Source: Alicyclobacillus mali NBRC 102425 (GTDB taxonomy: Bacteria > Bacillota > Bacilli > Alicyclobacillales > Alicyclobacillaceae). From it: a stretch of DNA of 60,090 nucleotides. A program made the translations under genes and the position numbers. The stretch is from contig NZ_BCSG01000027.1 of NCBI RefSeq assembly GCF_001570745.1, positions 1 to 60,090 of the forward strand. The letters are read 5' to 3'. Under the pieces are notes generated by a model that worked only from the letters and a program-made list of their open reading frames with translations, was not told the origin of the DNA and did not search any database. Shown here in pieces: positions 1 through 60,090 of this stretch (position 1 is its first letter; the number at the start of each line of letters is the position of its first letter).

Positions 1-483
1 TCGGCGAGGGCTCCGCTTGCGCTCCGTCCGCAGCCGGACGAGGCCGGGATGTGGGAAGAACCAGGCTCGTGAACAGATACAGTGCCGCGACGATGGCGCA
101 GGATGCCCAATAGGCGACCTTAGTGACGACCGGTGCCAACACAAAACTCGCGACCATGCGCCCCACCTGGTTTGTTCCCTGGATCAGCGCGTTGGCCTGC
201 TGCCAGGACTCCTCAGGAAGAAGTTGACGAACCGCCGTACCCACGGCGGGGAAATACACGCCCTCCGTGAACGCCATTACGATGATGAAAGGCATCATGA
301 TCCAAAGGTCCGTGCGTGGAAACGAGACGGCCAAGGCGACGCCGGCAGCCATGAGGGCAGCCACCGAAGAAGCGCGGCGCATCACGGCCACGGCAGGACT
401 GCGCTTGTTCCACCACGCGGACGACGCGGAACCGACGACCCGCGGGATGGAGGTCAACGTAATCAAGAAGCCCGCGCCCTTGC
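1..483 (-). pseudogene. MFS transporter fragment, 5'-truncated and running off the left edge
   Basis: The minus strand has an open frame from about position 483 down to the window edge. It encodes a hydrophobic protein resembling the N-terminal half of a major facilitator exporter. A TM2-like stretch (LITLTSIPRVVGSASS) is followed by a basic loop with RR, a further membrane segment, and the family-like run RQLLPEESWQQANALIQG before TM5 and TM6. The expected TM1 of about 40 residues is missing. Its place is taken by the promoter and leader of folD on the other strand. No ATG with a ribosome site is visible; a TTG at 466 is the best in-frame start. The gene is probably decayed at its 5' end, but a short functional version cannot be excluded because the 3' half is outside the window. 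Confidence 0.55.
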
Positions 484-508
484 GCGCCGTGTTCCAGCTT
501 GCTATATT
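480..508 (+). promoter_or_regulatory. folD promoter
   Basis: TTGCGC at 480-485 and TATATT at 503-508 are separated by 17 bases, a good vegetative sigma match. Transcription would start near 515, about 55 bases before the riboswitch aptamer. Confidence 0.6.
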
Positions 509-570
509 TTCAGTGGAACCTTTCGAAGCCGTGGGTTCTTTTGCTATGCCTTCACAATCGAAGACGTTCC

Positions 571-640
571 GCTGTGCGACTGGCGGCTTAGCGTGGAGTA
601 CCACGAGGGAGCACAGCGATATCTGCCGACCGCCTGGGCC
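571..640 (+). ncRNA. ZTP (pfl) riboswitch controlling folD
   Basis: The segment carries the conserved parts of the ZTP/ZMP aptamer in order. An outer helix pairs GCTGTG (571-576) with CACAGC (612-617). The core CGACTGGCGG lies at 577-586. A small hairpin pairs GTGG (593-596) with CCAC (601-604) and is followed by GAGGGAGC (605-612). After a short linker comes the hallmark ACCGCCTGGGC (629-639). ZTP riboswitches sense 5-amino-4-imidazole carboxamide riboside phosphates, which accumulate when 10-formyl-tetrahydrofolate is short, and they commonly precede folate one-carbon genes such as folD. The motif was recognised by eye and not scored with a covariance model. Confidence 0.88.
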
Positions 641-670
641 CGACGCACCCAGGCGGTCGTTTGCATTTTC
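628..670 (+). terminator. Riboswitch expression platform (intrinsic terminator)
   Basis: GACCGCCTGGG (628-638) pairs perfectly with CCCAGGCGGTC (648-658), followed by a broken T-run (TTTGCATTTT). The left arm is the same CCGCCTGGG that the aptamer needs when ligand is bound. Ligand binding should therefore prevent termination and allow folD to be read, making this an ON switch. Confidence 0.85.
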
Positions 671-736
671 ACGAGAGGCCAACGCCGGCTAAACGACCCG
701 CTCGTGACCCATTCTAATCCCAGGAGGTTGTCCGCC

Positions 737-1594
737 ATGCCGAAACCGTTGCTTGGCCGTCCCGTCGCCAAAGCGTTGTCCCATGATGTCAGGAAGACCG
801 TGGAGACCTGGAAGTCGCGCGGCGTGCAGCCGAAACTCGTGACCCTGCTCGCCAATGACGATCACGCCGCGAGCGTGTACGCCAACCAAAAGAAGCGCAT
901 CGCGGAGCGGCTCGGCATCCAGTGCGACGTCATGGAGCTGCCGCAACAGAGCGAGACGGAGGCGATTGTGCGCGAAATTCTGGCGCTGAACGACGATCCG
1001 TCCGTCCACGGCATCATGATTGAGATGCCGCTCGCGCCTTCGGTCGACGTGCAGCGCGTCGTGGGCGCAATTCACGCCTTGAAGGATGTGGACGGGCTGT
1101 CGCCGTGCCACTCGTTCGCCAAGCCGACACCGGAAGCCGCACTCTACCCCGCGACGCCGCTCGCGTGCATCCGCCTGCTCAAACACTATGGCTACGAGCT
1201 CAAGGGTGCCGACGTCACGCTCGTCGGCTGCGGTCAGACCGTCGGCATGCCGCTCCTGCACCTGCTCATCGCCGAAGGCGCGACCGTGGCCGCTTGCCAC
1301 GAGCACACGCGCGATGTCCGCGCCCATTTGCGCGACAGCGAAATTGCCATCGTCGCAGTCGGAAAAGGCGGCCTGCTCGGCCCTGACATGGTACACGAGG
1401 GCCTGACCGTCGTCGATGTGGGCATCTCGCAGGGGGAAAACGGAGACGTGCAGGGCGATCTCGCGCCGGAAGCCGCGGCGAAGACGAAGGCCTATACGCC
1501 AACGCCCGGCGGCGTGGGCGCCGTCACCACGGTGCAAATCTTCGCCAATCTCATGCACGCCATGGAGCTCCAGGAAGCCGCAGGCATGGTGTAA
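737..1594 (+). CDS. folD: Bifunctional methylene-THF dehydrogenase/methenyl-THF cyclohydrolase FolD
   Basis: FolD interconverts 5,10-methylene-, methenyl- and 10-formyl-tetrahydrofolate with NADP in the cytoplasm, supplying one-carbon units for purines and formyl-Met. The 285-residue length is typical. The catalytic Tyr-x-x-x-Lys is seen as YANQK near residue 52, followed by the folate loop DVDGLSPC, the nucleotide-binding GCGQTVGMP and the C-terminal TPTPGGVGAVTT. The ATG at 737 follows AGGAGG with ideal spacing, so the longer open frame upstream is not used. The gene is monocistronic, is preceded by a ZTP riboswitch and converges with cysA. Confidence 0.96.
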   Translation: MPKPLLGRPVAKALSHDVRKTVETWKSRGVQPKLVTLLANDDHAASVYANQKKRIAERLGIQCDVMELPQQSETEAIVREILALNDDPSVHGIMIEMPLAPSVDVQRVVGAIHALKDVDGLSPCHSFAKPTPEAALYPATPLACIRLLKHYGYELKGADVTLVGCGQTVGMPLLHLLIAEGATVAACHEHTRDVRAHLRDSEIAIVAVGKGGLLGPDMVHEGLTVVDVGISQGENGDVQGDLAPEAAAKTKAYTPTPGGVGAVTTVQIFANLMHAMELQEAAGMV

Positions 1595-1612
1595 TCGCCT
1601 CGGTGCCAGGTG

Positions 1613-1631
1613 CAGGGCCAACGCGGCCCTG
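1613..1631. terminator. Possible hairpin between folD and cysA
   Basis: CAGGGCC (1613-1619) and GGCCCTG (1625-1631) can form a stem between two convergent genes. There is no T-run, so termination is only a guess. Confidence 0.3.
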
Positions 1632-1675
1632 AGAGCGACCTGCCGATCTCGCCTGACACTTGGAAGCCTGGAAAC

Positions 1676-2707
1676 TCAGCGCGGAAAGATAAACCACCTC
1701 GTCACGTTCATGTGCACCCACGCGCCCGGGGACCAGCGATGGCGATCCGCACTCGGGACGTGAACCTCCCACACTTCGCCATCCTTCGTGCGAATCCAGC
1801 ACGCGCTGTACGAGCCTTTGAAGGCGGATCGCACCACCTGCGCGTGCGCTTCGCGTTCGCTCGCAGGCTGAAGCTCGACATCCTTGGGGCGCACCACCAC
1901 GGCCACCTCCGAACCATCAGACACGGCGGGATCGACGGGCAGAGCCGCGCCCGCCACCTCGATTCGGCCGTTTTGCACGGCGCGCGTCCACACGTTGGAT
2001 TCCCCGATAAAGGAGGCCACGAAAAGCGTCCCAGGCTTTTCATAAACCTCTTCCGGCGTCCCGAACTGTTCGACGTTCCCCTCGTGCAGGACGAGCACCC
2101 GATCCGCCACTTCCAGCGCCTCCTCCTGATCGTGGGTGACAAACACGCTCGTCACGCCCATTTCATCGTGGACCTGGCGCACAAACGTCCTCAGTTCACG
2201 CCGAATCTGGGTGTCAATGGCGGCGAAGGGTTCGTCAAAGAGGAGCACCTGCGGGCGAGGAGCCAATGCGCGCGCCAAGGCCACGCGCTGCTGCTGCCCT
2301 CCCGAAAGCTCGTGCGGAAAGCGATTCGCATACGACTCCAGCCGCATGAACCGCAGGAGTTCCCTCACGCGCGCGTCCATCTCGTCCTTCGGAACCCGTT
2401 TTTCCCTGAGGCCAAAGGATACGTTGTCATAAACAGTCATGTGCTGAAACAGCGCGTAGTTCTGAAACACGAGCCCCACATTTCGCTTTTGAGGAGGCAG
2501 ATCCGTGACCCGCTTGCCTCCAATCCACACATCGCCCTTGGTTGGACGTTCGAGTCCCGCGATGATGCGCAGGATGGTGGTCTTTCCGCTTCCGCTCGGA
2601 CCCAGCAGTCCCACCATCTCTCCCTCGCGAATTTGGAAGGAGACCCCTCGGACGGATCGCGCGCCGCCTGGGTAGATATTTTCAACGCCGACGAACTCAA
2701 TGGTCAC
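1676..2707 (-). CDS. cysA: Sulfate/thiosulfate ABC transporter ATPase CysA
   Basis: This is the ATP-hydrolysing subunit of the sulfate importer encoded with sbp, cysT and cysW. The 343-residue protein has Walker A GPSGSGKTT, a Q-loop, the signature LSGGQQQR, Walker B VLLFDEP and the switch His in FVTHDQEEAL. A regulatory C-terminal domain of about 100 residues follows. The GTG at 2707 is preferred because it sits behind GGGAGG; the open frame continues a few codons further up. It overlaps the end of cysW by 11 bp, which suggests translational coupling. CysA-type subunits of sulfate and of molybdate or iron importers look alike; the neighbours decide for sulfate. Confidence 0.9.
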   Translation of the reverse strand: MTIEFVGVENIYPGGARSVRGVSFQIREGEMVGLLGPSGSGKTTILRIIAGLERPTKGDVWIGGKRVTDLPPQKRNVGLVFQNYALFQHMTVYDNVSFGLREKRVPKDEMDARVRELLRFMRLESYANRFPHELSGGQQQRVALARALAPRPQVLLFDEPFAAIDTQIRRELRTFVRQVHDEMGVTSVFVTHDQEEALEVADRVLVLHEGNVEQFGTPEEVYEKPGTLFVASFIGESNVWTRAVQNGRIEVAGAALPVDPAVSDGSEVAVVVRPKDVELQPASEREAHAQVVRSAFKGSYSACWIRTKDGEVWEVHVPSADRHRWSPGAWVHMNVTRWFIFPR

Positions 2708-3506
2708 GCAGGTTCCTCCCCCCTGCACGCTTCAGGAATTGCAACAGCAGGATGAGTGCAAACGAGGCCAGCGCCAAAAGGGCGGACACCGCATAGGCAG
2801 CCTGCATTTCGTTGTTGACGGAGGCCTGATACACGAACAGCGTCGCGGTCTCGGTCACCATGACGATGCTGCCAGACACCACGAGCACCGCCCCAAATTC
2901 ACCCAATGAACGGGCCGTGGTGAGGGCCAATCCGTACAAAATGCTCCACTTCAATTGGGGCAGCCACACGCGCCACAACGTCCGCCACGGCGATGCGCCG
3001 AGCACGTACGCAGCCTGTTCTTGCGTGTCGCCGATGGCGCGAATGGCTGGCACGGTTTCATGCACGATGAAGGGAAGCGTCACGAAGATGGTCGCGAGCA
3101 CCATACCCGGAAAGGCGAATGCAACCTTCACATGGATGTGCAACAGGAATGCCCCGATGAACGCGTTCGGCCCATACACGACGATGAGTGCCAACCCCGC
3201 GACCACCGGAGATACGGACAACGGCAGTTCCACCAGCCACTGCACCATCCGCCAACCTGGTGCGCGTCTGGCAATCCAAAACGCCATGGGAAGGCCGAGC
3301 ACCAGGTTGACGAGCAGAGTCACCCCGGTGATTTCACCCGTCATACGAAGCGCGAAGAGCGCCTCCTGCGAGGTCACGCTCTGCCAAAATGGGCCCCAGC
3401 CTCCGGCCAAGGCGCCTACGAGGACCGCGGCGAACGGAACCCCCACCAGGAGCAACAGCCACACATACGCTATCGAAGTCCCGACAACCGTCCAAACCTT
3501 AGACAT
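2697..3506 (-). CDS. cysW: Sulfate ABC transporter permease CysW
   Basis: This is one of two membrane permeases forming the sulfate channel with CysT. The 269-residue product has about six membrane segments and the EAA-type cytoplasmic loop (EQAAYVLGASPWRTLWRVWLP) that docks on the ATPase. The ATG at 3506 follows GGGAGGGA and is better than the upstream possibilities, which would add a 31-residue non-membrane leader. It overlaps cysT by 8 bp and cysA by 11 bp. Confidence 0.9.
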   Translation of the reverse strand: MSKVWTVVGTSIAYVWLLLLVGVPFAAVLVGALAGGWGPFWQSVTSQEALFALRMTGEITGVTLLVNLVLGLPMAFWIARRAPGWRMVQWLVELPLSVSPVVAGLALIVVYGPNAFIGAFLLHIHVKVAFAFPGMVLATIFVTLPFIVHETVPAIRAIGDTQEQAAYVLGASPWRTLWRVWLPQLKWSILYGLALTTARSLGEFGAVLVVSGSIVMVTETATLFVYQASVNNEMQAAYAVSALLALASFALILLLQFLKRAGGRNLRDH

Positions 3507-4341
3507 GACGGGTCCCTCCCTCAGCTGCAGCCCATCGCACGGCCCTTCGTCTCCCGAGAAGTGCCAGAAGGCGGGCCTCAAGGACAAAGGCGAGGGCACA
3601 CAAGAACATGAGAATCACCGCTGCGGCGGCCGCACCACGCTGGTCGTAGTTCTCGAGGAGTCCATAAATGTACACCGACGCCACCTCGGTTTGCATGGGC
3701 TTGTTGCCCGACACGATGACCACCGACCCAAATTCAATCATGGCGCGTGTGAAGGTGAGGATCAGCGCACTGCCAAGCGCATGGCGAAGCGCCGGGACGA
3801 TGACCTTCAGCCAAACCCGACGTCCAGACGCGCCGAGAACCCAAGCCGCTTCTTCCTGACGCACATCCAGCGCCTGAATGGCGGGCTGCAAAGCTCGAAC
3901 GGCGTACGGCACCGTGACAAACAGGAGGGCAAAGAGGATCCCAAGCCGCGTGTAGACCACCGCAACCCCGTGTTCGGTGAGCCACCTGCCCACGGGCGAT
4001 ACCGGCCCGTATAGAAGGACGAGCATGAGTCCCGATACGGTGGTGGGGATGGCGAGCGGCAAATCGATCACGGCGTCCAGCGCGCCCGAACCTACTGGCC
4101 GCCACCGTTCCAAAACGACGGCGATGAGAAGCCCCATCGCCGTGTTGAGGATCGCCGTGACGAACGAGATCGCCAGGGTGAGTTCAAACGCCCGAATCGC
4201 GATTGGACTCATCACGGCCTGCACGAAGGAAGACCAGCCACCGGAAAACGCCTGTTGAATGACTGCGCCAAGCGGCAGGACGAAGATGAGGATGAGCGCG
4301 CCCGAAATGAGGGAATCAAGCGCCATTCGCCCGAAACGCAT
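3499..4341 (-). CDS. cysT: Sulfate ABC transporter permease CysT (CysU)
   Basis: This is the partner permease of CysW, 280 residues with several membrane segments and the EAA-like loop EEAAWVLGASGRRVWLKVIV. The ATG at 4341 overlaps the TGA of the binding-protein gene (TGATG) and has GGAGGGG upstream. The gene order binding protein, CysT, CysW, CysA is the usual one for sulfate systems. Confidence 0.9.
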   Translation of the reverse strand: MRFGRMALDSLISGALILIFVLPLGAVIQQAFSGGWSSFVQAVMSPIAIRAFELTLAISFVTAILNTAMGLLIAVVLERWRPVGSGALDAVIDLPLAIPTTVSGLMLVLLYGPVSPVGRWLTEHGVAVVYTRLGILFALLFVTVPYAVRALQPAIQALDVRQEEAAWVLGASGRRVWLKVIVPALRHALGSALILTFTRAMIEFGSVVIVSGNKPMQTEVASVYIYGLLENYDQRGAAAAAVILMFLCALAFVLEARLLALLGRRRAVRWAAAEGGTRHV

Positions 4342-5408
4342 CAGCGCCCCTCCAACACTTGATTCCAAATGCCGTTTTGTCCATAGAGCGTTTTGTTGAT
4401 GCTGGACCAGCCTCCCACGTCCGCCGCTGTGAAGAGGTCCGCAGGCGTCTTGAACTGCTTCTCCGCCTCGGCCTTCAAGGAAGGATTGACTGGGCGGAAG
4501 CCGTACTGCATGAATACGCGCTGCGCATCCGGCCCCTCGAGCCAGTTGATGAAAGCCTGCGCCACCTGGCGATCCCCGTGCGCATCCGCATTTTTATCCA
4601 CCAGCGCAATGGGGTTCTCGATGAGCATGGTGGACGAAGGAATCACTTCGTCGAACGTCTTGAGATGATTGCTCTTTTCGAGAATCTCGTTTTCATAGCT
4701 CACGCACGCGTCGCCGACGCCATTGACGAACGTCGTCATGGAGGCCTCTCCCGACTTATCGAGCACCTGCACGTTCTTCACAATGGCGGCAAGCAGGGAC
4801 TTTGCTTCACTGGCCGAACCATGGCGCAGGGTGGCGTAATAGATGGCGTTGATATCCCATTTGGCTCCTCCCGATGTCGCCGGATTCGGAAGGTCCACAA
4901 TCACGCCAGGCTTGGCGAGGTCCGCCCACGTCTCGATGTGCTTCGGATTGCCCTTGCGCACCGCAATCGCGACAATGGAATCCGTGACCATCCCGTGCGT
5001 CGGCGTGTCCTTCCAATTGTGCGTGATGAGCCCGGCCTTTTGGATTTTGTCAATGTCGGACTCCAGCGAAAGTGCGGCCACGTCGACCGGCAGTCCGTTT
5101 GCAATCGCCGTCGCCTCGGCCCCAGAAGCATCAAAGGACGCTTGAAACCGCACCGTTTGACCCGTCTTCTGCTTCCAATACTTCTGAAACATCGGAAACA
5201 ACTTTTGCTCGTAGATCTGCTGTGTGACACTGTAGGACCCGAAATAGAGCGTGACAACCTTCCCTTTGACGTCCGCGGATTTGACCGACGCGCTCGCTGC
5301 GCTCGACTCCTGCGAGGAATTGGGCGATCCGCATCCGCTGACCAAACCTCCCAGCACGGCGCCCACCATCGCGCTCACACCTAACGCCTTCTGCCACGGC
5401 TTTCTCAT
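4341..5408 (-). CDS. sbp: Sulfate-binding lipoprotein
   Basis: This is the extracytoplasmic receptor that captures sulfate or thiosulfate for CysTWA. It is 355 residues long with a lipoprotein signal ending in LVSGC (Cys26), so it should be lipid-anchored on the outer face of the membrane. The mature part shows family motifs such as FGSYSVTQQIYEQKLFPMF, the ligand loop SFDASGAEA and PNPATSGGAKW. The start follows AGGGGG at about 10 bases. It is the first gene of the operon, behind a promoter shared in design with the sulfonate operon. Confidence 0.92.
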   Translation of the reverse strand: MRKPWQKALGVSAMVGAVLGGLVSGCGSPNSSQESSAASASVKSADVKGKVVTLYFGSYSVTQQIYEQKLFPMFQKYWKQKTGQTVRFQASFDASGAEATAIANGLPVDVAALSLESDIDKIQKAGLITHNWKDTPTHGMVTDSIVAIAVRKGNPKHIETWADLAKPGVIVDLPNPATSGGAKWDINAIYYATLRHGSASEAKSLLAAIVKNVQVLDKSGEASMTTFVNGVGDACVSYENEILEKSNHLKTFDEVIPSSTMLIENPIALVDKNADAHGDRQVAQAFINWLEGPDAQRVFMQYGFRPVNPSLKAEAEKQFKTPADLFTAADVGGWSSINKTLYGQNGIWNQVLEGR

Positions 5409-5449
5409 GTGCGTATTACCCCCTTATCCATGATGATCGCGATGCATGC

Positions 5450-5516
5450 GTTTATTCTCATTAATCCGATTAAGATTGTCAAATATATTGTGATATCATG
5501 ATGAGCATGATGTCAT
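5450..5516 (-). promoter_or_regulatory. sbp operon promoter with dyads
   Basis: On the minus strand TTGACA (complement of 5477-5482) is followed by an AATCTTAATCGGATTAAT spacer and a weak -10 (GAGAAT or TGAGAA). The spacer holds the perfect dyad TTAATC-G-GATTAA (5461-5473). A second AT-rich region with TGATATCA and ATGATG/CATCAT repeats lies upstream of -35 (5491-5516). The layout resembles a repressor or activator site for sulfur control; the regulator is not in this window. Confidence 0.6.
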
Positions 5517-5538
5517 AACAAGTGAGCTTCGAACGTCT

Positions 5539-5569
5539 CCCCGAGAGCGTCTGCTGCCGCCTCTCGGGG
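5539..5569. terminator. Hairpin downstream of ssuB
   Basis: CCCCGAGAG (5539-5547) pairs with CTCTCGGGG (5561-5569) just after ssuB and upstream of the sbp promoter. It lacks a clear T-run on the minus strand but is well placed to end the sulfonate operon. Confidence 0.5.
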
Positions 5570-5591
5570 TCTCGACGGTTGACCTTATGCA

Positions 5592-6380
5592 CTATGCCTC
5601 CATCGGTGCGGCACCGCGCGAGCCGACCCTGTGCGCCTCGTTGTCGTCGGCGGACCCTCGCCCGAGAATGGTCGCCAGCACCTTCGATTCGAGGCGCAGA
5701 AACGAACTCGAGCGCTCCCTCGGACGCGGAAGTGGAACCTCGAGATCGAGCGAGATGCGCCCGTCCGCGATGCATATGACGCGATCGGCCAATCGCACGG
5801 CCTCGGAAACGTCGTGTGTGACCAGTACCGCGGTGAACCGCTCCTCTCGCCAAAGCGACTCGATGAGCGACTGCATCTCCAGTCGGGTCAGCGCATCCAG
5901 CGCCCCCAGGGGCTCGTCGAGCAGTAATAAGGGCGGCCTGACGACCAAGGCGCGGGCCAGTGCCACGCGTTGGCGTTGACCCCCTGACAACTGGGCGGGC
6001 CACCTATGCCGATGTTCCAACAGCCCGACGCGATCGAGCGCTTGTTCGACCTGAAGCTTATCGGGCTTCGGAAGAACGACAGCCACGTTGTCGAACACGC
6101 TGAGCCAAGGCAGCAGACGGGCATCCTGAAACATCACCCTTGCTGTCGGCGTGAGCCCAGTTACCGGCGAATCGTCGATCAACACGTCTCCACGAGTGGG
6201 TTGCTCCAGGCCCGCCAGCAGCCGCAGAAGCGTACTTTTTCCGGTGCCGCTGTGTCCAACAATCGCGATGAACTCGCCCTTCCCGATGCGGAGGTCCAAA
6301 TCGTCAAGGACGACGCGCTGTCCATAGACCTTCTGGACGCCCACCAATCGCACGGACACGCCCTTGTTCCCAACGGCCAC
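5592..6380 (-). CDS. ssuB: Aliphatic sulfonate ABC transporter ATPase SsuB
   Basis: This is the ATPase of the sulfonate importer with SsuA and SsuC. It has Walker [10 protein letters not shown], the signature [15 protein letters not shown], Walker [17 protein letters not shown] and the His switch [10 protein letters not shown], all in about 262 residues. The GTG at 6380 has GGAGGGAGG nine bases upstream; the frame extends to a TTG at 6419, but then the ribosome site would lie inside the gene. It is the last gene of the ssu operon, 19 bp after ssuC. Confidence 0.9.
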
Positions 6381-6399
6381 AGCCTTCCGCCTCCCTCCG

Positions 6400-7182
6400 T
6401 CAAACTGCTTGCATCCCAATGGGATGCCATCGCAACAACCTCGTCTCGAGAACTCGCGCGATCACGTCAGACAGCTTTCCGAGTAGCGCATAGAGGACCA
6501 CGCCTAACACGACAATGTTCATTTGCATAAACTCCTGCGCATTCATCACCATGTACCCAATTCCCGAATTCGCGGAGATGGTTTCCGCGACGATGAGCGT
6601 CACCCACATGACGCCAAGGCTGTATCTCACCCCGGACAAAACGGACGGCAGCGCTCCCGGCAAAATCACCCTCCCAAACATCTTGAGGCGACTGAATCGA
6701 TAGACTCGAGCCATCTCCAAAAGTCCCGGATCCAGGGACTGAATGCCGAAGTATGTGTTCATGTACATGGGAATCGCCGTTCCGAGCGCGACCAGGAACA
6801 CCTTCGCCTGCTCGCCGATCCCGAACCACACAATGACTAGCGGTACCAGAGCAAGGTGCGGGATGGTGCGGATCATCTGAATGGGGGTATCCAGAAGTCG
6901 ACTTGCCTTCTTTGAAATACCGTTCAACGTGCCGAGGGTGAAACCGACAGTGGCACCGATGAAAAACCCGCTGAACGCCCGGGCTGCACTTGTCGCGATG
7001 TACGTCCACAGCACCCCTTGGCGCGCGAGCATCAGCGCCGCGTCCACGACCCCAAGCGGGGTGGGCAAAATGCGTCGAGATATCACGCCTGCGCTCCCGA
7101 GTGCCTGCCATATGACAAGGACGGCAACCGGGAGCACCCAAGGTGCCACCCGGTTCCAAAACCACATGCGCCATCTGCTCAC
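6400..7182 (-). CDS. ssuC: Aliphatic sulfonate ABC transporter permease SsuC
   Basis: This membrane permease of the sulfonate importer has 260 residues and about six membrane segments. The conserved loop ([20 protein letters not shown]) couples to the ATPase. The N-terminal [18 protein letters not shown] and ILPTPLGVV are typical of the SsuC/TauC group. The GTG start overlaps the ssuD stop (GTGA). Confidence 0.92.
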
Positions 7183-8324
7183 GCCTTCGCCGCTCTCCTT
7201 TCCTCAGGAATCCATGCGTTCGCCACGATCTCGCCGAACGGCCCCGTAAAGGTCCGTTTGTTCGTGTTCGTTTCAGATCTTCTGACCAAGGGAAAGACCA
7301 ACTCCGCAAATCGGTAGGCTTCCTCAAGGTGGGGATAGCCCGACAAGATGAAGGTTTCGATGCCGAGGTCGGCGTACTCGCGGATGCGTTCCGCCACGGA
7401 CTCTGGGTTGCCCACGAGTGCGGTCCCCGCTCCGCCGCGAACCAGGCCCACGCCTGCCCAGAGGTTCGGACCCACCACCAGCTTGGACGGATCACCTTGA
7501 TGGAGGGACTGCATGCGGTGCTGACCGACCGAGTCCATGCGCTGAAACACCTCCTGCGCCCTGCGAATGGTGTCGGGATCGACGTACCGAATCAGATCTT
7601 TCGCAGCTCGCCACGCTTCGTCTTCGGTCTCGCGGACAATCACGTGCAGGCGTATCCCAAAGCGCACGGTTCGCCCCTCTCGCGCTGCGAGCGCTCGCAC
7701 GGTCTGAATCTTCTCGGCCACATCCTGCGGTGGTTCACCCCATGTCAAGTAAACGTCGACGTGCTTGGCAGCAACTCGCTTGCCTGCCTCCGAAGAACCT
7801 CCAAAATAAACCGGAGGATACGGACGTTGAATCGGTGGATAGAGAATGTGCGCGTCCTCGACTCGCAGGTGACGGCCGGCGAAGTCCACGTGTTCGCCTC
7901 GCATGACGCTCCGCCAGATGGTCAGAAACTCGTCCGTCACCTCGTAGCGCGCATCGTGATCGAGGAAGAGGCCATCGCCCCTGTTCTCAACGGGATCGCC
8001 ACCGGTTACGATATTGACGGCCAGACGCCCTTCCGAGAGACGGTCGAAGGTCGCGGCCATCCGCGCAGCCAGGACGGGCGACATCAACCCGGGCCGCAGC
8101 GCCACCAGAAAGCGCAGGCGCTCCGTCGCGGGAATGAGCGCGGATGCGACAATCCACGCGTCCTCGCAACTGCGGCCGGTGGGCAGCAACACACCGTCGT
8201 ACCCGAGGTTGTCGGCGGCCTGAGCGATTTGGCGCATATAGCCGAGATCGACCTGCCTGGCCCCGTACGTGGTGCCCAAGTAGCGCGTGTCTCCGTGCGT
8301 CGGAATGAACCAAAAGAAATCCAT
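7179..8324 (-). CDS. ssuD: FMNH2-dependent alkanesulfonate monooxygenase SsuD
   Basis: SsuD uses FMNH2 and O2 to split the C-S bond of alkanesulfonates, releasing sulfite and an aldehyde. The 381-residue protein starts with the family-typical [18 protein letters not shown] and carries [11 protein letters not shown] and [13 protein letters not shown]. These mark it as a bacterial-luciferase-fold SsuD and not a generic flavin monooxygenase. The ATG at 8324 has GAGGTGA upstream. Reduced flavin should come from the SsuE-like reductase two genes upstream. Confidence 0.95.
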
Positions 8325-8343
8325 CGAAGAATCACCTCATCCG

Positions 8344-9396
8344 TCATGGGAGTTTGTGCAGATGGAATGCCCCCTGCCAGACATCGTCCTGGACGCGGAT
8401 CGGATTCGGAATCAGACCCAATTGATAAAACTCGTTCGCAATGGATTGCTGTTCGGCCACGATATCCTTGGTAATCGGCTCGATGCCAAAACGGTGCTTG
8501 GCAAACGACTGGTACAGCGAGGTCACGTCGATGTCCATCTGCGGCGCCAGTAACTTCGCGGTGTCCAGCTTGTGCTGGTTGACCCACTCGTCGGCCTGTT
8601 CCAACCCACTGAGATAGTCCTGAACGATATCCGGGTGCTGTTGCGCGAAGGAGCGAGTCACGTAGTAGAATTGATAATTATTGGTGACCCCTGTGCCGTC
8701 CGCAATGGCGCGCGCGTGCATCGTGTTTTCAGCAGATGCCTCGTATGGATCCCAAATGGCCCAAGCGTCCACCTTGCCCCCCTCGAAGGCGGCTCGGGCG
8801 TTGGGAGGCGTCAGGAAGTCGAGCGTCACATCGTGGATGGTCAGGCCTGCCTTTTTGAGCTGTTGAACAAGCATGTATTCCACATTGGAACCCTTGTTCA
8901 GCGCGATGGTCTTGCCTTTCAGGTCCTTCACAGTGTGAATGGGAGAGTTGGGTGGCACCAAGATGGCTTCGCCCTTCGGATCAGCAGGCTCATGCGCGAG
9001 GTACAACAAAGGCGTACCGGCGGCCTGCGCGAAGATGGGCGGGGCGTCTCCCGTCTCGCCGAAGTCGATGGCGCCGGCGTTCATCGCCTGCAGGAGTTGG
9101 GGCCCACCGACAAATTGGATCCACTGCACCCGGTAGCCCTTTTTCTGCAGATCCTCGTCGAGCCATTTTTTCGCCTTCAGAATGATGTCGGTCCCGTCCA
9201 ACTGATAACCGATGCGAACCACGCCGCGGTTTGCGGTGCTTGCTGCCCCCTTTGAAACACCCTCGCCGAGAGAGGTGGCCTGTGTGTGAGCGGTCGCACC
9301 CGCGTGATTCCGTGCATGGCCGAAACCCGCGGAGATACCCGCCCCTGCCAGAACCACGGCGAAAATTGAGATGAGGAATGCATCACGTCGCTTCAA
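8344..9396 (-). CDS. ssuA: Sulfonate-binding protein SsuA
   Basis: This is the solute receptor of the sulfonate importer. About 350 residues start with a hydrophobic signal (FLISIFAVVLAGAGISAG) but without a lipobox cysteine, so it may be held by an uncleaved anchor or released. The mature part has the SsuA-like motifs VRIGYQLDGTDIILKAK, MNAGAIDFGETGDAPPIFAQ and WAIWDPYEASAE. The TTG at 9396 is chosen because AAGGGGG lies nine bases before it; an upstream ATG at 9420 would place that site inside the gene. Confidence 0.9.
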   Translation of the reverse strand: MKRRDAFLISIFAVVLAGAGISAGFGHARNHAGATAHTQATSLGEGVSKGAASTANRGVVRIGYQLDGTDIILKAKKWLDEDLQKKGYRVQWIQFVGGPQLLQAMNAGAIDFGETGDAPPIFAQAAGTPLLYLAHEPADPKGEAILVPPNSPIHTVKDLKGKTIALNKGSNVEYMLVQQLKKAGLTIHDVTLDFLTPPNARAAFEGGKVDAWAIWDPYEASAENTMHARAIADGTGVTNNYQFYYVTRSFAQQHPDIVQDYLSGLEQADEWVNQHKLDTAKLLAPQMDIDVTSLYQSFAKHRFGIEPITKDIVAEQQSIANEFYQLGLIPNPIRVQDDVWQGAFHLHKLP

Positions 9397-9435
9397 TGAA
9401 ATCGACCCCCTTGTGACCATTTGCGTGTTGAGTTG

Positions 9436-9984
9436 TCATACGACAGCGGTTTGACGACGACGCGCGACGGCTTGAACCAACTCCTCGACACTGGCGACTA
9501 AACGCTGGTGCTCGGCCTCGTCCATCTGAACCGACGTTTGGTCAACGCGGATGACCTGATCGAGAAGGTATACGCTTGAAACAAAAGTCCTCGCGCCCAA
9601 GGCCGTAAGCACAGGCTTCAACGCATAATCGATGGCGAGCAAATGTCCGAATGATCCGCCTGTCGCAATTGGAAGCACGGTGGTATCGTGAAGCGCGTCC
9701 TGGGGAAGAAGGTCGAGAAACGTCTTGAGCAAACCTGTGTAGGCGGCCTTGTAAACCGGCGTCGCAATCACCACGGCGTCACTGGACACCACGGCGCTCA
9801 CCGCGCTCTGAATCTCGAAATTGGCGAGATCGGCGGAAGCCAGTGCATCGAATGGCATCGACCGAACATCCACGCGCTTGGTGCGCAGACCTGCGGACTC
9901 AAGCATCTGCTCCACCACGCCCATCACGGCTGCGGTCTTCGAACGCTTGGAGGGACTCCCCTGCACCAACGCTACGATCGTCAA
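9436..9984 (-). CDS. ssuE: NADPH-dependent FMN reductase, SsuE-type
   Basis: This enzyme reduces FMN with NAD(P)H and passes it to SsuD. The 182-residue flavodoxin-like protein has the phosphate loop QGSPSKRSKT and the SsuE signature TPVYKAAYTGLLKTFLDLLP. The start is TTG at 9984 behind GGAGG. It lies between yezD and ssuA in the same operon. Its role is inferred from family and context. Confidence 0.92.
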   Translation of the reverse strand: MTIVALVQGSPSKRSKTAAVMGVVEQMLESAGLRTKRVDVRSMPFDALASADLANFEIQSAVSAVVSSDAVVIATPVYKAAYTGLLKTFLDLLPQDALHDTTVLPIATGGSFGHLLAIDYALKPVLTALGARTFVSSVYLLDQVIRVDQTSVQMDEAEHQRLVASVEELVQAVARRRQTAVV

Positions 9985-9999
9985 GCTTCATGCACCTCC

Positions 10000-10056
10000 A
10001 AAACATCAAGGAGACCCGCCAGGTACAACTTCCCCTGTGCGAGTCTCCAGATGACT
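10000..10056 (-). other. Hairpin in the yezD-ssuE gap
   Basis: On the minus strand GGAGACTCGC can pair with GCGGGTCTCC around an inner CAGG/CCTG. No T-run follows. It may stabilise or process the operon mRNA. An S-box SAM riboswitch was looked for here and not seen. Confidence 0.3.
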
Positions 10057-10113
10057 GGTCGACCCTGGACCCAGACGCGAATCCATGGTGCTTATGTTCC
10101 GCGTCCCTCGCGG

Positions 10114-10275
10114 TTACGATGAGAACCTCCATTTCTCCAGGCGATTGATCTGGACCACCTGCCCTTGATGAACGACAATCTCGACGGACCCGTGCGACAT
10201 GCCCTCCAGTGCCCGAAGGACGTGTTCCATCCACTGGGGCGGATGCTGAATGTCCAACTTGACAGTCGCCGGCAT
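10114..10275 (-). CDS. YezD-like DUF2292 small protein
   Basis: This 53-residue protein carries the DUF2292/YezD pattern HVLRALEGMSHGSVEIVVHQ followed by GQVVQINRLEKWRF. Members are usually found beside sulfur-assimilation genes, but their biochemical role is unknown. The ATG at 10275 has GGGGGGAG seven bases upstream; the frame extends 13 codons further, without a ribosome site. It opens the sulfonate operon directly behind the dyad promoter. Confidence 0.85.
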   Translation of the reverse strand: MPATVKLDIQHPPQWMEHVLRALEGMSHGSVEIVVHQGQVVQINRLEKWRFSS

Positions 10276-10328
10276 GCGTCCACTCCCCCCTGATTGAAGT
10301 TTCATGCGTTGCATTTGGTGATGGTCTT

Positions 10329-10376
10329 ATCTTATTAAACCAATCAAAATTGTCAACATTATGATGACATCATGAC
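10329..10376 (-). promoter_or_regulatory. ssu operon promoter with dyad, twin of the sbp promoter
   Basis: On the minus strand TTGACA (complement of 10351-10356) is followed by ATTTTGATTGGTTTAA and TAAGAT. The sequence matches the sbp promoter over about 26 bases allowing a few changes. Upstream of -35 is the perfect dyad ATGATG-A-CATCAT (10361-10373). The shared architecture implies one regulator for sulfate and sulfonate uptake. Confidence 0.6.
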
Positions 10377-10386
10377 AAGTTGTGCA

Positions 10387-10415
10387 TTGACGCTCACGTA
10401 ATTTTTCAGTATATT
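10387..10415 (+). promoter_or_regulatory. Promoter of the MerR-acyl-CoA dehydrogenase pair
   Basis: TTGACG (10387-10392) and TATATT (10410-10415) are 17 bases apart, about 40 bases before the regulator start. It diverges from the sulfonate promoter. Confidence 0.65.
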
Positions 10416-10455
10416 AAGCCCAAATTCGCGCCATCTCGCGGCGAGGTGCATGCTC

Positions 10456-10866
10456 ATGCGCCGCCACTACTACACCATTCGCGATCTCGCCGACATGTTC
10501 GACATCACGCCGCGCACCCTGCGCCACTACGAGGACGTGGGCCTGCTGAATCCCGTGCGCCGAGGCGCAAAGCGCCTCTACAGCGAGCGGGATCGCGTCC
10601 GCCTGCAACTCATCCTGCGCGGGCGCCGCCTGGGATTTAGCCTGCCCGAGATCGCCGAGATGCTGGACCTGTACGACGCCGATCCGACCGAAATCACGCA
10701 GCTGCGCGAAGTCATTCGGCGAGGCGACGAAAAACTGCGCCAAGTGGAACTTCAGATCTCCGAACTGAAAGCCCTTCGCGACGAGCTCGTCGCGATGCGG
10801 AGCCGCCTCCAACAAGCGCTGGACGAAAAGTTGAGACAGGCTCATCAGAAAGGGTGTGACGATTGA
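10456..10866 (+). CDS. MerR-family transcriptional regulator
   Basis: A 136-residue MerR protein with an N-terminal winged HTH (YYTIRDLADMFDITPRTLRH followed by YEDVGLLNPVRRGAKRLYSE) and a C-terminal coiled coil rich in E, L and R (about 75-125). There is no cysteine-rich metal loop, so it belongs with the regulators of fatty-acid and branched-chain catabolism and not with metal sensors. The ATG at 10456 follows GAGG at nine bases. Its TGA overlaps the ATG of the dehydrogenase, so it probably controls that gene and itself. Confidence 0.85.
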   Translation: MRRHYYTIRDLADMFDITPRTLRHYEDVGLLNPVRRGAKRLYSERDRVRLQLILRGRRLGFSLPEIAEMLDLYDADPTEITQLREVIRRGDEKLRQVELQISELKALRDELVAMRSRLQQALDEKLRQAHQKGCDD

Positions 10867-12467
10867 TGCGCGCGCTGTCGTACGCCTACGGCACCAACCA
10901 CTTCTCCCAGGATATTGTGCTCCAGGACATACTGCGCCACTTCTGGCCGCAGTTCGAGGCGCACGAGGCCGATCTCACCCGTTTCGGCGCCATCGCCGGC
11001 CGCGAAGTGTACGAGACGGTGTATCACGTCGATCACGACGCCCCTCCCGTCCTCGTCCAGCACAATCTCGACGGCAAGCGGATCGACCGCGCCCGCCTCT
11101 CCCCCTCCCACCTCGCCTTGCTGAAAGCGCTTGCCTTCATCAACCGCCCGCCCTACGAAGGCGACTCCTGGCATCACCATTTCGCGTACGGCTACCTCAT
11201 CGGCGATCCCGGCCTGTATTGCGTCCTGACCATCACGAACCAGGTGGCGTATGCGATTCACAAGTATGCGCCGGAATTCGCGGAGTGGAAGGAAGCGCTC
11301 CTCTCCGGCCGGGCGTTTGGCGCCACATGGATGACCGAAGTCCAGGGCGGGAGCGATCTCGGCGCCAATCAGACCACGGCCCGCTTCGACGGCGAGGTAT
11401 GGCGGCTCTCGGGAGACAAGTACTTCGCGAGCGGGGCCGGCCTCACCGACTACGCCATCGCGACAGCGAGGCCCGAGGGCGCGCCGAGCGGCCCCAAAGG
11501 GCTCGCCCTCTTTCTCGTGCCGCGACTGCGCAAGGATGGGAACCTCAATTTCCACGTGCGCCGACTCAAAGACAAGAGCGCCACGCGCGCCGTGCCCTCC
11601 GGCGAAGTGGAATTCGCCGACACCGAGGCCTTTCTCATCGGCGACAAACATCTCGGCATTTATTACACGCTCGAAAACCTGACCGTCTCCCGGCTGGCCA
11701 ATGCGGCAGGCGCCATGGGCATCGTCCAGAAGGCCCTGCTCGAAGTCATGCAGCGCGTCCGCCACCGCCGCAGCTTCGGCCATGCCCTGCGCGATCACGC
11801 CCTCATTCGGCGCGATCTCACCGACTTCGCCGTCCGCCACGCCGGCGGGCTCGCGCTCACCTTTCAGGCCATCGACCTGTTTGATCAGGCGTGGCAGGAG
11901 CGCCCGCCGTACAGCCCGAAGTACCATCTTGCGCGTCTGTACACCCATCTGGCCAAAACGCGCACGGCGGATCACGCGGCTCACCTCACAGCGATGGCCA
12001 TGGAGCTGTTTGGCGGCCTCGGCTTTCTGGAGGAGTACGCCATCGCCCGCTGGCACCGCGAAGCCCTGATCACGCCGATTTGGGAAGGGCCGAGCAACAT
12101 TCAGGCGCTGGATTTCCTGGAGACGCTGATGAAGCTCGGCAGTGTGGACGACGTGATCGACCGCATCGCGGCACCTCTGGTGCGCCGCAGTGTGCCAGGC
12201 GGACGAGTCGTGGTGTCCCGCGTGCGCCAGGAGGTTGCGGCTCTTCGCGCGCTCCCCCGCCCCGAGGCGGAATGGCAATCGAAGTCGGTTCTGCGCACCG
12301 TGGCGGATCTCGCGCAGGCGGCGAGCCTGTACCGACTGGCCGAAACCGCAGGGGAGCGATATGAGAAGCTGGGACAGCTGTACATGTTTCACTTCCTGGG
12401 TGGCCAGGAGTATCCGTCCTGGGCGTTTTATGATTCGTCCGTTTGGAGTTGGGATTCGCGCGCTTAA
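10866..12467 (+). CDS. AidB-like acyl-CoA dehydrogenase
   Basis: This 533-residue FAD enzyme belongs to the acyl-CoA dehydrogenase superfamily, AidB/large type. Features are the FAD-binding WMTEVQGGSDLGANQTTA, GDKYFASGAG, the R-rich RHRRSFGHAL and the C-terminal PIWEGPSNIQALDFLETL, which in AidB-like proteins follows the active-site region. It is longer than short-chain dehydrogenases (about 380) because of an N-terminal extension and C-terminal helices. It is translationally coupled to the MerR regulator. The substrate cannot be read from the sequence; a DNA-protection role as proposed for E. coli AidB is possible but unproven. Confidence 0.85.
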   Translation: MRALSYAYGTNHFSQDIVLQDILRHFWPQFEAHEADLTRFGAIAGREVYETVYHVDHDAPPVLVQHNLDGKRIDRARLSPSHLALLKALAFINRPPYEGDSWHHHFAYGYLIGDPGLYCVLTITNQVAYAIHKYAPEFAEWKEALLSGRAFGATWMTEVQGGSDLGANQTTARFDGEVWRLSGDKYFASGAGLTDYAIATARPEGAPSGPKGLALFLVPRLRKDGNLNFHVRRLKDKSATRAVPSGEVEFADTEAFLIGDKHLGIYYTLENLTVSRLANAAGAMGIVQKALLEVMQRVRHRRSFGHALRDHALIRRDLTDFAVRHAGGLALTFQAIDLFDQAWQERPPYSPKYHLARLYTHLAKTRTADHAAHLTAMAMELFGGLGFLEEYAIARWHREALITPIWEGPSNIQALDFLETLMKLGSVDDVIDRIAAPLVRRSVPGGRVVVSRVRQEVAALRALPRPEAEWQSKSVLRTVADLAQAASLYRLAETAGERYEKLGQLYMFHFLGGQEYPSWAFYDSSVWSWDSRA

Positions 12468-12470
12468 AGA

Positions 12471-12581
12471 TGCACGAGACGGACAAAGAGGAATTGTAGG
12501 AGTAGCCTTTGCGTATCTCGTGCGTTTTGAATCCATGTAGGATCGCAAACGTAGATTCAAAATGAACCGGTGCGAGATGCG
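12471..12581. repeat. Nested inverted repeats after the dehydrogenase gene
   Basis: TGCACGAGA (12471-12479) is complementary to TCTCGTGC (12516-12523). TTTTGAATC (12525-12533) is complementary to GATTCAAAA (12554-12562). A further copy, GTGCGAGATGC (12570-12580), nearly matches the reverse complement of GTATCTCGTGC. The set could form alternative long hairpins and may be a terminator or a degenerate small mobile repeat. Confidence 0.45.
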
Positions 12582-12654
12582 GAAAGCCGTCATCGCGTTA
12601 TCCACATCGAGGCGCCCGTGGTCGAGCTCATCATCGGCGAGGGAGTCATGTAGA

Positions 12655-13101
12655 ATGCGAATCAAGCGAATTTCTTTTGTAATATTCCCCATTCTCTTGG
12701 TTGTCTTCATTTTAGCATGCTTGTATCTCTATATCGCAAACCAACAGGATGCCTATGTATCTAGGGTGTTGAAGCACGACATGGTTCGTGCGGAAGCGCA
12801 AAGCTTTCGACAGCTTCCCCTCGTAACGGTGGATGATTCGAATACCGGAGCACAGTATTTGGCACCGTATCTAAGCGATCCGCGCTTGACTGAGAAAGTG
12901 TTCAAACATGCCCTTATCCTATTGGTAAACCAATCGAAACTGCCCTTTCAGGTGAGAGTCATCAACGCATGGCTTTCTAGCCCAGATTTCACCGATGGAA
13001 ATGCGGTCGTGTTCGCAACCTATCGAAATGGCCTTGGACAGATCCGAAACTTACAAATCCTTCAGGACTTCGCGGTTCCCCACTATCCAATGAAGCATTG
13101 A
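12655..13101 (+). CDS. Hypothetical membrane-anchored protein
   Basis: A 148-residue protein with a basic N-terminus and one strong membrane segment (FVIFPILLVVFILACLYLYI), then a soluble, presumably external domain of about 115 residues. No family is recognised. The ATG at 12655 has GGGAG nine bases upstream. The gene is clearly more AT-rich than its neighbours and stands alone between the dehydrogenase and bioB, which may indicate later acquisition. Confidence 0.6.
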   Translation: MRIKRISFVIFPILLVVFILACLYLYIANQQDAYVSRVLKHDMVRAEAQSFRQLPLVTVDDSNTGAQYLAPYLSDPRLTEKVFKHALILLVNQSKLPFQVRVINAWLSSPDFTDGNAVVFATYRNGLGQIRNLQILQDFAVPHYPMKH

Positions 13102-13277
13102 GCATTCGTCCTCAGTGAGGAAGGGCGCCTATCATAAGGCATGACTTCGCAGTCATCTTCCATAGGTAGGACGCGTGGAATTGGACCGGGTGCCTCGCGT
13201 CGCGCCCGTCGCTCGTGCACCCGCCCCTTCCCCGTCTGTTCGCCTCGCCCGCTGCATCCATGTTCAGATCAGCATCC

Positions 13278-14285
13278 TCACAACGCGCATTCTTCAATCT
13301 CAAACCCGAGGTCTTCAATCATCGCCCAGTCCTCCGTCGGCGCCTGCCCGGGCGTCGTCAGATAGTCCCCGACGAAGATGGAGTTGGCCGGGTACAGGCC
13401 AAGCACCTGCAGGCTGCGCAGGTTGCGTTCGCGCCCGCCCGCGATGCGGATCTCCTTCGACGGATTCACGAAGCGCATCATGCAGAGAAGCTTCAGGCAC
13501 CGCCGCGGGTTCAACGTCTCCATGCCTTCGAGCGGCGTGCCCGGGATGGGATTCAGGAAGTTGCACGGGATAGAGTCAGCGTCCAACTCCTTCAGGGCAA
13601 ACGCCATGTCCACTGCCTCTTCATCCGATTCGCCCATTCCAAAGATGACGCCGGAACACGGCGAGATGCCCGCCTCTTTCACGTGCTCCAGGGTCTGGAC
13701 GCGATCGTCATAGGTGTGGGTGGTGCAGATGTCGGCATATCGATCTCGGCTCGTGTTCAAGTTGTGGTTGTACCGGTGCACGCCGGCTTGGGCGAGCCTC
13801 TCCGCCTGCTCGTGCGTCAGGAGCCCAAGGCAGCAGCAGATCTTGAGTCTCGTGGTGGCGCGGATTTCCTCCACGGCCTCGGCGATGCGCTCAACCTCCC
13901 GATCCGACGGCCGCCTGCCGCTGATGACAATGCAATACGTGCCGGCCTTGCGGCGCTCGGCTTCGCGCGCGCCGGCGAGGATGTCCTCTTTCGAGACCAG
14001 CGGATACTTGGATACCGCGGCCTTGGAGATGGCGGACTGGGAGCAGTACGCGCAGTCCTCGGGGCACATCTTCGACTTGGCGTTGATGATCATGTTGAGC
14101 TTGACCTTCTTGCCGAAGTACCGCCTGCGGATGAGGAAGGCGGCGGCTAGGAGATCCAGAAGTTCGTCGTCGCTCGAGCGCAGAATGTCGAGGGCTTCTT
14201 GGCGCGTCACGGCTCGACCGTCGAGGACGCGCTGGGCGAGAGACGCCCATCGGCTGGGATATAGGCGCAGATCGATCACGGCCAT
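13278..14285 (-). CDS. bioB: Biotin synthase BioB
   Basis: BioB is a radical-SAM enzyme that inserts sulfur into dethiobiotin. The 4Fe-4S cysteines are CPEDCAYC (C74, C78, C81 counted from the ATG at 14285). Later motifs include the YNHNLNTSRDRY loop, GVIFGMGES and NFLNPIPGTPLE. The length of 335 is typical. A GTG at 14279 has better spacing to AGGAG and may be the true start. The ATG further out at 14315 lies inside the BirA operator and is unlikely. No other bio genes are adjacent. Confidence 0.95.
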   Translation of the reverse strand: MAVIDLRLYPSRWASLAQRVLDGRAVTRQEALDILRSSDDELLDLLAAAFLIRRRYFGKKVKLNMIINAKSKMCPEDCAYCSQSAISKAAVSKYPLVSKEDILAGAREAERRKAGTYCIVISGRRPSDREVERIAEAVEEIRATTRLKICCCLGLLTHEQAERLAQAGVHRYNHNLNTSRDRYADICTTHTYDDRVQTLEHVKEAGISPCSGVIFGMGESDEEAVDMAFALKELDADSIPCNFLNPIPGTPLEGMETLNPRRCLKLLCMMRFVNPSKEIRIAGGRERNLRSLQVLGLYPANSIFVGDYLTTPGQAPTEDWAMIEDLGFEIEECAL

Positions 14286-14293
14286 CGCTCCTA

Positions 14294-14325
14294 TTGTAAA
14301 CCTAGTGATGATCATAGGTTAACAT
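14294..14325. promoter_or_regulatory. BirA operator of bioB
   Basis: TGTAAACC (14295-14302) and GGTTAACA (14317-14324) are separated by 14 bases. This matches the classic biotin operator of Gram-positive bacteria recognised by the biotin-protein ligase/repressor BirA. It lies immediately before the bioB start, so biotin should repress the gene. Confidence 0.85.
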
Positions 14326-14422
14326 AAAGCGCCGGCTGCGGATACCGTGATGTGCGGACGGTGCTCCGAATCTACTTCGGCTGCCGAACATCGGAGGCCG
14401 CGGCCTCCGGGCCCGTGACGCG

Positions 14423-15559
14423 TCACCCGCCCAACATCCACGTCCACACCAGCCTGTCGCCGAGCGGCGCCATCCAGCGAAACACCGTGTCCCGCGCGAA
14501 AGCCGCGGCCTTCCCTTCCCACTGCATGACATCGCCGAGCCAGCGGGTGACCTGCGCCATCCGCGCTACGCGCCGTCTCCGCACTTCAGCGTAAGCCTGA
14601 AACGCCGCCGCCAGCGCGCCAGGCTCCTCCGCCACCCGGTGGGCGACAAGCGCCCGCATGAGCGCAGCGCCGTCCTCGAGCGCAAGCCCACCCCCAAACC
14701 CCAGGTTTGGCGTGATGGCGTGCGCGGTGTCCCCGAGAAGGGCAATCCGGCCCACGGCGAGGGGCAGGCCGGGGGCGAGATCGTCGATAGCGTGCGCGTA
14801 GACCCCCTCCGTCGGCGTCGCCGCCATCATTCTCGCCACCTCCGACGGACTTTCAGCGGCAAGCGTTGTGAGGATGTGCCACGCCTCGGGCGCACCGCCC
14901 GCCCGCCCCAGTCGGCTGCGATTGATGGTGGCAAACCAGTACACGTCCCCCGCGCCCATCGCGGCGTAACCAAACCGAAAACCGCGCCCCCAGATCTCTC
15001 GCATCCTCCGCCCAACATCCACGCCGTGCGCGATGCCGCGCCAGGCCGCGTAGTGGGTCGGACGCGTGCGCGCCTGCACGAGCGATTGCCGCGCGGTGCC
15101 CCGAATGCCATCCGCGAGAAGCAGGCCGCCGTAGGACCGGAGCCCCGCATCCGTTTCCACCTCCACCCGTCCCGCAGATACCGATAGGCGGCGCACCTCG
15201 CACCGCTCGATGCGCGGGCTTCCCGCCGCATTATGCATCTGCCGAAGCAGATCTGAGCGGCGCACGCACACGGGCAAAAAGCCAAACCGCGCCTCCATCC
15301 ACGAGAGCGGCAGTCGATACAGCGCGCGCCCGTGCATGTCGGCAATGTCGCCCTCCTCAATTGCCGCCCACCCCGCACCGCGCACGTCCACGCCGAGATC
15401 GCGCAGAGCCCGAAGCGCGTTCGGCCACAGCGTCAGCGCCACCCCGCCCTCGAGCGGCTGTGTGGCGCGATCGAGCAGGTCATACGCAACGCCCGCGCGC
15501 GAACAGGCCAAGGCCGCGGCGAGCCCCGCAACCCCCGCGCCTACGATGCCGAGCTTCAC
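14423..15559 (-). CDS. FAD-dependent monooxygenase (UbiH/PHBH-like)
   Basis: A 378-residue flavoprotein with the Rossmann start LGIVGAGVAGLAAALACSRA, a middle DG-type motif (LLLADGIRGTAR) and the FAD-contacting GDTAHAITPNLGFGGGLALE. These are the three marks of class A aromatic or lipid hydroxylases. The GTG at 15559 overlaps the fetB stop (GTGA) behind GGGAGGA. The substrate is unknown. Its coupling to an iron-export pair is unusual and suggests a role in metal or oxidative stress, but that is inference. Confidence 0.85.
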   Translation of the reverse strand: MKLGIVGAGVAGLAAALACSRAGVAYDLLDRATQPLEGGVALTLWPNALRALRDLGVDVRGAGWAAIEEGDIADMHGRALYRLPLSWMEARFGFLPVCVRRSDLLRQMHNAAGSPRIERCEVRRLSVSAGRVEVETDAGLRSYGGLLLADGIRGTARQSLVQARTRPTHYAAWRGIAHGVDVGRRMREIWGRGFRFGYAAMGAGDVYWFATINRSRLGRAGGAPEAWHILTTLAAESPSEVARMMAATPTEGVYAHAIDDLAPGLPLAVGRIALLGDTAHAITPNLGFGGGLALEDGAALMRALVAHRVAEEPGALAAAFQAYAEVRRRRVARMAQVTRWLGDVMQWEGKAAAFARDTVFRWMAPLGDRLVWTWMLGG

Positions 15560-16314
15560 GTCAACACGTCCTCCCGCAGCTGCTGATACCGCGTGAACAG
15601 CGTCGGGTACGTCAGAAACCCAATCACAATGCTCGTCACGGCCGATCCCGCCAGGATGCAGAACAAAATCATGAGTTGGTACCTGACTGCCTGCACGGGG
15701 TCTTGACCGGCGATGATCTGGCCGGTCATCATGCCGGGCAGCTGCACGAGTCCGGTTGTCTTCGTGGAATCGATGGTCGGGATCATGCCGGCGCGGATGG
15801 CCTGCACGAGCCGCGGGTACATCGCCTGCCGGGGCGTTCCGCCGAGCGCCAGAATGGCCATGATCTCGCCGCGGCCGCTCTCCACCTCGCGCCGCAGCCG
15901 ATTCATCAAGAGGCCCGCCGCGACCATGGAGTTCCCGACAATCATCCCGGACGTCGTGATGACGTAGCGCGCCTGGAACGGGATCACGCCGAAGCCCACG
16001 AGCACCGCCTGGGTGAGGATTTCCGTGACGACGAGCCCGAGCGCAATTCGCCAGAAAGCGCCCGGGATGCCCTTGGCTCGCCCGCGCGCGTTCCAGGCGG
16101 CGACCGCGATGATGAGGGCTACCATAAGGAGGATGAAGATCAGCCGGTGGGATGCAAACACGAGTTTTAGAATGTAGCCAATGACAATGAGTTGCAGCGC
16201 GGCGCGCACCGCGGCTATCACGATGTCGCGCGCCACGCCGAGGCGAAGCCACAGCGACAGCGCGATGGAAAGCGCCACAAACAATACAGTGAACGAGAGC
16301 GATACGTAACTCAT
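15556..16314 (-). CDS. fetB: Iron efflux ABC transporter permease FetB (UPF0014)
   Basis: A 252-residue membrane protein of the YbbM/FetB family with about seven membrane segments. Family motifs are AAVRAALQLIVIGYILKLVF, GMIVGNSMVAAGLLMNRL and STKTTGLVQLPGMMTGQIIAG. In E. coli FetAB exports iron and protects against peroxide. The ATG at 16314 overlaps the fetA stop (ATGA), so ATPase and permease are made together. Confidence 0.92.
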   Translation of the reverse strand: MSYVSLSFTVLFVALSIALSLWLRLGVARDIVIAAVRAALQLIVIGYILKLVFASHRLIFILLMVALIIAVAAWNARGRAKGIPGAFWRIALGLVVTEILTQAVLVGFGVIPFQARYVITTSGMIVGNSMVAAGLLMNRLRREVESGRGEIMAILALGGTPRQAMYPRLVQAIRAGMIPTIDSTKTTGLVQLPGMMTGQIIAGQDPVQAVRYQLMILFCILAGSAVTSIVIGFLTYPTLFTRYQQLREDVLT

Positions 16315-17039
16315 GACCTCACCTCGCCGCCCTCTGCCAAAAACGCCCTCAGCGCTTCGCTTTGCGGCTCACTGAAGAGCTGATCTGGCGATCCGCGCTC
16401 CACGAGCCTTCCGCCGGCGACGAACCACACCTCGTCCGCCACGCGGCGGGCCTGGTCGAGATCGTGCGTGACCCACAGCATGGTCTTGCCTAACTCCCGC
16501 TTTAAGCGAAGGAGCGTCGATTCCACCTCGCGCTTCGCGTGGACGTCGAGCGCTGCGGTCACCTCATCGAGCAACAGGATGTCGGGCTGCATGGCGAGCG
16601 TGCGCGCAAGCGCGACGCGGCTCTTCTGGCCGCCCGAGAGGTCTTCCGCGGCGTGATCCTCGAGATGGGCTGGAAGATCCACCATCTGGAGGAGTTCCGC
16701 TGCATCCCGAGGCGGACGGCGGTGCAACTCGATGCCAAACAGCACGTTATGCCGCACGCTGCCGGGAAAGATGACGGGCGACTGAAACACCATGCCCACC
16801 CGCTGCCGCAGCTCGCGCACCTGCCACGCGCGTACCTCACGGCCGAGCACCACAATTTCGCCCTCGGTCGGCGTGCGCATCAGGTTGATGAGCGAAATGA
16901 GCGTGCTCTTCCCCGCGCCGGACGGGCCGATGATGGCCACGGTCTGCCCCTCCTCCACCTCGGCTGACACGCCTCGGAGCAGCCACAGGCCGCCTGTTTC
17001 GAAGCCGACCTCCTTGAGTTCGACTGCACGCGATGCCAC
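16311..17039 (-). CDS. fetA: Iron efflux ABC transporter ATPase FetA
   Basis: A 242-residue ABC ATPase with Walker A GPSGAGKST, the signature LSGGQKSRVALARTL, Walker B DILLLDEVTAALD and the switch WVTHDLDQAR. The Q-loop region reads GMVFQSPVIFPGSV, typical of the YbbL/FetA group. It starts with GTG at 17039, seven bases after GGAGGAG. It is the first gene of fetA-fetB-monooxygenase. Confidence 0.92.
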   Translation of the reverse strand: MASRAVELKEVGFETGGLWLLRGVSAEVEEGQTVAIIGPSGAGKSTLISLINLMRTPTEGEIVVLGREVRAWQVRELRQRVGMVFQSPVIFPGSVRHNVLFGIELHRRPPRDAAELLQMVDLPAHLEDHAAEDLSGGQKSRVALARTLAMQPDILLLDEVTAALDVHAKREVESTLLRLKRELGKTMLWVTHDLDQARRVADEVWFVAGGRLVERGSPDQLFSEPQSEALRAFLAEGGEVRS

Positions 17040-17137
17040 CTCGTTTCTCCTCCGTTCTTCACTTGGTGTATACTAAGGGCCGGGCATCCGTATTGTGCCC
17101 CAACCATTGGTGTATCGAATTGGACGGAGGTGCTCCC

Positions 17138-18142
17138 ATGACTGTCACCGCCAAGCGCATCGTCCTGGCCCAGCGGCCGCAGGGCACGCCCACACTCGAC
17201 TGTTTTCGCTTTGAAACCGTCGATCTCCCGCCGCTTGAAGACGGCCAGGTGCTTGTCAAAACGTTGTATTTGTCGGTCGATCCATACATGCGCGGGCGCA
17301 TGAACGACGTGAAGTCGTACGTCCCTCCGTATCGCCTGAATGAGCCGATTACCGGCGGCGCCGTGTGTGAGATCGTCGAATCTAAGGCGGAGCATCTGCG
17401 CCCTGGCGACGTGGTGCTCACCCAGACGGGCTGGCAGACGCACGCCGTCGTGCCTGGCGCGAAGGTTCAGAAGCTCCAACCCGCGCCGGAACCCTTGACA
17501 CTCGCGCTTGGCCTGCTCGGCATGACTGGCTTGACCGCCTATTTTGGCCTCATTGACGTGTGTGATCCGAAACCCGGTGAGACCGTCGTCGTGTCGGGAG
17601 CCGCGGGCGCGGTCGGCATGGTGGTAGGCCAAATCGCGAAGATCCTGGGATGCCGCGCGGTCGGAATTGCCGGGTCCGACGAGAAGGTCCGCTTTTTGAC
17701 CGAGGAACTCGGCTTCGATGCGGCGGTCAACTACAAGTCTCCCACGTTCGCGGAGGACCTGAAACAGGCCTGCGCTGACGGGGTTGACGTGTATTTTGAC
17801 AACGTCGGCGGCACGGTTTCGGATGAGGTGCTGAAGCGCATCAACGAGTTCGCACGCATTTCGCTTTGCGGGCAGATTGCGCTGTACAACCTCGACAAGC
17901 CGGACGTCGGCCCCCGCCCGGGCCCGCTGCTTCTGACACGGAAAGCGAAGATGCAAGGGTTCATCGTCGGTGACTACGCATCTCGCTTCCCGGAAGGACT
18001 TCAAAAGCTGCAGTCCTGGTTCAACGAGGGCCAGCTCAAATCGCGCGAAACCGTGATCGAGGGATTCGATCAGACCATCGACGCGTTCTTGGGCCTGTTC
18101 ACCGGCGTGAACACGGGCAAACTGGTTGTCAAGGTCTCTTGA
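17138..18142 (+). CDS. NADP-dependent medium-chain oxidoreductase (CurA/YfmJ-like)
   Basis: A 334-residue zinc-independent medium-chain dehydrogenase/reductase of the leukotriene B4 12-hydroxydehydrogenase group. Motifs are the N-terminal LSVDPYMRGRM, GMTGLTAYFGL, the nucleotide-binding GAAGAVGMVVGQIAK and YFDNVGG. Members reduce activated double bonds of enones or quinones with NADPH. ATG at 17138 follows GGAGGTGC. It is transcribed alone, divergent from fetA, and ends at a strong hairpin. Confidence 0.88.
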   Translation: MTVTAKRIVLAQRPQGTPTLDCFRFETVDLPPLEDGQVLVKTLYLSVDPYMRGRMNDVKSYVPPYRLNEPITGGAVCEIVESKAEHLRPGDVVLTQTGWQTHAVVPGAKVQKLQPAPEPLTLALGLLGMTGLTAYFGLIDVCDPKPGETVVVSGAAGAVGMVVGQIAKILGCRAVGIAGSDEKVRFLTEELGFDAAVNYKSPTFAEDLKQACADGVDVYFDNVGGTVSDEVLKRINEFARISLCGQIALYNLDKPDVGPRPGPLLLTRKAKMQGFIVGDYASRFPEGLQKLQSWFNEGQLKSRETVIEGFDQTIDAFLGLFTGVNTGKLVVKVS

Positions 18143-18152
18143 TTCGCACACG

Positions 18153-18192
18153 AAGGGCTGTTCCCATCCATTCTGGGAACAGCCCTTCCTTC
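18153..18192. terminator. Strong hairpin after the oxidoreductase gene
   Basis: AAGGGCTGTTCCC (18153-18165) pairs perfectly with GGGAACAGCCCTT (18175-18187) and is followed by CCTTCT. It lies between convergent genes and probably ends both. Confidence 0.8.
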
Positions 18193-18213
18193 TGGGGCGA
18201 TGGCTGGCGCGGG

Positions 18214-18459
18214 TCACGCACGCCATAGGTGTTCGTGAAAAAACTGGCGATACATCCATGCGGTCAGGACAACCGACAACAGCACGTGCAAAACCAGCGC
18301 GATGTCATGTCCCATGGCCCCATGCGGGTTGTACAGATAGCGAAACGCCACGATGCCGACCAATTCGAAGTTGAACGCGAACAAAATGGCCGCGGTCACG
18401 ATGGTCAACAGGCTCCTCGCCAACGTCGTAAGTGCGCGCAACACACTTGGCCCCCGCAT
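18214..18459 (-). CDS. Small hypothetical membrane protein
   Basis: An 81-residue protein with two predicted membrane helices (SLLTIVTAAILFAFNFELVGI and DIALVLHVLLSVVLTAWMY) and a short His-containing tail. No function is recognised. The ATG at 18459 has no good ribosome site. An extended -10 (TGGTATAAT, complement of 18483-18491) lies about 25 bases upstream, which supports expression. Confidence 0.6.
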   Translation of the reverse strand: MRGPSVLRALTTLARSLLTIVTAAILFAFNFELVGIVAFRYLYNPHGAMGHDIALVLHVLLSVVLTAWMYRQFFHEHLWRA

Positions 18460-18482
18460 TCCGCACAAAGTTGGTATTCCCG

Positions 18483-18491
18483 ATTATACCA
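18483..18491 (-). promoter_or_regulatory. Extended -10 promoter for the small membrane protein
   Basis: The minus strand reads TGGTATAAT, a perfect extended -10. A weak TTGTTC lies 15 bases upstream of TATAAT. Confidence 0.5.
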
Positions 18492-18801
18492 TGGAACAGA
18501 AGTGAACAACATCAAAAGTCCTGTCGATTAAAGACGTCTGGTCGTGTCACCAGGACGGGCCTTCCGTCGTCTTTTCATTTGAGCGAATCGCAAGGCCGCG
18601 ATCGCATGACGATTTCGTGAAGGCCGCGTGCGACAGGCATGTTGTCGGTTGAGCCGCATACACCATGATCGCGACTCGGTTGCAGCGTTCGACAGCTTGT
18701 GACGCTGACAATCTGTAGAGTATATATGGATGGAAGAAGATTCTGTCGACGACGGTGGGTTCTGCCCCAGGTGTTCGCCGGAAGAAGACGGAGAGATGGT
18801 C
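18492..18801. other. Intergenic region with a branched RNA fold and a promoter
   Basis: About 310 bases without a gene. Positions 18530-18574 can fold into a three-way junction: AAAGAC/GTCTTT closes two hairpins, CTGGT/ACCAG and GACGG/CCGTC, followed by TTTTC. From 18576 to 18696 nothing is recognised. TTGTGA (18697-18702) and TATATA (18721-18726), 18 bases apart, form the likely promoter of the L,D-transpeptidase gene. Confidence 0.45.
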
Positions 18802-19821
18802 ATGCGCACTCGGTGGATTCGTTGGATAGCACTGGCGTTGGCGTTTTGCGTGTGGCTGAGTCCACTGCCCTTTTCGCTCGGCGCGACGAGCGTTGAATCG
18901 GCGCTCCCATCGCCGAACGTCCCGCCGTCGTCGTGGAGTTCTCTGCAGCAGGACTGGAAGAGCCTTCAGAATCTCTCGCAGAAGGGGGTCTCATCCGCGA
19001 CGAGCAGCAGGGACAAAACCTCCTCATCCGGGCATTTGGCGAAGTCATCCACTTCACAGGAAGAGGGCGTGATCATCGGCGTGGGCGATGTCGGGCCGAA
19101 GGCGCTGTGGCTCAACGAATCCCTTGCGGTATTGGGGTACCTGCCCGCGACGTTCTCTCCAACCGCGCCAACATCCGCGCAGACCGCGCGCCTCGCCCTG
19201 TCTGCCAGCGCTCGCGCGCAAACCTTCAAACCCTTACAGGGAACGTGGCAGCTTCGATATGATGAGCCAAACGCATGGGTCTCCCTGTGGTCGCCGGACC
19301 AAGACACGCCCATCACCGAAGGCGCTGTGATGGCGTTTGAGGCGGAGAATCACCTCGCGGTCGACGGGATCGCAGGACCGGATGTGATCCGCGCGCTGTC
19401 CCAAGCTCTGGCGACTGGCGAGACGGCCCCGGCCGAGCCCTACAGCTATATCCTCGTCACCACCTCGCTGCCCGAGAAGCTCGAACTGTGGGTCGACGGC
19501 AAGCTCGTCCTGACATCGCTGTGCAACACGGGCATTCCGCAGTCGCCGACGCCCTACGGCACGTACGGCGTATACGTGCGGTACGCGTCGCAGGATATGA
19601 AGGGCAAAGACCCGAACGGCACACCCTACGACGATCCCGGCGTTCCCTACGTGAGCTACTTTGATCAGGGATGTGCAGTGCATGGCTTCATTCGCCAGAA
19701 GTACGGCTTTCCGCAGAGCCTCGGCTGCGTGGAACTCCCCTACGCGGCTGCTGCGAAGGTGTTTGCGTACACGCATATCGGCACGCTCGTCACCATCACC
19801 TCCGCGCCCTTGCCCACGTGA
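18802..19821 (+). CDS. L,D-transpeptidase (YkuD) with peptidoglycan-binding domain
   Basis: A secreted cell-wall cross-linking enzyme of 339 residues. It has a signal peptide (WIALALAFCVWLSPLPFSLG), a Ser/Thr-rich linker to about residue 90, a peptidoglycan-binding-like domain (about 95-205, with AVMAFEAENHLAVDGIAGPD) and a C-terminal YkuD domain. The catalytic motif is H294 with SLGC (Cys309) in HGFIRQKYGFPQSLGCVEL. ATG 18802 follows GGAGAG at six bases. In sporulating Firmicutes such enzymes modify spore or vegetative peptidoglycan; which applies here is unknown. Confidence 0.88.
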   Translation: MRTRWIRWIALALAFCVWLSPLPFSLGATSVESALPSPNVPPSSWSSLQQDWKSLQNLSQKGVSSATSSRDKTSSSGHLAKSSTSQEEGVIIGVGDVGPKALWLNESLAVLGYLPATFSPTAPTSAQTARLALSASARAQTFKPLQGTWQLRYDEPNAWVSLWSPDQDTPITEGAVMAFEAENHLAVDGIAGPDVIRALSQALATGETAPAEPYSYILVTTSLPEKLELWVDGKLVLTSLCNTGIPQSPTPYGTYGVYVRYASQDMKGKDPNGTPYDDPGVPYVSYFDQGCAVHGFIRQKYGFPQSLGCVELPYAAAAKVFAYTHIGTLVTITSAPLPT

Positions 19822-19927
19822 CTTTGTCGTTTGTGCGAACACGTGCGCCTGGGCGGGATCGCGCGCGGGAGACGAGGTAAACTAGTGGAGGGAAAAGCGA
19901 TGTCGTGCCTTCAGGAGGCGTGCAACA

Positions 19928-20212
19928 ATGAAGTTCGTGTACTGGCTCATCTCTGCCGTGATCGTTCTCGGCGGATGTTATTACCTGTATCAATACATCC
20001 GCAGGCAGGACTCCGTCGAGAGCAGGTACTACAGGCTGTTGAAACAATTGCCGAATCACCCGGATGACGAGGCGCTGCGCCGGGAGATCTTTGCCGTCGG
20101 CCGGAAGTTTTATCGAAACCGCAAGTCGGGCATCGACGACGCCATCCGAATCGATATGGAGCAGGCCATCGCGGGCGAGCTGAAGACGCCGGAAGACTAC
20201 CAGTTGCAGTGA
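19928..20212 (+). CDS. Small hypothetical membrane-anchored protein
   Basis: A 94-residue protein with an N-terminal membrane segment (FVYWLISAVIVLGGCYYLYQY) and a soluble charged tail containing LLKQLPNHPDDEALRREIFA. No family is recognised with confidence. The ATG follows CAGGAGG. It lies about 105 bases after the L,D-transpeptidase and may be read from the same promoter. Confidence 0.7.
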   Translation: MKFVYWLISAVIVLGGCYYLYQYIRRQDSVESRYYRLLKQLPNHPDDEALRREIFAVGRKFYRNRKSGIDDAIRIDMEQAIAGELKTPEDYQLQ

Positions 20213-20269
20213 GAGACGGAGGTGGCGCGGACGCGGGCGGCGATGGCGCCTCCGGCGTCCGCGATCCCG

Positions 20270-21214
20270 TCACGGCGCAGGTGGAACAAGCGCATGCAAG
20301 CGCTCATGCGGCGTATGGGCGCGTATGGCGTGGTAGAGCAGGCGGTTGATGGGTGTCGGCACGCCCAGTTGTTTGCCGAGGTCGATCACCTTACCGGCGA
20401 ACTGCTCCACCTCAGTCGGTCGGCCAGCTTCGACGTCCTGAAGCATGGACGTCTTGCCGCTTGGCGACATGGCGTTCAGAATGTCGTCGAAGCGCCGCAC
20501 GTCCTCCTCCCTGAGGGAGATGCCTCGTTTTTGAGCGATGGCCACCACTTCGCGCATCGCCATGCGCATCACCTCGCGCGCATCCTCCGACTGCTGAAAC
20601 ACGCCGTAGGGCGCGCGCAACACCGCCGAAGCCTGGTTAACCCCCACATTGATCATGAATTTCCACCAGACGGCGCGCAGAATATCGTCGGGCGTCTCAT
20701 AGGCGATTCCGACGCGATCGAACACGTCGCAGACCGCGCGCACGGCGTCCGCGTGGCGCCCCGTGGCGTCTCCAAAGGAGATGTAACCCAAGTTGGAGTA
20801 CTTGACGTCGCGCCCCTCGCGCACCGCGTCAATGGCGACGCTGATGGCGTGCAGCACCGCGTTTTCTGGAAACGCCGCCTGGATATCCTCCTCGCTCGCA
20901 ATCCCGTTGAGAAGTGACATGAAAATCGTGTTGGGGCCTACGTGATCACTCACCATCTCAATGGCCTCGGCGAGATCGTCATACTTGACGCAAAAGAGCA
21001 CCAGATCCGCCGGTTCCACGGCATGCGCGGGCACGTAGAGCGGAAAATCGATCCGCCGTCCGTTCACGCGAACGCCCGATTTCTCGTATCGGCGCTTGCG
21101 CGCCTCGTCCACAAGCACCCTCAGATCGACACCGGGGGCCACGAACAGTCGCTCCCCATAACTCGCTCCGATGGCACCGAGCCCCACCAACGTGACGCGT
21201 TGAACGCTTGTCAA
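20270..21214 (-). CDS. panE: 2-dehydropantoate 2-reductase (ApbA/PanE family)
   Basis: This enzyme reduces ketopantoate to pantoate with NADPH in coenzyme A synthesis. The 314-residue protein has the N-terminal GLGAIGASYG nucleotide loop, VKYDD with the conserved Lys, SLLNGIASE and the C-terminal domain with WWKFMINVGVNQASAVL (catalytic-region Lys and Asn). The TTG at 21214 follows GAGGGG with eight-base spacing; an upstream start is less likely. PanE-like paralogues with other substrates exist and no pan genes are adjacent. Confidence 0.82.
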   Translation of the reverse strand: MTSVQRVTLVGLGAIGASYGERLFVAPGVDLRVLVDEARKRRYEKSGVRVNGRRIDFPLYVPAHAVEPADLVLFCVKYDDLAEAIEMVSDHVGPNTIFMSLLNGIASEEDIQAAFPENAVLHAISVAIDAVREGRDVKYSNLGYISFGDATGRHADAVRAVCDVFDRVGIAYETPDDILRAVWWKFMINVGVNQASAVLRAPYGVFQQSEDAREVMRMAMREVVAIAQKRGISLREEDVRRFDDILNAMSPSGKTSMLQDVEAGRPTEVEQFAGKVIDLGKQLGVPTPINRLLYHAIRAHTPHERLHALVPPAP

Positions 21215-21352
21215 CTCCCATTCCCCCTCGCATGCCAAAGCTCGCAACCAACCTCATCTTGATGGAATCCTCCGCGACCGTAAAGACCGTCGATGTTTCC
21301 TGTGATACACTCTTGCTGCAGAACGGTGTCACGTGAGAAAGGAAGACCGTGC

Positions 21353-22351
21353 ATGAAGCCATTTGTCCGTGTCACCCGCGGCCCTGTCGACGAAAGCTGG
21401 CACGCGGGCGCCATTGCCGTCGCGAATGCGGAGGGCGAGATCGTCGCTCATTACGGCGATCTCGACTTCTTCACGTTCGCCCGCAGTTCCTGCAAACCGA
21501 TTCAAGCCATCCCGGTGGTCGAATCGGGTGCGCTGGAGACCTTTGGGCTTGACGACAGCCACCTCGCCCTGATGTGTGCGTCACACAGCTCTGAACCGAT
21601 GCATGTGGAGAAGGCCAGCCAAATTCTCCAGAGCATCGGTCTTGGACCCGAGCACCTCGTGTACGGCGTGCACGTGCCGCACAGCCGTGACGCATACGAA
21701 GAAATGGTGCGGCGCGGAGAGGCGCTGTCCGCGATTCATAACAACTGCTCCGGTAAGCACGCGGGCATGCTCGCGTACTGCAGGGCCACGGGAGCCGATC
21801 CGTCGACGTACGCCGAACCAAATCACCCGCTGCAACAGGCCATCCTCCGCACCTTGAGCGAGATTTCCGGCGTGCCGACGGAGGACGTACGCATCGGCGT
21901 GGACGGGTGCGGCGTTCCCGTGCATGCGATGCCACTGAGGGCCTGGGCGCGCGCGTTTGCGTCGTTCATCGGCGCCAGATCCACGCACGCCGCCGCGATG
22001 CAGCGCATTCTGGCCGCCATGGGCCGGCACCCCGAACTCGTCGGCGGAAGCCGGGATCGATTCGACACGGACCTCATGCGCGCGACAAACGGCCGCATCG
22101 TGGCGAAGGGCGGCGCAGAGGGCTTCTTGGCGTTGATAGACAGCGCGAGCGGCATGGCGATGGTCGTCAAGATCCTGGACGGCAACGCGCGCGCCATCCC
22201 GCCCGTGACATTGAAAGCGCTGAACGATCTCGGCGCCATCTCCGAGGCCGAGCGAGATGCACTAAAGCCATACGTCGAGCCCGCAGTGCTCAACACACAG
22301 GGGCGAGAGGTCGGCCGCATCATCGCGGAATTCAGCCTGAGCGAGAGGTAA
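21353..22351 (+). CDS. Asparaginase II family protein
   Basis: A 332-residue protein of the asparaginase II type (distinct from AnsA/AnsB), first described from Rhizobium. Motifs include RSSCKPIQAIP near the N-terminus, CASHSSEP, HNNCSGKHAGML and DGCGVPVHAMPL. It should hydrolyse L-asparagine to aspartate and ammonia. ATG 21353 has AGGAAGA upstream. It diverges from panE. Confidence 0.88.
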   Translation: MKPFVRVTRGPVDESWHAGAIAVANAEGEIVAHYGDLDFFTFARSSCKPIQAIPVVESGALETFGLDDSHLALMCASHSSEPMHVEKASQILQSIGLGPEHLVYGVHVPHSRDAYEEMVRRGEALSAIHNNCSGKHAGMLAYCRATGADPSTYAEPNHPLQQAILRTLSEISGVPTEDVRIGVDGCGVPVHAMPLRAWARAFASFIGARSTHAAAMQRILAAMGRHPELVGGSRDRFDTDLMRATNGRIVAKGGAEGFLALIDSASGMAMVVKILDGNARAIPPVTLKALNDLGAISEAERDALKPYVEPAVLNTQGREVGRIIAEFSLSER

Positions 22352-22425
22352 AACCGCTTTGGGGCGATGGCTTGCGTGGCGTGCAGCAGGATCTCGGACG
22401 CGCTTGTCGAAGATGGACACTGGTG

Positions 22426-23556
22426 ATGGCTGTGGCTTTACCAGACGATGTTCGCGAATTCCGCAATGGCGCTCAGCGCGCGGTTCAAATCCATCGGCTG
22501 TTTGTCGCGCTCTTTCTGGCCGGTGACTTGCTGTTCCTTCCAGGCGAGTGGTGGCTTCATCGCGCCCATTTGCTTCCGCTCGCCTTGCGCGCTTGGGTGT
22601 TTGCGCCGCTTGCCATGGTCTGCATCCAGGGGGCTGCGGAATGGGCCCTGCGCAAGTATCCTGAGTCCCGAGAAAACATGCTCATTGCGAGCGGCACATT
22701 GCTCGCGCTCGTGGCCATCGCCGCATATCCGGGCGCAGATTCCTTGCGCGCCGCGCTCCTGTTGCCCGTGGTGACGTCGATTCTCCATCTTCGGGTTGAG
22801 AAGGTCTGGCTCGCCGGCGCCGCGGCGTTCGCAGCCGAACTGACGCTGACCTTGCTACAGGTGTCAAGCAGCGGCAATGCCAAAGCCATCCTCGCGTCCC
22901 TGAGTCAGTGGGCAATATGGAGCCTCGTGCTGCTGTGGACGGCGTCCGCATCACACATCGTGTTGCGGTTCGGCCTCCGCATCTGGGACGAACTGCGCGT
23001 GCAGACGCGCGCCCAAACCGAACTTTGGGTTCGCCAAATTCTATCCGAGAAAGAGGCGAAGACGGACGCGCTGACGGGCCTCTACAACCGTAAATCCTTC
23101 GATGAGTATTTGAGCTTCGCCCTTCAGATCAGCGACGGCACGAATACCCCGCTGCACCTTGCCGTGATCGACATCGACAACTTCAAGCAGATCAACGATC
23201 ATTACGGTCACTTGGTCGGCGACGAGATCCTTCGCCGGACGGCGCACGCCATCCAGCAGCACCTCGCGGCCGGCGACTTCTTGGCGCGATACGGCGGCGA
23301 GGAATTCGCAGTCATCATCCCTGAGATCACGCATGAGCAGGCCGTTCAGAATATGGAGAAGATCCGGGAGTATATTGCCAACGTGCATCACGTCGAGCTC
23401 GACGGAAACCGCGCCACCGTGAGCATTGGGTTGTCCACGCATCGGCCGGGCGAAACGGGGGAGGAACTGTTCGAGCGAGCGGACCAGTGCCTGTACCGCG
23501 CCAAGCAGACGGGCAAGAACAAAATCGTTGCTTGGGAATCAGCCGTGTCGGGGTGA
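22426..23556 (+). CDS. Membrane diguanylate cyclase (GGDEF)
   Basis: A 376-residue protein with about six membrane segments in residues 20-195 and a C-terminal GGDEF domain. The active site is ARYGGEEF, preceded by DALTGLYNRKSFDEYL and IDIDNFKQINDHYGHLVGDE. It should make cyclic di-GMP. The inhibitory RxxD site five residues upstream is AAGD, so product inhibition through that site is probably absent. The start is not backed by a strong ribosome site (GTG 22423 or ATG 22426). It ends at a hairpin shared with glcA. Confidence 0.85.
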   Translation: MAVALPDDVREFRNGAQRAVQIHRLFVALFLAGDLLFLPGEWWLHRAHLLPLALRAWVFAPLAMVCIQGAAEWALRKYPESRENMLIASGTLLALVAIAAYPGADSLRAALLLPVVTSILHLRVEKVWLAGAAAFAAELTLTLLQVSSSGNAKAILASLSQWAIWSLVLLWTASASHIVLRFGLRIWDELRVQTRAQTELWVRQILSEKEAKTDALTGLYNRKSFDEYLSFALQISDGTNTPLHLAVIDIDNFKQINDHYGHLVGDEILRRTAHAIQQHLAAGDFLARYGGEEFAVIIPEITHEQAVQNMEKIREYIANVHHVELDGNRATVSIGLSTHRPGETGEELFERADQCLYRAKQTGKNKIVAWESAVSG

Positions 23557-23571
23557 GTGTGCGTGAATCGA

Positions 23572-23607
23572 AAGGGCTGAACCGACACGATCTCGAATCC
23601 AGCCCTT
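23572..23607. terminator. Bidirectional hairpin between the GGDEF gene and glcA
   Basis: AAGGGCTG (23572-23579) pairs with CAGCCCTT (23600-23607) between two convergent genes. The T-tracts are weak. Confidence 0.55.
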
Positions 23608-23614
23608 GAGCGTA

Positions 23615-25957
23615 TTACACGCGAATCGAAAACGAGATGCCCTGCGCACGAGCCTCACGAACCTCATGTTGTGTCAACACGCGAACCACGCTCTCGAGAC
23701 TTCCACCTTCGCCTGAGCCTCGCACAAGGTGACATTCGACCTGTATGCCCTCCAACGTCGTGCAAGCCTGGAGCACGCGATCACAATAGGCTCCATCTTC
23801 GTAGTGAAACGTCTCGCCGTCATCCTCGTAGCATCGGCCTAAGGCTCGACCATTTGCATCCAGACAAATCTCCCAACCTAGCTGTGTCTCGCCAGCACGC
23901 TCCATGAGGTTGACGGGAATAGCACTCCCGGCTCGGACGTACAGAGGGAGGCGATCGAGAGGTGCATGAACGACGACGTATTGGCACCCTTGGTATCGCT
24001 CGCGGGTTTCATAGTCCACCCATTCCCCCTCAGGCAAGTACACCAATCGATGAGTCATACCTGGCTTGAGAATGGGAGCCACGAGGAGATCGGAACCAAC
24101 CAAGAATTGGTCATCGATATGGTGCGTATTTGGATCGTCGGGATACTCCAGAACCAAAGGCCGCATCATGGGTAGACCGGTCTCATGAGCCTCCCGCGCG
24201 AGGGTGTAGAAATACGGCAGAAAGCGATAGCGAAGCTGAATGGCACGTCGAATGATTTCCTCGAACACAGGGCCGAATGCCCAGGGTTCCTGCCGATGCG
24301 TTCCCATGGCACTGTGATTTCGGAAGAACGGAAAGAATGCGCCCATTTGCGTCCATCGTGCAAGCAATTCACCTGAGGCATGATGGGCGAAACCACCCAC
24401 ATCCGGGCCTCCGAAGGGAACCCCGGACATGCCCATATTGAGAACCATTGGAATAGCCATCGCCATATGCTCCCAAAAACTTCGGTTGTCCCCCGTCCAC
24501 ACAGCCGCATACCGCTGAATTCCGCTGTAGCCAGCGCGGGTTAACACAAAGGGTCGCTTCCCAGAAAGCTGGGCTTTCAGCCCGTTGTAGGTGGCTTCGG
24601 CCATCCAAAATCCGTAGAGATTATGGACCTCTCCGTGCGTGTACAATCGCCCGTCGCCTCGGTGGACCACGTTCACGTCCATGGTCTTCGTCTCGTTGAA
24701 CACAGCCGGCTCGTTCATGTCATTCCATATTCCCTCAATTCCCATCTGGGTGTACACCCGATGCCACGTGCCCCACCACGCCCTCACTTCTTCTGAAGCG
24801 AAATCGGGGAAAGCACTCACCCCAGGCCATACCTCACCGAAATACACTTGACCTTCAGCTGTTTTGCAAAAGCGATTTTGGGTCAGTCCCTCCATGTACA
24901 CAGGATATTCGGGATCCTGCTTCACTCCAGGGTCGACGATGGGCACCACGTGCACTCCAAGCTTTCGCAGTTTATCGGTCATGTCCGCGGGATTTGGGAA
25001 ACGTGTCTCATGAAACGTGAAGACCCGATACCCATCCATGTAATGAATATCTAAGTGCAGAGCGTCGAGCGGGATGTCATGCTCAACAAACGTCTGCGCG
25101 ATGGATAGGACCTCGCTCTGAGATTCGTACGAATATCTCGACTGGTGATAGCCAAGCGCCCACTTGGGGGGCATGGGCATTCGCCCAGTGAGCTTTGTGT
25201 AACGTCGAATGACATCTTTGAGCGAAGCCCCGAAGATGAAATAAACGTCCAATCCGCCTCGTTCTGTCGATATTTCCACGTCAGGATATCTGCTCCTGAA
25301 GTCAACGCGGGATCGCCCTGGATTATCCACGAAGATGCCAATAGCCGTTTGGTCTTGCAGTCGCAAAAAGAACGGGATCGACAGATAGAGAGACTCCATC
25401 TCTGGTACGTGAGGTGCGTACACGTCCGAATTCCACATGGTGTACGCCTCGTGCCGCTTGTCAAGGGGACCCGGCTTTTCGCCAAGTCCATAGAACCGGG
25501 CATTCTCGAGCGAAGTAAACGTCAATGCGCCGCCTTTTTTGCGCTTGTACCACGTGATGGCCTCGACGGCTGTCCCAAAGCCGGGATGGCGTATAGTCCA
25601 TGTTCCATCGTCCTGGTTGATTTGAATCTGCCACCCAGTAACACATTCCAGTTGCACGCGTCGCTCTTCCTGAACGAGCCGCCAGGAGTGCCGCTGCGAC
25701 ATCTGTTCCACAATGGCAGGCGTGCTCGTCGGCCACTCCCCCCCAGGAGACCTGCAGTAGGCTACGCGTAGCACGGCGTCATCGAGTGCGGCGACACCGA
25801 CCATGACTCCAGCGTCATACTGAACCGCCGCCCAGCCATCGTGATCCACATCAAACCGGCTGGGTCGCCCGAGAAAAGCCCAGTCATCTGGCGGCGATAT
25901 CAGCGTATCCGGGCGGATCGCCTCACTGGTTGTGAAATCCGTCTGCTCGTGAATCAT
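23615..25957 (-). CDS. glcA: Alpha-glucosidase GlcA (GH31)
   Basis: GlcA releases glucose from maltose and short dextrins in the cytoplasm. The 780-residue GH31 protein has a beta-sandwich N-terminus and a TIM barrel. The nucleophile is D413 in GIWNDMNEP and the general acid D490 in VWTGDNRSFW. No signal peptide is present. ATG 25957 follows GAGGGG at seven bases and overlaps cdaA by 35 bp. It is the last gene of the maltodextrin cluster. The name follows the published A. acidocaldarius cluster as I recall it. Confidence 0.93.
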   Translation of the reverse strand: MIHEQTDFTTSEAIRPDTLISPPDDWAFLGRPSRFDVDHDGWAAVQYDAGVMVGVAALDDAVLRVAYCRSPGGEWPTSTPAIVEQMSQRHSWRLVQEERRVQLECVTGWQIQINQDDGTWTIRHPGFGTAVEAITWYKRKKGGALTFTSLENARFYGLGEKPGPLDKRHEAYTMWNSDVYAPHVPEMESLYLSIPFFLRLQDQTAIGIFVDNPGRSRVDFRSRYPDVEISTERGGLDVYFIFGASLKDVIRRYTKLTGRMPMPPKWALGYHQSRYSYESQSEVLSIAQTFVEHDIPLDALHLDIHYMDGYRVFTFHETRFPNPADMTDKLRKLGVHVVPIVDPGVKQDPEYPVYMEGLTQNRFCKTAEGQVYFGEVWPGVSAFPDFASEEVRAWWGTWHRVYTQMGIEGIWNDMNEPAVFNETKTMDVNVVHRGDGRLYTHGEVHNLYGFWMAEATYNGLKAQLSGKRPFVLTRAGYSGIQRYAAVWTGDNRSFWEHMAMAIPMVLNMGMSGVPFGGPDVGGFAHHASGELLARWTQMGAFFPFFRNHSAMGTHRQEPWAFGPVFEEIIRRAIQLRYRFLPYFYTLAREAHETGLPMMRPLVLEYPDDPNTHHIDDQFLVGSDLLVAPILKPGMTHRLVYLPEGEWVDYETRERYQGCQYVVVHAPLDRLPLYVRAGSAIPVNLMERAGETQLGWEICLDANGRALGRCYEDDGETFHYEDGAYCDRVLQACTTLEGIQVECHLVRGSGEGGSLESVVRVLTQHEVREARAQGISFSIRV

Positions 25958-27659
25958 GCCCACACCCCTCAGTTGAATCGCATTCCCATATCAGGATCTT
26001 CCGTTCCTCGCCCGATGTCCGAGATGGCACATCCCACGCGAATCGTGGGGAGTCCACTTCCGTGCCGAAGTCTCGACGTTTGCAAACAGCAATATGAAGA
26101 TGCGGACCTGTGCCGTTTAGCCGTACATAATGCAGCACGCCAGAGTTCGCATCGCGAATCTCCATTGTATCTCCTGCAAGCGCAGGATGGGTTCGCTTGA
26201 GCCATGCGAGTTGCCGCACGGCTTCGCGAAGGTCGTTATTCCAAAAGTTCTCATTCCAGATCATGCCCCGACGGCAATCCGGATCGGTTCCACCTTCCAT
26301 GCCGATCTCGTCCCCATAATACACCATGGGAATTCCGGGTAGCGTGAAAAGCATTGCAAACGCCAACACAACAGAGGGAACATGACCGCGTGCGCGCGTA
26401 AGCGCGCGTTCAGTATCATGACTGCCCAACAGATTCCACATCGCGCGCCATGCCGGACGCGGATACTGCAAGTAGAGGCGTACCCACTTATGAGCAAACT
26501 CGACCTCATCGATCGCTTCGTCCACGGCATAGCGCAAGACCAGATCTCGAAGTGGATAGTTCATGACTCCATCGAACGCATCGCCGGTTAGCCAAGGCAG
26601 GCCGTCATGCCATATTTCCCCTATCAATAAGATGTCGGGTTTCAAGGCGCGCAGTTCTGCCCGCAAAAGTGGCCAAAAGTGGGGATCGATTTCGTTGGCG
26701 ACGTCAAAACGCCATCCGTCGATATCGCACTCGAGAACATAGTGTTTGGCCACAGCCAGAAGATATTCTTGGACGGCAGGTTCTGCTAAGTTCAGTTTTG
26801 GCATATGCCTCAGCCGCGTTGCGAATGTCTCGTAATTGACAGATTCCACATCCACATGATCTCCATCCACGAAGAACCAAGACCAATAAGAAGACGCCCT
26901 GCCGCGTTGAATGACGTCTTGAAAAGGGGAAAATCGGAACCCCGAATGATTGAACACCGCGTCCAAAACGACGCGAATTCCGAGACGATGAGCTTCTTGA
27001 ACCAGCGATCGAAGGTCGTCCAACGTTCCAAACGAAGGATCGATGTTGAAATAGTCCTGCGTGTCGTATTTGTGGTTCGATGGCGCCTGAAAAATCGGCG
27101 TGAGATACAAGAGGTTCACGCCGAGATCGCGCAAATAGGGAAGCTTATCTGTGATGCCTCGAAGATTACCTCCAAATACACTTTCAGTGGTTGGATGCGC
27201 CTCCCACGGAACCGACGGGCAGATCAACAGCCGACCGCCCACAGAAAAACGATCTGGAAATACTTCGTAAGCAACGGTATTTCCAGCCCATTCCGGTACG
27301 GTGAGTACTTGAGACGGATGAATGTAAGGATATTGATACGGTTGAACAGCATCCAGCGTAGTTGCGAGTCCTCCTTCTCCCAGGTACACTACCTGCCCGG
27401 ATGAGGACACCGCCTCAAACGCGTACTTCAGCCGCCGAGTTGGCACCTCCACTTCGCACGTAAAGTAGTCAAATGCACCGTCCGATCCATAATGTTTGGC
27501 GTCCTTACAACTCCGGAAATCGAGTTCGTATCGATCCCCGTAGTGTACCTGCAATCGCGCGACGGGAGTGCACCGTGCGATGCGCAAAACAATCACAAGG
27601 GTTGAGGTACTGAGGGGATAAACGTCTGCCCCCCATCGATGCTGCCACACAAGCTCCAT
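25923..27659 (-). CDS. cdaA: Cytoplasmic cyclomaltodextrinase/neopullulanase CdaA (GH13)
   Basis: CdaA opens cyclodextrins and cleaves maltodextrins after uptake. The 578-residue GH13 protein has an N-terminal CBM34-like domain and a barrel with all four conserved regions: DAVFNH (D233, H238), GWRFD with nucleophile D319, GEIW with acid/base E348, and GSHD (H414, D415). No signal peptide is present. ATG 27659 follows GGAGGCG. It lies 26 bp after malR and overlaps glcA. Confidence 0.93.
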   Translation of the reverse strand: MELVWQHRWGADVYPLSTSTLVIVLRIARCTPVARLQVHYGDRYELDFRSCKDAKHYGSDGAFDYFTCEVEVPTRRLKYAFEAVSSSGQVVYLGEGGLATTLDAVQPYQYPYIHPSQVLTVPEWAGNTVAYEVFPDRFSVGGRLLICPSVPWEAHPTTESVFGGNLRGITDKLPYLRDLGVNLLYLTPIFQAPSNHKYDTQDYFNIDPSFGTLDDLRSLVQEAHRLGIRVVLDAVFNHSGFRFSPFQDVIQRGRASSYWSWFFVDGDHVDVESVNYETFATRLRHMPKLNLAEPAVQEYLLAVAKHYVLECDIDGWRFDVANEIDPHFWPLLRAELRALKPDILLIGEIWHDGLPWLTGDAFDGVMNYPLRDLVLRYAVDEAIDEVEFAHKWVRLYLQYPRPAWRAMWNLLGSHDTERALTRARGHVPSVVLAFAMLFTLPGIPMVYYGDEIGMEGGTDPDCRRGMIWNENFWNNDLREAVRQLAWLKRTHPALAGDTMEIRDANSGVLHYVRLNGTGPHLHIAVCKRRDFGTEVDSPRFAWDVPSRTSGEERKILIWECDSTEGCGHDSRADGFHNQ

Positions 27660-27685
27660 GCTCACGCCTCCGGCTCCGCTATGCA

Positions 27686-28714
27686 TCACGTCGTCAGAGT
27701 GCCGATAGGTTTCGCACCACAGGAATACCGAATCACCAATTCATGGTTTACGATCACATGCCGTTGAAGGGGTTTGCCCTGGTCAATCTCCTCAAGCAAG
27801 AGCCCCGCAGACCGGACTCCGAGCTCATGCATGTGGACTCGTACGCTTGTCAGAGCCGGATGAGCGAGTTCCGCTAAGCGAATGTCGTTAAAACCGACAA
27901 TGGCGAGATCACGAGGGACCTCAAAGCCCAGCTCATGAGCCGCTCGCATGCCTCCAAAGGCCAACACGTCGTCTGCGCACAGCACCGCCGTGGGTCTATC
28001 GGAGATTGCAAGCAAACGCATCATGCCAAGGTAGCCACCCTGTTCGAGAAAAAAGCTCGAGACCTCCAAGCGAGGATCGGGTTCTACGCCGTAATCCACC
28101 AGAGCGTTTCGATAGCCGGCCACGCGGTCCATCGTAACGACGAGGTCGGATGCCCCACCCAAAAACCCGATTCGGCGATGCCCGAGGTTGAGCAAATGGA
28201 GTGTCGCATCGTACGCCGCCCGTTGATTGTCGTTATTGACCCAACTGACATGCGCAGGATCAGCAGGACGGCCGAGAAGAACAGCGGGACAGCGTAATTT
28301 AGATATCTCTTTAAGAACAGGATCTCCTCTCCGCGTGCCAATGAGGAGGACCCCGTCCACCCGCCTACCCCGTATCATGTGATCCAGCATTTCGATTTCG
28401 CCTCTGGCAGAGGTGGAGAGCACTGTGTCAACTCCGCGCTGCCGAGCGACCTCAGCCACACCCGCCATCCACTCCGCAAAGAAGGGATTTACAAAAAACT
28501 CTTCTGCAGATGGCGGAATAAGTATCCCGATGGCGCCAGTCGAATTTGTCACCAGACCGCGGGCAAATGCATTGGGATGGTAATTGAGTTGTTCAAGCGC
28601 GGCTCGAACCCTCCGCTTGGTCTCCTCCGAGATGCGCGGCGAGTTGGCCAGCACCCGTGACACGGTGGACGGTGACACATTGGCAAGGCGCGCAACGTCT
28701 TTAATCGTGGCCAC
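27686..28714 (-). CDS. malR: LacI-family maltose regulator MalR
   Basis: A 342-residue LacI repressor. The HTH reads IKDVARLANVSPSTVSRVL with a hinge helix near residue 50, followed by a periplasmic-binding-like effector domain. GTG 28714 follows AAGGAGGG at six bases. It sits inside the maltodextrin operon between malG and cdaA. It is the natural candidate to bind the GCAAACGTTTGC-type operators before amyA and malE. The inducer is presumably maltose or a maltodextrin; that is inference. Confidence 0.88.
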   Translation of the reverse strand: MATIKDVARLANVSPSTVSRVLANSPRISEETKRRVRAALEQLNYHPNAFARGLVTNSTGAIGILIPPSAEEFFVNPFFAEWMAGVAEVARQRGVDTVLSTSARGEIEMLDHMIRGRRVDGVLLIGTRRGDPVLKEISKLRCPAVLLGRPADPAHVSWVNNDNQRAAYDATLHLLNLGHRRIGFLGGASDLVVTMDRVAGYRNALVDYGVEPDPRLEVSSFFLEQGGYLGMMRLLAISDRPTAVLCADDVLAFGGMRAAHELGFEVPRDLAIVGFNDIRLAELAHPALTSVRVHMHELGVRSAGLLLEEIDQGKPLQRHVIVNHELVIRYSCGAKPIGTLTT

Positions 28715-28739
28715 GGCGTACCCTCCTTAACAGCCAGCA

Positions 28740-29645
28740 TCATCCCTTCACCGAGCCTGCCACCAACCCTTTCGTCAGATATCGTTGCGCGAGGGCAAAT
28801 ACGATGGCAAGCGGCACGGCCGACAAGAGCGCAGCTGCAGCGAATTCTCCCCAATTCTTTGCAAATTGTCCGCTGATCAAATTGTACATCCCGACACCCA
28901 ACGTGTAATTCCACGGCGACTGGAGAATGGTCCCCGCAAACATATACTCGCTAAAAATGCCGACAAGCGTAAGAAAGAAAATCACAACCATCATCGGCGT
29001 GGATAAGGGCAACGTCACATGAACGAACCTTTGCCAGGTTGTCGCACCATCGATCACGGCTGCTTCGTCCAATTCCCGAGGAACCGAATCCATGTACCCC
29101 TTCAAAAGCCAGATGTTGAATGCGCTCGTTCCAAGCATAACAAGAATGTAAGAGCCCAGCATGTCTATCATGTTCAACTTCGCGAGTGCAGTGTAGAATG
29201 CTGCAATAGCTAAAATATTTGGGAACATCTGTAACAGCAACAAGGTCATCAGTCCGTACTTGCGCCCGTAAAATCGGAGCTTTGAAAAGGCGAAGGCGGA
29301 CATCGCCGTGATGAAGGACTGAGCCACCGCAACCACGACACCAACCAGCACGCTGTTGCGAACCCACGTCCAAAACTGGCCTCCTTGAAACAGGACCTTG
29401 TAGTTCGCCAAGGAAGCATTAGACGGAAACAACGAGAAGGAGATATACGAGTTGGACGGATTGAATGAGGCGATGACAACAAACCACATGGGAAGCAGCA
29501 CGACAACAATGACGCACCAGATGACAATGCGCGACGCCCACAGAGCGATCCGCTCTCCGGGCTGCATGGACTTACGACTGCGTCTGCGAAGCGCGGTCCG
29601 GCGCCGAGAATTAGATGCGATGAAACGCTCGTTTACCATGGCCAT
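28740..29645 (-). CDS. malG: Maltodextrin ABC transporter permease MalG
   Basis: Inner permease of 301 residues, about six membrane segments, with the EAA loop ELDEAAVIDGATTWQRFVHV facing the ATPase. The basic N-terminus is long (about 30 residues). The stop of malF overlaps the start region (GTGATG): GTG 29648 or ATG 29645 may be used, both behind GGAGG. It ends 25 bp before malR. Confidence 0.92.
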   Translation of the reverse strand: MAMVNERFIASNSRRRTALRRRSRKSMQPGERIALWASRIVIWCVIVVVLLPMWFVVIASFNPSNSYISFSLFPSNASLANYKVLFQGGQFWTWVRNSVLVGVVVAVAQSFITAMSAFAFSKLRFYGRKYGLMTLLLLQMFPNILAIAAFYTALAKLNMIDMLGSYILVMLGTSAFNIWLLKGYMDSVPRELDEAAVIDGATTWQRFVHVTLPLSTPMMVVIFFLTLVGIFSEYMFAGTILQSPWNYTLGVGMYNLISGQFAKNWGEFAAAALLSAVPLAIVFALAQRYLTKGLVAGSVKG

Positions 29646-30610
29646 CACGCATCAACCTCCTTGAATGCCCCGGTATAACGCATCTGTACCCAGCTAATGA
29701 GTGCCACGAGGATAAACAAAAGGACAGAGATTGTCGCTCCTAAGTCATATCGGTTGAACGTGAGCGTCATTTTGTAGGCCGCTGTCGCCAAGATGTCTGT
29801 CTGCCCGAGGAACGGATTGTTCGAATTCGGCGGCCCACCGCCGGTCAGCAGGTACGAAGCATTGAAATTATTGAAGTTGTAAGAGAAAGATGGTATTAAG
29901 AGTGGTAATGAGATCCGCCAGACCGAAGGCATGGTCACATAACGAAATACTTGCCACCAGTTGGCTCCGTCAATCTCCGCGGCCTCATATTGATCCGTTG
30001 GGATTGATTGCAGCGCTCCTAAACATACGGTCATCATGTAGGGGAAACCGGCCCACACATTTACCATGATGACAGCGATTCGGGCCCATAGCGCGCTCGT
30101 GAGCCAGGGAATACGCGGGAGGCCAAACAACCCGTGCAGGAGAGCATTGATTTGCCCGTATTGGTCATTCAACAAGCCCTGCCATGCGAGCATGGAAATG
30201 AGGTTCGGAACCGCCCAAGGCACAATCAGCAAGGTACGATACAACGTGCGTTCCTTCATATGTTTGTTGTTGAGAAGGACGGCGAGGATGAGTCCGACGA
30301 GATATGACAGAGCGGTAGTACACAGGGCGTACACCAATGTCCAGATAAAAGTCGGCATAAACAGGTTTGACAAAGGGTCGTGCGGATTCAGGAGTTCCTC
30401 GTAGTTCTTCAATCCGACAAATTGATAAGACAGAAAATGCATTTGGTTAAAATCGGTTAAGGAGATGTAGATTGTATAAAAAATAGGGAGAATGCTCAGA
30501 ACACAAATGGTTACAAGCGCTGGAGAAAGGTACCCATAGGCAATCCAATCCACGCGCCGCTTAACTTGGTCTCGGCCGTGAGACCTTCTCATCTCCATGA
30601 CGGTGGCCAT
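29645..30610 (-). CDS. malF: Maltodextrin ABC transporter permease MalF
   Basis: Permease of 321 residues. The EAA loop DQYEAAEIDGANWWQVFRYV and the family run LLTGGGPPNSNNP are visible. It lacks the large periplasmic insert seen in E. coli MalF, as usual in Gram-positives. ATG 30610 follows GGAGG. A hairpin lies in the 66-base gap after malE. Confidence 0.92.
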   Translation of the reverse strand: MATVMEMRRSHGRDQVKRRVDWIAYGYLSPALVTICVLSILPIFYTIYISLTDFNQMHFLSYQFVGLKNYEELLNPHDPLSNLFMPTFIWTLVYALCTTALSYLVGLILAVLLNNKHMKERTLYRTLLIVPWAVPNLISMLAWQGLLNDQYGQINALLHGLFGLPRIPWLTSALWARIAVIMVNVWAGFPYMMTVCLGALQSIPTDQYEAAEIDGANWWQVFRYVTMPSVWRISLPLLIPSFSYNFNNFNASYLLTGGGPPNSNNPFLGQTDILATAAYKMTLTFNRYDLGATISVLLFILVALISWVQMRYTGAFKEVDA

Positions 30611-30639
30611 ACCCCTACCTCCTAGTAAGGAAAGGAGCC

Positions 30640-30668
30640 AGCAGTCGGCCGGCTCCTATATGCATCCG
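30640..30668 (-). other. Hairpin between malE and malF
   Basis: On the minus strand AGGAGCC and GGCTCCT pair around GGCCGACTGCT. The T-run is weak (TTTCC). Such stems after binding-protein genes usually lower read-through or stabilise the upstream mRNA, giving more MalE than MalFG. Confidence 0.45.
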
Positions 30669-30676
30669 CAATGACG

Positions 30677-31960
30677 TCAGGAACCTTGAGCCACGATGCC
30701 TTTTTGAATATTTTGCACAAAATCCTTCGCACCCTGCTCTGGTGACACCTTGCCCGCAATGATATTCTGCAGGATGCTCATTGCTTGCCACACAGCCTGC
30801 ATTTGCGGAATGTTGGGCATCGGTACCGCGTAGCGCAACTGTTCGACGAACGCTTTAAAGGTTGGGCTCGACTGGATGGCGCTTGACCTCTGCACAGACA
30901 ACAGTGCCGGAATTTGTTGCGAATCTCGGAAGTACATTTGCTGTGCGCTTGCACTCGTCAAGGCTTGGACGAGGCTCCAGTCAGCAGCCTGCGTCTTGGA
31001 CTCCTTGTTCACAAATGCCGTGATAACGCCCAAAAACGGCGTGGCATGCCGTCCATTTGGCAACGCAGGCCAAGGCGTGACACCAAAATCAATTTTTGCT
31101 TTTTCAATATCTGCGGTGTCCCACGGGCCACTCACGTACATACCAATCTTGCCCGCCAAGAACTCAGCTTTCGCGATGGAGCCATTCGTGCTTGGAGTCA
31201 TCCAATGATACTTGGAGACCATGTCCCGCATGAGGGTGTAGGCCTGAACGGCTCCCGGTGTATCAAGGCCGATATTGTTCGGATCGAGCGTCCCGTTGTT
31301 ATCTTTGAACACATAGCCGCCGTATCCGCCTATGATTGCATAATCGAAGTAAAGATTTGCTTGGTCATACATGAAGCCATGTGCATTTGCGTCTTTCGTG
31401 AACTCAGCCCATGTCTGCGGCGGCTGCGGCACAAGCTTTTTGTTGTAGTAGACTGCTGCAACCTGAACGGACACTGGTACGGAGTACATCGTGCCGTTGA
31501 CCTTGACGGCATCAAGCGTGTTGGGTGCATATAGACTCGTGTTGATCACGCCCGACGGAACCGGCGCCATCAGTCCTTCTTCTGCAAAAACGCCATTGTT
31601 GTCGTGCGGCATTCCAAACACGACATCAGGCCCCTTGCCTGTACGAGCCGCCGTGGCGTAAAACTGGAATCCTTTCGGATTAGAGCTTTGGTCGACAACT
31701 ACGACCTTGTCGCCATGTTCCTTTGCCCACTGTGCTGCAATTTGCTTCACGTCTTGCAATTCCGGCCCGGTCTGCCACGACCAAACCGTAATGGTCTGCC
31801 CTTTAGGCAGAACGCTTGCTTCCCCGCTGGCGTTCGACGAACTTGTCGAAGGAGACGCGTTCTGCTCATTGTTCGACGTTCCACAACCGACTATCGCACC
31901 GCCTGCTAACACCAGTGCGGCTAGACCTGTCGACACGATTCCCCTTCTCTTCACTGACAC
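30677..31960 (-). CDS. malE: Maltose/maltodextrin-binding lipoprotein MalE
   Basis: Receptor of the maltodextrin importer, 427 residues, with a lipobox AIVGC (Cys26) and a Ser/Asn-rich linker before the domain. Binding-protein motifs include VWSWQTGPELQDVKQIA, GKGPDVVFGMPHDN and GKIGMYVSGPWDTADI. The protein works outside the membrane at acid pH. GTG 31960 lies a few bases after AGAGGGGG. It has its own promoter and operator downstream of amyA. Confidence 0.93.
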   Translation of the reverse strand: MSVKRRGIVSTGLAALVLAGGAIVGCGTSNNEQNASPSTSSSNASGEASVLPKGQTITVWSWQTGPELQDVKQIAAQWAKEHGDKVVVVDQSSNPKGFQFYATAARTGKGPDVVFGMPHDNNGVFAEEGLMAPVPSGVINTSLYAPNTLDAVKVNGTMYSVPVSVQVAAVYYNKKLVPQPPQTWAEFTKDANAHGFMYDQANLYFDYAIIGGYGGYVFKDNNGTLDPNNIGLDTPGAVQAYTLMRDMVSKYHWMTPSTNGSIAKAEFLAGKIGMYVSGPWDTADIEKAKIDFGVTPWPALPNGRHATPFLGVITAFVNKESKTQAADWSLVQALTSASAQQMYFRDSQQIPALLSVQRSSAIQSSPTFKAFVEQLRYAVPMPNIPQMQAVWQAMSILQNIIAGKVSPEQGAKDFVQNIQKGIVAQGS

Positions 31961-31981
31961 AACCCCCTCTAGACATCGTGC

Positions 31982-31993
31982 GCAAACGTTTGC
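31982..31993. promoter_or_regulatory. malE operator (MalR-type)
   Basis: GCAAACGTTTGC is a perfect 12-bp palindrome with the central CG typical of LacI-family sites. It lies just downstream of the malE -10, where a repressor would block initiation. CcpA is an alternative, but the outer bases do not fit the usual cre pattern. Confidence 0.75.
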
Positions 31994-31999
31994 ACGATC

Positions 32000-32029
32000 A
32001 GTATAACGCTTTCATCATCTCGCGATCAA
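32000..32029 (-). promoter_or_regulatory. malE promoter
   Basis: On the minus strand TTGATC (complement of 32024-32029) and TATACT (complement of 32000-32005) are 18 bases apart, immediately upstream of the operator. Confidence 0.65.
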
Positions 32030-32071
32030 GATGCTATCTTGAAAAAATTTCGCTAGCTCGCCGTCTACGCG

Positions 32072-35000
32072 TCATTTGTTTGACAACAATAAGGTCAATG
32101 GGTTCGATACAGCTTGCCCATCTTCATTTTGCGCAGCCACGCGGTAGGTCACCGTCGAGAAACCTGCAGGTACGAGCACTGTCACGCGAATTGTCGCGTG
32201 AGGCGAGGTGACCGGACCTTGCGCAGGCACGTCATCCATAGCTCCGAGATCGCCACTTGTGGAGACCTTCGTGACCGGAGCGTATGATCCGTCGCTCTGT
32301 CTCTGGTAGATGACATACTGTGTCGCGCCTGAAACCGAGGTGAATGAGAGCATCGCACGATCTCCAACCACACGACCACTAATGATCGGCGTACTCAGGC
32401 GTACCGCGGGCACATCGACGGGAAGCGATACCGTCTTAGGTGCCGACACCGGAGACTCGGCGTGATCAGACGGCGAAAACAGCGCCTGCACAGCAAACGT
32501 TTGCGCATATGCATCTCGTTCCACCGTGACACTTAAGTCCGTGGCAGGAAGCATAGATCCAAAGGGCACCCATTGTCCATCCGGATTCTGTCTCCAAACG
32601 CGATAACCGATGGCACCTTGCACAGGCGTCCACACAATCTCGTTCTGAGAATCCTCTTCTTGCAGATAGGCTATCGGCGCGTCGCTCGTCGTCACCAAAA
32701 TGGCACCTTGATACGGCTGCAGCGTGAGTGTAATGCCGCCGTTCTGCACCTTGTACCACTGGTTGTTCAGTTCGTCGAGCATCGTGGTCCCGTCCGCAAC
32801 CGTCCCATCCGTCGGAATGGTCACGGTGATAGCTTGGTTTTGATTGTTGATCGCCACAATGGCCGTGGCATCCTCCGCCGACACACCGAAGACGTCTCTG
32901 CCATTCCGAATGGTCCTTGCAAATGCGTACACCATGCCCTGTGCGTACAACGGCGTGAAATCCCCCGTCTGAAGCACAGGATTGGCGTTTCGAATGGCAC
33001 CGAGCTTGCGGTAGTGGTTCAGGAGATTGAGATTCTGATTATCCCACGGATAGGTCCGACGATTGAGGGGATCGGTATAACCAGTGAGCCCTGCCTCGTC
33101 GCCGTAGAAGATCGTCGGATCGCCCGGGAAGCTGAATTGAAAGTCCGATACAAGCTTCAGCCTCTTGATCCCCAACTGTTCATCCGCAGGAGACGGCCTG
33201 TACTCATCCTGTTGGAGCGCAGATAGATCGCTGGGCTGCGGCGCGTTCTCCAGGATGGTCAGGATCCGCATCGTGTCCTGCGAATCGACAAGGTTCATCA
33301 TCGCGTAGAACGACTGCAGCGGATATTCGCTGTAGAGCCTCATCAACTCCTGATTAAAACCTTCAGCGTCAACGGCGTGGTGCTGCACGTTTCCATCGTT
33401 GTACGTGCCGCGGAAAAAGTCGATCACGGCGTTCCGGAACTGGTAGTTCATCACACTGTCGAAAGTCGATCCGGTTAACCAATCCGTTCCATTGTCGTTC
33501 GTCGCATTGTTCCAGATCTCACCGATGATCGCTGCGTTCGGATCGATCGATTTCACCGCGTCGCGAAAACCACTCCACCATGAGGTGTTAAAGTTGCCGT
33601 TGTCGGCCGAGTCCAAACGCCATCCGTCCGCCCCTTCGCGGATCCAGACACGCGCAACCGAGTTGGTGCCCCCGTAGACGAATTGCTGATAGGCCGGGTT
33701 CGACGTGTCCGTAAGTGGCAGTGTGTCGATCTGAAACCACGAGTTGTATGGGTTCGAAGTGTTCCCTGTCCACTCGTACCACGAGTAGTAGGGCGACAGT
33801 GAAGGCTGGTTCTTCGCGTACGCCTGCCACGCACCGTTGGAATTGAAATTCCCGAACTTGTTGAAGTAGACGCTGTCACTTCCGGTATCTTCGAACACCC
33901 CATCGAGGATGATGTGAAAACCTTTTGCATGCGCGGCCCTGACGAGATTCAGCCAGTCCTGCTGCGTTCCAAACCCAGGATCTATCTTGAAGTAGTCGGC
34001 TGTATCGTATTTGTGATTGGATTCCGCCTCAAAGACGGGCATCAGATACAGCGTATTGACTCCAAGGCTCTTCAGGTAGTCCAGCTTGTCTTCGGCGCCT
34101 TGCAAATCGCCTCCGAAAAAGTCAATGTTCCATTGGCCATTGCCTCGCAGACTGGCAATTGTGGGATCAGATGACGGAGGAATATTCGGATCATAGGGCG
34201 GCGAGTCCCAGTTCTCGTGGAACTGGATGGGGCCTAATGACTCCGTGCCGTCTGCCCCTACATAAATCCCCTTTTGAGTATTCGGGTTCTCTTCCGTGGC
34301 AATATTTCCGTTGTAGAACCGATCCGGCATAATCTCGTAGATGACGGCGTGCTTCAGCCAGTCCGGCGTCTGAAATCCTCGCTCGTATACGCTGATCTGG
34401 TAGCTCGGCCCGTCTGGAGACAAACCAACCTGTCCGAGACCCTCAAGCTGAGCTCCATTGTCATCGTAGTAGACCACCTGACCAGTGTCCGTCTCCGTTT
34501 TGAACTGGTACCACATCGTCCCGGGCGTGGTCACATCCGCCGCAGGGATGGTCACCGTCCACCACGTGTAGTCGCTGACGTCCTGCACGCCGGTTTGTTG
34601 CGCCAACTCGTCTCCCGACATTTGGATTTTCTGCATCGGCAGGTCGATCTCGCCTGACTGGTCCGCTGCCCCCCAGAGGCGAAGCGTAGCACTCTTCACG
34701 CTGAGCGGAGCACGCAGGCGAAGCGTGATGGGGGTTCCTGTGGGCACAGCTCCGAAGGGCGATCGATAGAACGCCTGAAACGAATCATGTGAATACGCTT
34801 GCATCCAAGCGGGCAGAGGCCCTACTATAAGCTCCGCGCTCCTGTCCAATTCGACATTGACCACCCCATCCGCGTCCTTGGCGACCGTGTCGATCTCGAC
34901 GCGATACAAGCCGTTTGGAAGGCTCTGTGGGACCGTGAATTGCACACTGTTCCAGCTCGCGTTTGCCCCATTGACTGTGGCGGCGGTTTCGCCCAACGAG

Positions 35001-35971
35001 TTGACAAACCGTATCACCGTGTGATTGGGTTGATCCTGGCTTCCGGCGAAGTCACCTACAGGGTCGGAGACCGTCACCGTATCACCGGGATTCGCCTGAA
35101 GTGTCGAAAGCGTGACTGTCCCCACGGGCAATGGGAAATTGTTGTTGATGTCGTCAGACGTGTGCAGTCCGTCACCCGAGAGACACGCAAAACTGGTGCC
35201 ATCGTAGATGTCAAAGCGATAATAGATCGTTCCGCCGTTTGAAGCGGGGATCGTGGCAGACCAGAGCTGATACGGTCCAAACGTTCTGCCTGGAGACATC
35301 TCGACCTGGAAACCCTTGTTTTGTGCGGTGTCCCAGCAATTCAGGATTACCTTCGTCAGGTTCCCGCTGTACGCTCGAAGGCTGATAGTCACCTCTTGTC
35401 CAGGGGAGGGATTCGGGTTTGACACGTACATCGGGTCGTCCGATGTATAGATTCCATCCCACTGAACGGTGTTGGCCGTGGTATAAGGATTGACCTGCAG
35501 CCCTTGTCCCGCAGGCGTCGATACCGAAATACCGCCGCTTTTGACCGTCACCGTGTACGTGCCGGCCCCCAGCCCATCATCACCGCCAGGAAGGCGCAGG
35601 GTGATGGAATTCGTCCCCGTCAGCGCAGCATCATTTGTTACATCGATCACGCCGTTGGTACTGTTCGATACCTCAACCTTGAAATTTGACGCATCCAAAG
35701 TCAGACCGTTCACAGTCAGAACCACGGTGGCCGCATTCCCGGCGCGAAAGCCGTTGCCACTCACAATCTGCACGGCATTCGAGTACGTCTCTGCTGCTGT
35801 GCCACCCCCTGAGGCCGGCCCCTCGGCGGACGAGGAATTGGAAGTGTCCATGGAAGTGACCGATAGCGAGCGTTGCGCGCTAACGAATCGAGAGTCTCCC
35901 AACGCCACAAACGGAAGCGTTGCAGACATAACGATGGTCGTCGCAAGGCTCGCGGCACCCGTCCACTTCAC
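32072..35971 (-). CDS. amyA: Secreted acid alpha-amylase AmyA (GH13, about 1299 aa)
   Basis: This extracellular enzyme starts starch breakdown. The order is: signal peptide (ASLATTIVMSATLPFVALG), an Ig-like domain (about 60-160), starch-binding or Ig-like domains (about 165-530), the GH13 barrel with linker (about 535-1040), and two fibronectin-III-like repeats at the C-terminus. Catalytic residues are D787 (GWRLD) and E818 (GEIW). In region I the usual NH is ED (DGVFEDTG), and in region IV the usual HD is QD (VDSQD), so both active-site histidines are missing. GTG 35971 is chosen because AGGAGG lies nine bases before it; the frame runs three codons further up. Confidence 0.92.
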   Translation of the reverse strand: MKWTGAASLATTIVMSATLPFVALGDSRFVSAQRSLSVTSMDTSNSSSAEGPASGGGTAAETYSNAVQIVSGNGFRAGNAATVVLTVNGLTLDASNFKVEVSNSTNGVIDVTNDAALTGTNSITLRLPGGDDGLGAGTYTVTVKSGGISVSTPAGQGLQVNPYTTANTVQWDGIYTSDDPMYVSNPNPSPGQEVTISLRAYSGNLTKVILNCWDTAQNKGFQVEMSPGRTFGPYQLWSATIPASNGGTIYYRFDIYDGTSFACLSGDGLHTSDDINNNFPLPVGTVTLSTLQANPGDTVTVSDPVGDFAGSQDQPNHTVIRFVNSLGETAATVNGANASWNSVQFTVPQSLPNGLYRVEIDTVAKDADGVVNVELDRSAELIVGPLPAWMQAYSHDSFQAFYRSPFGAVPTGTPITLRLRAPLSVKSATLRLWGAADQSGEIDLPMQKIQMSGDELAQQTGVQDVSDYTWWTVTIPAADVTTPGTMWYQFKTETDTGQVVYYDDNGAQLEGLGQVGLSPDGPSYQISVYERGFQTPDWLKHAVIYEIMPDRFYNGNIATEENPNTQKGIYVGADGTESLGPIQFHENWDSPPYDPNIPPSSDPTIASLRGNGQWNIDFFGGDLQGAEDKLDYLKSLGVNTLYLMPVFEAESNHKYDTADYFKIDPGFGTQQDWLNLVRAAHAKGFHIILDGVFEDTGSDSVYFNKFGNFNSNGAWQAYAKNQPSLSPYYSWYEWTGNTSNPYNSWFQIDTLPLTDTSNPAYQQFVYGGTNSVARVWIREGADGWRLDSADNGNFNTSWWSGFRDAVKSIDPNAAIIGEIWNNATNDNGTDWLTGSTFDSVMNYQFRNAVIDFFRGTYNDGNVQHHAVDAEGFNQELMRLYSEYPLQSFYAMMNLVDSQDTMRILTILENAPQPSDLSALQQDEYRPSPADEQLGIKRLKLVSDFQFSFPGDPTIFYGDEAGLTGYTDPLNRRTYPWDNQNLNLLNHYRKLGAIRNANPVLQTGDFTPLYAQGMVYAFARTIRNGRDVFGVSAEDATAIVAINNQNQAITVTIPTDGTVADGTTMLDELNNQWYKVQNGGITLTLQPYQGAILVTTSDAPIAYLQEEDSQNEIVWTPVQGAIGYRVWRQNPDGQWVPFGSMLPATDLSVTVERDAYAQTFAVQALFSPSDHAESPVSAPKTVSLPVDVPAVRLSTPIISGRVVGDRAMLSFTSVSGATQYVIYQRQSDGSYAPVTKVSTSGDLGAMDDVPAQGPVTSPHATIRVTVLVPAGFSTVTYRVAAQNEDGQAVSNPLTLLLSNK
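32493..32504. promoter_or_regulatory. Intragenic operator copy within amyA
   Basis: The same GCAAACGTTTGC palindrome as at malE occurs inside the 3' part of amyA, 511 bp upstream of the malE operator in transcription direction. It may be an auxiliary operator for DNA looping. It is also translated, so chance is possible. Confidence 0.5.
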
Positions 35972-35987
35972 GCACATCAACCTCCTT

Positions 35988-36003
35988 GTGCAAACGATTG
36001 CAC
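35988..36003. promoter_or_regulatory. amyA operator (MalR-type)
   Basis: GTGCAAACGATTGCAC is a near-perfect palindrome centred on CG, lying between the amyA -10 and its ribosome site. It shares GCAAACG with the malE operator. Confidence 0.72.
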
Positions 36004-36020
36004 TAATGTGATCGTCCCGG

Positions 36021-36048
36021 ATTATACGCGCAGCGTACCTGAGGTCAA
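36021..36048 (-). promoter_or_regulatory. amyA promoter
   Basis: On the minus strand TTGACC (complement of 36043-36048) and TATAAT (complement of 36021-36026) are 16 bases apart, followed by the operator. Confidence 0.75.
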
Positions 36049-36139
36049 GGGTGCTCTTGCATCGTTCATTGTCCTAATCTCCTTTCTTTTCTCTTGACAC
36101 CCTTGTTCCCTTCCCCACCCTTCCACTGTTAAAATGTAA

Positions 36140-37105
<966 letters not shown>

Positions 37106-37138
37106 TCGAGACGGAGGCAACCGAGAGGAGGCTCTCAT

Positions 37139-37891
37139 GTGGCATGGATGAAGTTCCCGGGCGCGCATCGCGCGCCCCTCATGTTCTATGAGCACGCGCG
37201 GATTTTCCCTTCGCGCACAACGCCGTACATCGACCCGTTTCTCCTGCTGGATCACTTCTCCATCCAGCACCCGGATGGCTTCCCGGATCACCCGCACCGG
37301 GGCTTTGAGATCATCACGTACGTGCTGAAAGGCGCCGTCGCGCACGCGGACAGCGCGGGCCACCAGAGCGTCATTCCGGAGGGCGGGGCGCAGCACGTGA
37401 CGGCGGGGCGCGGGATTGTGCACTCCGAAATGCCGGGCACGGACGGGATCGACAGCGGGCTGCAGCTCTGGATCAACATCCCGAGAAGCGACAAGGGCAT
37501 GGACCCGGGCTACGAGGATATCCCGCCCGACGCCCTGCCCGTGGACGAACCAGCCCAGGGCGTGCGCCGGAAGTGGATTGTGGGCGGTGAATCGCCAGTC
37601 AGGACGCATCGGCCCATGACGTACCAGGACGTCGAAATGGCGGCGGGCGCGTCCTACACCCTCGAGGCGCCAGCGCATCATCAGGGCTTCATCTTCGTGC
37701 TCGACGGCGGGGGTCACCTTGGCGAGGAAGAAATTCCGATGCAGAAGGGCGATCTCTTCATCTGGCACCGAGCCGACGGCGAGGCATTTGTGCCTACGCC
37801 CGTGCGGGCGGAGGAGTCGCTTCGCGTCGTGATGGTGTTCGGCGAGCCTGTGGGAGAGCGTCCCATCTTCAACGGCCCGTTCGTGGACTGA
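37139..37891 (+). CDS. Pirin family protein
   Basis: A 250-residue bicupin. The N-terminal cupin holds the metal ligands in DHPHRGFEIITYVL and QHVTAGRGIVHSE (His, His, His, Glu), as in pirins with quercetinase activity. GTG 37139 follows AGGAGG by eight bases; a nearby ATG is out of frame. It lies 33 bp after est2 and may share its mRNA. The physiological substrate is unknown. Confidence 0.87.
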   Translation: MAWMKFPGAHRAPLMFYEHARIFPSRTTPYIDPFLLLDHFSIQHPDGFPDHPHRGFEIITYVLKGAVAHADSAGHQSVIPEGGAQHVTAGRGIVHSEMPGTDGIDSGLQLWINIPRSDKGMDPGYEDIPPDALPVDEPAQGVRRKWIVGGESPVRTHRPMTYQDVEMAAGASYTLEAPAHHQGFIFVLDGGGHLGEEEIPMQKGDLFIWHRADGEAFVPTPVRAEESLRVVMVFGEPVGERPIFNGPFVD

Positions 37892-37893
37892 GA

Positions 37894-38526
37894 TCAACCT
37901 TTGCCCAAAAAGAATTCCTGCAACAGCTCGAGGTATACGCGCGATCGCGGCACGAAATCCGTCCACCGCGCGGTGCGCGCGTCTTTTTGCAAATGGCCAG
38001 GAAGAACGCGATAACCGGTAAGCACAGCTTCGTGCCGGCGGCCGAAGGCGAGATCGAGGAAGTCGCGAACGGAGAGTTCGTAGATGCCCGCGATCTCGTC
38101 CACCGCTGGGCGCAGCGCATCGAGCGACAGATCTGGCACGACGGCGACATACAGATGGTTGAATTCGCGGTCCCACACTGACCCGAGCCGCGCCTCGTGC
38201 GCCACCACGCCGAGCTTGTGCAGGCTTCCGGGAGCGACGTGAAGCCCAAGCTCCTCCTCGATCTCCCTCACGCCCTCTTCCGGCGATTCGCCGGCCTCGA
38301 GGTGCCCCGCGGCGCTCACGTCGAGGCGAAGCGGATTCGTGTCCTTGCGGGCGCCGCGCAGTTGGACGACGAGGCGCCCGTCGGCCCCTCTGTCCGTCAC
38401 AATCCACGCGTGAAACGTCTGGTGCCACAACCCGCGCTCATGTACCATGGACCTGGGCGCTGTGCCACAGGGAATCATTTCGTGTGTGAAAATATCAAGC
38501 CACTCTTCGCGTTCGTCTTTGCCCAT
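37894..38526 (-). CDS. Nudix hydrolase (IDI-like)
   Basis: A 210-residue protein similar to Nudix hydrolases annotated near isopentenyl-diphosphate isomerase. The Nudix box is GHLEAGESPEEGVREIEEEL followed by GL. Between the first Glu and the RE pair there are six residues where the consensus has seven. ATG 38526 is preceded by GAGGTGGGG. Its stop is only two bases from the pirin stop on the other strand. Substrate unknown. Confidence 0.8.
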   Translation of the reverse strand: MGKDEREEWLDIFTHEMIPCGTAPRSMVHERGLWHQTFHAWIVTDRGADGRLVVQLRGARKDTNPLRLDVSAAGHLEAGESPEEGVREIEEELGLHVAPGSLHKLGVVAHEARLGSVWDREFNHLYVAVVPDLSLDALRPAVDEIAGIYELSVRDFLDLAFGRRHEAVLTGYRVLPGHLQKDARTARWTDFVPRSRVYLELLQEFFLGKG

Positions 38527-38592
38527 TGGCCCCACCTCGGGTTCACCGTACCACAATCACGGCCTGCGCGGAACGGCCGAAGGAGGATGCCC

Positions 38593-39792
38593 GTGCCGAT
38601 GTACGTCTGGCTCGCGTGCGGCTTGTATTGGATGAACGGGATGGCGACTGTCGCCCTTGGCAGCGTGATGCCGCTCGCCATACAACACCTGCACGCCACC
38701 TACGTGTTCGGGAGCGATCTCGTCCTGCTCCAGTTTGTCGGCTACTGGATTGGCGTCCCCCTCTCTTCCCTCGCGGTGCGCCGATTTGGCTACCGATGGA
38801 CGCTTGTGGCTTCGAGCGCAGTGACCGCCATTGGGGAGGCGGGCTTCGCCGCCTGGCCCGAGCCGGCCGCGTATCTGGCGTCGTCTCTGTTGACCGGCGT
38901 CGGGATGGCCATGATGCAGGCCACCGTATCGACCTCCCTCGTCGAGTGGTTCCCCGCTCGCCGAGCGGTCATCATGAGCCGGACGGAAGCCGCCTTTGGC
39001 CTCGGGTGCGTCATGAGTCCCTTGGTGGCAAGCGCGTGCATCGCAGCAGGAGTTTGGCGCGCTGTGTTCACGCTGGTGGCCGCAGCAGCGGCGGCACTTG
39101 CCGTTCTCTCTGTGTTCACGCCGATGGCTGCACAGAGCGAAGCGGAAGGCGGACCTCGCGATGCGCACACCGACGCCATTCACTTCGCCAACCGGCGCGA
39201 TCGCGCCCTCGTGTTGGCCCTCTTTATGCTCTGCGTACTGGTCTACGTCGGGGTGGAATCGTGCGTGAACAACTTCTTGCCGGCCGTGTTCATTGAGCAC
39301 TTCGGCCTGCCCGCCCCAACCGCCTCCGTCACGGTGAGCGTCTTTTGGTCCGCAATGGTGGTGGGGCGCATGGCGACGGGGTGGGTTGCGAGGTTCCTGC
39401 CGTATCGCCCCTATCTCGTCCTGGCCACCGTGGGCACCCTCTGCACGAGTGTGGCCATGGCCGTCAGTGCAAGCCACATCGCAGGTTACGTCGAATGCGC
39501 CCTTCTGGGCCTCTTCATGTCCGGCATCTATGTGGTGACCCTGGTGTTTGCAAATCACGCGTTTCCGGAGTTGACAGGGCTTGTGACGCGGTTGGTGACG
39601 TTCTTCGCAGGGCTGGGGGGCGCGACGTTGCCGTACGCCTTTGGATGGACGCTGGCGAAGACGGGATCGCAATGGGCCGACGTGGCTTTGGCGCTATTTG
39701 CCGCGATGCTGTTGGCCGTGGTGGCTTGGACGAGCTGGGTGACAAAGCGAAAGTCGAGATCGCGCGCTGAGGGAGTGCATCTAGCGGGGTGA
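38593..39792 (+). CDS. MFS transporter, substrate unknown
   Basis: A 399-residue major facilitator with about 12 membrane segments and a central loop near residues 190-210. The TM2-3 loop AVRRFGYRW resembles MFS motif A. GTG 38593 follows AGGAGG by six bases; ATG 38599 is the alternative, while the ATG at 38587 touches the ribosome site. No specific substrate signature is recognised. Confidence 0.82.
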   Translation: MPMYVWLACGLYWMNGMATVALGSVMPLAIQHLHATYVFGSDLVLLQFVGYWIGVPLSSLAVRRFGYRWTLVASSAVTAIGEAGFAAWPEPAAYLASSLLTGVGMAMMQATVSTSLVEWFPARRAVIMSRTEAAFGLGCVMSPLVASACIAAGVWRAVFTLVAAAAAALAVLSVFTPMAAQSEAEGGPRDAHTDAIHFANRRDRALVLALFMLCVLVYVGVESCVNNFLPAVFIEHFGLPAPTASVTVSVFWSAMVVGRMATGWVARFLPYRPYLVLATVGTLCTSVAMAVSASHIAGYVECALLGLFMSGIYVVTLVFANHAFPELTGLVTRLVTFFAGLGGATLPYAFGWTLAKTGSQWADVALALFAAMLLAVVAWTSWVTKRKSRSRAEGVHLAG

Positions 39793-39822
39793 GCGCCGAG
39801 GGAAGCGGCGGAGCATGGAAAA

Positions 39823-39846
39823 GCCGCCGTCACGAGGAACGGCGGC
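39823..39846 (-). terminator. Intrinsic terminator of the ArsR gene
   Basis: On the minus strand GCCGCCGT and ACGGCGGC pair around TCCTCGTG and are followed by TTTTCC. The stem overlaps the last codons of the ArsR gene. Confidence 0.7.
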
Positions 39847-40168
39847 CGGCTGCATCGATTTCGGTTTCGGCGCGAGCGGCCCAGTCCATCAGGACAGCGG
39901 AAAGGGCTCGCAAACGCCGCCCGTTGAGTCGATAGATGGTGTATCGCTCGTCGCGCGGATGGCGGCGCACCTCCACCAGGCCATGCTCCCTCAACTGCCT
40001 CATGTGATGAGACAAGGTGTTTTGGCGCACGCCGAGGCGCTCACTCAGTGCCCCGGCGGTCTGCTCGCCTTCGGCCAGTGCGCGGAGGATGCGCAGCCGC
40101 TGGGGCTCGCCGAGCACCGCCAAACACTTCATCCAAGCGTCCTGCGGCGTATCCACTCCCTGCGTCAT
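39830..40168 (-). CDS. ArsR-family transcriptional regulator
   Basis: A 112-residue winged-helix protein with LGEPQRLRILRALAEGEQ, the recognition helix region LGVRQNTLSHHMRQLREHGL and the wing RRHPRDERYTIYRL. No cysteine metal site is visible, so it is probably not an arsenic sensor. ATG 40168 follows GGAGAGG. It is 36 bp downstream of the PHS-type transporter and may regulate it. Confidence 0.85.
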   Translation of the reverse strand: MTQGVDTPQDAWMKCLAVLGEPQRLRILRALAEGEQTAGALSERLGVRQNTLSHHMRQLREHGLVEVRRHPRDERYTIYRLNGRRLRALSAVLMDWAARAETEIDAAGRRSS

Positions 40169-40204
40169 TGCACCTCTCCTCGCATGACGTCGATTCGTCT
40201 GCTA

Positions 40205-41602
40205 TCAACCGACGATACTGTGATGCGTCGTGGCCTGCGGCGATACCTGAATTTCCTCGGTGTCCTCGAGCGATTTCTGCTTCATCTCAGGCACGGCGAG
40301 GAGAGTGAGCAGCGCCCCGATCAGCGCCACGCCCGCCAGCATACCCATGGTGACACTCAAGCCCGCGGCTTTGAGGATACCCGGCAGCACGAATGCGCCG
40401 AGGAACGCGCCAATCTTGCCAGCCGCCGCAGAAATCCCGTGCGCCGTGCCGCGCAGGTTCGTCGGGAATGCTTCGGACGGCACGAGGAACGTCGTTGTAT
40501 TTGGACCAAATTCGATGAAGAAGTAGCTCACCGCGTAGAGCAGCAGGAACAGGATGGGCATCTTCGCGATGCTCGGCACCAGGAACAGCGCCGCATATGC
40601 GGCCGCCATCACCACGAAGCCGAGGCTCTGGATGAACTTCCGCCCCCACTTGTCCATCAGGTTGGCCGCCACGAAATAGCCCGGTAGCGCAGCCACCATG
40701 AAGATGGCGGTTGCGACGAGCGTCGTGGTGACGAGCTGCGCATGCGGCAGGAGCGCCTTCAGAATCAGCTGCGACGAGACACTGTTTCCGTAGAACGCCA
40801 CGTCAATCAGGAACCAGCTGCCCGCGGTACCGAGCAGGCGGAACAGGTGCTTCGGCGTCCACAGCGACTGCTTGGCGATCACGGCGCGCGGAGCGGCATC
40901 CGCCGAGTCACGCACGGCCGCGCCCGTCAGTTCCCGGGCGGCGCTCGCCGCCGCATCTGCGTCCTGCTTCACGGCCATGAGGTAGCGCGGCGACTCGGGC
41001 ATCCTGCGGCGCAGGTAGATGACGGATGCCGCCGGAATGGCACCGAGCGCGAGCATGATGCGCCACGCGACGTCATGCGGGATGCCTACCGAGAGCAGGA
41101 TGGACGCCACGAGCGGCCCCGCCAGAAGCCCGAGCCCCTGCATGGCAAACACCATCGTGACCATAAACCCGCGGTTTTTGCGGTTGGAATACTCCGTCAT
41201 GATAACCGAGCTCGTGGGATAGTCTCCGCCCACGCCCAGTCCGACGATGAAGCGGAAAATGACGAGCCAGATGAAGGACGGCGCGCACGCGGACAGAATG
41301 GCGCCCACGGCGAGCATGATGACCTCGAATCCGTACATGGCCTTGCGCCCGAGCTTATCCATCAGTTTGCCGAAGAACAGAGCGCCGAGCGCCGCCGCCG
41401 CGAGAGAAGTGCTGTTCAAAATGGACAGTTGCGCGGTGGAAAGATGCCAGATGGGGGTAAGGATGGCGGTCACCGTGCCGATGATGAAGAGATCATACGC
41501 GTCGGTGAAAAATCCCATGCCAGCCGTGAACATGGTCTTCCAGTGGAAGCCGCTGAGCCGACTTTCGTCCATGGCCTCGAGAACTTTCGGATTGACGGAC
41601 AC
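40205..41602 (-). CDS. MFS symporter of the PHS (phosphate:H+) type
   Basis: A 465-residue transporter with 12 membrane segments. GMGFFTDAYDLFIIG and FIVGLGVGGDYPTSSVIMTE are hallmarks of the phosphate:H+ symporter branch, which also contains aromatic-acid and sugar carriers. GTG 41602 follows AGGGG at eight bases; the open frame continues upstream through a non-membrane stretch that is not coding. The substrate, phosphate or organic acid, is undecided. Confidence 0.82.
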   Translation of the reverse strand: MSVNPKVLEAMDESRLSGFHWKTMFTAGMGFFTDAYDLFIIGTVTAILTPIWHLSTAQLSILNSTSLAAAALGALFFGKLMDKLGRKAMYGFEVIMLAVGAILSACAPSFIWLVIFRFIVGLGVGGDYPTSSVIMTEYSNRKNRGFMVTMVFAMQGLGLLAGPLVASILLSVGIPHDVAWRIMLALGAIPAASVIYLRRRMPESPRYLMAVKQDADAAASAARELTGAAVRDSADAAPRAVIAKQSLWTPKHLFRLLGTAGSWFLIDVAFYGNSVSSQLILKALLPHAQLVTTTLVATAIFMVAALPGYFVAANLMDKWGRKFIQSLGFVVMAAAYAALFLVPSIAKMPILFLLLYAVSYFFIEFGPNTTTFLVPSEAFPTNLRGTAHGISAAAGKIGAFLGAFVLPGILKAAGLSVTMGMLAGVALIGALLTLLAVPEMKQKSLEDTEEIQVSPQATTHHSIVG

Positions 41603-41795
41603 GCGAGTCGCCCCTTTGTGGCTAGGTTTGAGCTGCGACGGGTCAATGCACTTGCCGCAATCGCGATGGATCCATACCCATTGATTCAATGGATATTGAT
41701 CCTTTCCGTCAACACATGCTACGCGCCATTTGTGAAATCCACGTGTTCGGATTGTGAAGAGTGTGTAAAGATCGAGGAAAATTGTGGGGTGAAGT

Positions 41796-41833
41796 GCGCG
41801 ATCCCGACCCGCTGTCGTCGGCCGGGATCGCGC
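41796..41833. terminator. Hairpin downstream of the DUF979 gene
   Basis: GCGCGATCCCG (41796-41806) pairs perfectly with CGGGATCGCGC (41823-41833). It has no clear T-run. The rest of the 238-base gap (41603-41840) shows nothing else convincing. Confidence 0.55.
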
Positions 41834-41840
41834 CATCTCG

Positions 41841-42794
41841 TCACCACTTGGCGACGGCGTACATGAGCACAATGTTCACGGCGAGAATGATGAGCGCCGT
41901 AGGCCATTGCGCCCGGATGACCGCATACTGACTTCGCAGCCCAAGCAGCGCGGCGGGAACGATGTTGAAGTTGGCCGCCATGGGCGTGAGCAATGTGCCG
42001 CAGTAGCCGGCGAACATGCCAATGGCCGCGACGCGATCCGCATCGACGCCGAAGTGCCCGATGATAAGCGGGATGGCAATGCCGGCCGTCATCACGGGGA
42101 ACGCGGCGAAGGCGTTGCCCATGATCATGGTGAACACGGCCATGCCCACGCAGTACGCGAAAACCGCCCAGAAGAGCGAGTGATGTGGAATCACGTGGTT
42201 GGCCAGGCGCGCCACGACGGTGCCCACACCGGCCGAGGCGAACAAGGTGCCGAGGACCGCGAGCATCTGTGGAAGCACGGCCGCCCAGCCGATGGCCTCA
42301 ATCAGGCGCCTGGCTTCGCGAACCGAGACAACAGGCGTGCTCCGGGTGATGGCCCACGCGACGATGAGCGCGATGGCGGCGGCGATACCCAGCGCCACGA
42401 GCGTGACGTTCGCCGGATCCAGGAGTGGCAGAGCGCCGACGTGAATCCGGCTCAGCCCTTCCACGCCAGCTACAGTCAGCACCGGGATGAGCACAGCCGG
42501 GATGAACAGCCGGTTTCCGAGCCGGGCCCGGCTCGCCTCGCGATCCGCCGCTTCCGCCTCCCCATAGCTACCGGTGCGCACCCCGCCAAAGCCTGCCAGA
42601 ACGACGATGGCGATCACGACGAGGCCAAGGACGAACGATGGCAGCACGTCCGCCAGGATGAAGGCGAGCCCATACAGCGCATAGAAGAGCCCTGTGGTGA
42701 TGCGCCGTGGGTTCGCGCGATCGCGAAACGTATACAGGCTCGAGAGAACGAGAATGAGGCCGACGAGATCGTAGACGTATTGGACGCGAATCAC
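41841..42794 (-). CDS. DUF979 membrane transporter subunit
   Basis: A 317-residue protein with about nine membrane segments (for example LVGLILVLSSLYTF and FTMIMGNAFAAFPVMTAGI). It matches DUF979, which always pairs with DUF969; the pair is named in recent annotation as a 5-oxoproline (pyroglutamate) transporter. GTG 42794 overlaps the DUF969 stop (GTGA) behind GGAGAGGGGG. The function is from family knowledge, with no metabolic gene nearby to support it. Confidence 0.78.
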   Translation of the reverse strand: MIRVQYVYDLVGLILVLSSLYTFRDRANPRRITTGLFYALYGLAFILADVLPSFVLGLVVIAIVVLAGFGGVRTGSYGEAEAADREASRARLGNRLFIPAVLIPVLTVAGVEGLSRIHVGALPLLDPANVTLVALGIAAAIALIVAWAITRSTPVVSVREARRLIEAIGWAAVLPQMLAVLGTLFASAGVGTVVARLANHVIPHHSLFWAVFAYCVGMAVFTMIMGNAFAAFPVMTAGIAIPLIIGHFGVDADRVAAIGMFAGYCGTLLTPMAANFNIVPAALLGLRSQYAVIRAQWPTALIILAVNIVLMYAVAKW

Positions 42795-43501
42795 GCGTTG
42801 ACCCCCTCTCCTTGGGCCGAGGAAGACGCGGTCGGCCCCGAGGACAGCCAGCGCCGGAGACGCCGATCCAGGAGGTACAGCCGCACACTGTGGACGACGA
42901 AGACGGCTATGGCCGTCGGCAGCGCCCACAGGCCCATGAGGATCGGAGTGGAGTGAATGTGGAACTGATCAAACACGCCCTTCATGAGGAGAACCGCCCC
43001 GACCGCGACGAACACGTCCTCACCGAAAAAGAGTCCGACGTTGTCGACTGCGGCGGCGTGGGCGCGGATGTGATCCCGGACGTGATGAGGCAGGTTGCCA
43101 TAGGCGGCCTCGGCGGCACCTTCGGCCATGGGCGCAACAACCGGGCGAACCATCTGCGCGGGCCCGCCGATGGACGTGAGCCCGAGGGCAGCCGCCAGTT
43201 CGCGAATGAAGAGGTATGCGTTCAAGATGCGGCCCGTCGTGGCGGCGCGCACCTTCGACACGAGCCGCTGGGCCTGTTCCCGCAGCCCGTGGCGCTCAAG
43301 CAAGCCAATGACGGGCAGCGTGGCGACAAAGACGGCCATGTAACGATCCTTCGCGAACGCTGCGCCGAATTGAGACAAAATGTCATACGGCGATTCGTGC
43401 GCCAAGAGGCCGGTGACCATGCCGGCCACCGTCACGACGAGCAGCGGGTTCACGCGTAGCGCAAAGCCCACGATCACGACAAGAACACCGATGAGAACCA
43501 C
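42791..43501 (-). CDS. DUF969 membrane transporter subunit
   Basis: A 236-residue partner of the DUF979 protein, with membrane segments such as VVLIGVLVVIVGFALRV and the conserved LGLTSIGGPAQMVRPVVAPMA. GTG 43501 is chosen because AGGAGG lies seven bases before it; the frame extends upstream through the ribosome site to ATG 43519. It is the first gene of the two-gene operon. Confidence 0.78.
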   Translation of the reverse strand: MVLIGVLVVIVGFALRVNPLLVVTVAGMVTGLLAHESPYDILSQFGAAFAKDRYMAVFVATLPVIGLLERHGLREQAQRLVSKVRAATTGRILNAYLFIRELAAALGLTSIGGPAQMVRPVVAPMAEGAAEAAYGNLPHHVRDHIRAHAAAVDNVGLFFGEDVFVAVGAVLLMKGVFDQFHIHSTPILMGLWALPTAIAVFVVHSVRLYLLDRRLRRWLSSGPTASSSAQGEGVNA

Positions 43502-44131
43502 GGAGATACCTCCTGCCATATGTAGATGAATGCTGGGTAGAATGTCCACCTTGGGCGAGGAATCATGGATCTCCCCATACGACGCACATGCCCGACACCG
43601 AATCATGAAAAGCGATGTGCACTGAGTGCCTCTTGGCAAGAGGAACGCTCATGCAAAAAGAACATGGAGCGAAGACAAAACTACGTGTGGCGAAACATCA
43701 CCCTTTCGCGCAGAATCTCCTCGCGCAATGCGCCAGCGATGTTGAGTACCGGCGCGTGAACCGCGGAACGCGCTGCGAGGAAATCTGCATGGACGAAATT
43801 CGGGTGCAACGAGCGACGCATGAGAGCGGTTCGTCTGTGCATCCGAGGTAGCATGGTGCACTCGGGCAGCTCCACTGCTCGGCCACGATGCGGTGAGGGC
43901 CCCTCGGGAGACGGCACGCACATCCGCGGTGCTCAAGCGATGGAAGTAGCATTTCGACCTGAATTCAACGAATCCTGCATCGATTCCGCACAAACAAGGA
44001 TTGAGTGATTAGAGTGTTCACACGGTACGCAACGAAGCGGTGCGCGAACCTGGATCGATGGCGAAAGCCCGGGAGGTTCGCGCAAGACGAAAATTCCGCG
44101 TCAGGACTGGATTTTTTGACGTTGAGAGGGT
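43502..44131. other. Gene-poor gap between DUF969 and the CRISPR leader
   Basis: About 630 bases. Only short open frames of uncertain status occur on either strand. One minus-strand frame ending at 43681 gives a protein-like stretch (VLNIAGALREEILRERVMF) but has no start with a ribosome site, so it may be a remnant. No insertion-sequence ends or RNA genes were recognised. Confidence 0.4.
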
Positions 44132-44231
44132 ATGATGAAGGTGGTTGGATGCCGTGTAAACGCCACGCGCCGCGCAGGTTCGCGTTTTTTGCCCGGGAAA
44201 CCGCACCAGGAGCGGGCTCCGGGGGGATGGC
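44131..44231 (+). promoter_or_regulatory. Putative CRISPR leader
   Basis: TATGAT at 44131-44136, with a weak TGGATT 17 bases upstream, could start the precursor crRNA about 90 bases before the first repeat. The leader side is inferred from the degenerate repeat at the opposite end and the ATTGAAGC repeat terminus. Confidence 0.45.
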
Positions 44232-46478
44232 GTTGATCCGCCGAGATCGTCGGCGGCCCCATTGAAGCTACCGCGCCGTGCGGGTGTTCGCCAACACGCC
44301 CGGAGTTGATCCGCCGAGATCGTCGGCGGCCCCATTGAAGCTTTCCTTGTTGTATCGGATATGATCCGTGCTGCTGAGTTGATCCGCCGAGATCGTCGGC
44401 GGCCCCATTGAAGCTTCAGTTACCACCGTCAGCTGGCACCCCCTCCAACCCGTTGATCCGCCGAGATCGTCGGCGGCCCCATTGAAGCAACCAGACCATC
44501 GTGGCGGATGCGAAGGCGAACGGCGTTGATCCGCCGAGATCGTCGGCGGCCCCATTGAAGCGTAGCGGGCGACTCACGACGCAGCTGAGCAGTGCCCGTT
44601 GATCCGCCGAGATCGTCGGCGGCCCCATTGAAGCGCTCCCAAGCGGTTGACGATTTAAGTTACCCATATTAGTTGATCCGCCGAGATCGTCGGCGGCCCC
44701 ATTGAAGCCACAAGCGAATAATCTCGCCTTCTACACCAAGAGCGGCGTTGATCCGCCGAGATCGTCGGCGGCCCCATTGAAGCTACTACATCATCTACAT
44801 ATCGATTAAGGAATTCATGTTGATCCGCCGAGATCGTCGGCGGCCCCATTGAAGCCCGCGGCGCGCCAAGGCCCTGGCGTTCTTCTGGCCGAAAGGTTGA
44901 TCCGCCGAGATCGTCGGCGGCCCCATTGAAGCTAGGATATTGACTTATTCGTTTATGCTGTCCGTTCTGTTGATCCGCCGAGATCGTCGGCGGCCCCATT
45001 GAAGCGACGGTCACGACGCCCGACGGAGAGATAAAGACCTTGTTGATCCGCCGAGATCGTCGGCGGCCCCATTGAAGCTCAATAAGATACTTTGCGATCT
45101 CATTGACATGCCTCGAATGTTGATCCGCCGAGATCGTCGGCGGCCCCATTGAAGCAACTATTCCGATATGTATTCATCCATATGAATAAAAGTTGATCCG
45201 CCGAGATCGTCGGCGGCCCCATTGAAGCAAATACTAAAAGATGGGATGGAAGAAAGACGCCAAAAAGTTGATCCGCCGAGATCGTCGGCGGCCCCATTGA
45301 AGCAGCACGACGCGGCGCGTTTACAGGCGGCGTTGGCGAAGTTGATCCGCCGAGATCGTCGGCGGCCCCATTGAAGCTCATTTGGCGAGCGTAAAATAAC
45401 CGCATCCAGTTCCGTTGATCCGCCGAGATCGTCGGCGGCCCCATTGAAGCCACTGCCTCGTCAAGCGCCATCCCCGAGCGCGAAGACGTTGATCCGCCGA
45501 GATCGTCGGCGGCCCCATTGAAGCCGCATGAACTGGAGATTTTGCTGGCGCACCTGCGCTGTTGATCCGCCGAGATCGTCGGCGGCCCCATTGAAGCGCG
45601 CGCTTGCCATGAAACGCCCGGAGCTGCGCAAGCCCGTTGATCCGCCGAGATCGTCGGCGGCCCCATTGAAGCTGGACGCGCCAGGTGCTCCAGCCGAACC
45701 TCGATCCGCGTTGATCCGCCGAGATCGTCGGCGGCCCCATTGAAGCATTGCGCCGCCCTCCTCTCCTTGTGCGATTTCGGGTTGATCCGCCGAGATCGTC
45801 GGCGGCCCCATTGAAGCGACTCGCGTGACAAGTGTACATGGGGATAGGTACGGTTGATCCGCCGAGATCGTCGGCGGCCCCATTGAAGCTTGGAATACCC
45901 TGTCAGCGCTTTGACAGCGAGCCAGAAGTTGATCCGCCGAGATCGTCGGCGGCCCCATTGAAGCAGAGACCGATATTCAACGCGCTCAGATGGTAGCGAA
46001 GTTGATCCGCCGAGATCGTCGGCGGCCCCATTGAAGCGATCCAGATCGATCCAGGACCAGCATAGATAATGTCGTTGATCCGCCGAGATCGTCGGCGGCC
46101 CCATTGAAGCGGCTGTAAGGGCCCAGGCAGCGCCGTTCCTTGAAAGGTTGATCCGCCGAGATCGTCGGCGGCCCCATTGAAGCAAAGTCGTTTACGTCGT
46201 ACATATCCTATACCTCCCGTTGATCCGCCGAGATCGTCGGCGGCCCCATTGAAGCCACGGCCCAATCTGGAGCCTGTCGCAATACGGACTGCGTTGATCC
46301 GCCGAGATCGTCGGCGGCCCCATTGAAGCTTTAATAGTATCCTCGTAGTAAGTAGATACTACGAGGGTTGATCCGCCGAGATCGTCGGCGGCCCCATTGA
46401 AGCCTCGTAGGCACCAGACGATTGCTTCTCCGATGGTACTTGTTGATCCGCCGAGATCGTCGGCGGCCCCAGTTCAGC
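44232..46478 (+). CRISPR. CRISPR array, 31 repeats of 37 bp with 30 spacers
   Basis: The repeat begins GTTGATCCGCCGA and ends CCCCATTGAAGC. Its dyad CCGCCGA/TCGGCGG (repeat bases 7-13 and 19-25, loop GATCG) gives a 7-bp stem for Cas6 processing, and ATTGAAGC would be the 5' handle of each crRNA. Thirty copies look identical by eye. The last, at 46442, ends AGTTCAGC, so it is the distal degenerate repeat and the array reads left to right. Spacers are 34-41 bp, mostly 36-38. The adjacent cas genes are type I-G, and the array converges with them. Confidence 0.98.
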
Positions 46479-46563
46479 AGTCGGGACGACTCCCAGCGCC
46501 CGTCACCCATTTCCTTGATCGCCGAAGACTTTTGGCTGGTCCTGAAGGTGTTGTTGGGCACAC

Positions 46564-46612
46564 AAAGGCCACCTGCAGATGCGCCTGATGGCGGTGTCTG
46601 AAGGTGGCCTTT
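46564..46612. terminator. Hairpin between array end and csb3
   Basis: AAAGGCCACCT (46564-46574) pairs with AGGTGGCCTTT (46602-46612), with an inner CGCC/GGCG stem. It sits where array and cas transcripts meet and could end both. The remaining bases from 46479 to 46650 hold nothing else recognised. Confidence 0.65.
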
Positions 46613-46650
46613 GGGTTCGTCTCGACTTGAAGCCTAGCGGGTCCGTCCGC

Positions 46651-47649
46651 TCAACTGCCCATAGCACTCACCGGTTGGGCCCTCGTGAAGCTGAAGTATT
46701 TGTCCAACTGAATGCGCCGCGACACCATCACCTGCTCCACCCCGAGCGGGCGCAGGCCCCCGGTCCGTAAGTCGGGATGCGCGAGCATCCATCGAATGGA
46801 ACACAAAGTTGCTGGTTCTCTCCATATAGGCCATGCAAGAGAGAATCCTTGGCTATCATAATGCCCGCCAATGATTGCGAGCCGGTTTCCACCGTATGCC
46901 GGTGCTGCGGTGAGTACGGAGATGCCGACGGCTGCTAGCCGATTGGCCCCGAGCTGCGTCCCAAGCTTATACTTGGCGTCGGTCGGGTTGCCTGCCATGA
47001 GCGCGTATCGGGCGATCTCGTCCGGGTCCCACCGAAACGAGGAGAGCATGGCGTCTGCACGTGTCCACGGGTGGAACAACGTGGCCACGAGGTGTTCTAT
47101 GGCTTCCTCGCCCTGCCGCCCTGGTTCTTCTTGCTCTTCCGGCTGCCAACGAGGGACATCCCGTAGTCGAGGCAAAAAGTGCTGATGCCCTTGACCAAAC
47201 AACAGACAGATCGGCGTCGGCTGGATACGAGGATCGTCCGTCTTTTTCCCGCTTTTGGACTCCACCGTGCCATCGCTCATGAGCGCGGCGAGGAGATCCG
47301 CTCGGTACCGACTCGTCGACGCCGCGGCGCGTGCTGCTTCTCGGAGGACCTCTCGAGCTTCCGACTGGGTGTAGTTGAGATCAGCACGGTCACCGAACTC
47401 GTGGTGTTCTGCGAGCCGCCGAATCCCGGCGTCCGCTCGCCGCGCAAGGTCTTCCGGAGACAGGGATACGCGTGTCACCAGCACTGGCCGAGTCGGCGCC
47501 TCCGTCCAATACACGCGGGCATGGACGCGCAAAGCGGGCTCCATCTCCTCGTCCGTGGCGGTCAAGGCGCGAAGGAGGCCAAGCAGCGCGAAAAACGCAA
47601 GAGGATTGTCAGGCTCAAGGCCATCAAGTCGGTATTCGCTCAAGGGCAT
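46651..47649 (-). CDS. csb3: Csb3-like (GSU0052/Cas8-type) Cascade subunit
   Basis: A 332-residue protein at the end of the cas operon. It starts YRLDGLEPDNPLAFFALLGL, the kind of opening seen in large-subunit-like proteins of type I-G/I-U systems (GSU0052/Csb3 or Csx17). By position and size it is most likely the Cas8 equivalent that recognises the PAM and stabilises crRNA binding, but sequence similarity is weak by eye. ATG 47649 follows GGGGGGG and overlaps cas3 by 26 bp. If it is Csb3, a separate csx17 is missing. Confidence 0.65.
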   Translation of the reverse strand: MPLSEYRLDGLEPDNPLAFFALLGLLRALTATDEEMEPALRVHARVYWTEAPTRPVLVTRVSLSPEDLARRADAGIRRLAEHHEFGDRADLNYTQSEAREVLREAARAAASTSRYRADLLAALMSDGTVESKSGKKTDDPRIQPTPICLLFGQGHQHFLPRLRDVPRWQPEEQEEPGRQGEEAIEHLVATLFHPWTRADAMLSSFRWDPDEIARYALMAGNPTDAKYKLGTQLGANRLAAVGISVLTAAPAYGGNRLAIIGGHYDSQGFSLAWPIWREPATLCSIRWMLAHPDLRTGGLRPLGVEQVMVSRRIQLDKYFSFTRAQPVSAMGS

Positions 47650-50638
47650 GCTCGGTCCCCCCCACTCTCCGCTCGTCTTCGGACACACGGTGATCTGCGA
47701 GCCTCAGCACGCTTTCGAGATACGCGATTGTCCAGGCGCCGTACCGCGCTTTCAGACGCTCGTACAAGCCGGCCCAGTCCTCGCCTTCCCAGTCAAACGA
47801 AAGCTCCTGCGGCCCCGTTGCTGGCGAGATGGCGACGGATGCACCCAGTAAAGACTGCGTCGCCTCCGTCGCCCGACGGAGTTCGGGATCCGCATGTGGG
47901 AAAAACGGGCGACCGTACCCGTGATGCGTGCCGATGAGCCACAACACCAGTGCCGGGTCCTTCGCCTCCCGAAACCGCGGGTGTCGAAGCGCTATGGCGA
48001 CGGACAGCGCTTCGTGACGCCACCTGTAGGGCAACCCCGCCTGCCATCTCGCCTGCTGCGGAAGCCGCCTTCCCGACTTGGCGAGCAGGGGGCCTTCGAG
48101 ATGAGGCCCGAGCGGGTCTCCGTAGGCCAGAAATGCCTGAAATCGAGGGTCTGCCTTGCCGAGATCGTGCAACAGACCTGCGAGGGAGAGGTCCTGCGTG
48201 ATCTCCGCGGGCAATCCGGCGAGTCGGCCGAACCGAGCGGCCGCCTCCGAGACGCGCAGACAGTGCTCGTCCAGAAGCACGGGCAGGCTGGCGAGCGATC
48301 CGAACGCATCGTCTTCCGTGGAGGGCGCGGCAGCGCGACTCTGCCCGGATACGCGCAGCCCGCGAGGAGCCTGAAACACGATCCCCCTCGGCCGGCCGAG
48401 CTCATCGCGGCCATAGACGTCGTAGAGCACCTCGACCTCGCCGCGTGCCTCATCCAACTTCCCCAGCGCGTCACGCAGTGTTTCGTCGAGCGCGAGTTCG
48501 AGTAGCGCGTCTCGCGCGTCTCGCCACGGGAATACCTCGTACTCGGTGAGGAGGGCGGCGAGTTTGCCCTCTTCTTCCGCCTGGATGAGCCCGGGCGCGA
48601 CGCGCACCGCGAAGTACCCGGCTTGAAAGGGCAAATTGGCTTCGAGGCCGAGATCGCGCGCGGCCTCATTCCAATCCGGGTTCCAGCCATATGGGTCGAG
48701 CCCTCCGTACTGCGCCGGGACAATCACGGTGTCGCCGGGCCGAATCTGGCGGGCATTCACCCAATGGGACGTGTCGGGATCGCCGGTCCATCGGAAGGCG
48801 CGGCGTTCGAGCCGGCGGATGCCCGCTTCCTCGTCCGAACGCCGCGAGGGGATGTCCGCGAGCTCTATCTCCTTCGCGGAATCTCGCGAGAGCCAGCGCC
48901 GAACGGCCCAGACGGGCAGTTCCACAGCCTCGGCCGATCTCGGCAGCACGAGTTGCAGCAGGCTGTACGTCGCATCGTCGCCGGCACTGGGATCGACGTC
49001 GGCGCGCCAGACAACGCTGACCGCATCCGGCTGGCGACGAGGGCCGTGGAGGTACAGCGAGACATCCGGATCCGCGGCCGGCACCGGGCTCGTGGCCGTG
49101 AGCAGGTCCACGTGCGCGGGCATGAGGATGGGCGCGTCCTCGGTCTGCGACATGGCCTCGGCGGGCACGGGATCCTCTTGAGCAAGGCGATGAAACGCGG
49201 CGAGGCCGAAGTCGATTACCGGCGGCTCTTTTCGGCCTCCCGGCTGGGCGTGCCGCTTCAGATAAGCCCAAGCCTCGGCCAGGGCTCGGCCGTACACCGG
49301 ATCGTCCGTTCGGGCCGACAGGTCCACAGGCGCAGCCACCACGGCCCCGAAGCACGGCGTGGGGCGCCCGGCTCGGTTGAGACGCCCAAATCGTTGGCGC
49401 AAGGCGTCGATGGGCGCGAGATCGCTCACCACAGCGTCGAGGTCGATGTCGATCCCGACCTCCACGCACTGCGTGGCGACGAGGGCCACGGGCGCAGCGA
49501 GCCGCCGCACCTCGGGCCGTGGCTGCGTTCGCAGGGGCTCGAGCGCATGCGTGAGCCATGCGTCTCGGTCCAAGGGACGAGCCGGGCCGATGATGAGCAT
49601 CGTCTGCCATTGGTCGACGTCGAGCACCGCCCGAAGCGCCTCGAACACCGCGCGGGCGCGGCCCACGCGGTTCACCACGACGGCGACGGCCGGGTTCGCC
49701 ACGCCTTGGCTCCGTAACATCTGCGCCACATGCAGGAATTCCTGTACGAGCACCTGCACGCGGTGCTCCTCGTCCACCGCGTCCGATCCACTGGCAACGG
49801 CGTCGTTCGAGGCGCTCGCATCCCGTGCTTTTTTGAATTCCACCAGCCGAACGGGCTTCCCGACCGACCAGCGCGCGCCGAGGATGGGGTGATGCGTATC
49901 TTCATCCGCGAGGTCGAACGCGCCTCCATCCTCTTCTTGGGGCGTCGCGGTCATGACCGTGTAGCCCCACGGCATCTCGATATCGACAGGTTTCCATGAA
50001 TCCCCTTGATACGCCTCAATCCAGGAGAGCGTCTGGCGAAGTGGCTCCGCCAAGTGCGCTTCGTCAAGGAACAGTTGGCAGTCCACACCCAACAGTCCAG
50101 CGTGCACCGGCTTCATCGCGTCTGACACGCCGTATCCGCGAAACAAGAGCCGTGACCCAATCTGATCCACGGTGGAACACACGACCGTGGGTTGCACAGG
50201 AGTTCGAGCCCAATCGTCCTCGCGCGGCAGGCCACCTCTCAGCCGTTGGACCACGAGCGGCTCTCCTCCGCCGCTCACGTCACGCAGCCTCGCCGCCACG
50301 CGCGCTGTCACGGTCCCCCCCTGCGCTTGCGCGAGTTTTTCGGCGAGTCGCTTGGCGTGTTCGTATGCGTCATCGACGACGAGCCTCCGGTCCACGATGA
50401 ACCCCATGCGCACGGGCGCGCGCCGCCTCGCTCCCGCGCCCGCCTCCAAGGCGAGGAAAAATACCGCAATGTCGATGACGCTCGTCTTTCCCGACGCCGT
50501 GGGCAACTTGAGCAACTTCGGCCACGAGCCGGTCTCTGCAAGGTGATCCAACAGGCGAACCTGCCATGGAAACGGTTCATAGCCGTGGACCTCGCGCAGG
50601 AACTGCACAAAGTCTCCGCGAGAAAGGGATGCGTTCAC
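47624..50638 (-). CDS. cas3: Cas3 helicase-nuclease with C-terminal HD domain
   Basis: The effector that unwinds and degrades target DNA after Cascade recruitment. Of 1004 residues, the N-terminal part is an SF2 helicase with PTASGKT (46-52), DEAH (192-195) and a second helicase half. The HD nuclease follows at the C-terminus: H824-D825 in LLHDLGKADPRF, H875 in RHEA, H905-H906 in THHG and D982. HD after helicase is the order known for type I-G/I-U and the reverse of most Cas3 proteins. GTG 50638 overlaps the csb2 stop (GTGA). Confidence 0.94.
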   Translation of the reverse strand: MNASLSRGDFVQFLREVHGYEPFPWQVRLLDHLAETGSWPKLLKLPTASGKTSVIDIAVFFLALEAGAGARRRAPVRMGFIVDRRLVVDDAYEHAKRLAEKLAQAQGGTVTARVAARLRDVSGGGEPLVVQRLRGGLPREDDWARTPVQPTVVCSTVDQIGSRLLFRGYGVSDAMKPVHAGLLGVDCQLFLDEAHLAEPLRQTLSWIEAYQGDSWKPVDIEMPWGYTVMTATPQEEDGGAFDLADEDTHHPILGARWSVGKPVRLVEFKKARDASASNDAVASGSDAVDEEHRVQVLVQEFLHVAQMLRSQGVANPAVAVVVNRVGRARAVFEALRAVLDVDQWQTMLIIGPARPLDRDAWLTHALEPLRTQPRPEVRRLAAPVALVATQCVEVGIDIDLDAVVSDLAPIDALRQRFGRLNRAGRPTPCFGAVVAAPVDLSARTDDPVYGRALAEAWAYLKRHAQPGGRKEPPVIDFGLAAFHRLAQEDPVPAEAMSQTEDAPILMPAHVDLLTATSPVPAADPDVSLYLHGPRRQPDAVSVVWRADVDPSAGDDATYSLLQLVLPRSAEAVELPVWAVRRWLSRDSAKEIELADIPSRRSDEEAGIRRLERRAFRWTGDPDTSHWVNARQIRPGDTVIVPAQYGGLDPYGWNPDWNEAARDLGLEANLPFQAGYFAVRVAPGLIQAEEEGKLAALLTEYEVFPWRDARDALLELALDETLRDALGKLDEARGEVEVLYDVYGRDELGRPRGIVFQAPRGLRVSGQSRAAAPSTEDDAFGSLASLPVLLDEHCLRVSEAAARFGRLAGLPAEITQDLSLAGLLHDLGKADPRFQAFLAYGDPLGPHLEGPLLAKSGRRLPQQARWQAGLPYRWRHEALSVAIALRHPRFREAKDPALVLWLIGTHHGYGRPFFPHADPELRRATEATQSLLGASVAISPATGPQELSFDWEGEDWAGLYERLKARYGAWTIAYLESVLRLADHRVSEDERRVGGTEHALERIPT

Positions 50639-52128
50639 TCCGCCTCACCTCCATCGGGCAGGGGACGGCACAGACCAAGCCCCAGATATCGCCCGGCGCC
50701 GAGCATCACCGGCCCCACCACGGGCTCTGGAAATCGAATCACCGCGTGCGTCAGCATCCGCCCCTTGAGGTATTGAGGTACCTGCCAGCGAACCCACGCC
50801 GGATCCCGACGAGATGAAAGCACGGAAGGCGCTCCTTCCCAAGCCGAGTGCCGCGAGACCTGAACCGCTGGCAGCGGGCCGTCCTCCCCTGGCAACATGA
50901 CCTCCTGCGGCCGAGGCAAGCCGATATGCTCACACGCGCTTGCCACGCCCTCTATCATCTCCATCACAGTCTCGCTCGGCTGCGCTTTGATCCGGCGGTT
51001 GAGCACCATGGGCGTCACGGTCGCGTACAAGTGGCTCGGTTTGGCGGTATAGAGCGCCGGATCGAGCGAGCGCTTCGCGGGCTGGAGCGTCGGAGAAAGC
51101 TCCAGGTCCCCTGTGGGCAGCGCTATGCGCAGGATCCTCCTTCCGCGCCGCACATCCATCGGGCAGACGGCGCGGAGTGCCCGGAGCCAGCTCTCGTCCC
51201 GAAGCAGATCGACATCCCTGGGCGGCACGCACGCGAATCCCAGGACGCGCCCGTCTGCATGCGGAAAGCCCGCAAATGGAAGCGGCACGATGGCCAAGTG
51301 CGGATGGCTCTCGGGTACACCTTCTTCGGAGCGCCCCGTGACCACCGGCGGAGCTGACATGCCCGCGGCCTGATACCCCTCGATGACACGATTCCGGATG
51401 GCCTGCGCGACCAACGCGCAGGCACGGACGTCGGGCATCACGCCGCCCACGTGCTCGAACACGAGCCAACCGGTGGAAAACGCCGAATGCGGGCCGTCTT
51501 GCGCCGCTGACGGCGGAGCAGGCATCACCCACTCGCCCGCGCTCGGCCGGCGGCCAGACGCAAACGCGCGAACCAGTTCGTCCATCCTCCCCCGATACAC
51601 CCTCCGAAGTGGCGGGATGGCGTCCGATGGCACCGATTCATCCGTCACGTACGCCCTGCACCGCGTCAGACTCGACGAGTGCCCCACGTACGCCGTGTCG
51701 CGGGCGATGGCATCGAGAGACTTCACCCGTTCCGCTACATCCGCGCCGTCCACGTCCGCCCACACGAGCCTCACGGTCGGCGAAGCGGGCCGGACCGTGA
51801 TAAACCGACGCGGCTGGCGGCTTCGATAATCCGCGATATTGTCCGATGCCCGCCGGACTTTGAGCGCCGCGCGATCGTTCGGCGGCACATACGCCAGGTA
51901 CGACGTGCGAAGCCAGGCGGTGGGCGCCTGAATCCGCGGCGGATCGAGCGATTCCAGCCACTCCAAGGCAGCCCGTTCCTCTGGTCGTTGCCCGCGGTAC
52001 GCCCACGTAGCCACGAGCGCGGAAAACACGCGGTCCGGCTGTGGCGGCCAGTCTGGCGCCTCGCTGTCCGGCTGCAGCGCCGCTACCGAGTTCCCCGTGA
52101 GGAATTCGATCTCGATGACGAGCGTCAC
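50635..52128 (-). CDS. csb2: Csb2 (GSU0054), Cas5-Cas6-like RAMP protein
   Basis: A 497-residue type I-G protein combining Cas5- and Cas6-like parts. It should cut the precursor crRNA and hold its 5' handle. Motifs are PDWPPQPDRVFSALVATWAY near residue 25, HPHLAIVPLPFAGFPHADGR (about 275-294, with H275 and H277 as candidate catalytic residues) and a glycine-rich C-terminal loop GAGRYLGLGL. GTG 52128 overlaps the csb1 stop (GTGA). Confidence 0.92.
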   Translation of the reverse strand: MTLVIEIEFLTGNSVAALQPDSEAPDWPPQPDRVFSALVATWAYRGQRPEERAALEWLESLDPPRIQAPTAWLRTSYLAYVPPNDRAALKVRRASDNIADYRSRQPRRFITVRPASPTVRLVWADVDGADVAERVKSLDAIARDTAYVGHSSSLTRCRAYVTDESVPSDAIPPLRRVYRGRMDELVRAFASGRRPSAGEWVMPAPPSAAQDGPHSAFSTGWLVFEHVGGVMPDVRACALVAQAIRNRVIEGYQAAGMSAPPVVTGRSEEGVPESHPHLAIVPLPFAGFPHADGRVLGFACVPPRDVDLLRDESWLRALRAVCPMDVRRGRRILRIALPTGDLELSPTLQPAKRSLDPALYTAKPSHLYATVTPMVLNRRIKAQPSETVMEMIEGVASACEHIGLPRPQEVMLPGEDGPLPAVQVSRHSAWEGAPSVLSSRRDPAWVRWQVPQYLKGRMLTHAVIRFPEPVVGPVMLGAGRYLGLGLCRPLPDGGEAE

Positions 52129-53354
52129 TTCTCTTCCTCCGCCTCTCCGCCTTGACCGGACAGCGCCAACTGCTGACTCTCCTTGACGATGGCGACGAGC
52201 TTGTCCTGCGGCACGAGGCGAATCGGCTCCCGGCGCAACCTGAATCCTGCCGCCTCGGCGTTCGCAAACGCCTCCTCGTACAGCGCGCGCGCCGCAGCGA
52301 GATCGAGCTTCACGGCGTCCGTCGAGCCATCCGGATGGACCACCTCAAACGGCGCCGGCCGCTCGGGGACGAGATCACACCGGGACCGGAGCGCATATCC
52401 ATTGCGGTCCTGCTCAAGCGCGGCGAGGAGGCCGAGGGCGGCGAGCAGCGTCCGAGCGGTGATATCCCGATGATCGCCGCCGAAGCGAAGGCGGCGCAGT
52501 CCGGCAAACGTCAGTACAAACGTCTGCTCGAGATAGTCGCACGTAATGCCAAGTGGCTCCACGGTTGGCGCGATGTTCCCGTGATTGATCTCCGACGGGC
52601 GGACCTGCTTCGCGTCCTTGCCCACGAGCTCAGCCCGAACATCCCACACGTCTTTCCGGTCCTTATGTTTGTACACCTGGACCTTCTTCAGGATCCCGAG
52701 CGGATCAATGCGGCTGCCTGTGCGACGGCCGGCCGTGCGTACCACGACGGTACCATCCCGCCGCGGGATCTCTTCCACCGGCACGCCGATGGCCACGATC
52801 TCGGAGGTAAGGCAGCGTGCGAACTTGGCGCCCAGACCGCCGCCGCTCCCGGTGGAGTGCCACGCTCCGAAGACGAGCGCAGTCGGCGAGGTCTCAAGCA
52901 GCGCCGTGGCGTCGGATGGGCTGGCCTGGGCGAGCCGCAGGCCCACCTCGCTCTCCATGAACGGTTTGCCGTCCATCAGGCTGTCGCGCAGGATCGCGTC
53001 GTAGATGCGGTGCGGCGCCTCAAGGGATGTGATCTCGGACAGGCCCAGCAGACCGCGATCTCGGAAATCCACGACGACGTGCGAAATGGACAAGCCGTCA
53101 TGGCGCACGGCATCAGCCAGGGCCTCCTCCATGCGATTGGCCTGCGACTGCACGCTGTCGACCAGCGCGCACCACACCTCCTGTCCGTCGACCATGCGGC
53201 GCTCGAACACGTGTCGCGGCGGATCGTTCTGGAATTCACCCGGATACGTGGGCGGAAAGATTTTGTCGCCTTTGCCGCCGATCGGTTGCAGGCGCTGCCT
53301 GCGTCGAATCGCGGCGTCTTCCATCACCATTTGCGCGAGTGTTTTGACATTCAT
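52125..53354 (-). CDS. csb1: Csb1 (GSU0053), Cas7-like backbone protein
   Basis: The Cas7 homologue forming the crRNA-binding backbone of the type I-G complex. It has 409 residues from ATG 53354, which follows GGGGAGG; a GTG at 53393 is possible but lacks a site. Motifs are RHVFERRMVDGQEVWCALVD, SVQSQANRMEEAL and VFGAWHSTGSGGGLGAKFAR (161-180). It is the first gene of the four-gene cas operon. No clear promoter was found in the 150 bases upstream. Confidence 0.93.
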   Translation of the reverse strand: MNVKTLAQMVMEDAAIRRRQRLQPIGGKGDKIFPPTYPGEFQNDPPRHVFERRMVDGQEVWCALVDSVQSQANRMEEALADAVRHDGLSISHVVVDFRDRGLLGLSEITSLEAPHRIYDAILRDSLMDGKPFMESEVGLRLAQASPSDATALLETSPTALVFGAWHSTGSGGGLGAKFARCLTSEIVAIGVPVEEIPRRDGTVVVRTAGRRTGSRIDPLGILKKVQVYKHKDRKDVWDVRAELVGKDAKQVRPSEINHGNIAPTVEPLGITCDYLEQTFVLTFAGLRRLRFGGDHRDITARTLLAALGLLAALEQDRNGYALRSRCDLVPERPAPFEVVHPDGSTDAVKLDLAAARALYEEAFANAEAAGFRLRREPIRLVPQDKLVAIVKESQQLALSGQGGEAEEEK

Positions 53355-53506
53355 TGAATCGGTCGCCTCCCCTTGCTGCCGGGCACTGTCCACGGCCGGA
53401 ATCCAACTCCAGTTCTGATGCTCCGTTGGCGATCATTCGACGTCCCACGCAGAATCCCTTCTCGTTCCACCATCGCAAAGGTTCGAACGTCGCCTCGACG
53501 CACGAA

Positions 53507-53536
53507 GAGCCCTGGGCGCCGATTCACCCAGGGCTC
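53507..53536. terminator. Hairpin upstream of the cas operon
   Basis: GAGCCCTGGG (53507-53516) pairs with CCCAGGGCTC (53527-53536). It lies just after the small YjcZ-like gene on the minus strand and separates it from csb1. Confidence 0.65.
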
Positions 53537-53555
53537 GCATCGCATCAGAAATGGT

Positions 53556-53705
53556 TTAATACGCCCCATACGCGCCTGCGCCCGCGCCCGGCGCGCAGCC
53601 GCAGCTTGGCGCCGCCATGCCCACCGCGGGAACCAACAGGAAGAACAGCACGAAGATGATCAGAAACACCACAGCCCAGCGCGTGTAGCCACCAAACGTA
53701 CCCAT
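53556..53705 (-). CDS. Small YjcZ-like membrane protein
   Basis: A 49-residue protein starting MGTFGGYTRW, with one strong membrane segment (AVVFLIIFVLFFLLVPAVGM) and a Cys/Gly/Ala tail (CGCAPGAGAGAYGAY). The Gly-Tyr start plus single helix recalls the YjcZ group of sporulation-associated small proteins. ATG 53705 follows AAGGGG. The function is unknown. Confidence 0.6.
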   Translation of the reverse strand: MGTFGGYTRWAVVFLIIFVLFFLLVPAVGMAAPSCGCAPGAGAGAYGAY

Positions 53706-53838
53706 GAACTCTACCCCTTTCAAGCAAGATGGTTCATCGTACGCCGGGATGGCTCGCGTCAAAGCCGACAGGCGCCCCGTCACCGCTTCCGCTCCCGCCG
53801 TGCCACACCGCGAATCAAGATTCTTGCCCTGCTTGCCG

Positions 53839-55125
53839 CTACTCGCGCACCTGTCCGTGCCCGCACACCACGTACTTGTAGCTCGTCAGCTCGCGCAGGC
53901 CCATCGGCCCGCGGGCGTGCATCTTCTGCGTCGAGATGCCGATCTCGGCCCCAAACCCGAACTCGAACCCGTCCGTAAACCGGCTCGACGCGTTGTGGTA
54001 CACGGCCGCCGCGTCGATGGACGCGAGGAACTCCCGCGCCGCACCCTCGTCCTCCGTGACAATGACCTCCGAGTGCTGCGTGCCATAGCGATCGATGTGC
54101 GCGATGGCGTCCTCCAGGGTGTCCACCACCCGGACGGCGAGGATGAGATCCAGATATTCGGTTTCCCAGTCGGCCTCCTGCGCGGCCTCCGCAGGAATGC
54201 CCGCGCAGCGCAGGATCTCAAGCGCGCGCGGGCACGCGCGCAACGCCACGCCGCGATCCACGAGAGCGCGCGCCGCGTCCGGAAGCCACGCGTCCGCAAT
54301 TTCCGCGTGCACGAGGAGCGTCTCCGCCGCGTTGCACACAGACGGGCGCTGTGTCTTCGCGTTCACCACGATGCGCGTGGCCATCTCGAAGTTCGCGGCA
54401 CGGTCCACATACACGTGGCAGTTGCCCACGCCGGTCTCGATCACCGGAACCGATGCGTTTTCCACCACCCGGCGAATCAACCCCGCGCCCCCGCGGGGAA
54501 TGGCGAGATCGACGTACCCCCGCGCCCGGATGAGCACATCCACCACGTCCCGGTCCGCGTGGGCGACGAGCGACACGGCGGCTTCCGGCAGCCCCGCCTG
54601 CCGCAGCCCGTCGTGGATGGCCGCCACAAGCGCCTGGTTTGACCGCAACGCCTCGCTCCCGCCGCGCAGCACCGCCACGTTGCCCGTCTTCACCGCGAGC
54701 GCCGCCGCGTCCACCGTCACGTTCGGCCGCGCCTCGTAGATCATGGCGATCACGCCCATGGGCACGCGCACCTTGCGGATGTCGAGGCCGTTCGGGCGCA
54801 GGATGCGTTCCACCTCTTCGCCCACCGGATCCGGCAGCGCCTCCACCTCGCGCACGCCCTCGATGATCTGCTGCAACCGCGCCTCGTCGAGCATCAGCCG
54901 GTCCACGCGGGCCGCAGGCTGCCCTTCCCGCCGCGCCGCGTCCACGTCCGCCGCGTTCGCGGCCAAGATCTCGCTCCTGCGCGCCCAGATGGCGTCCGCC
55001 ATGTGCGAAAGTGCCTCGTTCTTGCCGCGCGTCGGCGCGGTGGCCATGCGCCGCTTCGCCGCCTGCGCGCCGCGCAGGATGGCCCGCACCGATTCCACCA
55101 GTTCCGCCTTCGTGTCGACACTCAT
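53839..55125 (-). CDS. proA: Gamma-glutamyl phosphate reductase ProA
   Basis: The second enzyme of proline synthesis: NADPH reduces gamma-glutamyl phosphate to the semialdehyde. It has 428 residues; the catalytic Cys is in NAKTQRPSVCNAAETLLVH, and IPRGGAGLIRRVVENA and RFTDGFEFGFGAEIGISTQK are conserved. ATG 55125 overlaps the proB stop (ATGA). The frame continues far upstream antiparallel to nothing useful and within proB, so the longer version is rejected. Confidence 0.96.
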   Translation of the reverse strand: MSVDTKAELVESVRAILRGAQAAKRRMATAPTRGKNEALSHMADAIWARRSEILAANAADVDAARREGQPAARVDRLMLDEARLQQIIEGVREVEALPDPVGEEVERILRPNGLDIRKVRVPMGVIAMIYEARPNVTVDAAALAVKTGNVAVLRGGSEALRSNQALVAAIHDGLRQAGLPEAAVSLVAHADRDVVDVLIRARGYVDLAIPRGGAGLIRRVVENASVPVIETGVGNCHVYVDRAANFEMATRIVVNAKTQRPSVCNAAETLLVHAEIADAWLPDAARALVDRGVALRACPRALEILRCAGIPAEAAQEADWETEYLDLILAVRVVDTLEDAIAHIDRYGTQHSEVIVTEDEGAAREFLASIDAAAVYHNASSRFTDGFEFGFGAEIGISTQKMHARGPMGLRELTSYKYVVCGHGQVRE

Positions 55126-56249
55126 CCCGCCGTCGCCTCCGTCCAGATCACCATGTCGTTTCGGTGCACGACTTCGTGCAGCGCGTGCACGTCCTCGCCT
55201 GCGCGCTTTTTCGCGAGCCACTCGGCGAGATCGCGCGAGGAGAAGTTCGAGATGCCCTTGCCGAACGCCGCGCCGGTGGGCCCGACGAGTTCCACCACGG
55301 CGCCCTCCTGAAACTCGCCATGCACCTGCACGAGGCCCGGCAAGAGCAGGCTCTTGCCGCCCGCGATGAGCGCGCGCATGGCGCCGTGATCCACCTGCAG
55401 GGCGCCTTCCGGCTTCGGCGCGTGCAAGAGCCACGATTTGCGCAGGCTGACCGGCTCCCGCGACGCCAGAAACCGCGTGCCCACCAGCTCCCCGGCGAGC
55501 ACCCGCTCGAGCACCCGCGGCTCGTCCCGGTGCGCAATGACGACCTCGACACCCGACTGCGTGGCAATCTTCGCCGCCGCAATCTTCGTCCGCATCCCGC
55601 CCGTGCCCGCGCTCGATCCCGCTCCACCCGCGATGCGCTCGATCTCGTCTGTGATGACCTCCACCTCCGCAATCCGGGTTGCGGTGGGATCCTGGCGCGG
55701 GTTGGCCGTGTACAGCCCGTCGATGTCGGTGAGCAGCACCAACGTGTCCGCCTCCGCCACGAGCGCGACGAGCGCCGCCAGCGTGTCGTTGTCGCCGAAG
55801 CGGATTTCCTCCACCGCCACGGTGTCGTTCTCGTTGATGATGGGCATCACGCCGCGCTGGAGCAGGGCCATGACCGTGTTGCGGATGTTCACAAACCGCT
55901 TCCGATCCTCCACGTCCGCGCGCGTCATGAGGATCTGCCCCACCGCGATGCCGTGCTCGGCAAACAGCCGCTCGTAGTGCTCCATGAGGAGCACCTGGCC
56001 CACCGCCGCAGCCGCCTGCTTCTCCGGCATCGAGATGTGCGCGCGCTGCCAGCCGAGCCGCCCGAGCCCCGCTGCGATGGCGCCCGAGGAGACGAGCACG
56101 AACTGGCACCCCGTCTCCCGCCCGAGCCGCGCCACCTCAGACACCATCTGCCGCATCCGCGACAGTGCGAGCGATCCGTCCGCCTCGGTGAGTGAGCTCG
56201 ACCCAATCTTCACCACCACGCGCCTGCGCCCACGTCCATCCCTCGACAT
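55122..56249 (-). CDS. proB: Glutamate 5-kinase ProB
   Basis: The first enzyme of proline synthesis, phosphorylating glutamate. It has 375 residues, an N-terminal amino-acid kinase domain (VVVKIGSSSLT, LVSSGAIAAG, INENDTVAVEEIRFGDND, GTGGMRTKI) and a C-terminal PUA domain (about 285-355). ATG 56249 follows GGGAG at eight bases. It is translationally coupled to proA. Only 35 bases separate it from the upstream hydrolase gene, so no T-box leader fits there. Confidence 0.96.
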   Translation of the reverse strand: MSRDGRGRRRVVVKIGSSSLTEADGSLALSRMRQMVSEVARLGRETGCQFVLVSSGAIAAGLGRLGWQRAHISMPEKQAAAAVGQVLLMEHYERLFAEHGIAVGQILMTRADVEDRKRFVNIRNTVMALLQRGVMPIINENDTVAVEEIRFGDNDTLAALVALVAEADTLVLLTDIDGLYTANPRQDPTATRIAEVEVITDEIERIAGGAGSSAGTGGMRTKIAAAKIATQSGVEVVIAHRDEPRVLERVLAGELVGTRFLASREPVSLRKSWLLHAPKPEGALQVDHGAMRALIAGGKSLLLPGLVQVHGEFQEGAVVELVGPTGAAFGKGISNFSSRDLAEWLAKKRAGEDVHALHEVVHRNDMVIWTEATAG

Positions 56250-56284
56250 GCTTTCATCTCCCACGTGTCATCCGTTCCCCAGGT

Positions 56285-57151
56285 TCATCCCGCCACGAGC
56301 CGGTTCTCGAGCCGCCCGAGCCCGTCAATTTCGCACGCCATCTCGTCCCCCGGCTTGAGCCACACCTTCTCCTCCCGGCCCAGGATCACGCCCTCCGGCG
56401 TGCCGGTGTAGACGAGATCGCCCGGCTCAAGCGTCATGATGCGGGACAAGTCGGCAATCACCTGCGCCACGGAGAAGATCATGTCCGCGGTCGACGAGTT
56501 CTGGCGCAACTCGCCGTTCAAGTAGAGCCGCAAGCCGAGACGCTGCGGATCGCCCACCTCGTCCGCCGTCGCGATGTACGGGCCGAGCGGCGCGAAGCCG
56601 TCGATGGCCTTGCCGTACAGCCACTGCGACGCGCGCATCTGGAGATCCCGGGCGCTCAAGTCGTTCCCCACGGCGTAGCCAAACACCGCGCCGAGCGCCT
56701 CCTCCTCCGCGACGTCGCGGCACCTGCGGCCGATAACCGCCACCAGCTCCACCTCGTAATCCACCTCTCGCGCCACCAGAGGAATAGCGATCTCGTCTCC
56801 GTGCGCGGCCAGACTGTTCGCAAATTTGGAGAAATAGACCGGCGACGAGGGAATCGGCATCTTGGACTCCTCAGCATGCTTGCGGTAGTTGAGCCCCACA
56901 CACACGATTTTCTGCGGGCGCGTCACCGGAGGCGCAAGCCGCAGGTCCGACAGCTTCCCGACGGCGACGCCCTTTTCCGCGATGGCCTCGAGCGCGCTTT
57001 GGTATTCCGCATACTGCGCGATCACGGCCTCCATCGTGTCCGGCACCGACACGCCAAGCTGTGGCGCGCTCGCCGCGACGTCCACCACCTCGTCGCCGCG
57101 CACAAGCCCCAGTCGCAGCGCGCTTCCTTCCCGATAGGTGCAGAGTTTCAT
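56285..57151 (-). CDS. Fumarylacetoacetate hydrolase family protein
   Basis: A 288-residue protein with an N-terminal cap and an FAH fold. Motifs are VCVGLNYRKHAEE, VDYEVELVAVIGRRCRDV (metal-binding Glu residues), GYAVGNDLSARDLQ and TGTPEGVILG. Members include acylpyruvate hydrolases, oxaloacetate decarboxylases and aromatic ring-fission hydrolases; the exact reaction is not evident. ATG 57151 follows GGGGGG. It is the first gene before proBA, an association with no obvious metabolic reason. Confidence 0.85.
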   Translation of the reverse strand: MKLCTYREGSALRLGLVRGDEVVDVAASAPQLGVSVPDTMEAVIAQYAEYQSALEAIAEKGVAVGKLSDLRLAPPVTRPQKIVCVGLNYRKHAEESKMPIPSSPVYFSKFANSLAAHGDEIAIPLVAREVDYEVELVAVIGRRCRDVAEEEALGAVFGYAVGNDLSARDLQMRASQWLYGKAIDGFAPLGPYIATADEVGDPQRLGLRLYLNGELRQNSSTADMIFSVAQVIADLSRIMTLEPGDLVYTGTPEGVILGREEKVWLKPGDEMACEIDGLGRLENRLVAG

Positions 57152-57202
57152 GGCGATCCCCCCATGTAAAATCCATGCAATTCAAATGGCAGCCCGCATC
57201 TG

Positions 57203-57231
57203 GAGACATTGCAGGACAATGCGACTATAAT
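57203..57231 (+). promoter_or_regulatory. Promoter of the LacI-type regulator
   Basis: GAGACA (57203-57208) and a perfect TATAAT (57226-57231) are 17 bases apart, about 50 bases before the TTG start. Confidence 0.55.
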
Positions 57232-57284
57232 TGTACCATCCTACAGAGATCGAGCGTCGCTTGTTGCCTGGGAGAGGTTTTAAC

Positions 57285-58310
57285 TTGAACACGAAACGAC
57301 CACGTGTTACCAAAAAGACAATTGCTGATACCCTAGGAATATCGGTTTCTACCGTTGACCGGGCTCTAAACGGACGTGGTAGTGTGAGCCCAGAAACACG
57401 CCGAAGGATCCTTAAAGCTGCACAAGACCTGAACTATCGGGTTAACCTATCGGCCCGCGCCCTCTCTAAGCGTTCTGAATTCACCGTCGGTGTCGTGATC
57501 CGTGACTATCCACAGGAATTTTGGGGACAAGTCCAGGAAGGTGTGCTTGAGGCGCAAAGCGAGTTGCGTGACCTTGGCCTTCAGACAGAGGTGATCTGCG
57601 TAAACGAATCCAGCGGGCTAGCTGAGCATTCAATAATCGAATGGGCCCTGTCTGGGGCTGTTGATGCTGTGGCACTTCCTGGCGGAGAACAACAACATAT
57701 AGAACTTATTGACCAACTCGTGGATAGTGGCATTCTAACTTGCACATACAATGTTGATTCCCCTACCAGCAAGCGACTCTTTTATGTAGGATGTGATTAC
57801 TTTCGAGCCGGCAAATTAGCAGCCGAACTCTGTGCAAAGTTTATCAGGATGCGAGGAACAGTAACAGTCATCACCGATTCATGGACATCCTTTCAGTCAC
57901 AGCAGAAGATCATAGGGTTCCGCGATCGTATCTCTGGATACAACGGAATTAAAATGGTCGGACCCCTCAAAATGGATCCATCCAACTGGGATGAATCCCT
58001 AAATTCATTACGACCTGTCTTATGCGATGTTGACGCGGTGTACGTATCAAATGCAGAAGTGTGCCGAGTAAGCCATTTAGACCTCGTGTACAACAAGGTC
58101 GTCATCGGACATGATCTAAACAAACAGATCAGCGAGCAACTGGCTAAAGGTCGAATTACCGCGGTGATCACCCAGGAGCCAAAAAGACAGGGGTATCTTG
58201 CCGTTAAGAACCTTTTTCTAAGACTTGTCGGAAGCGACGAGTGGAGGCCTGAAGATATCTTTACGAAACTCGAGGTCGTTGTCGAAGAAAATGCGCCGTT
58301 CTACTTTTAG
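57285..58310 (+). CDS. LacI-family sugar regulator
   Basis: A 341-residue LacI protein. The HTH is TKKTIADTLGISVSTVDRAL with a hinge near SPETRRRILKAAQDLNY; the C-terminal sugar-binding domain resembles ribose-binding-type repressors (VGVVIRDYPQEFWGQVQEGV). TTG 57285 follows GGGAGAGG at seven bases. It precedes a sugar ABC operon and probably controls the AACAATTGTT site there. Its codon use is more AT-rich than that of the upstream genes. Confidence 0.82.
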   Translation: MNTKRPRVTKKTIADTLGISVSTVDRALNGRGSVSPETRRRILKAAQDLNYRVNLSARALSKRSEFTVGVVIRDYPQEFWGQVQEGVLEAQSELRDLGLQTEVICVNESSGLAEHSIIEWALSGAVDAVALPGGEQQHIELIDQLVDSGILTCTYNVDSPTSKRLFYVGCDYFRAGKLAAELCAKFIRMRGTVTVITDSWTSFQSQQKIIGFRDRISGYNGIKMVGPLKMDPSNWDESLNSLRPVLCDVDAVYVSNAEVCRVSHLDLVYNKVVIGHDLNKQISEQLAKGRITAVITQEPKRQGYLAVKNLFLRLVGSDEWRPEDIFTKLEVVVEENAPFYF

Positions 58311-58372
58311 TACGCTACGCCGCTGTGATGTACGTGCGTCAATTATAGACGCAATTTATATTCATGCGCAGC

Positions 58373-58418
58373 TTTACATCACCGCATGCATGACGTAATA
58401 TGTATCTAAACAATTGTT
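58373..58418 (+). promoter_or_regulatory. Promoter and operator of the second sugar ABC operon
   Basis: TTTACA (58373-58378) and TAATAT (58396-58401) are 17 bases apart. The palindrome AACAATTGTT (58409-58418) covers the start region and is a likely repressor site. Confidence 0.6.
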
Positions 58419-58509
58419 CAAAGGGGTGAGAAAGCGGAAACATCAGTGCTTCTCCAGAGCCTTATTTGACGTACGTACATCATCCACTGACGAGTTTAGG
58501 AGGGGGACA

Positions 58510-59787
58510 ATGAGCGGAAAGAAACTTCCATTATTCGCTTCTTTGATCGCTACAATCATTGGTGCGACGGGCTGTGGCGCGACCATGGATAATTCGTCAC
58601 CCAGCACGAGCGAGGCTGCTTCCACCGGTAAAATCACGCTTGAATTTCTTCAAAACAAACCAGAAGTCGTCAATCAGTGGAACGAGATTATTGAACAGTT
58701 TGAAAGAAAGTACCCAAATATTGTTGTAAAACAAATTAATCCTCCAAACACCGACACGACTCTCCAAGCAGATGTAGCGAAGAATCAATTACCCGATATC
58801 GTCGCTATGGGAGCAGATGCTACCTTTATCCAAATGGCTCAGAATGGCGTCTTTGTCGACCTTTCCAGTTCTTCAATGACAAGCAGAGTGTCTCCGTCAT
58901 ATCTAGCAATGCTTGAGCGTGAAGTGGGAAAGAAGTACCCTTACGGCATACCATATACCGTAAATGCAGTTCCAATTATCTATAACGTAACTCTCTTTAA
59001 TAAGTACCACCTCTCTATCCCAAGGACATGGAGTCAGTTAATGAACGAAGCCGAAGCAATTCGCAAGAAAGGCGGTACACCCTTCTACAATGGTTTTAAG
59101 GACTCGTGGACAATTGCACCCATATGGTGTGCGTTAGCGGCAAATACCGAGGGTGCGGATTTCATACAAAAGCTCAAATCCGGTAAAGCCTCCTTCTCGA
59201 CGAGCGACGTCGCTGCTGCAGAGCGCCTAAAGCAATTTGTTTCCATGGGGCAGTCCAACCAGTTCGGCGTCGACTATAATGATGCAAATGCAGCATTTGC
59301 GAATGGAAAATCTGTTTTTTATGCTCAAGGTATCTGGACAATCCCGGTTTTGCGAACCGACAACCCAAATATCAAGCTTGGCACATTTGTCTTGCCAGCG
59401 ACAAACGATCCCAGCTCGGTAAAAATGGTTTCCGGTATTGACACGCTTCTCGCTATTACCAACACAGGAGACACCGCCCGAGAGCAAGCAGCTCTGAAAT
59501 TTGTGAGTTTCTTGCTTTCGCCCTCGGTGGCTAGCGAATATGCATCGGATGCGGGCCTCTTCTCCGCGGTGAAGGGAGTCAAGAACACCGACCCCGCTCT
59601 GCAACCGCTCCAGGCCTTTATTACCGATGGTCGAGTAGTGGACTTTGATGACCATTACTATCCTCCGGCTATGGCAGCAGGGGATCAATATGAGTCCTTA
59701 CTACAGGGTTCATTAGAGAAAAACGAAAGTGTCGAACAAATGTTGAAGCAAATGGACACTCTTTACAGCTCGGCAGCTTCACACTGA
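58510..59787 (+). CDS. Sugar ABC transporter substrate-binding lipoprotein
   Basis: A 425-residue family 1 solute-binding protein. The lipoprotein signal ends in IGATGC (Cys22). The domain shows FERKYPNIVVKQINPPN, LPDIVAMGADATFIQMAQNG and YGIPYTVNAVPIIYNVTLF, as in binding proteins for oligosaccharides or glycerol-phosphate. The sugar cannot be told. ATG 58510 follows AGGAGGGGG. It is the first gene of an operon cut by the window end. Confidence 0.9.
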   Translation: MSGKKLPLFASLIATIIGATGCGATMDNSSPSTSEAASTGKITLEFLQNKPEVVNQWNEIIEQFERKYPNIVVKQINPPNTDTTLQADVAKNQLPDIVAMGADATFIQMAQNGVFVDLSSSSMTSRVSPSYLAMLEREVGKKYPYGIPYTVNAVPIIYNVTLFNKYHLSIPRTWSQLMNEAEAIRKKGGTPFYNGFKDSWTIAPIWCALAANTEGADFIQKLKSGKASFSTSDVAAAERLKQFVSMGQSNQFGVDYNDANAAFANGKSVFYAQGIWTIPVLRTDNPNIKLGTFVLPATNDPSSVKMVSGIDTLLAITNTGDTAREQAALKFVSFLLSPSVASEYASDAGLFSAVKGVKNTDPALQPLQAFITDGRVVDFDDHYYPPAMAAGDQYESLLQGSLEKNESVEQMLKQMDTLYSSAASH

Positions 59788-59810
59788 AGGCTTACTAAAG
59801 AACATCGTTC

Positions 59811-59842
59811 GTTGAGCGGGACCGAGATTGGTCCTGCTCAAC
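59811..59842 (+). other. Hairpin between binding protein and permease genes
   Basis: GTTGAGC-GGACC pairs with GGTCC-GCTCAAC with one bulge. No T-run follows. It probably damps expression of the permease relative to the binding protein. Confidence 0.5.
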
Positions 59843-59858
59843 GGAAGGAGCTATGCTT

Positions 59859-60083
59859 ATGTTTAAGAAAAGGCTGCGGTCACGTGACACATTCGTATAT
59901 GTTGTCATGACAGTGCCTCTAGCAATCCTATTTTTCTTTTTCCATACGCTCCCCGCAATCCATGGTATCCTTCTCAGCTTCACAGACTGGAACGGCTTTG
60001 GCCCCGTGCATTTCATAGGCTTAAAGAACTACATTGGTTTAATTCACGATCCACAAGTGGTGCACGCGTATTTATTTACATGA
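59859..60083 (+). pseudogene. Sugar ABC permease (MalF type), apparently truncated by a stop
   Basis: The frame starts at ATG 59859, eight bases after AAGGAG, and encodes a basic N-terminus and a first membrane segment (FVYVVMTVPLAILFFFFHTL). It then shows the family-typical SFTDWNGFGPVHFIGLKNYI. It ends at TGA 60081-60083 after 74 codons, where permeases of this family continue to about 290 residues. Only seven bases follow, so a frameshift, a real nonsense mutation or a sequencing error cannot be told apart here. Confidence 0.6.
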
Positions 60084-60090
60084 GCCCTTT

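Follow-up and report, generated by a model that had tools for sequence, protein, structure and literature searches.

Among the genes linked to pfl RNAs, folD is one of the five most common, and terminators overlapping the 3′ part of these RNAs have been noted as well (Weinberg et al., PMC2864571); the arrangement of a pfl riboswitch, a terminator overlapping it, and folD behind them has been on record since that report in 2010. In the ZMP riboswitch of Thermosinus carboxydivorans, the ligand stabilizes a pseudoknot and impedes the terminator (PMC7337938), and a 2026 paper describes a covariation model of aptamer and terminator for the ZTP class (PMC13273304). Since folD and an overlapping terminator have already been described, the switch reported here belongs to a known class. 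A literature search, with most subscription papers outside its reach and with folD indistinguishable from "fold" as a search term and hence a blunt one, showed no Glu-type FolD under ZTP control among the titles and beginnings of abstracts listed and no paper joining riboswitch, ZMP, and Alicyclobacillus; it does not prove their absence.

The ZTP aptamer and its downstream gene

The window, i.e., the whole stretch of DNA analyzed (60,090 nucleotides), is the entire contig C27 of an Alicyclobacillus genome comprising 85 contigs and 2.79 Mb. The genus was supported by the product of folD-B, the gene following the aptamer, which gave protein matches of 94% in A. sendaiensis and in A. fructus. Scoring of the window with the Rfam covariance models, which an earlier note made from the sequence had suggested, revealed a match to RF01750 (the ZMP-ZTP model) that covered the full model (1-86) with 57.0 bits against a gathering threshold of 39 (E value, 1.2e-6). 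This was the sole Rfam match reaching its gathering threshold within the window, and it lies 90 nt ahead of folD-B on the same strand, in the leader of a one-carbon gene (Table 1). The ZTP riboswitch with overlapping terminator proposed in the earlier note was thus confirmed; its coordinates, 571 to 670, covered the terminator, but took in the aptamer only from the sixth base on. Since the aptamer alone was no more stable than its shuffles (z score of +1.2; 179 of 200 shuffles as stable), its fold energy is useless as evidence. The first aptamer domain (566-620) had a computed model energy of -11.8 kcal/mol at 60 °C.

Table 1. Features around the ZTP riboswitch, with positions in the window
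Feature	Position	Strand	Remark
MFS transporter gene fragment (PF07690)	2-505	-	
Probable promoter, TTGCGC-N17-TATATT	480-508	+	TGC ahead of the -10 element; 8 of 12 consensus matches
ZTP (pfl) riboswitch aptamer	566-646	+	Rfam RF01750; aligned with 5 close relatives
GGCGG, pseudoknot partner of CCGCC (630-634)	582-586	+	Predicted, read from the sequence
Terminator left arm, CGACCGCCTGGG	627-638	+	Contains the aptamer's CCGCCTGGG
Terminator right arm, CCCAGGCGGTCG	648-659	+	Fold; pair variation in 37 leaders
GGCGG of the right arm	652-656	+	Rival of 582-586 for CCGCC
U-rich tail, TTTGCATTTTC	660-670	+	7 U among the first 10
Ribosome-binding site, AGGAGG	722-727	+	GGAGGT conserved in 6 of 6 aligned species
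folD-B, FolD paralogue (285 aa)	737-1594	+	Glu for the catalytic Gln (GIMIEMPLA)
ABC transporter: ATPase with CysA C-terminal domain and two permeases	1676-4368	-	Convergent with folD-B

The promoter block, consisting of TTGCG and TGCTATATT.TCAGTGGA, was conserved in all six aligned species, with diverging flanks. The ORF of the MFS fragment spans this probable promoter on the opposite strand, and the upstream sequence on the MFS side was the same in just one of five close species (L041).

FolD-B shared 31% identity with the other FolD of the genome, encoded on contig C11 and here termed FolD-A. Both Pfam domains were matched above their cut-offs (PF00763, 105.6 bits; PF02882, 142.7 bits). The best NCBIfam score was 214.6 against a cut-off of 411, and all models among the 25 of 30 matches listed were of the FolD type, each under its cut-off; the NCBIfam FolD models are narrow, and such scores alone say little. 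By sequence, the best match in the PDB was 6v6y (184 bits), and the dinucleotide loop was altered to GCGQT. Of the residues expected in a bifunctional FolD (Tyr, Lys, Gln, and Asp at human positions 52, 56, 100, and 125), Gln was replaced by Glu, and the rest were kept. Glu occupied the Gln100 position in all 38 FolD-B proteins of the host's family (Alicyclobacillaceae), which represent 15 genera, and in 9 of 9 FolD-B relatives outside the family, versus Gln in 40 of 40 other FolDs of the family. Tyr48, Lys52, Asp117, and Asp119 were invariant in the 27 proteins aligned.

In a tree of 97 FolDs, built without 7 rows that were duplicates or nearly identical and without 22 of the 32 FolDs from the phylum, FolD-B formed one clade with the genes of three further families of the same class (f36, f40, and f15; SH-aLRT, 99). 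The FolD-B of one Alicyclobacillaceae genome, G037, grouped with f36 (SH-aLRT, 99); much of the inner branching was weakly supported. The gene under the switch is a diverged FolD paralogue rather than a housekeeping-type folD. The earlier reading was therefore right on the switch and incomplete on the gene: a FolD-family gene does follow the riboswitch, but it is the second, diverged FolD of the genome and carries Glu in place of Gln.

Distribution of the ZTP link, FchA, and cofactor ligands

FolD-B was present in 38 of the 41 family genomes; the three in which it was unmatched (G031, G033, and G039) are 72-85% complete. A contig-edge FolD fragment (G025:C96:3-332) was excluded from every count. 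A ZTP aptamer was located 59-212 nt upstream of 37 of the 38 FolD-B genes, versus 2 of the 40 other FolDs of the same 41 genomes with an aptamer within 600 nt. The one exception was G037, with no ZTP match in the 294 nt of contig before the start codon.

Across 299 phylum genomes, we found 72 ZTP matches in 52 genomes. A link between ZTP and folD common across the phylum was not found: a FolD lay near only 2 (L165 and L204) of 69 ZTP loci, inspected as stretches of about 2-3 kb and representing 69 of the 70 loci outside the own genome (G487:C2 was left out). The own genome carries a second ZTP riboswitch (G000:C37:9335-9416, L001; 67.7 bits) before serA, the gene for D-3-phosphoglycerate dehydrogenase, which is another source of one-carbon units. 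By eye, serA-like ORFs were also seen behind ZTP matches at several other family loci, a PurT/PurK-like ORF near the match at L039, and SDR-like ORFs near those at L026 and L034.

FchA-like genes (PF04961) were found in 4 of the 41 family genomes (G001, G019, G028, and G037), and three of these, G001, G028, and G037, coincide with the three family genomes that have FolD-B as their sole FolD. Among 47 genomes with FolD-B, FchA was present in all 11 that had no Gln-type FolD versus 2 of 36 that had one (Fisher test, 4.5e-9); within the family, the counts were 3 of 3 versus 1 of 35 (4.7e-4), and neither test allows for the relatedness of the genomes. The tree offered two independent contrasts on supported branches (four including unsupported ones), with a mean of 1.9 out of 2 in the expected direction and 0 in the opposite one; with only two supported contrasts, significance is out of reach. 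The fchA gene adjoins folD-B in G037, in all seven f36 genomes examined, in G054, and in G160. FolD-B is the sole FolD in 9 of these 10 genomes, the exception being G160 (f40), where ZTP aptamer, FolD-B, and fchA stand in a row and a second FolD is of the Gln type. For the four FchA-like proteins tested, the NCBIfam FchA model was the best match, yet with scores of 145-168 against a cut-off of 275. A dehydrogenase-only FolD partnered by FchA would fit the FolD-B clade as a whole; the window's own genome is without FchA and has the Gln-type FolD-A.

With Glu at this site in all 38 family proteins, and with FchA accompanying FolD-B in each of the 11 genomes that have no Gln-type FolD, FolD-B is probably a dehydrogenase without cyclohydrolase activity. 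Lys and Gln carry the active-site chemistry in FolD (PMC3368264; PMC3338484). The E. coli FolD variant Q98H kept about 8% of its dehydrogenase activity, and resistance mutations in this enzyme almost abolished the cyclohydrolase (PMC5688156). In silkworm MTHFD, replacing Gln with Ala reduced kcat/Km for NADP+ by a factor of only 1.7 (PMC6443876), and Gln is therefore not essential to every activity in every enzyme. Moreover, Gln to Glu is a milder change than Gln to His, which counts against a loss of the cyclohydrolase.

The same data bear on the possibility that the riboswitch simply precedes an ordinary bifunctional FolD, with the differences due to drift and the FchA pattern to coincidence or shared descent. 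Such a textbook arrangement would agree with the rank of folD among the commonest pfl-linked genes (PMC2864571), with the Tyr, Lys, and Asp residues and the two Pfam domains retained by FolD-B, and with the small number of independent contrasts. It is nevertheless unlikely, given Glu throughout FolD-B over 15 genera and in the nine outside relatives, and FchA in all 11 FolD-B genomes that have no Gln-type FolD.

In the window's genome, neither Fhs (PF01268) nor FchA (PF04961) had a match, and 10-formyl-THF should therefore come via FolD, barring a route other than these. The gene for FolD-A, the housekeeping-type copy (G000:C11:9412-10221, L004), runs into the start of an ORF that looks like xseA by eye. 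The active-site Tyr of FolD-A is His in all six closest genomes (G000, G002, G003, G009, G012, and G014), and FolD-A of this species group sits on a long tree branch (1.11; the tree included four of the six). This His-bearing FolD-A would have to supply the cyclohydrolase in the window's species group. A weakening of FolD-A, if true, would raise the importance of the ZTP-controlled copy.

In the human and Leishmania enzymes, a combination of Arg, His, and Ser binds the 2′-phosphate of NADP (PMC3368264). In FolD-B of the family, the Arg of the NADP-loop GRS was replaced by Cys, Phe, or Ser in 37 of 38 proteins and the Ser after CH by Glu, Ala, Val, or Ile, likewise in 37 of 38 (Glu in 15 of 15 genomes of the window's genus). 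Both residues were absent from all 37 ZTP-linked family proteins and from that of G160; the only family FolD-B keeping both was that of G037, the one without a ZTP match. Since the 2′-phosphate ligands Arg and Ser are missing, ZTP-linked FolD-B might prefer NAD+, the use of which would favor oxidation in the cell. That cofactor choice shifts the equilibrium has been stated for mitochondria (PMC5718140). The proposal of such a preference is weak: human MTHFD2 turned out to be dual-specific (PMC5718140), ZTP-linked FolDs of other kinds (G032, G040, L204, and L165) keep both Arg and Ser, L143 lacks both residues as well as a ZTP match, and the Ser is replaced by Arg in 12 of 14 FolD-A proteins from the genus. 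A general rule that ZTP-linked FolDs always lose these ligands was rejected, as FolDs of the "QHPVP" kind (G032, G040, and L204) and L165 retain both; the loss does occur in FolD-B (all 37 ZTP-linked proteins of the family and that of G160), L140, and L141, with too few independent events on the tree. L140 (G129), L141 (G207), and L143 (G217) form a separate clade of Gln-type FolDs with GHS and CH(A/I/V) and without the Arg and Ser ligands; two of the three have a ZTP match.

A wider reading would extend to the whole family: the alarmone ZTP would induce a cyclohydrolase-less, NAD+-linked methylene-THF dehydrogenase, with hydrolysis performed by another FolD or by FchA and with the inducible enzyme driving oxidation toward 10-formyl-THF, a logic like that of mitochondrial MTHFD2. 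We regard this as possible but on the whole doubtful.

Terminator and proposed switch

The terminator stem comprises 12 perfect, GC-rich pairs closed by a 9-nt loop; the earlier note had called it perfect, correctly, and counted 11. As it had also observed, the hallmark CCGCC (630-634) is shared with the left arm of the stem, which overlaps the 3′ part of the aptamer, an expression platform that is common, although not universal, in the class. When folded as RNA, positions 620-672 had a z score of -5.2, with none of 200 shuffles as stable, and the stem had a computed model energy of -17.6 kcal/mol at 60 °C. A consensus scan of positions 380-760 returned neither a terminator nor a promoter, including the one at 480-508, for which it was the stricter test; it missed the terminator because the 9-nt loop exceeds its loop limit of 3-8.

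In every one of the family's 37 leaders with a ZTP aptamer ahead of FolD-B, CCGCCTGGG could also pair downstream. Since the same loose test was passed by 299 of 740 shuffled leaders, a background of 40%, it is weak by itself, and we therefore gave weight to the stem and to the one pair that varies. This pair, just outside the fixed hallmark, was A-U in 27 leaders, G-C in 6, G-U in 3, and U-A in 1, and hence paired in 37 of 37, whereas shuffled leaders reached a mean of 30.7 and a maximum of 35 (the relatedness of the leaders being uncorrected).

These observations leave little room for a switch that acts on translation, or for termination that is incidental, with a fortuitous or weak stem and a poor U-tract. 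The tail UUUGCAUUUUC is indeed interrupted, by GCA, and both the empty consensus scan and the pass rate of the shuffled leaders would be in line with such a reading. However, the 12 perfect GC-rich pairs and their z score, the standard pairs of four types at the variable position in all 37 leaders, and a ribosome-binding site that lies 62 nt 3′ of the stem and not within it make it very unlikely.

Instead, we consider a transcriptional ZTP ON-switch controlling a FolD-B dehydrogenase that has probably lost its cyclohydrolase to be the likely explanation of the locus. Its mechanism is taken over from the class, because published members follow the same logic, and is backed here by conservation. 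Transcription of the leader would start at the promoter near 480-508. A shortage of 10-formyl-THF would let ZMP/ZTP accumulate, and the ligand would stabilize the pseudoknot between GGCGG (582-586) and CCGCC (630-634), depriving the terminator of CCGCC, so that folD-B is transcribed. Without ligand, the 12-bp stem would form and transcription would end. Pseudoknot and terminator would thus be mutually exclusive, as the sequence and the published relatives imply. The product would be an inducible 5,10-methylene-THF dehydrogenase whose cyclohydrolase has probably been lost with the exchange of Gln for Glu, leaving the hydrolysis step to the other FolD (here the Gln-type FolD-A) or, where there is none, to FchA. 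ZTP-linked FolD-B may moreover favor NAD+ and thereby drive methylene-THF toward 10-formyl-THF. That FolD-B is a repurposed FolD-fold protein and no folate enzyme for the supply of 10-formyl-THF, as its divergence (184 bits to its best PDB match) and altered GCGQT loop might suggest, is highly improbable for a protein that is the sole FolD found in 11 genomes, stands beside fchA in 10, has its Tyr48, Lys52, Asp117, and Asp119 invariant in 27 of 27, and is governed by a one-carbon riboswitch.

The computed energies suggest that aptamer and stem could fold at high temperature. T. carboxydivorans is a thermophile, and the Alicyclobacillus host is a thermoacidophile. Special insight from a thermoacidophile, as implied by the earlier note, is not supported here; a ZMP riboswitch from T. 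carboxydivorans has already been studied (PMC7337938).

Comparison with known systems

The riboswitch extends a well-studied class by another member and, on its own, changes little. With its 12-bp terminator and its hot-growing host, it also lends itself to folding studies. The interest lies in its conserved link to a FolD of the Glu type that probably has no cyclohydrolase activity. Family models would name folD-B bifunctional, whereas its sequence and genomic setting point to a second enzyme, of the dehydrogenase type, that has stayed under ZTP control across a bacterial family; if true, ZTP control here targets the oxidation step alone.

Compared with the pfl riboswitch of Clostridium beijerinckii and that of T. 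carboxydivorans, the RNA class itself is the same, with the same sharing of CCGCC, a predicted ON-switch logic, and a target, folD, that is among the usual ones of the class. The present locus differs in its 12-bp GC-rich stem, its short and broken U-tract, and its thermoacidophilic host. With a bifunctional FolD (Thermus 6v6y), FolD-B shares both Pfam domains, the Tyr-xxx-Lys motif, and Asp. In contrast to that enzyme, it has Glu for Gln, GCGxT for GRS, and no Ser after CH, and it stays below the NCBIfam cut-offs among the models listed. A Lachnoclostridium FolD (L011), which has Arg at the catalytic Gln site and an adjacent fchA gene, resembles FolD-B in its loss of Gln and in this adjacency; unlike FolD-B, this clostridial FolD has Arg instead of Glu and DVDC instead of DVDG, and keeps the GRS and CHxKT motifs of an ordinary FolD.
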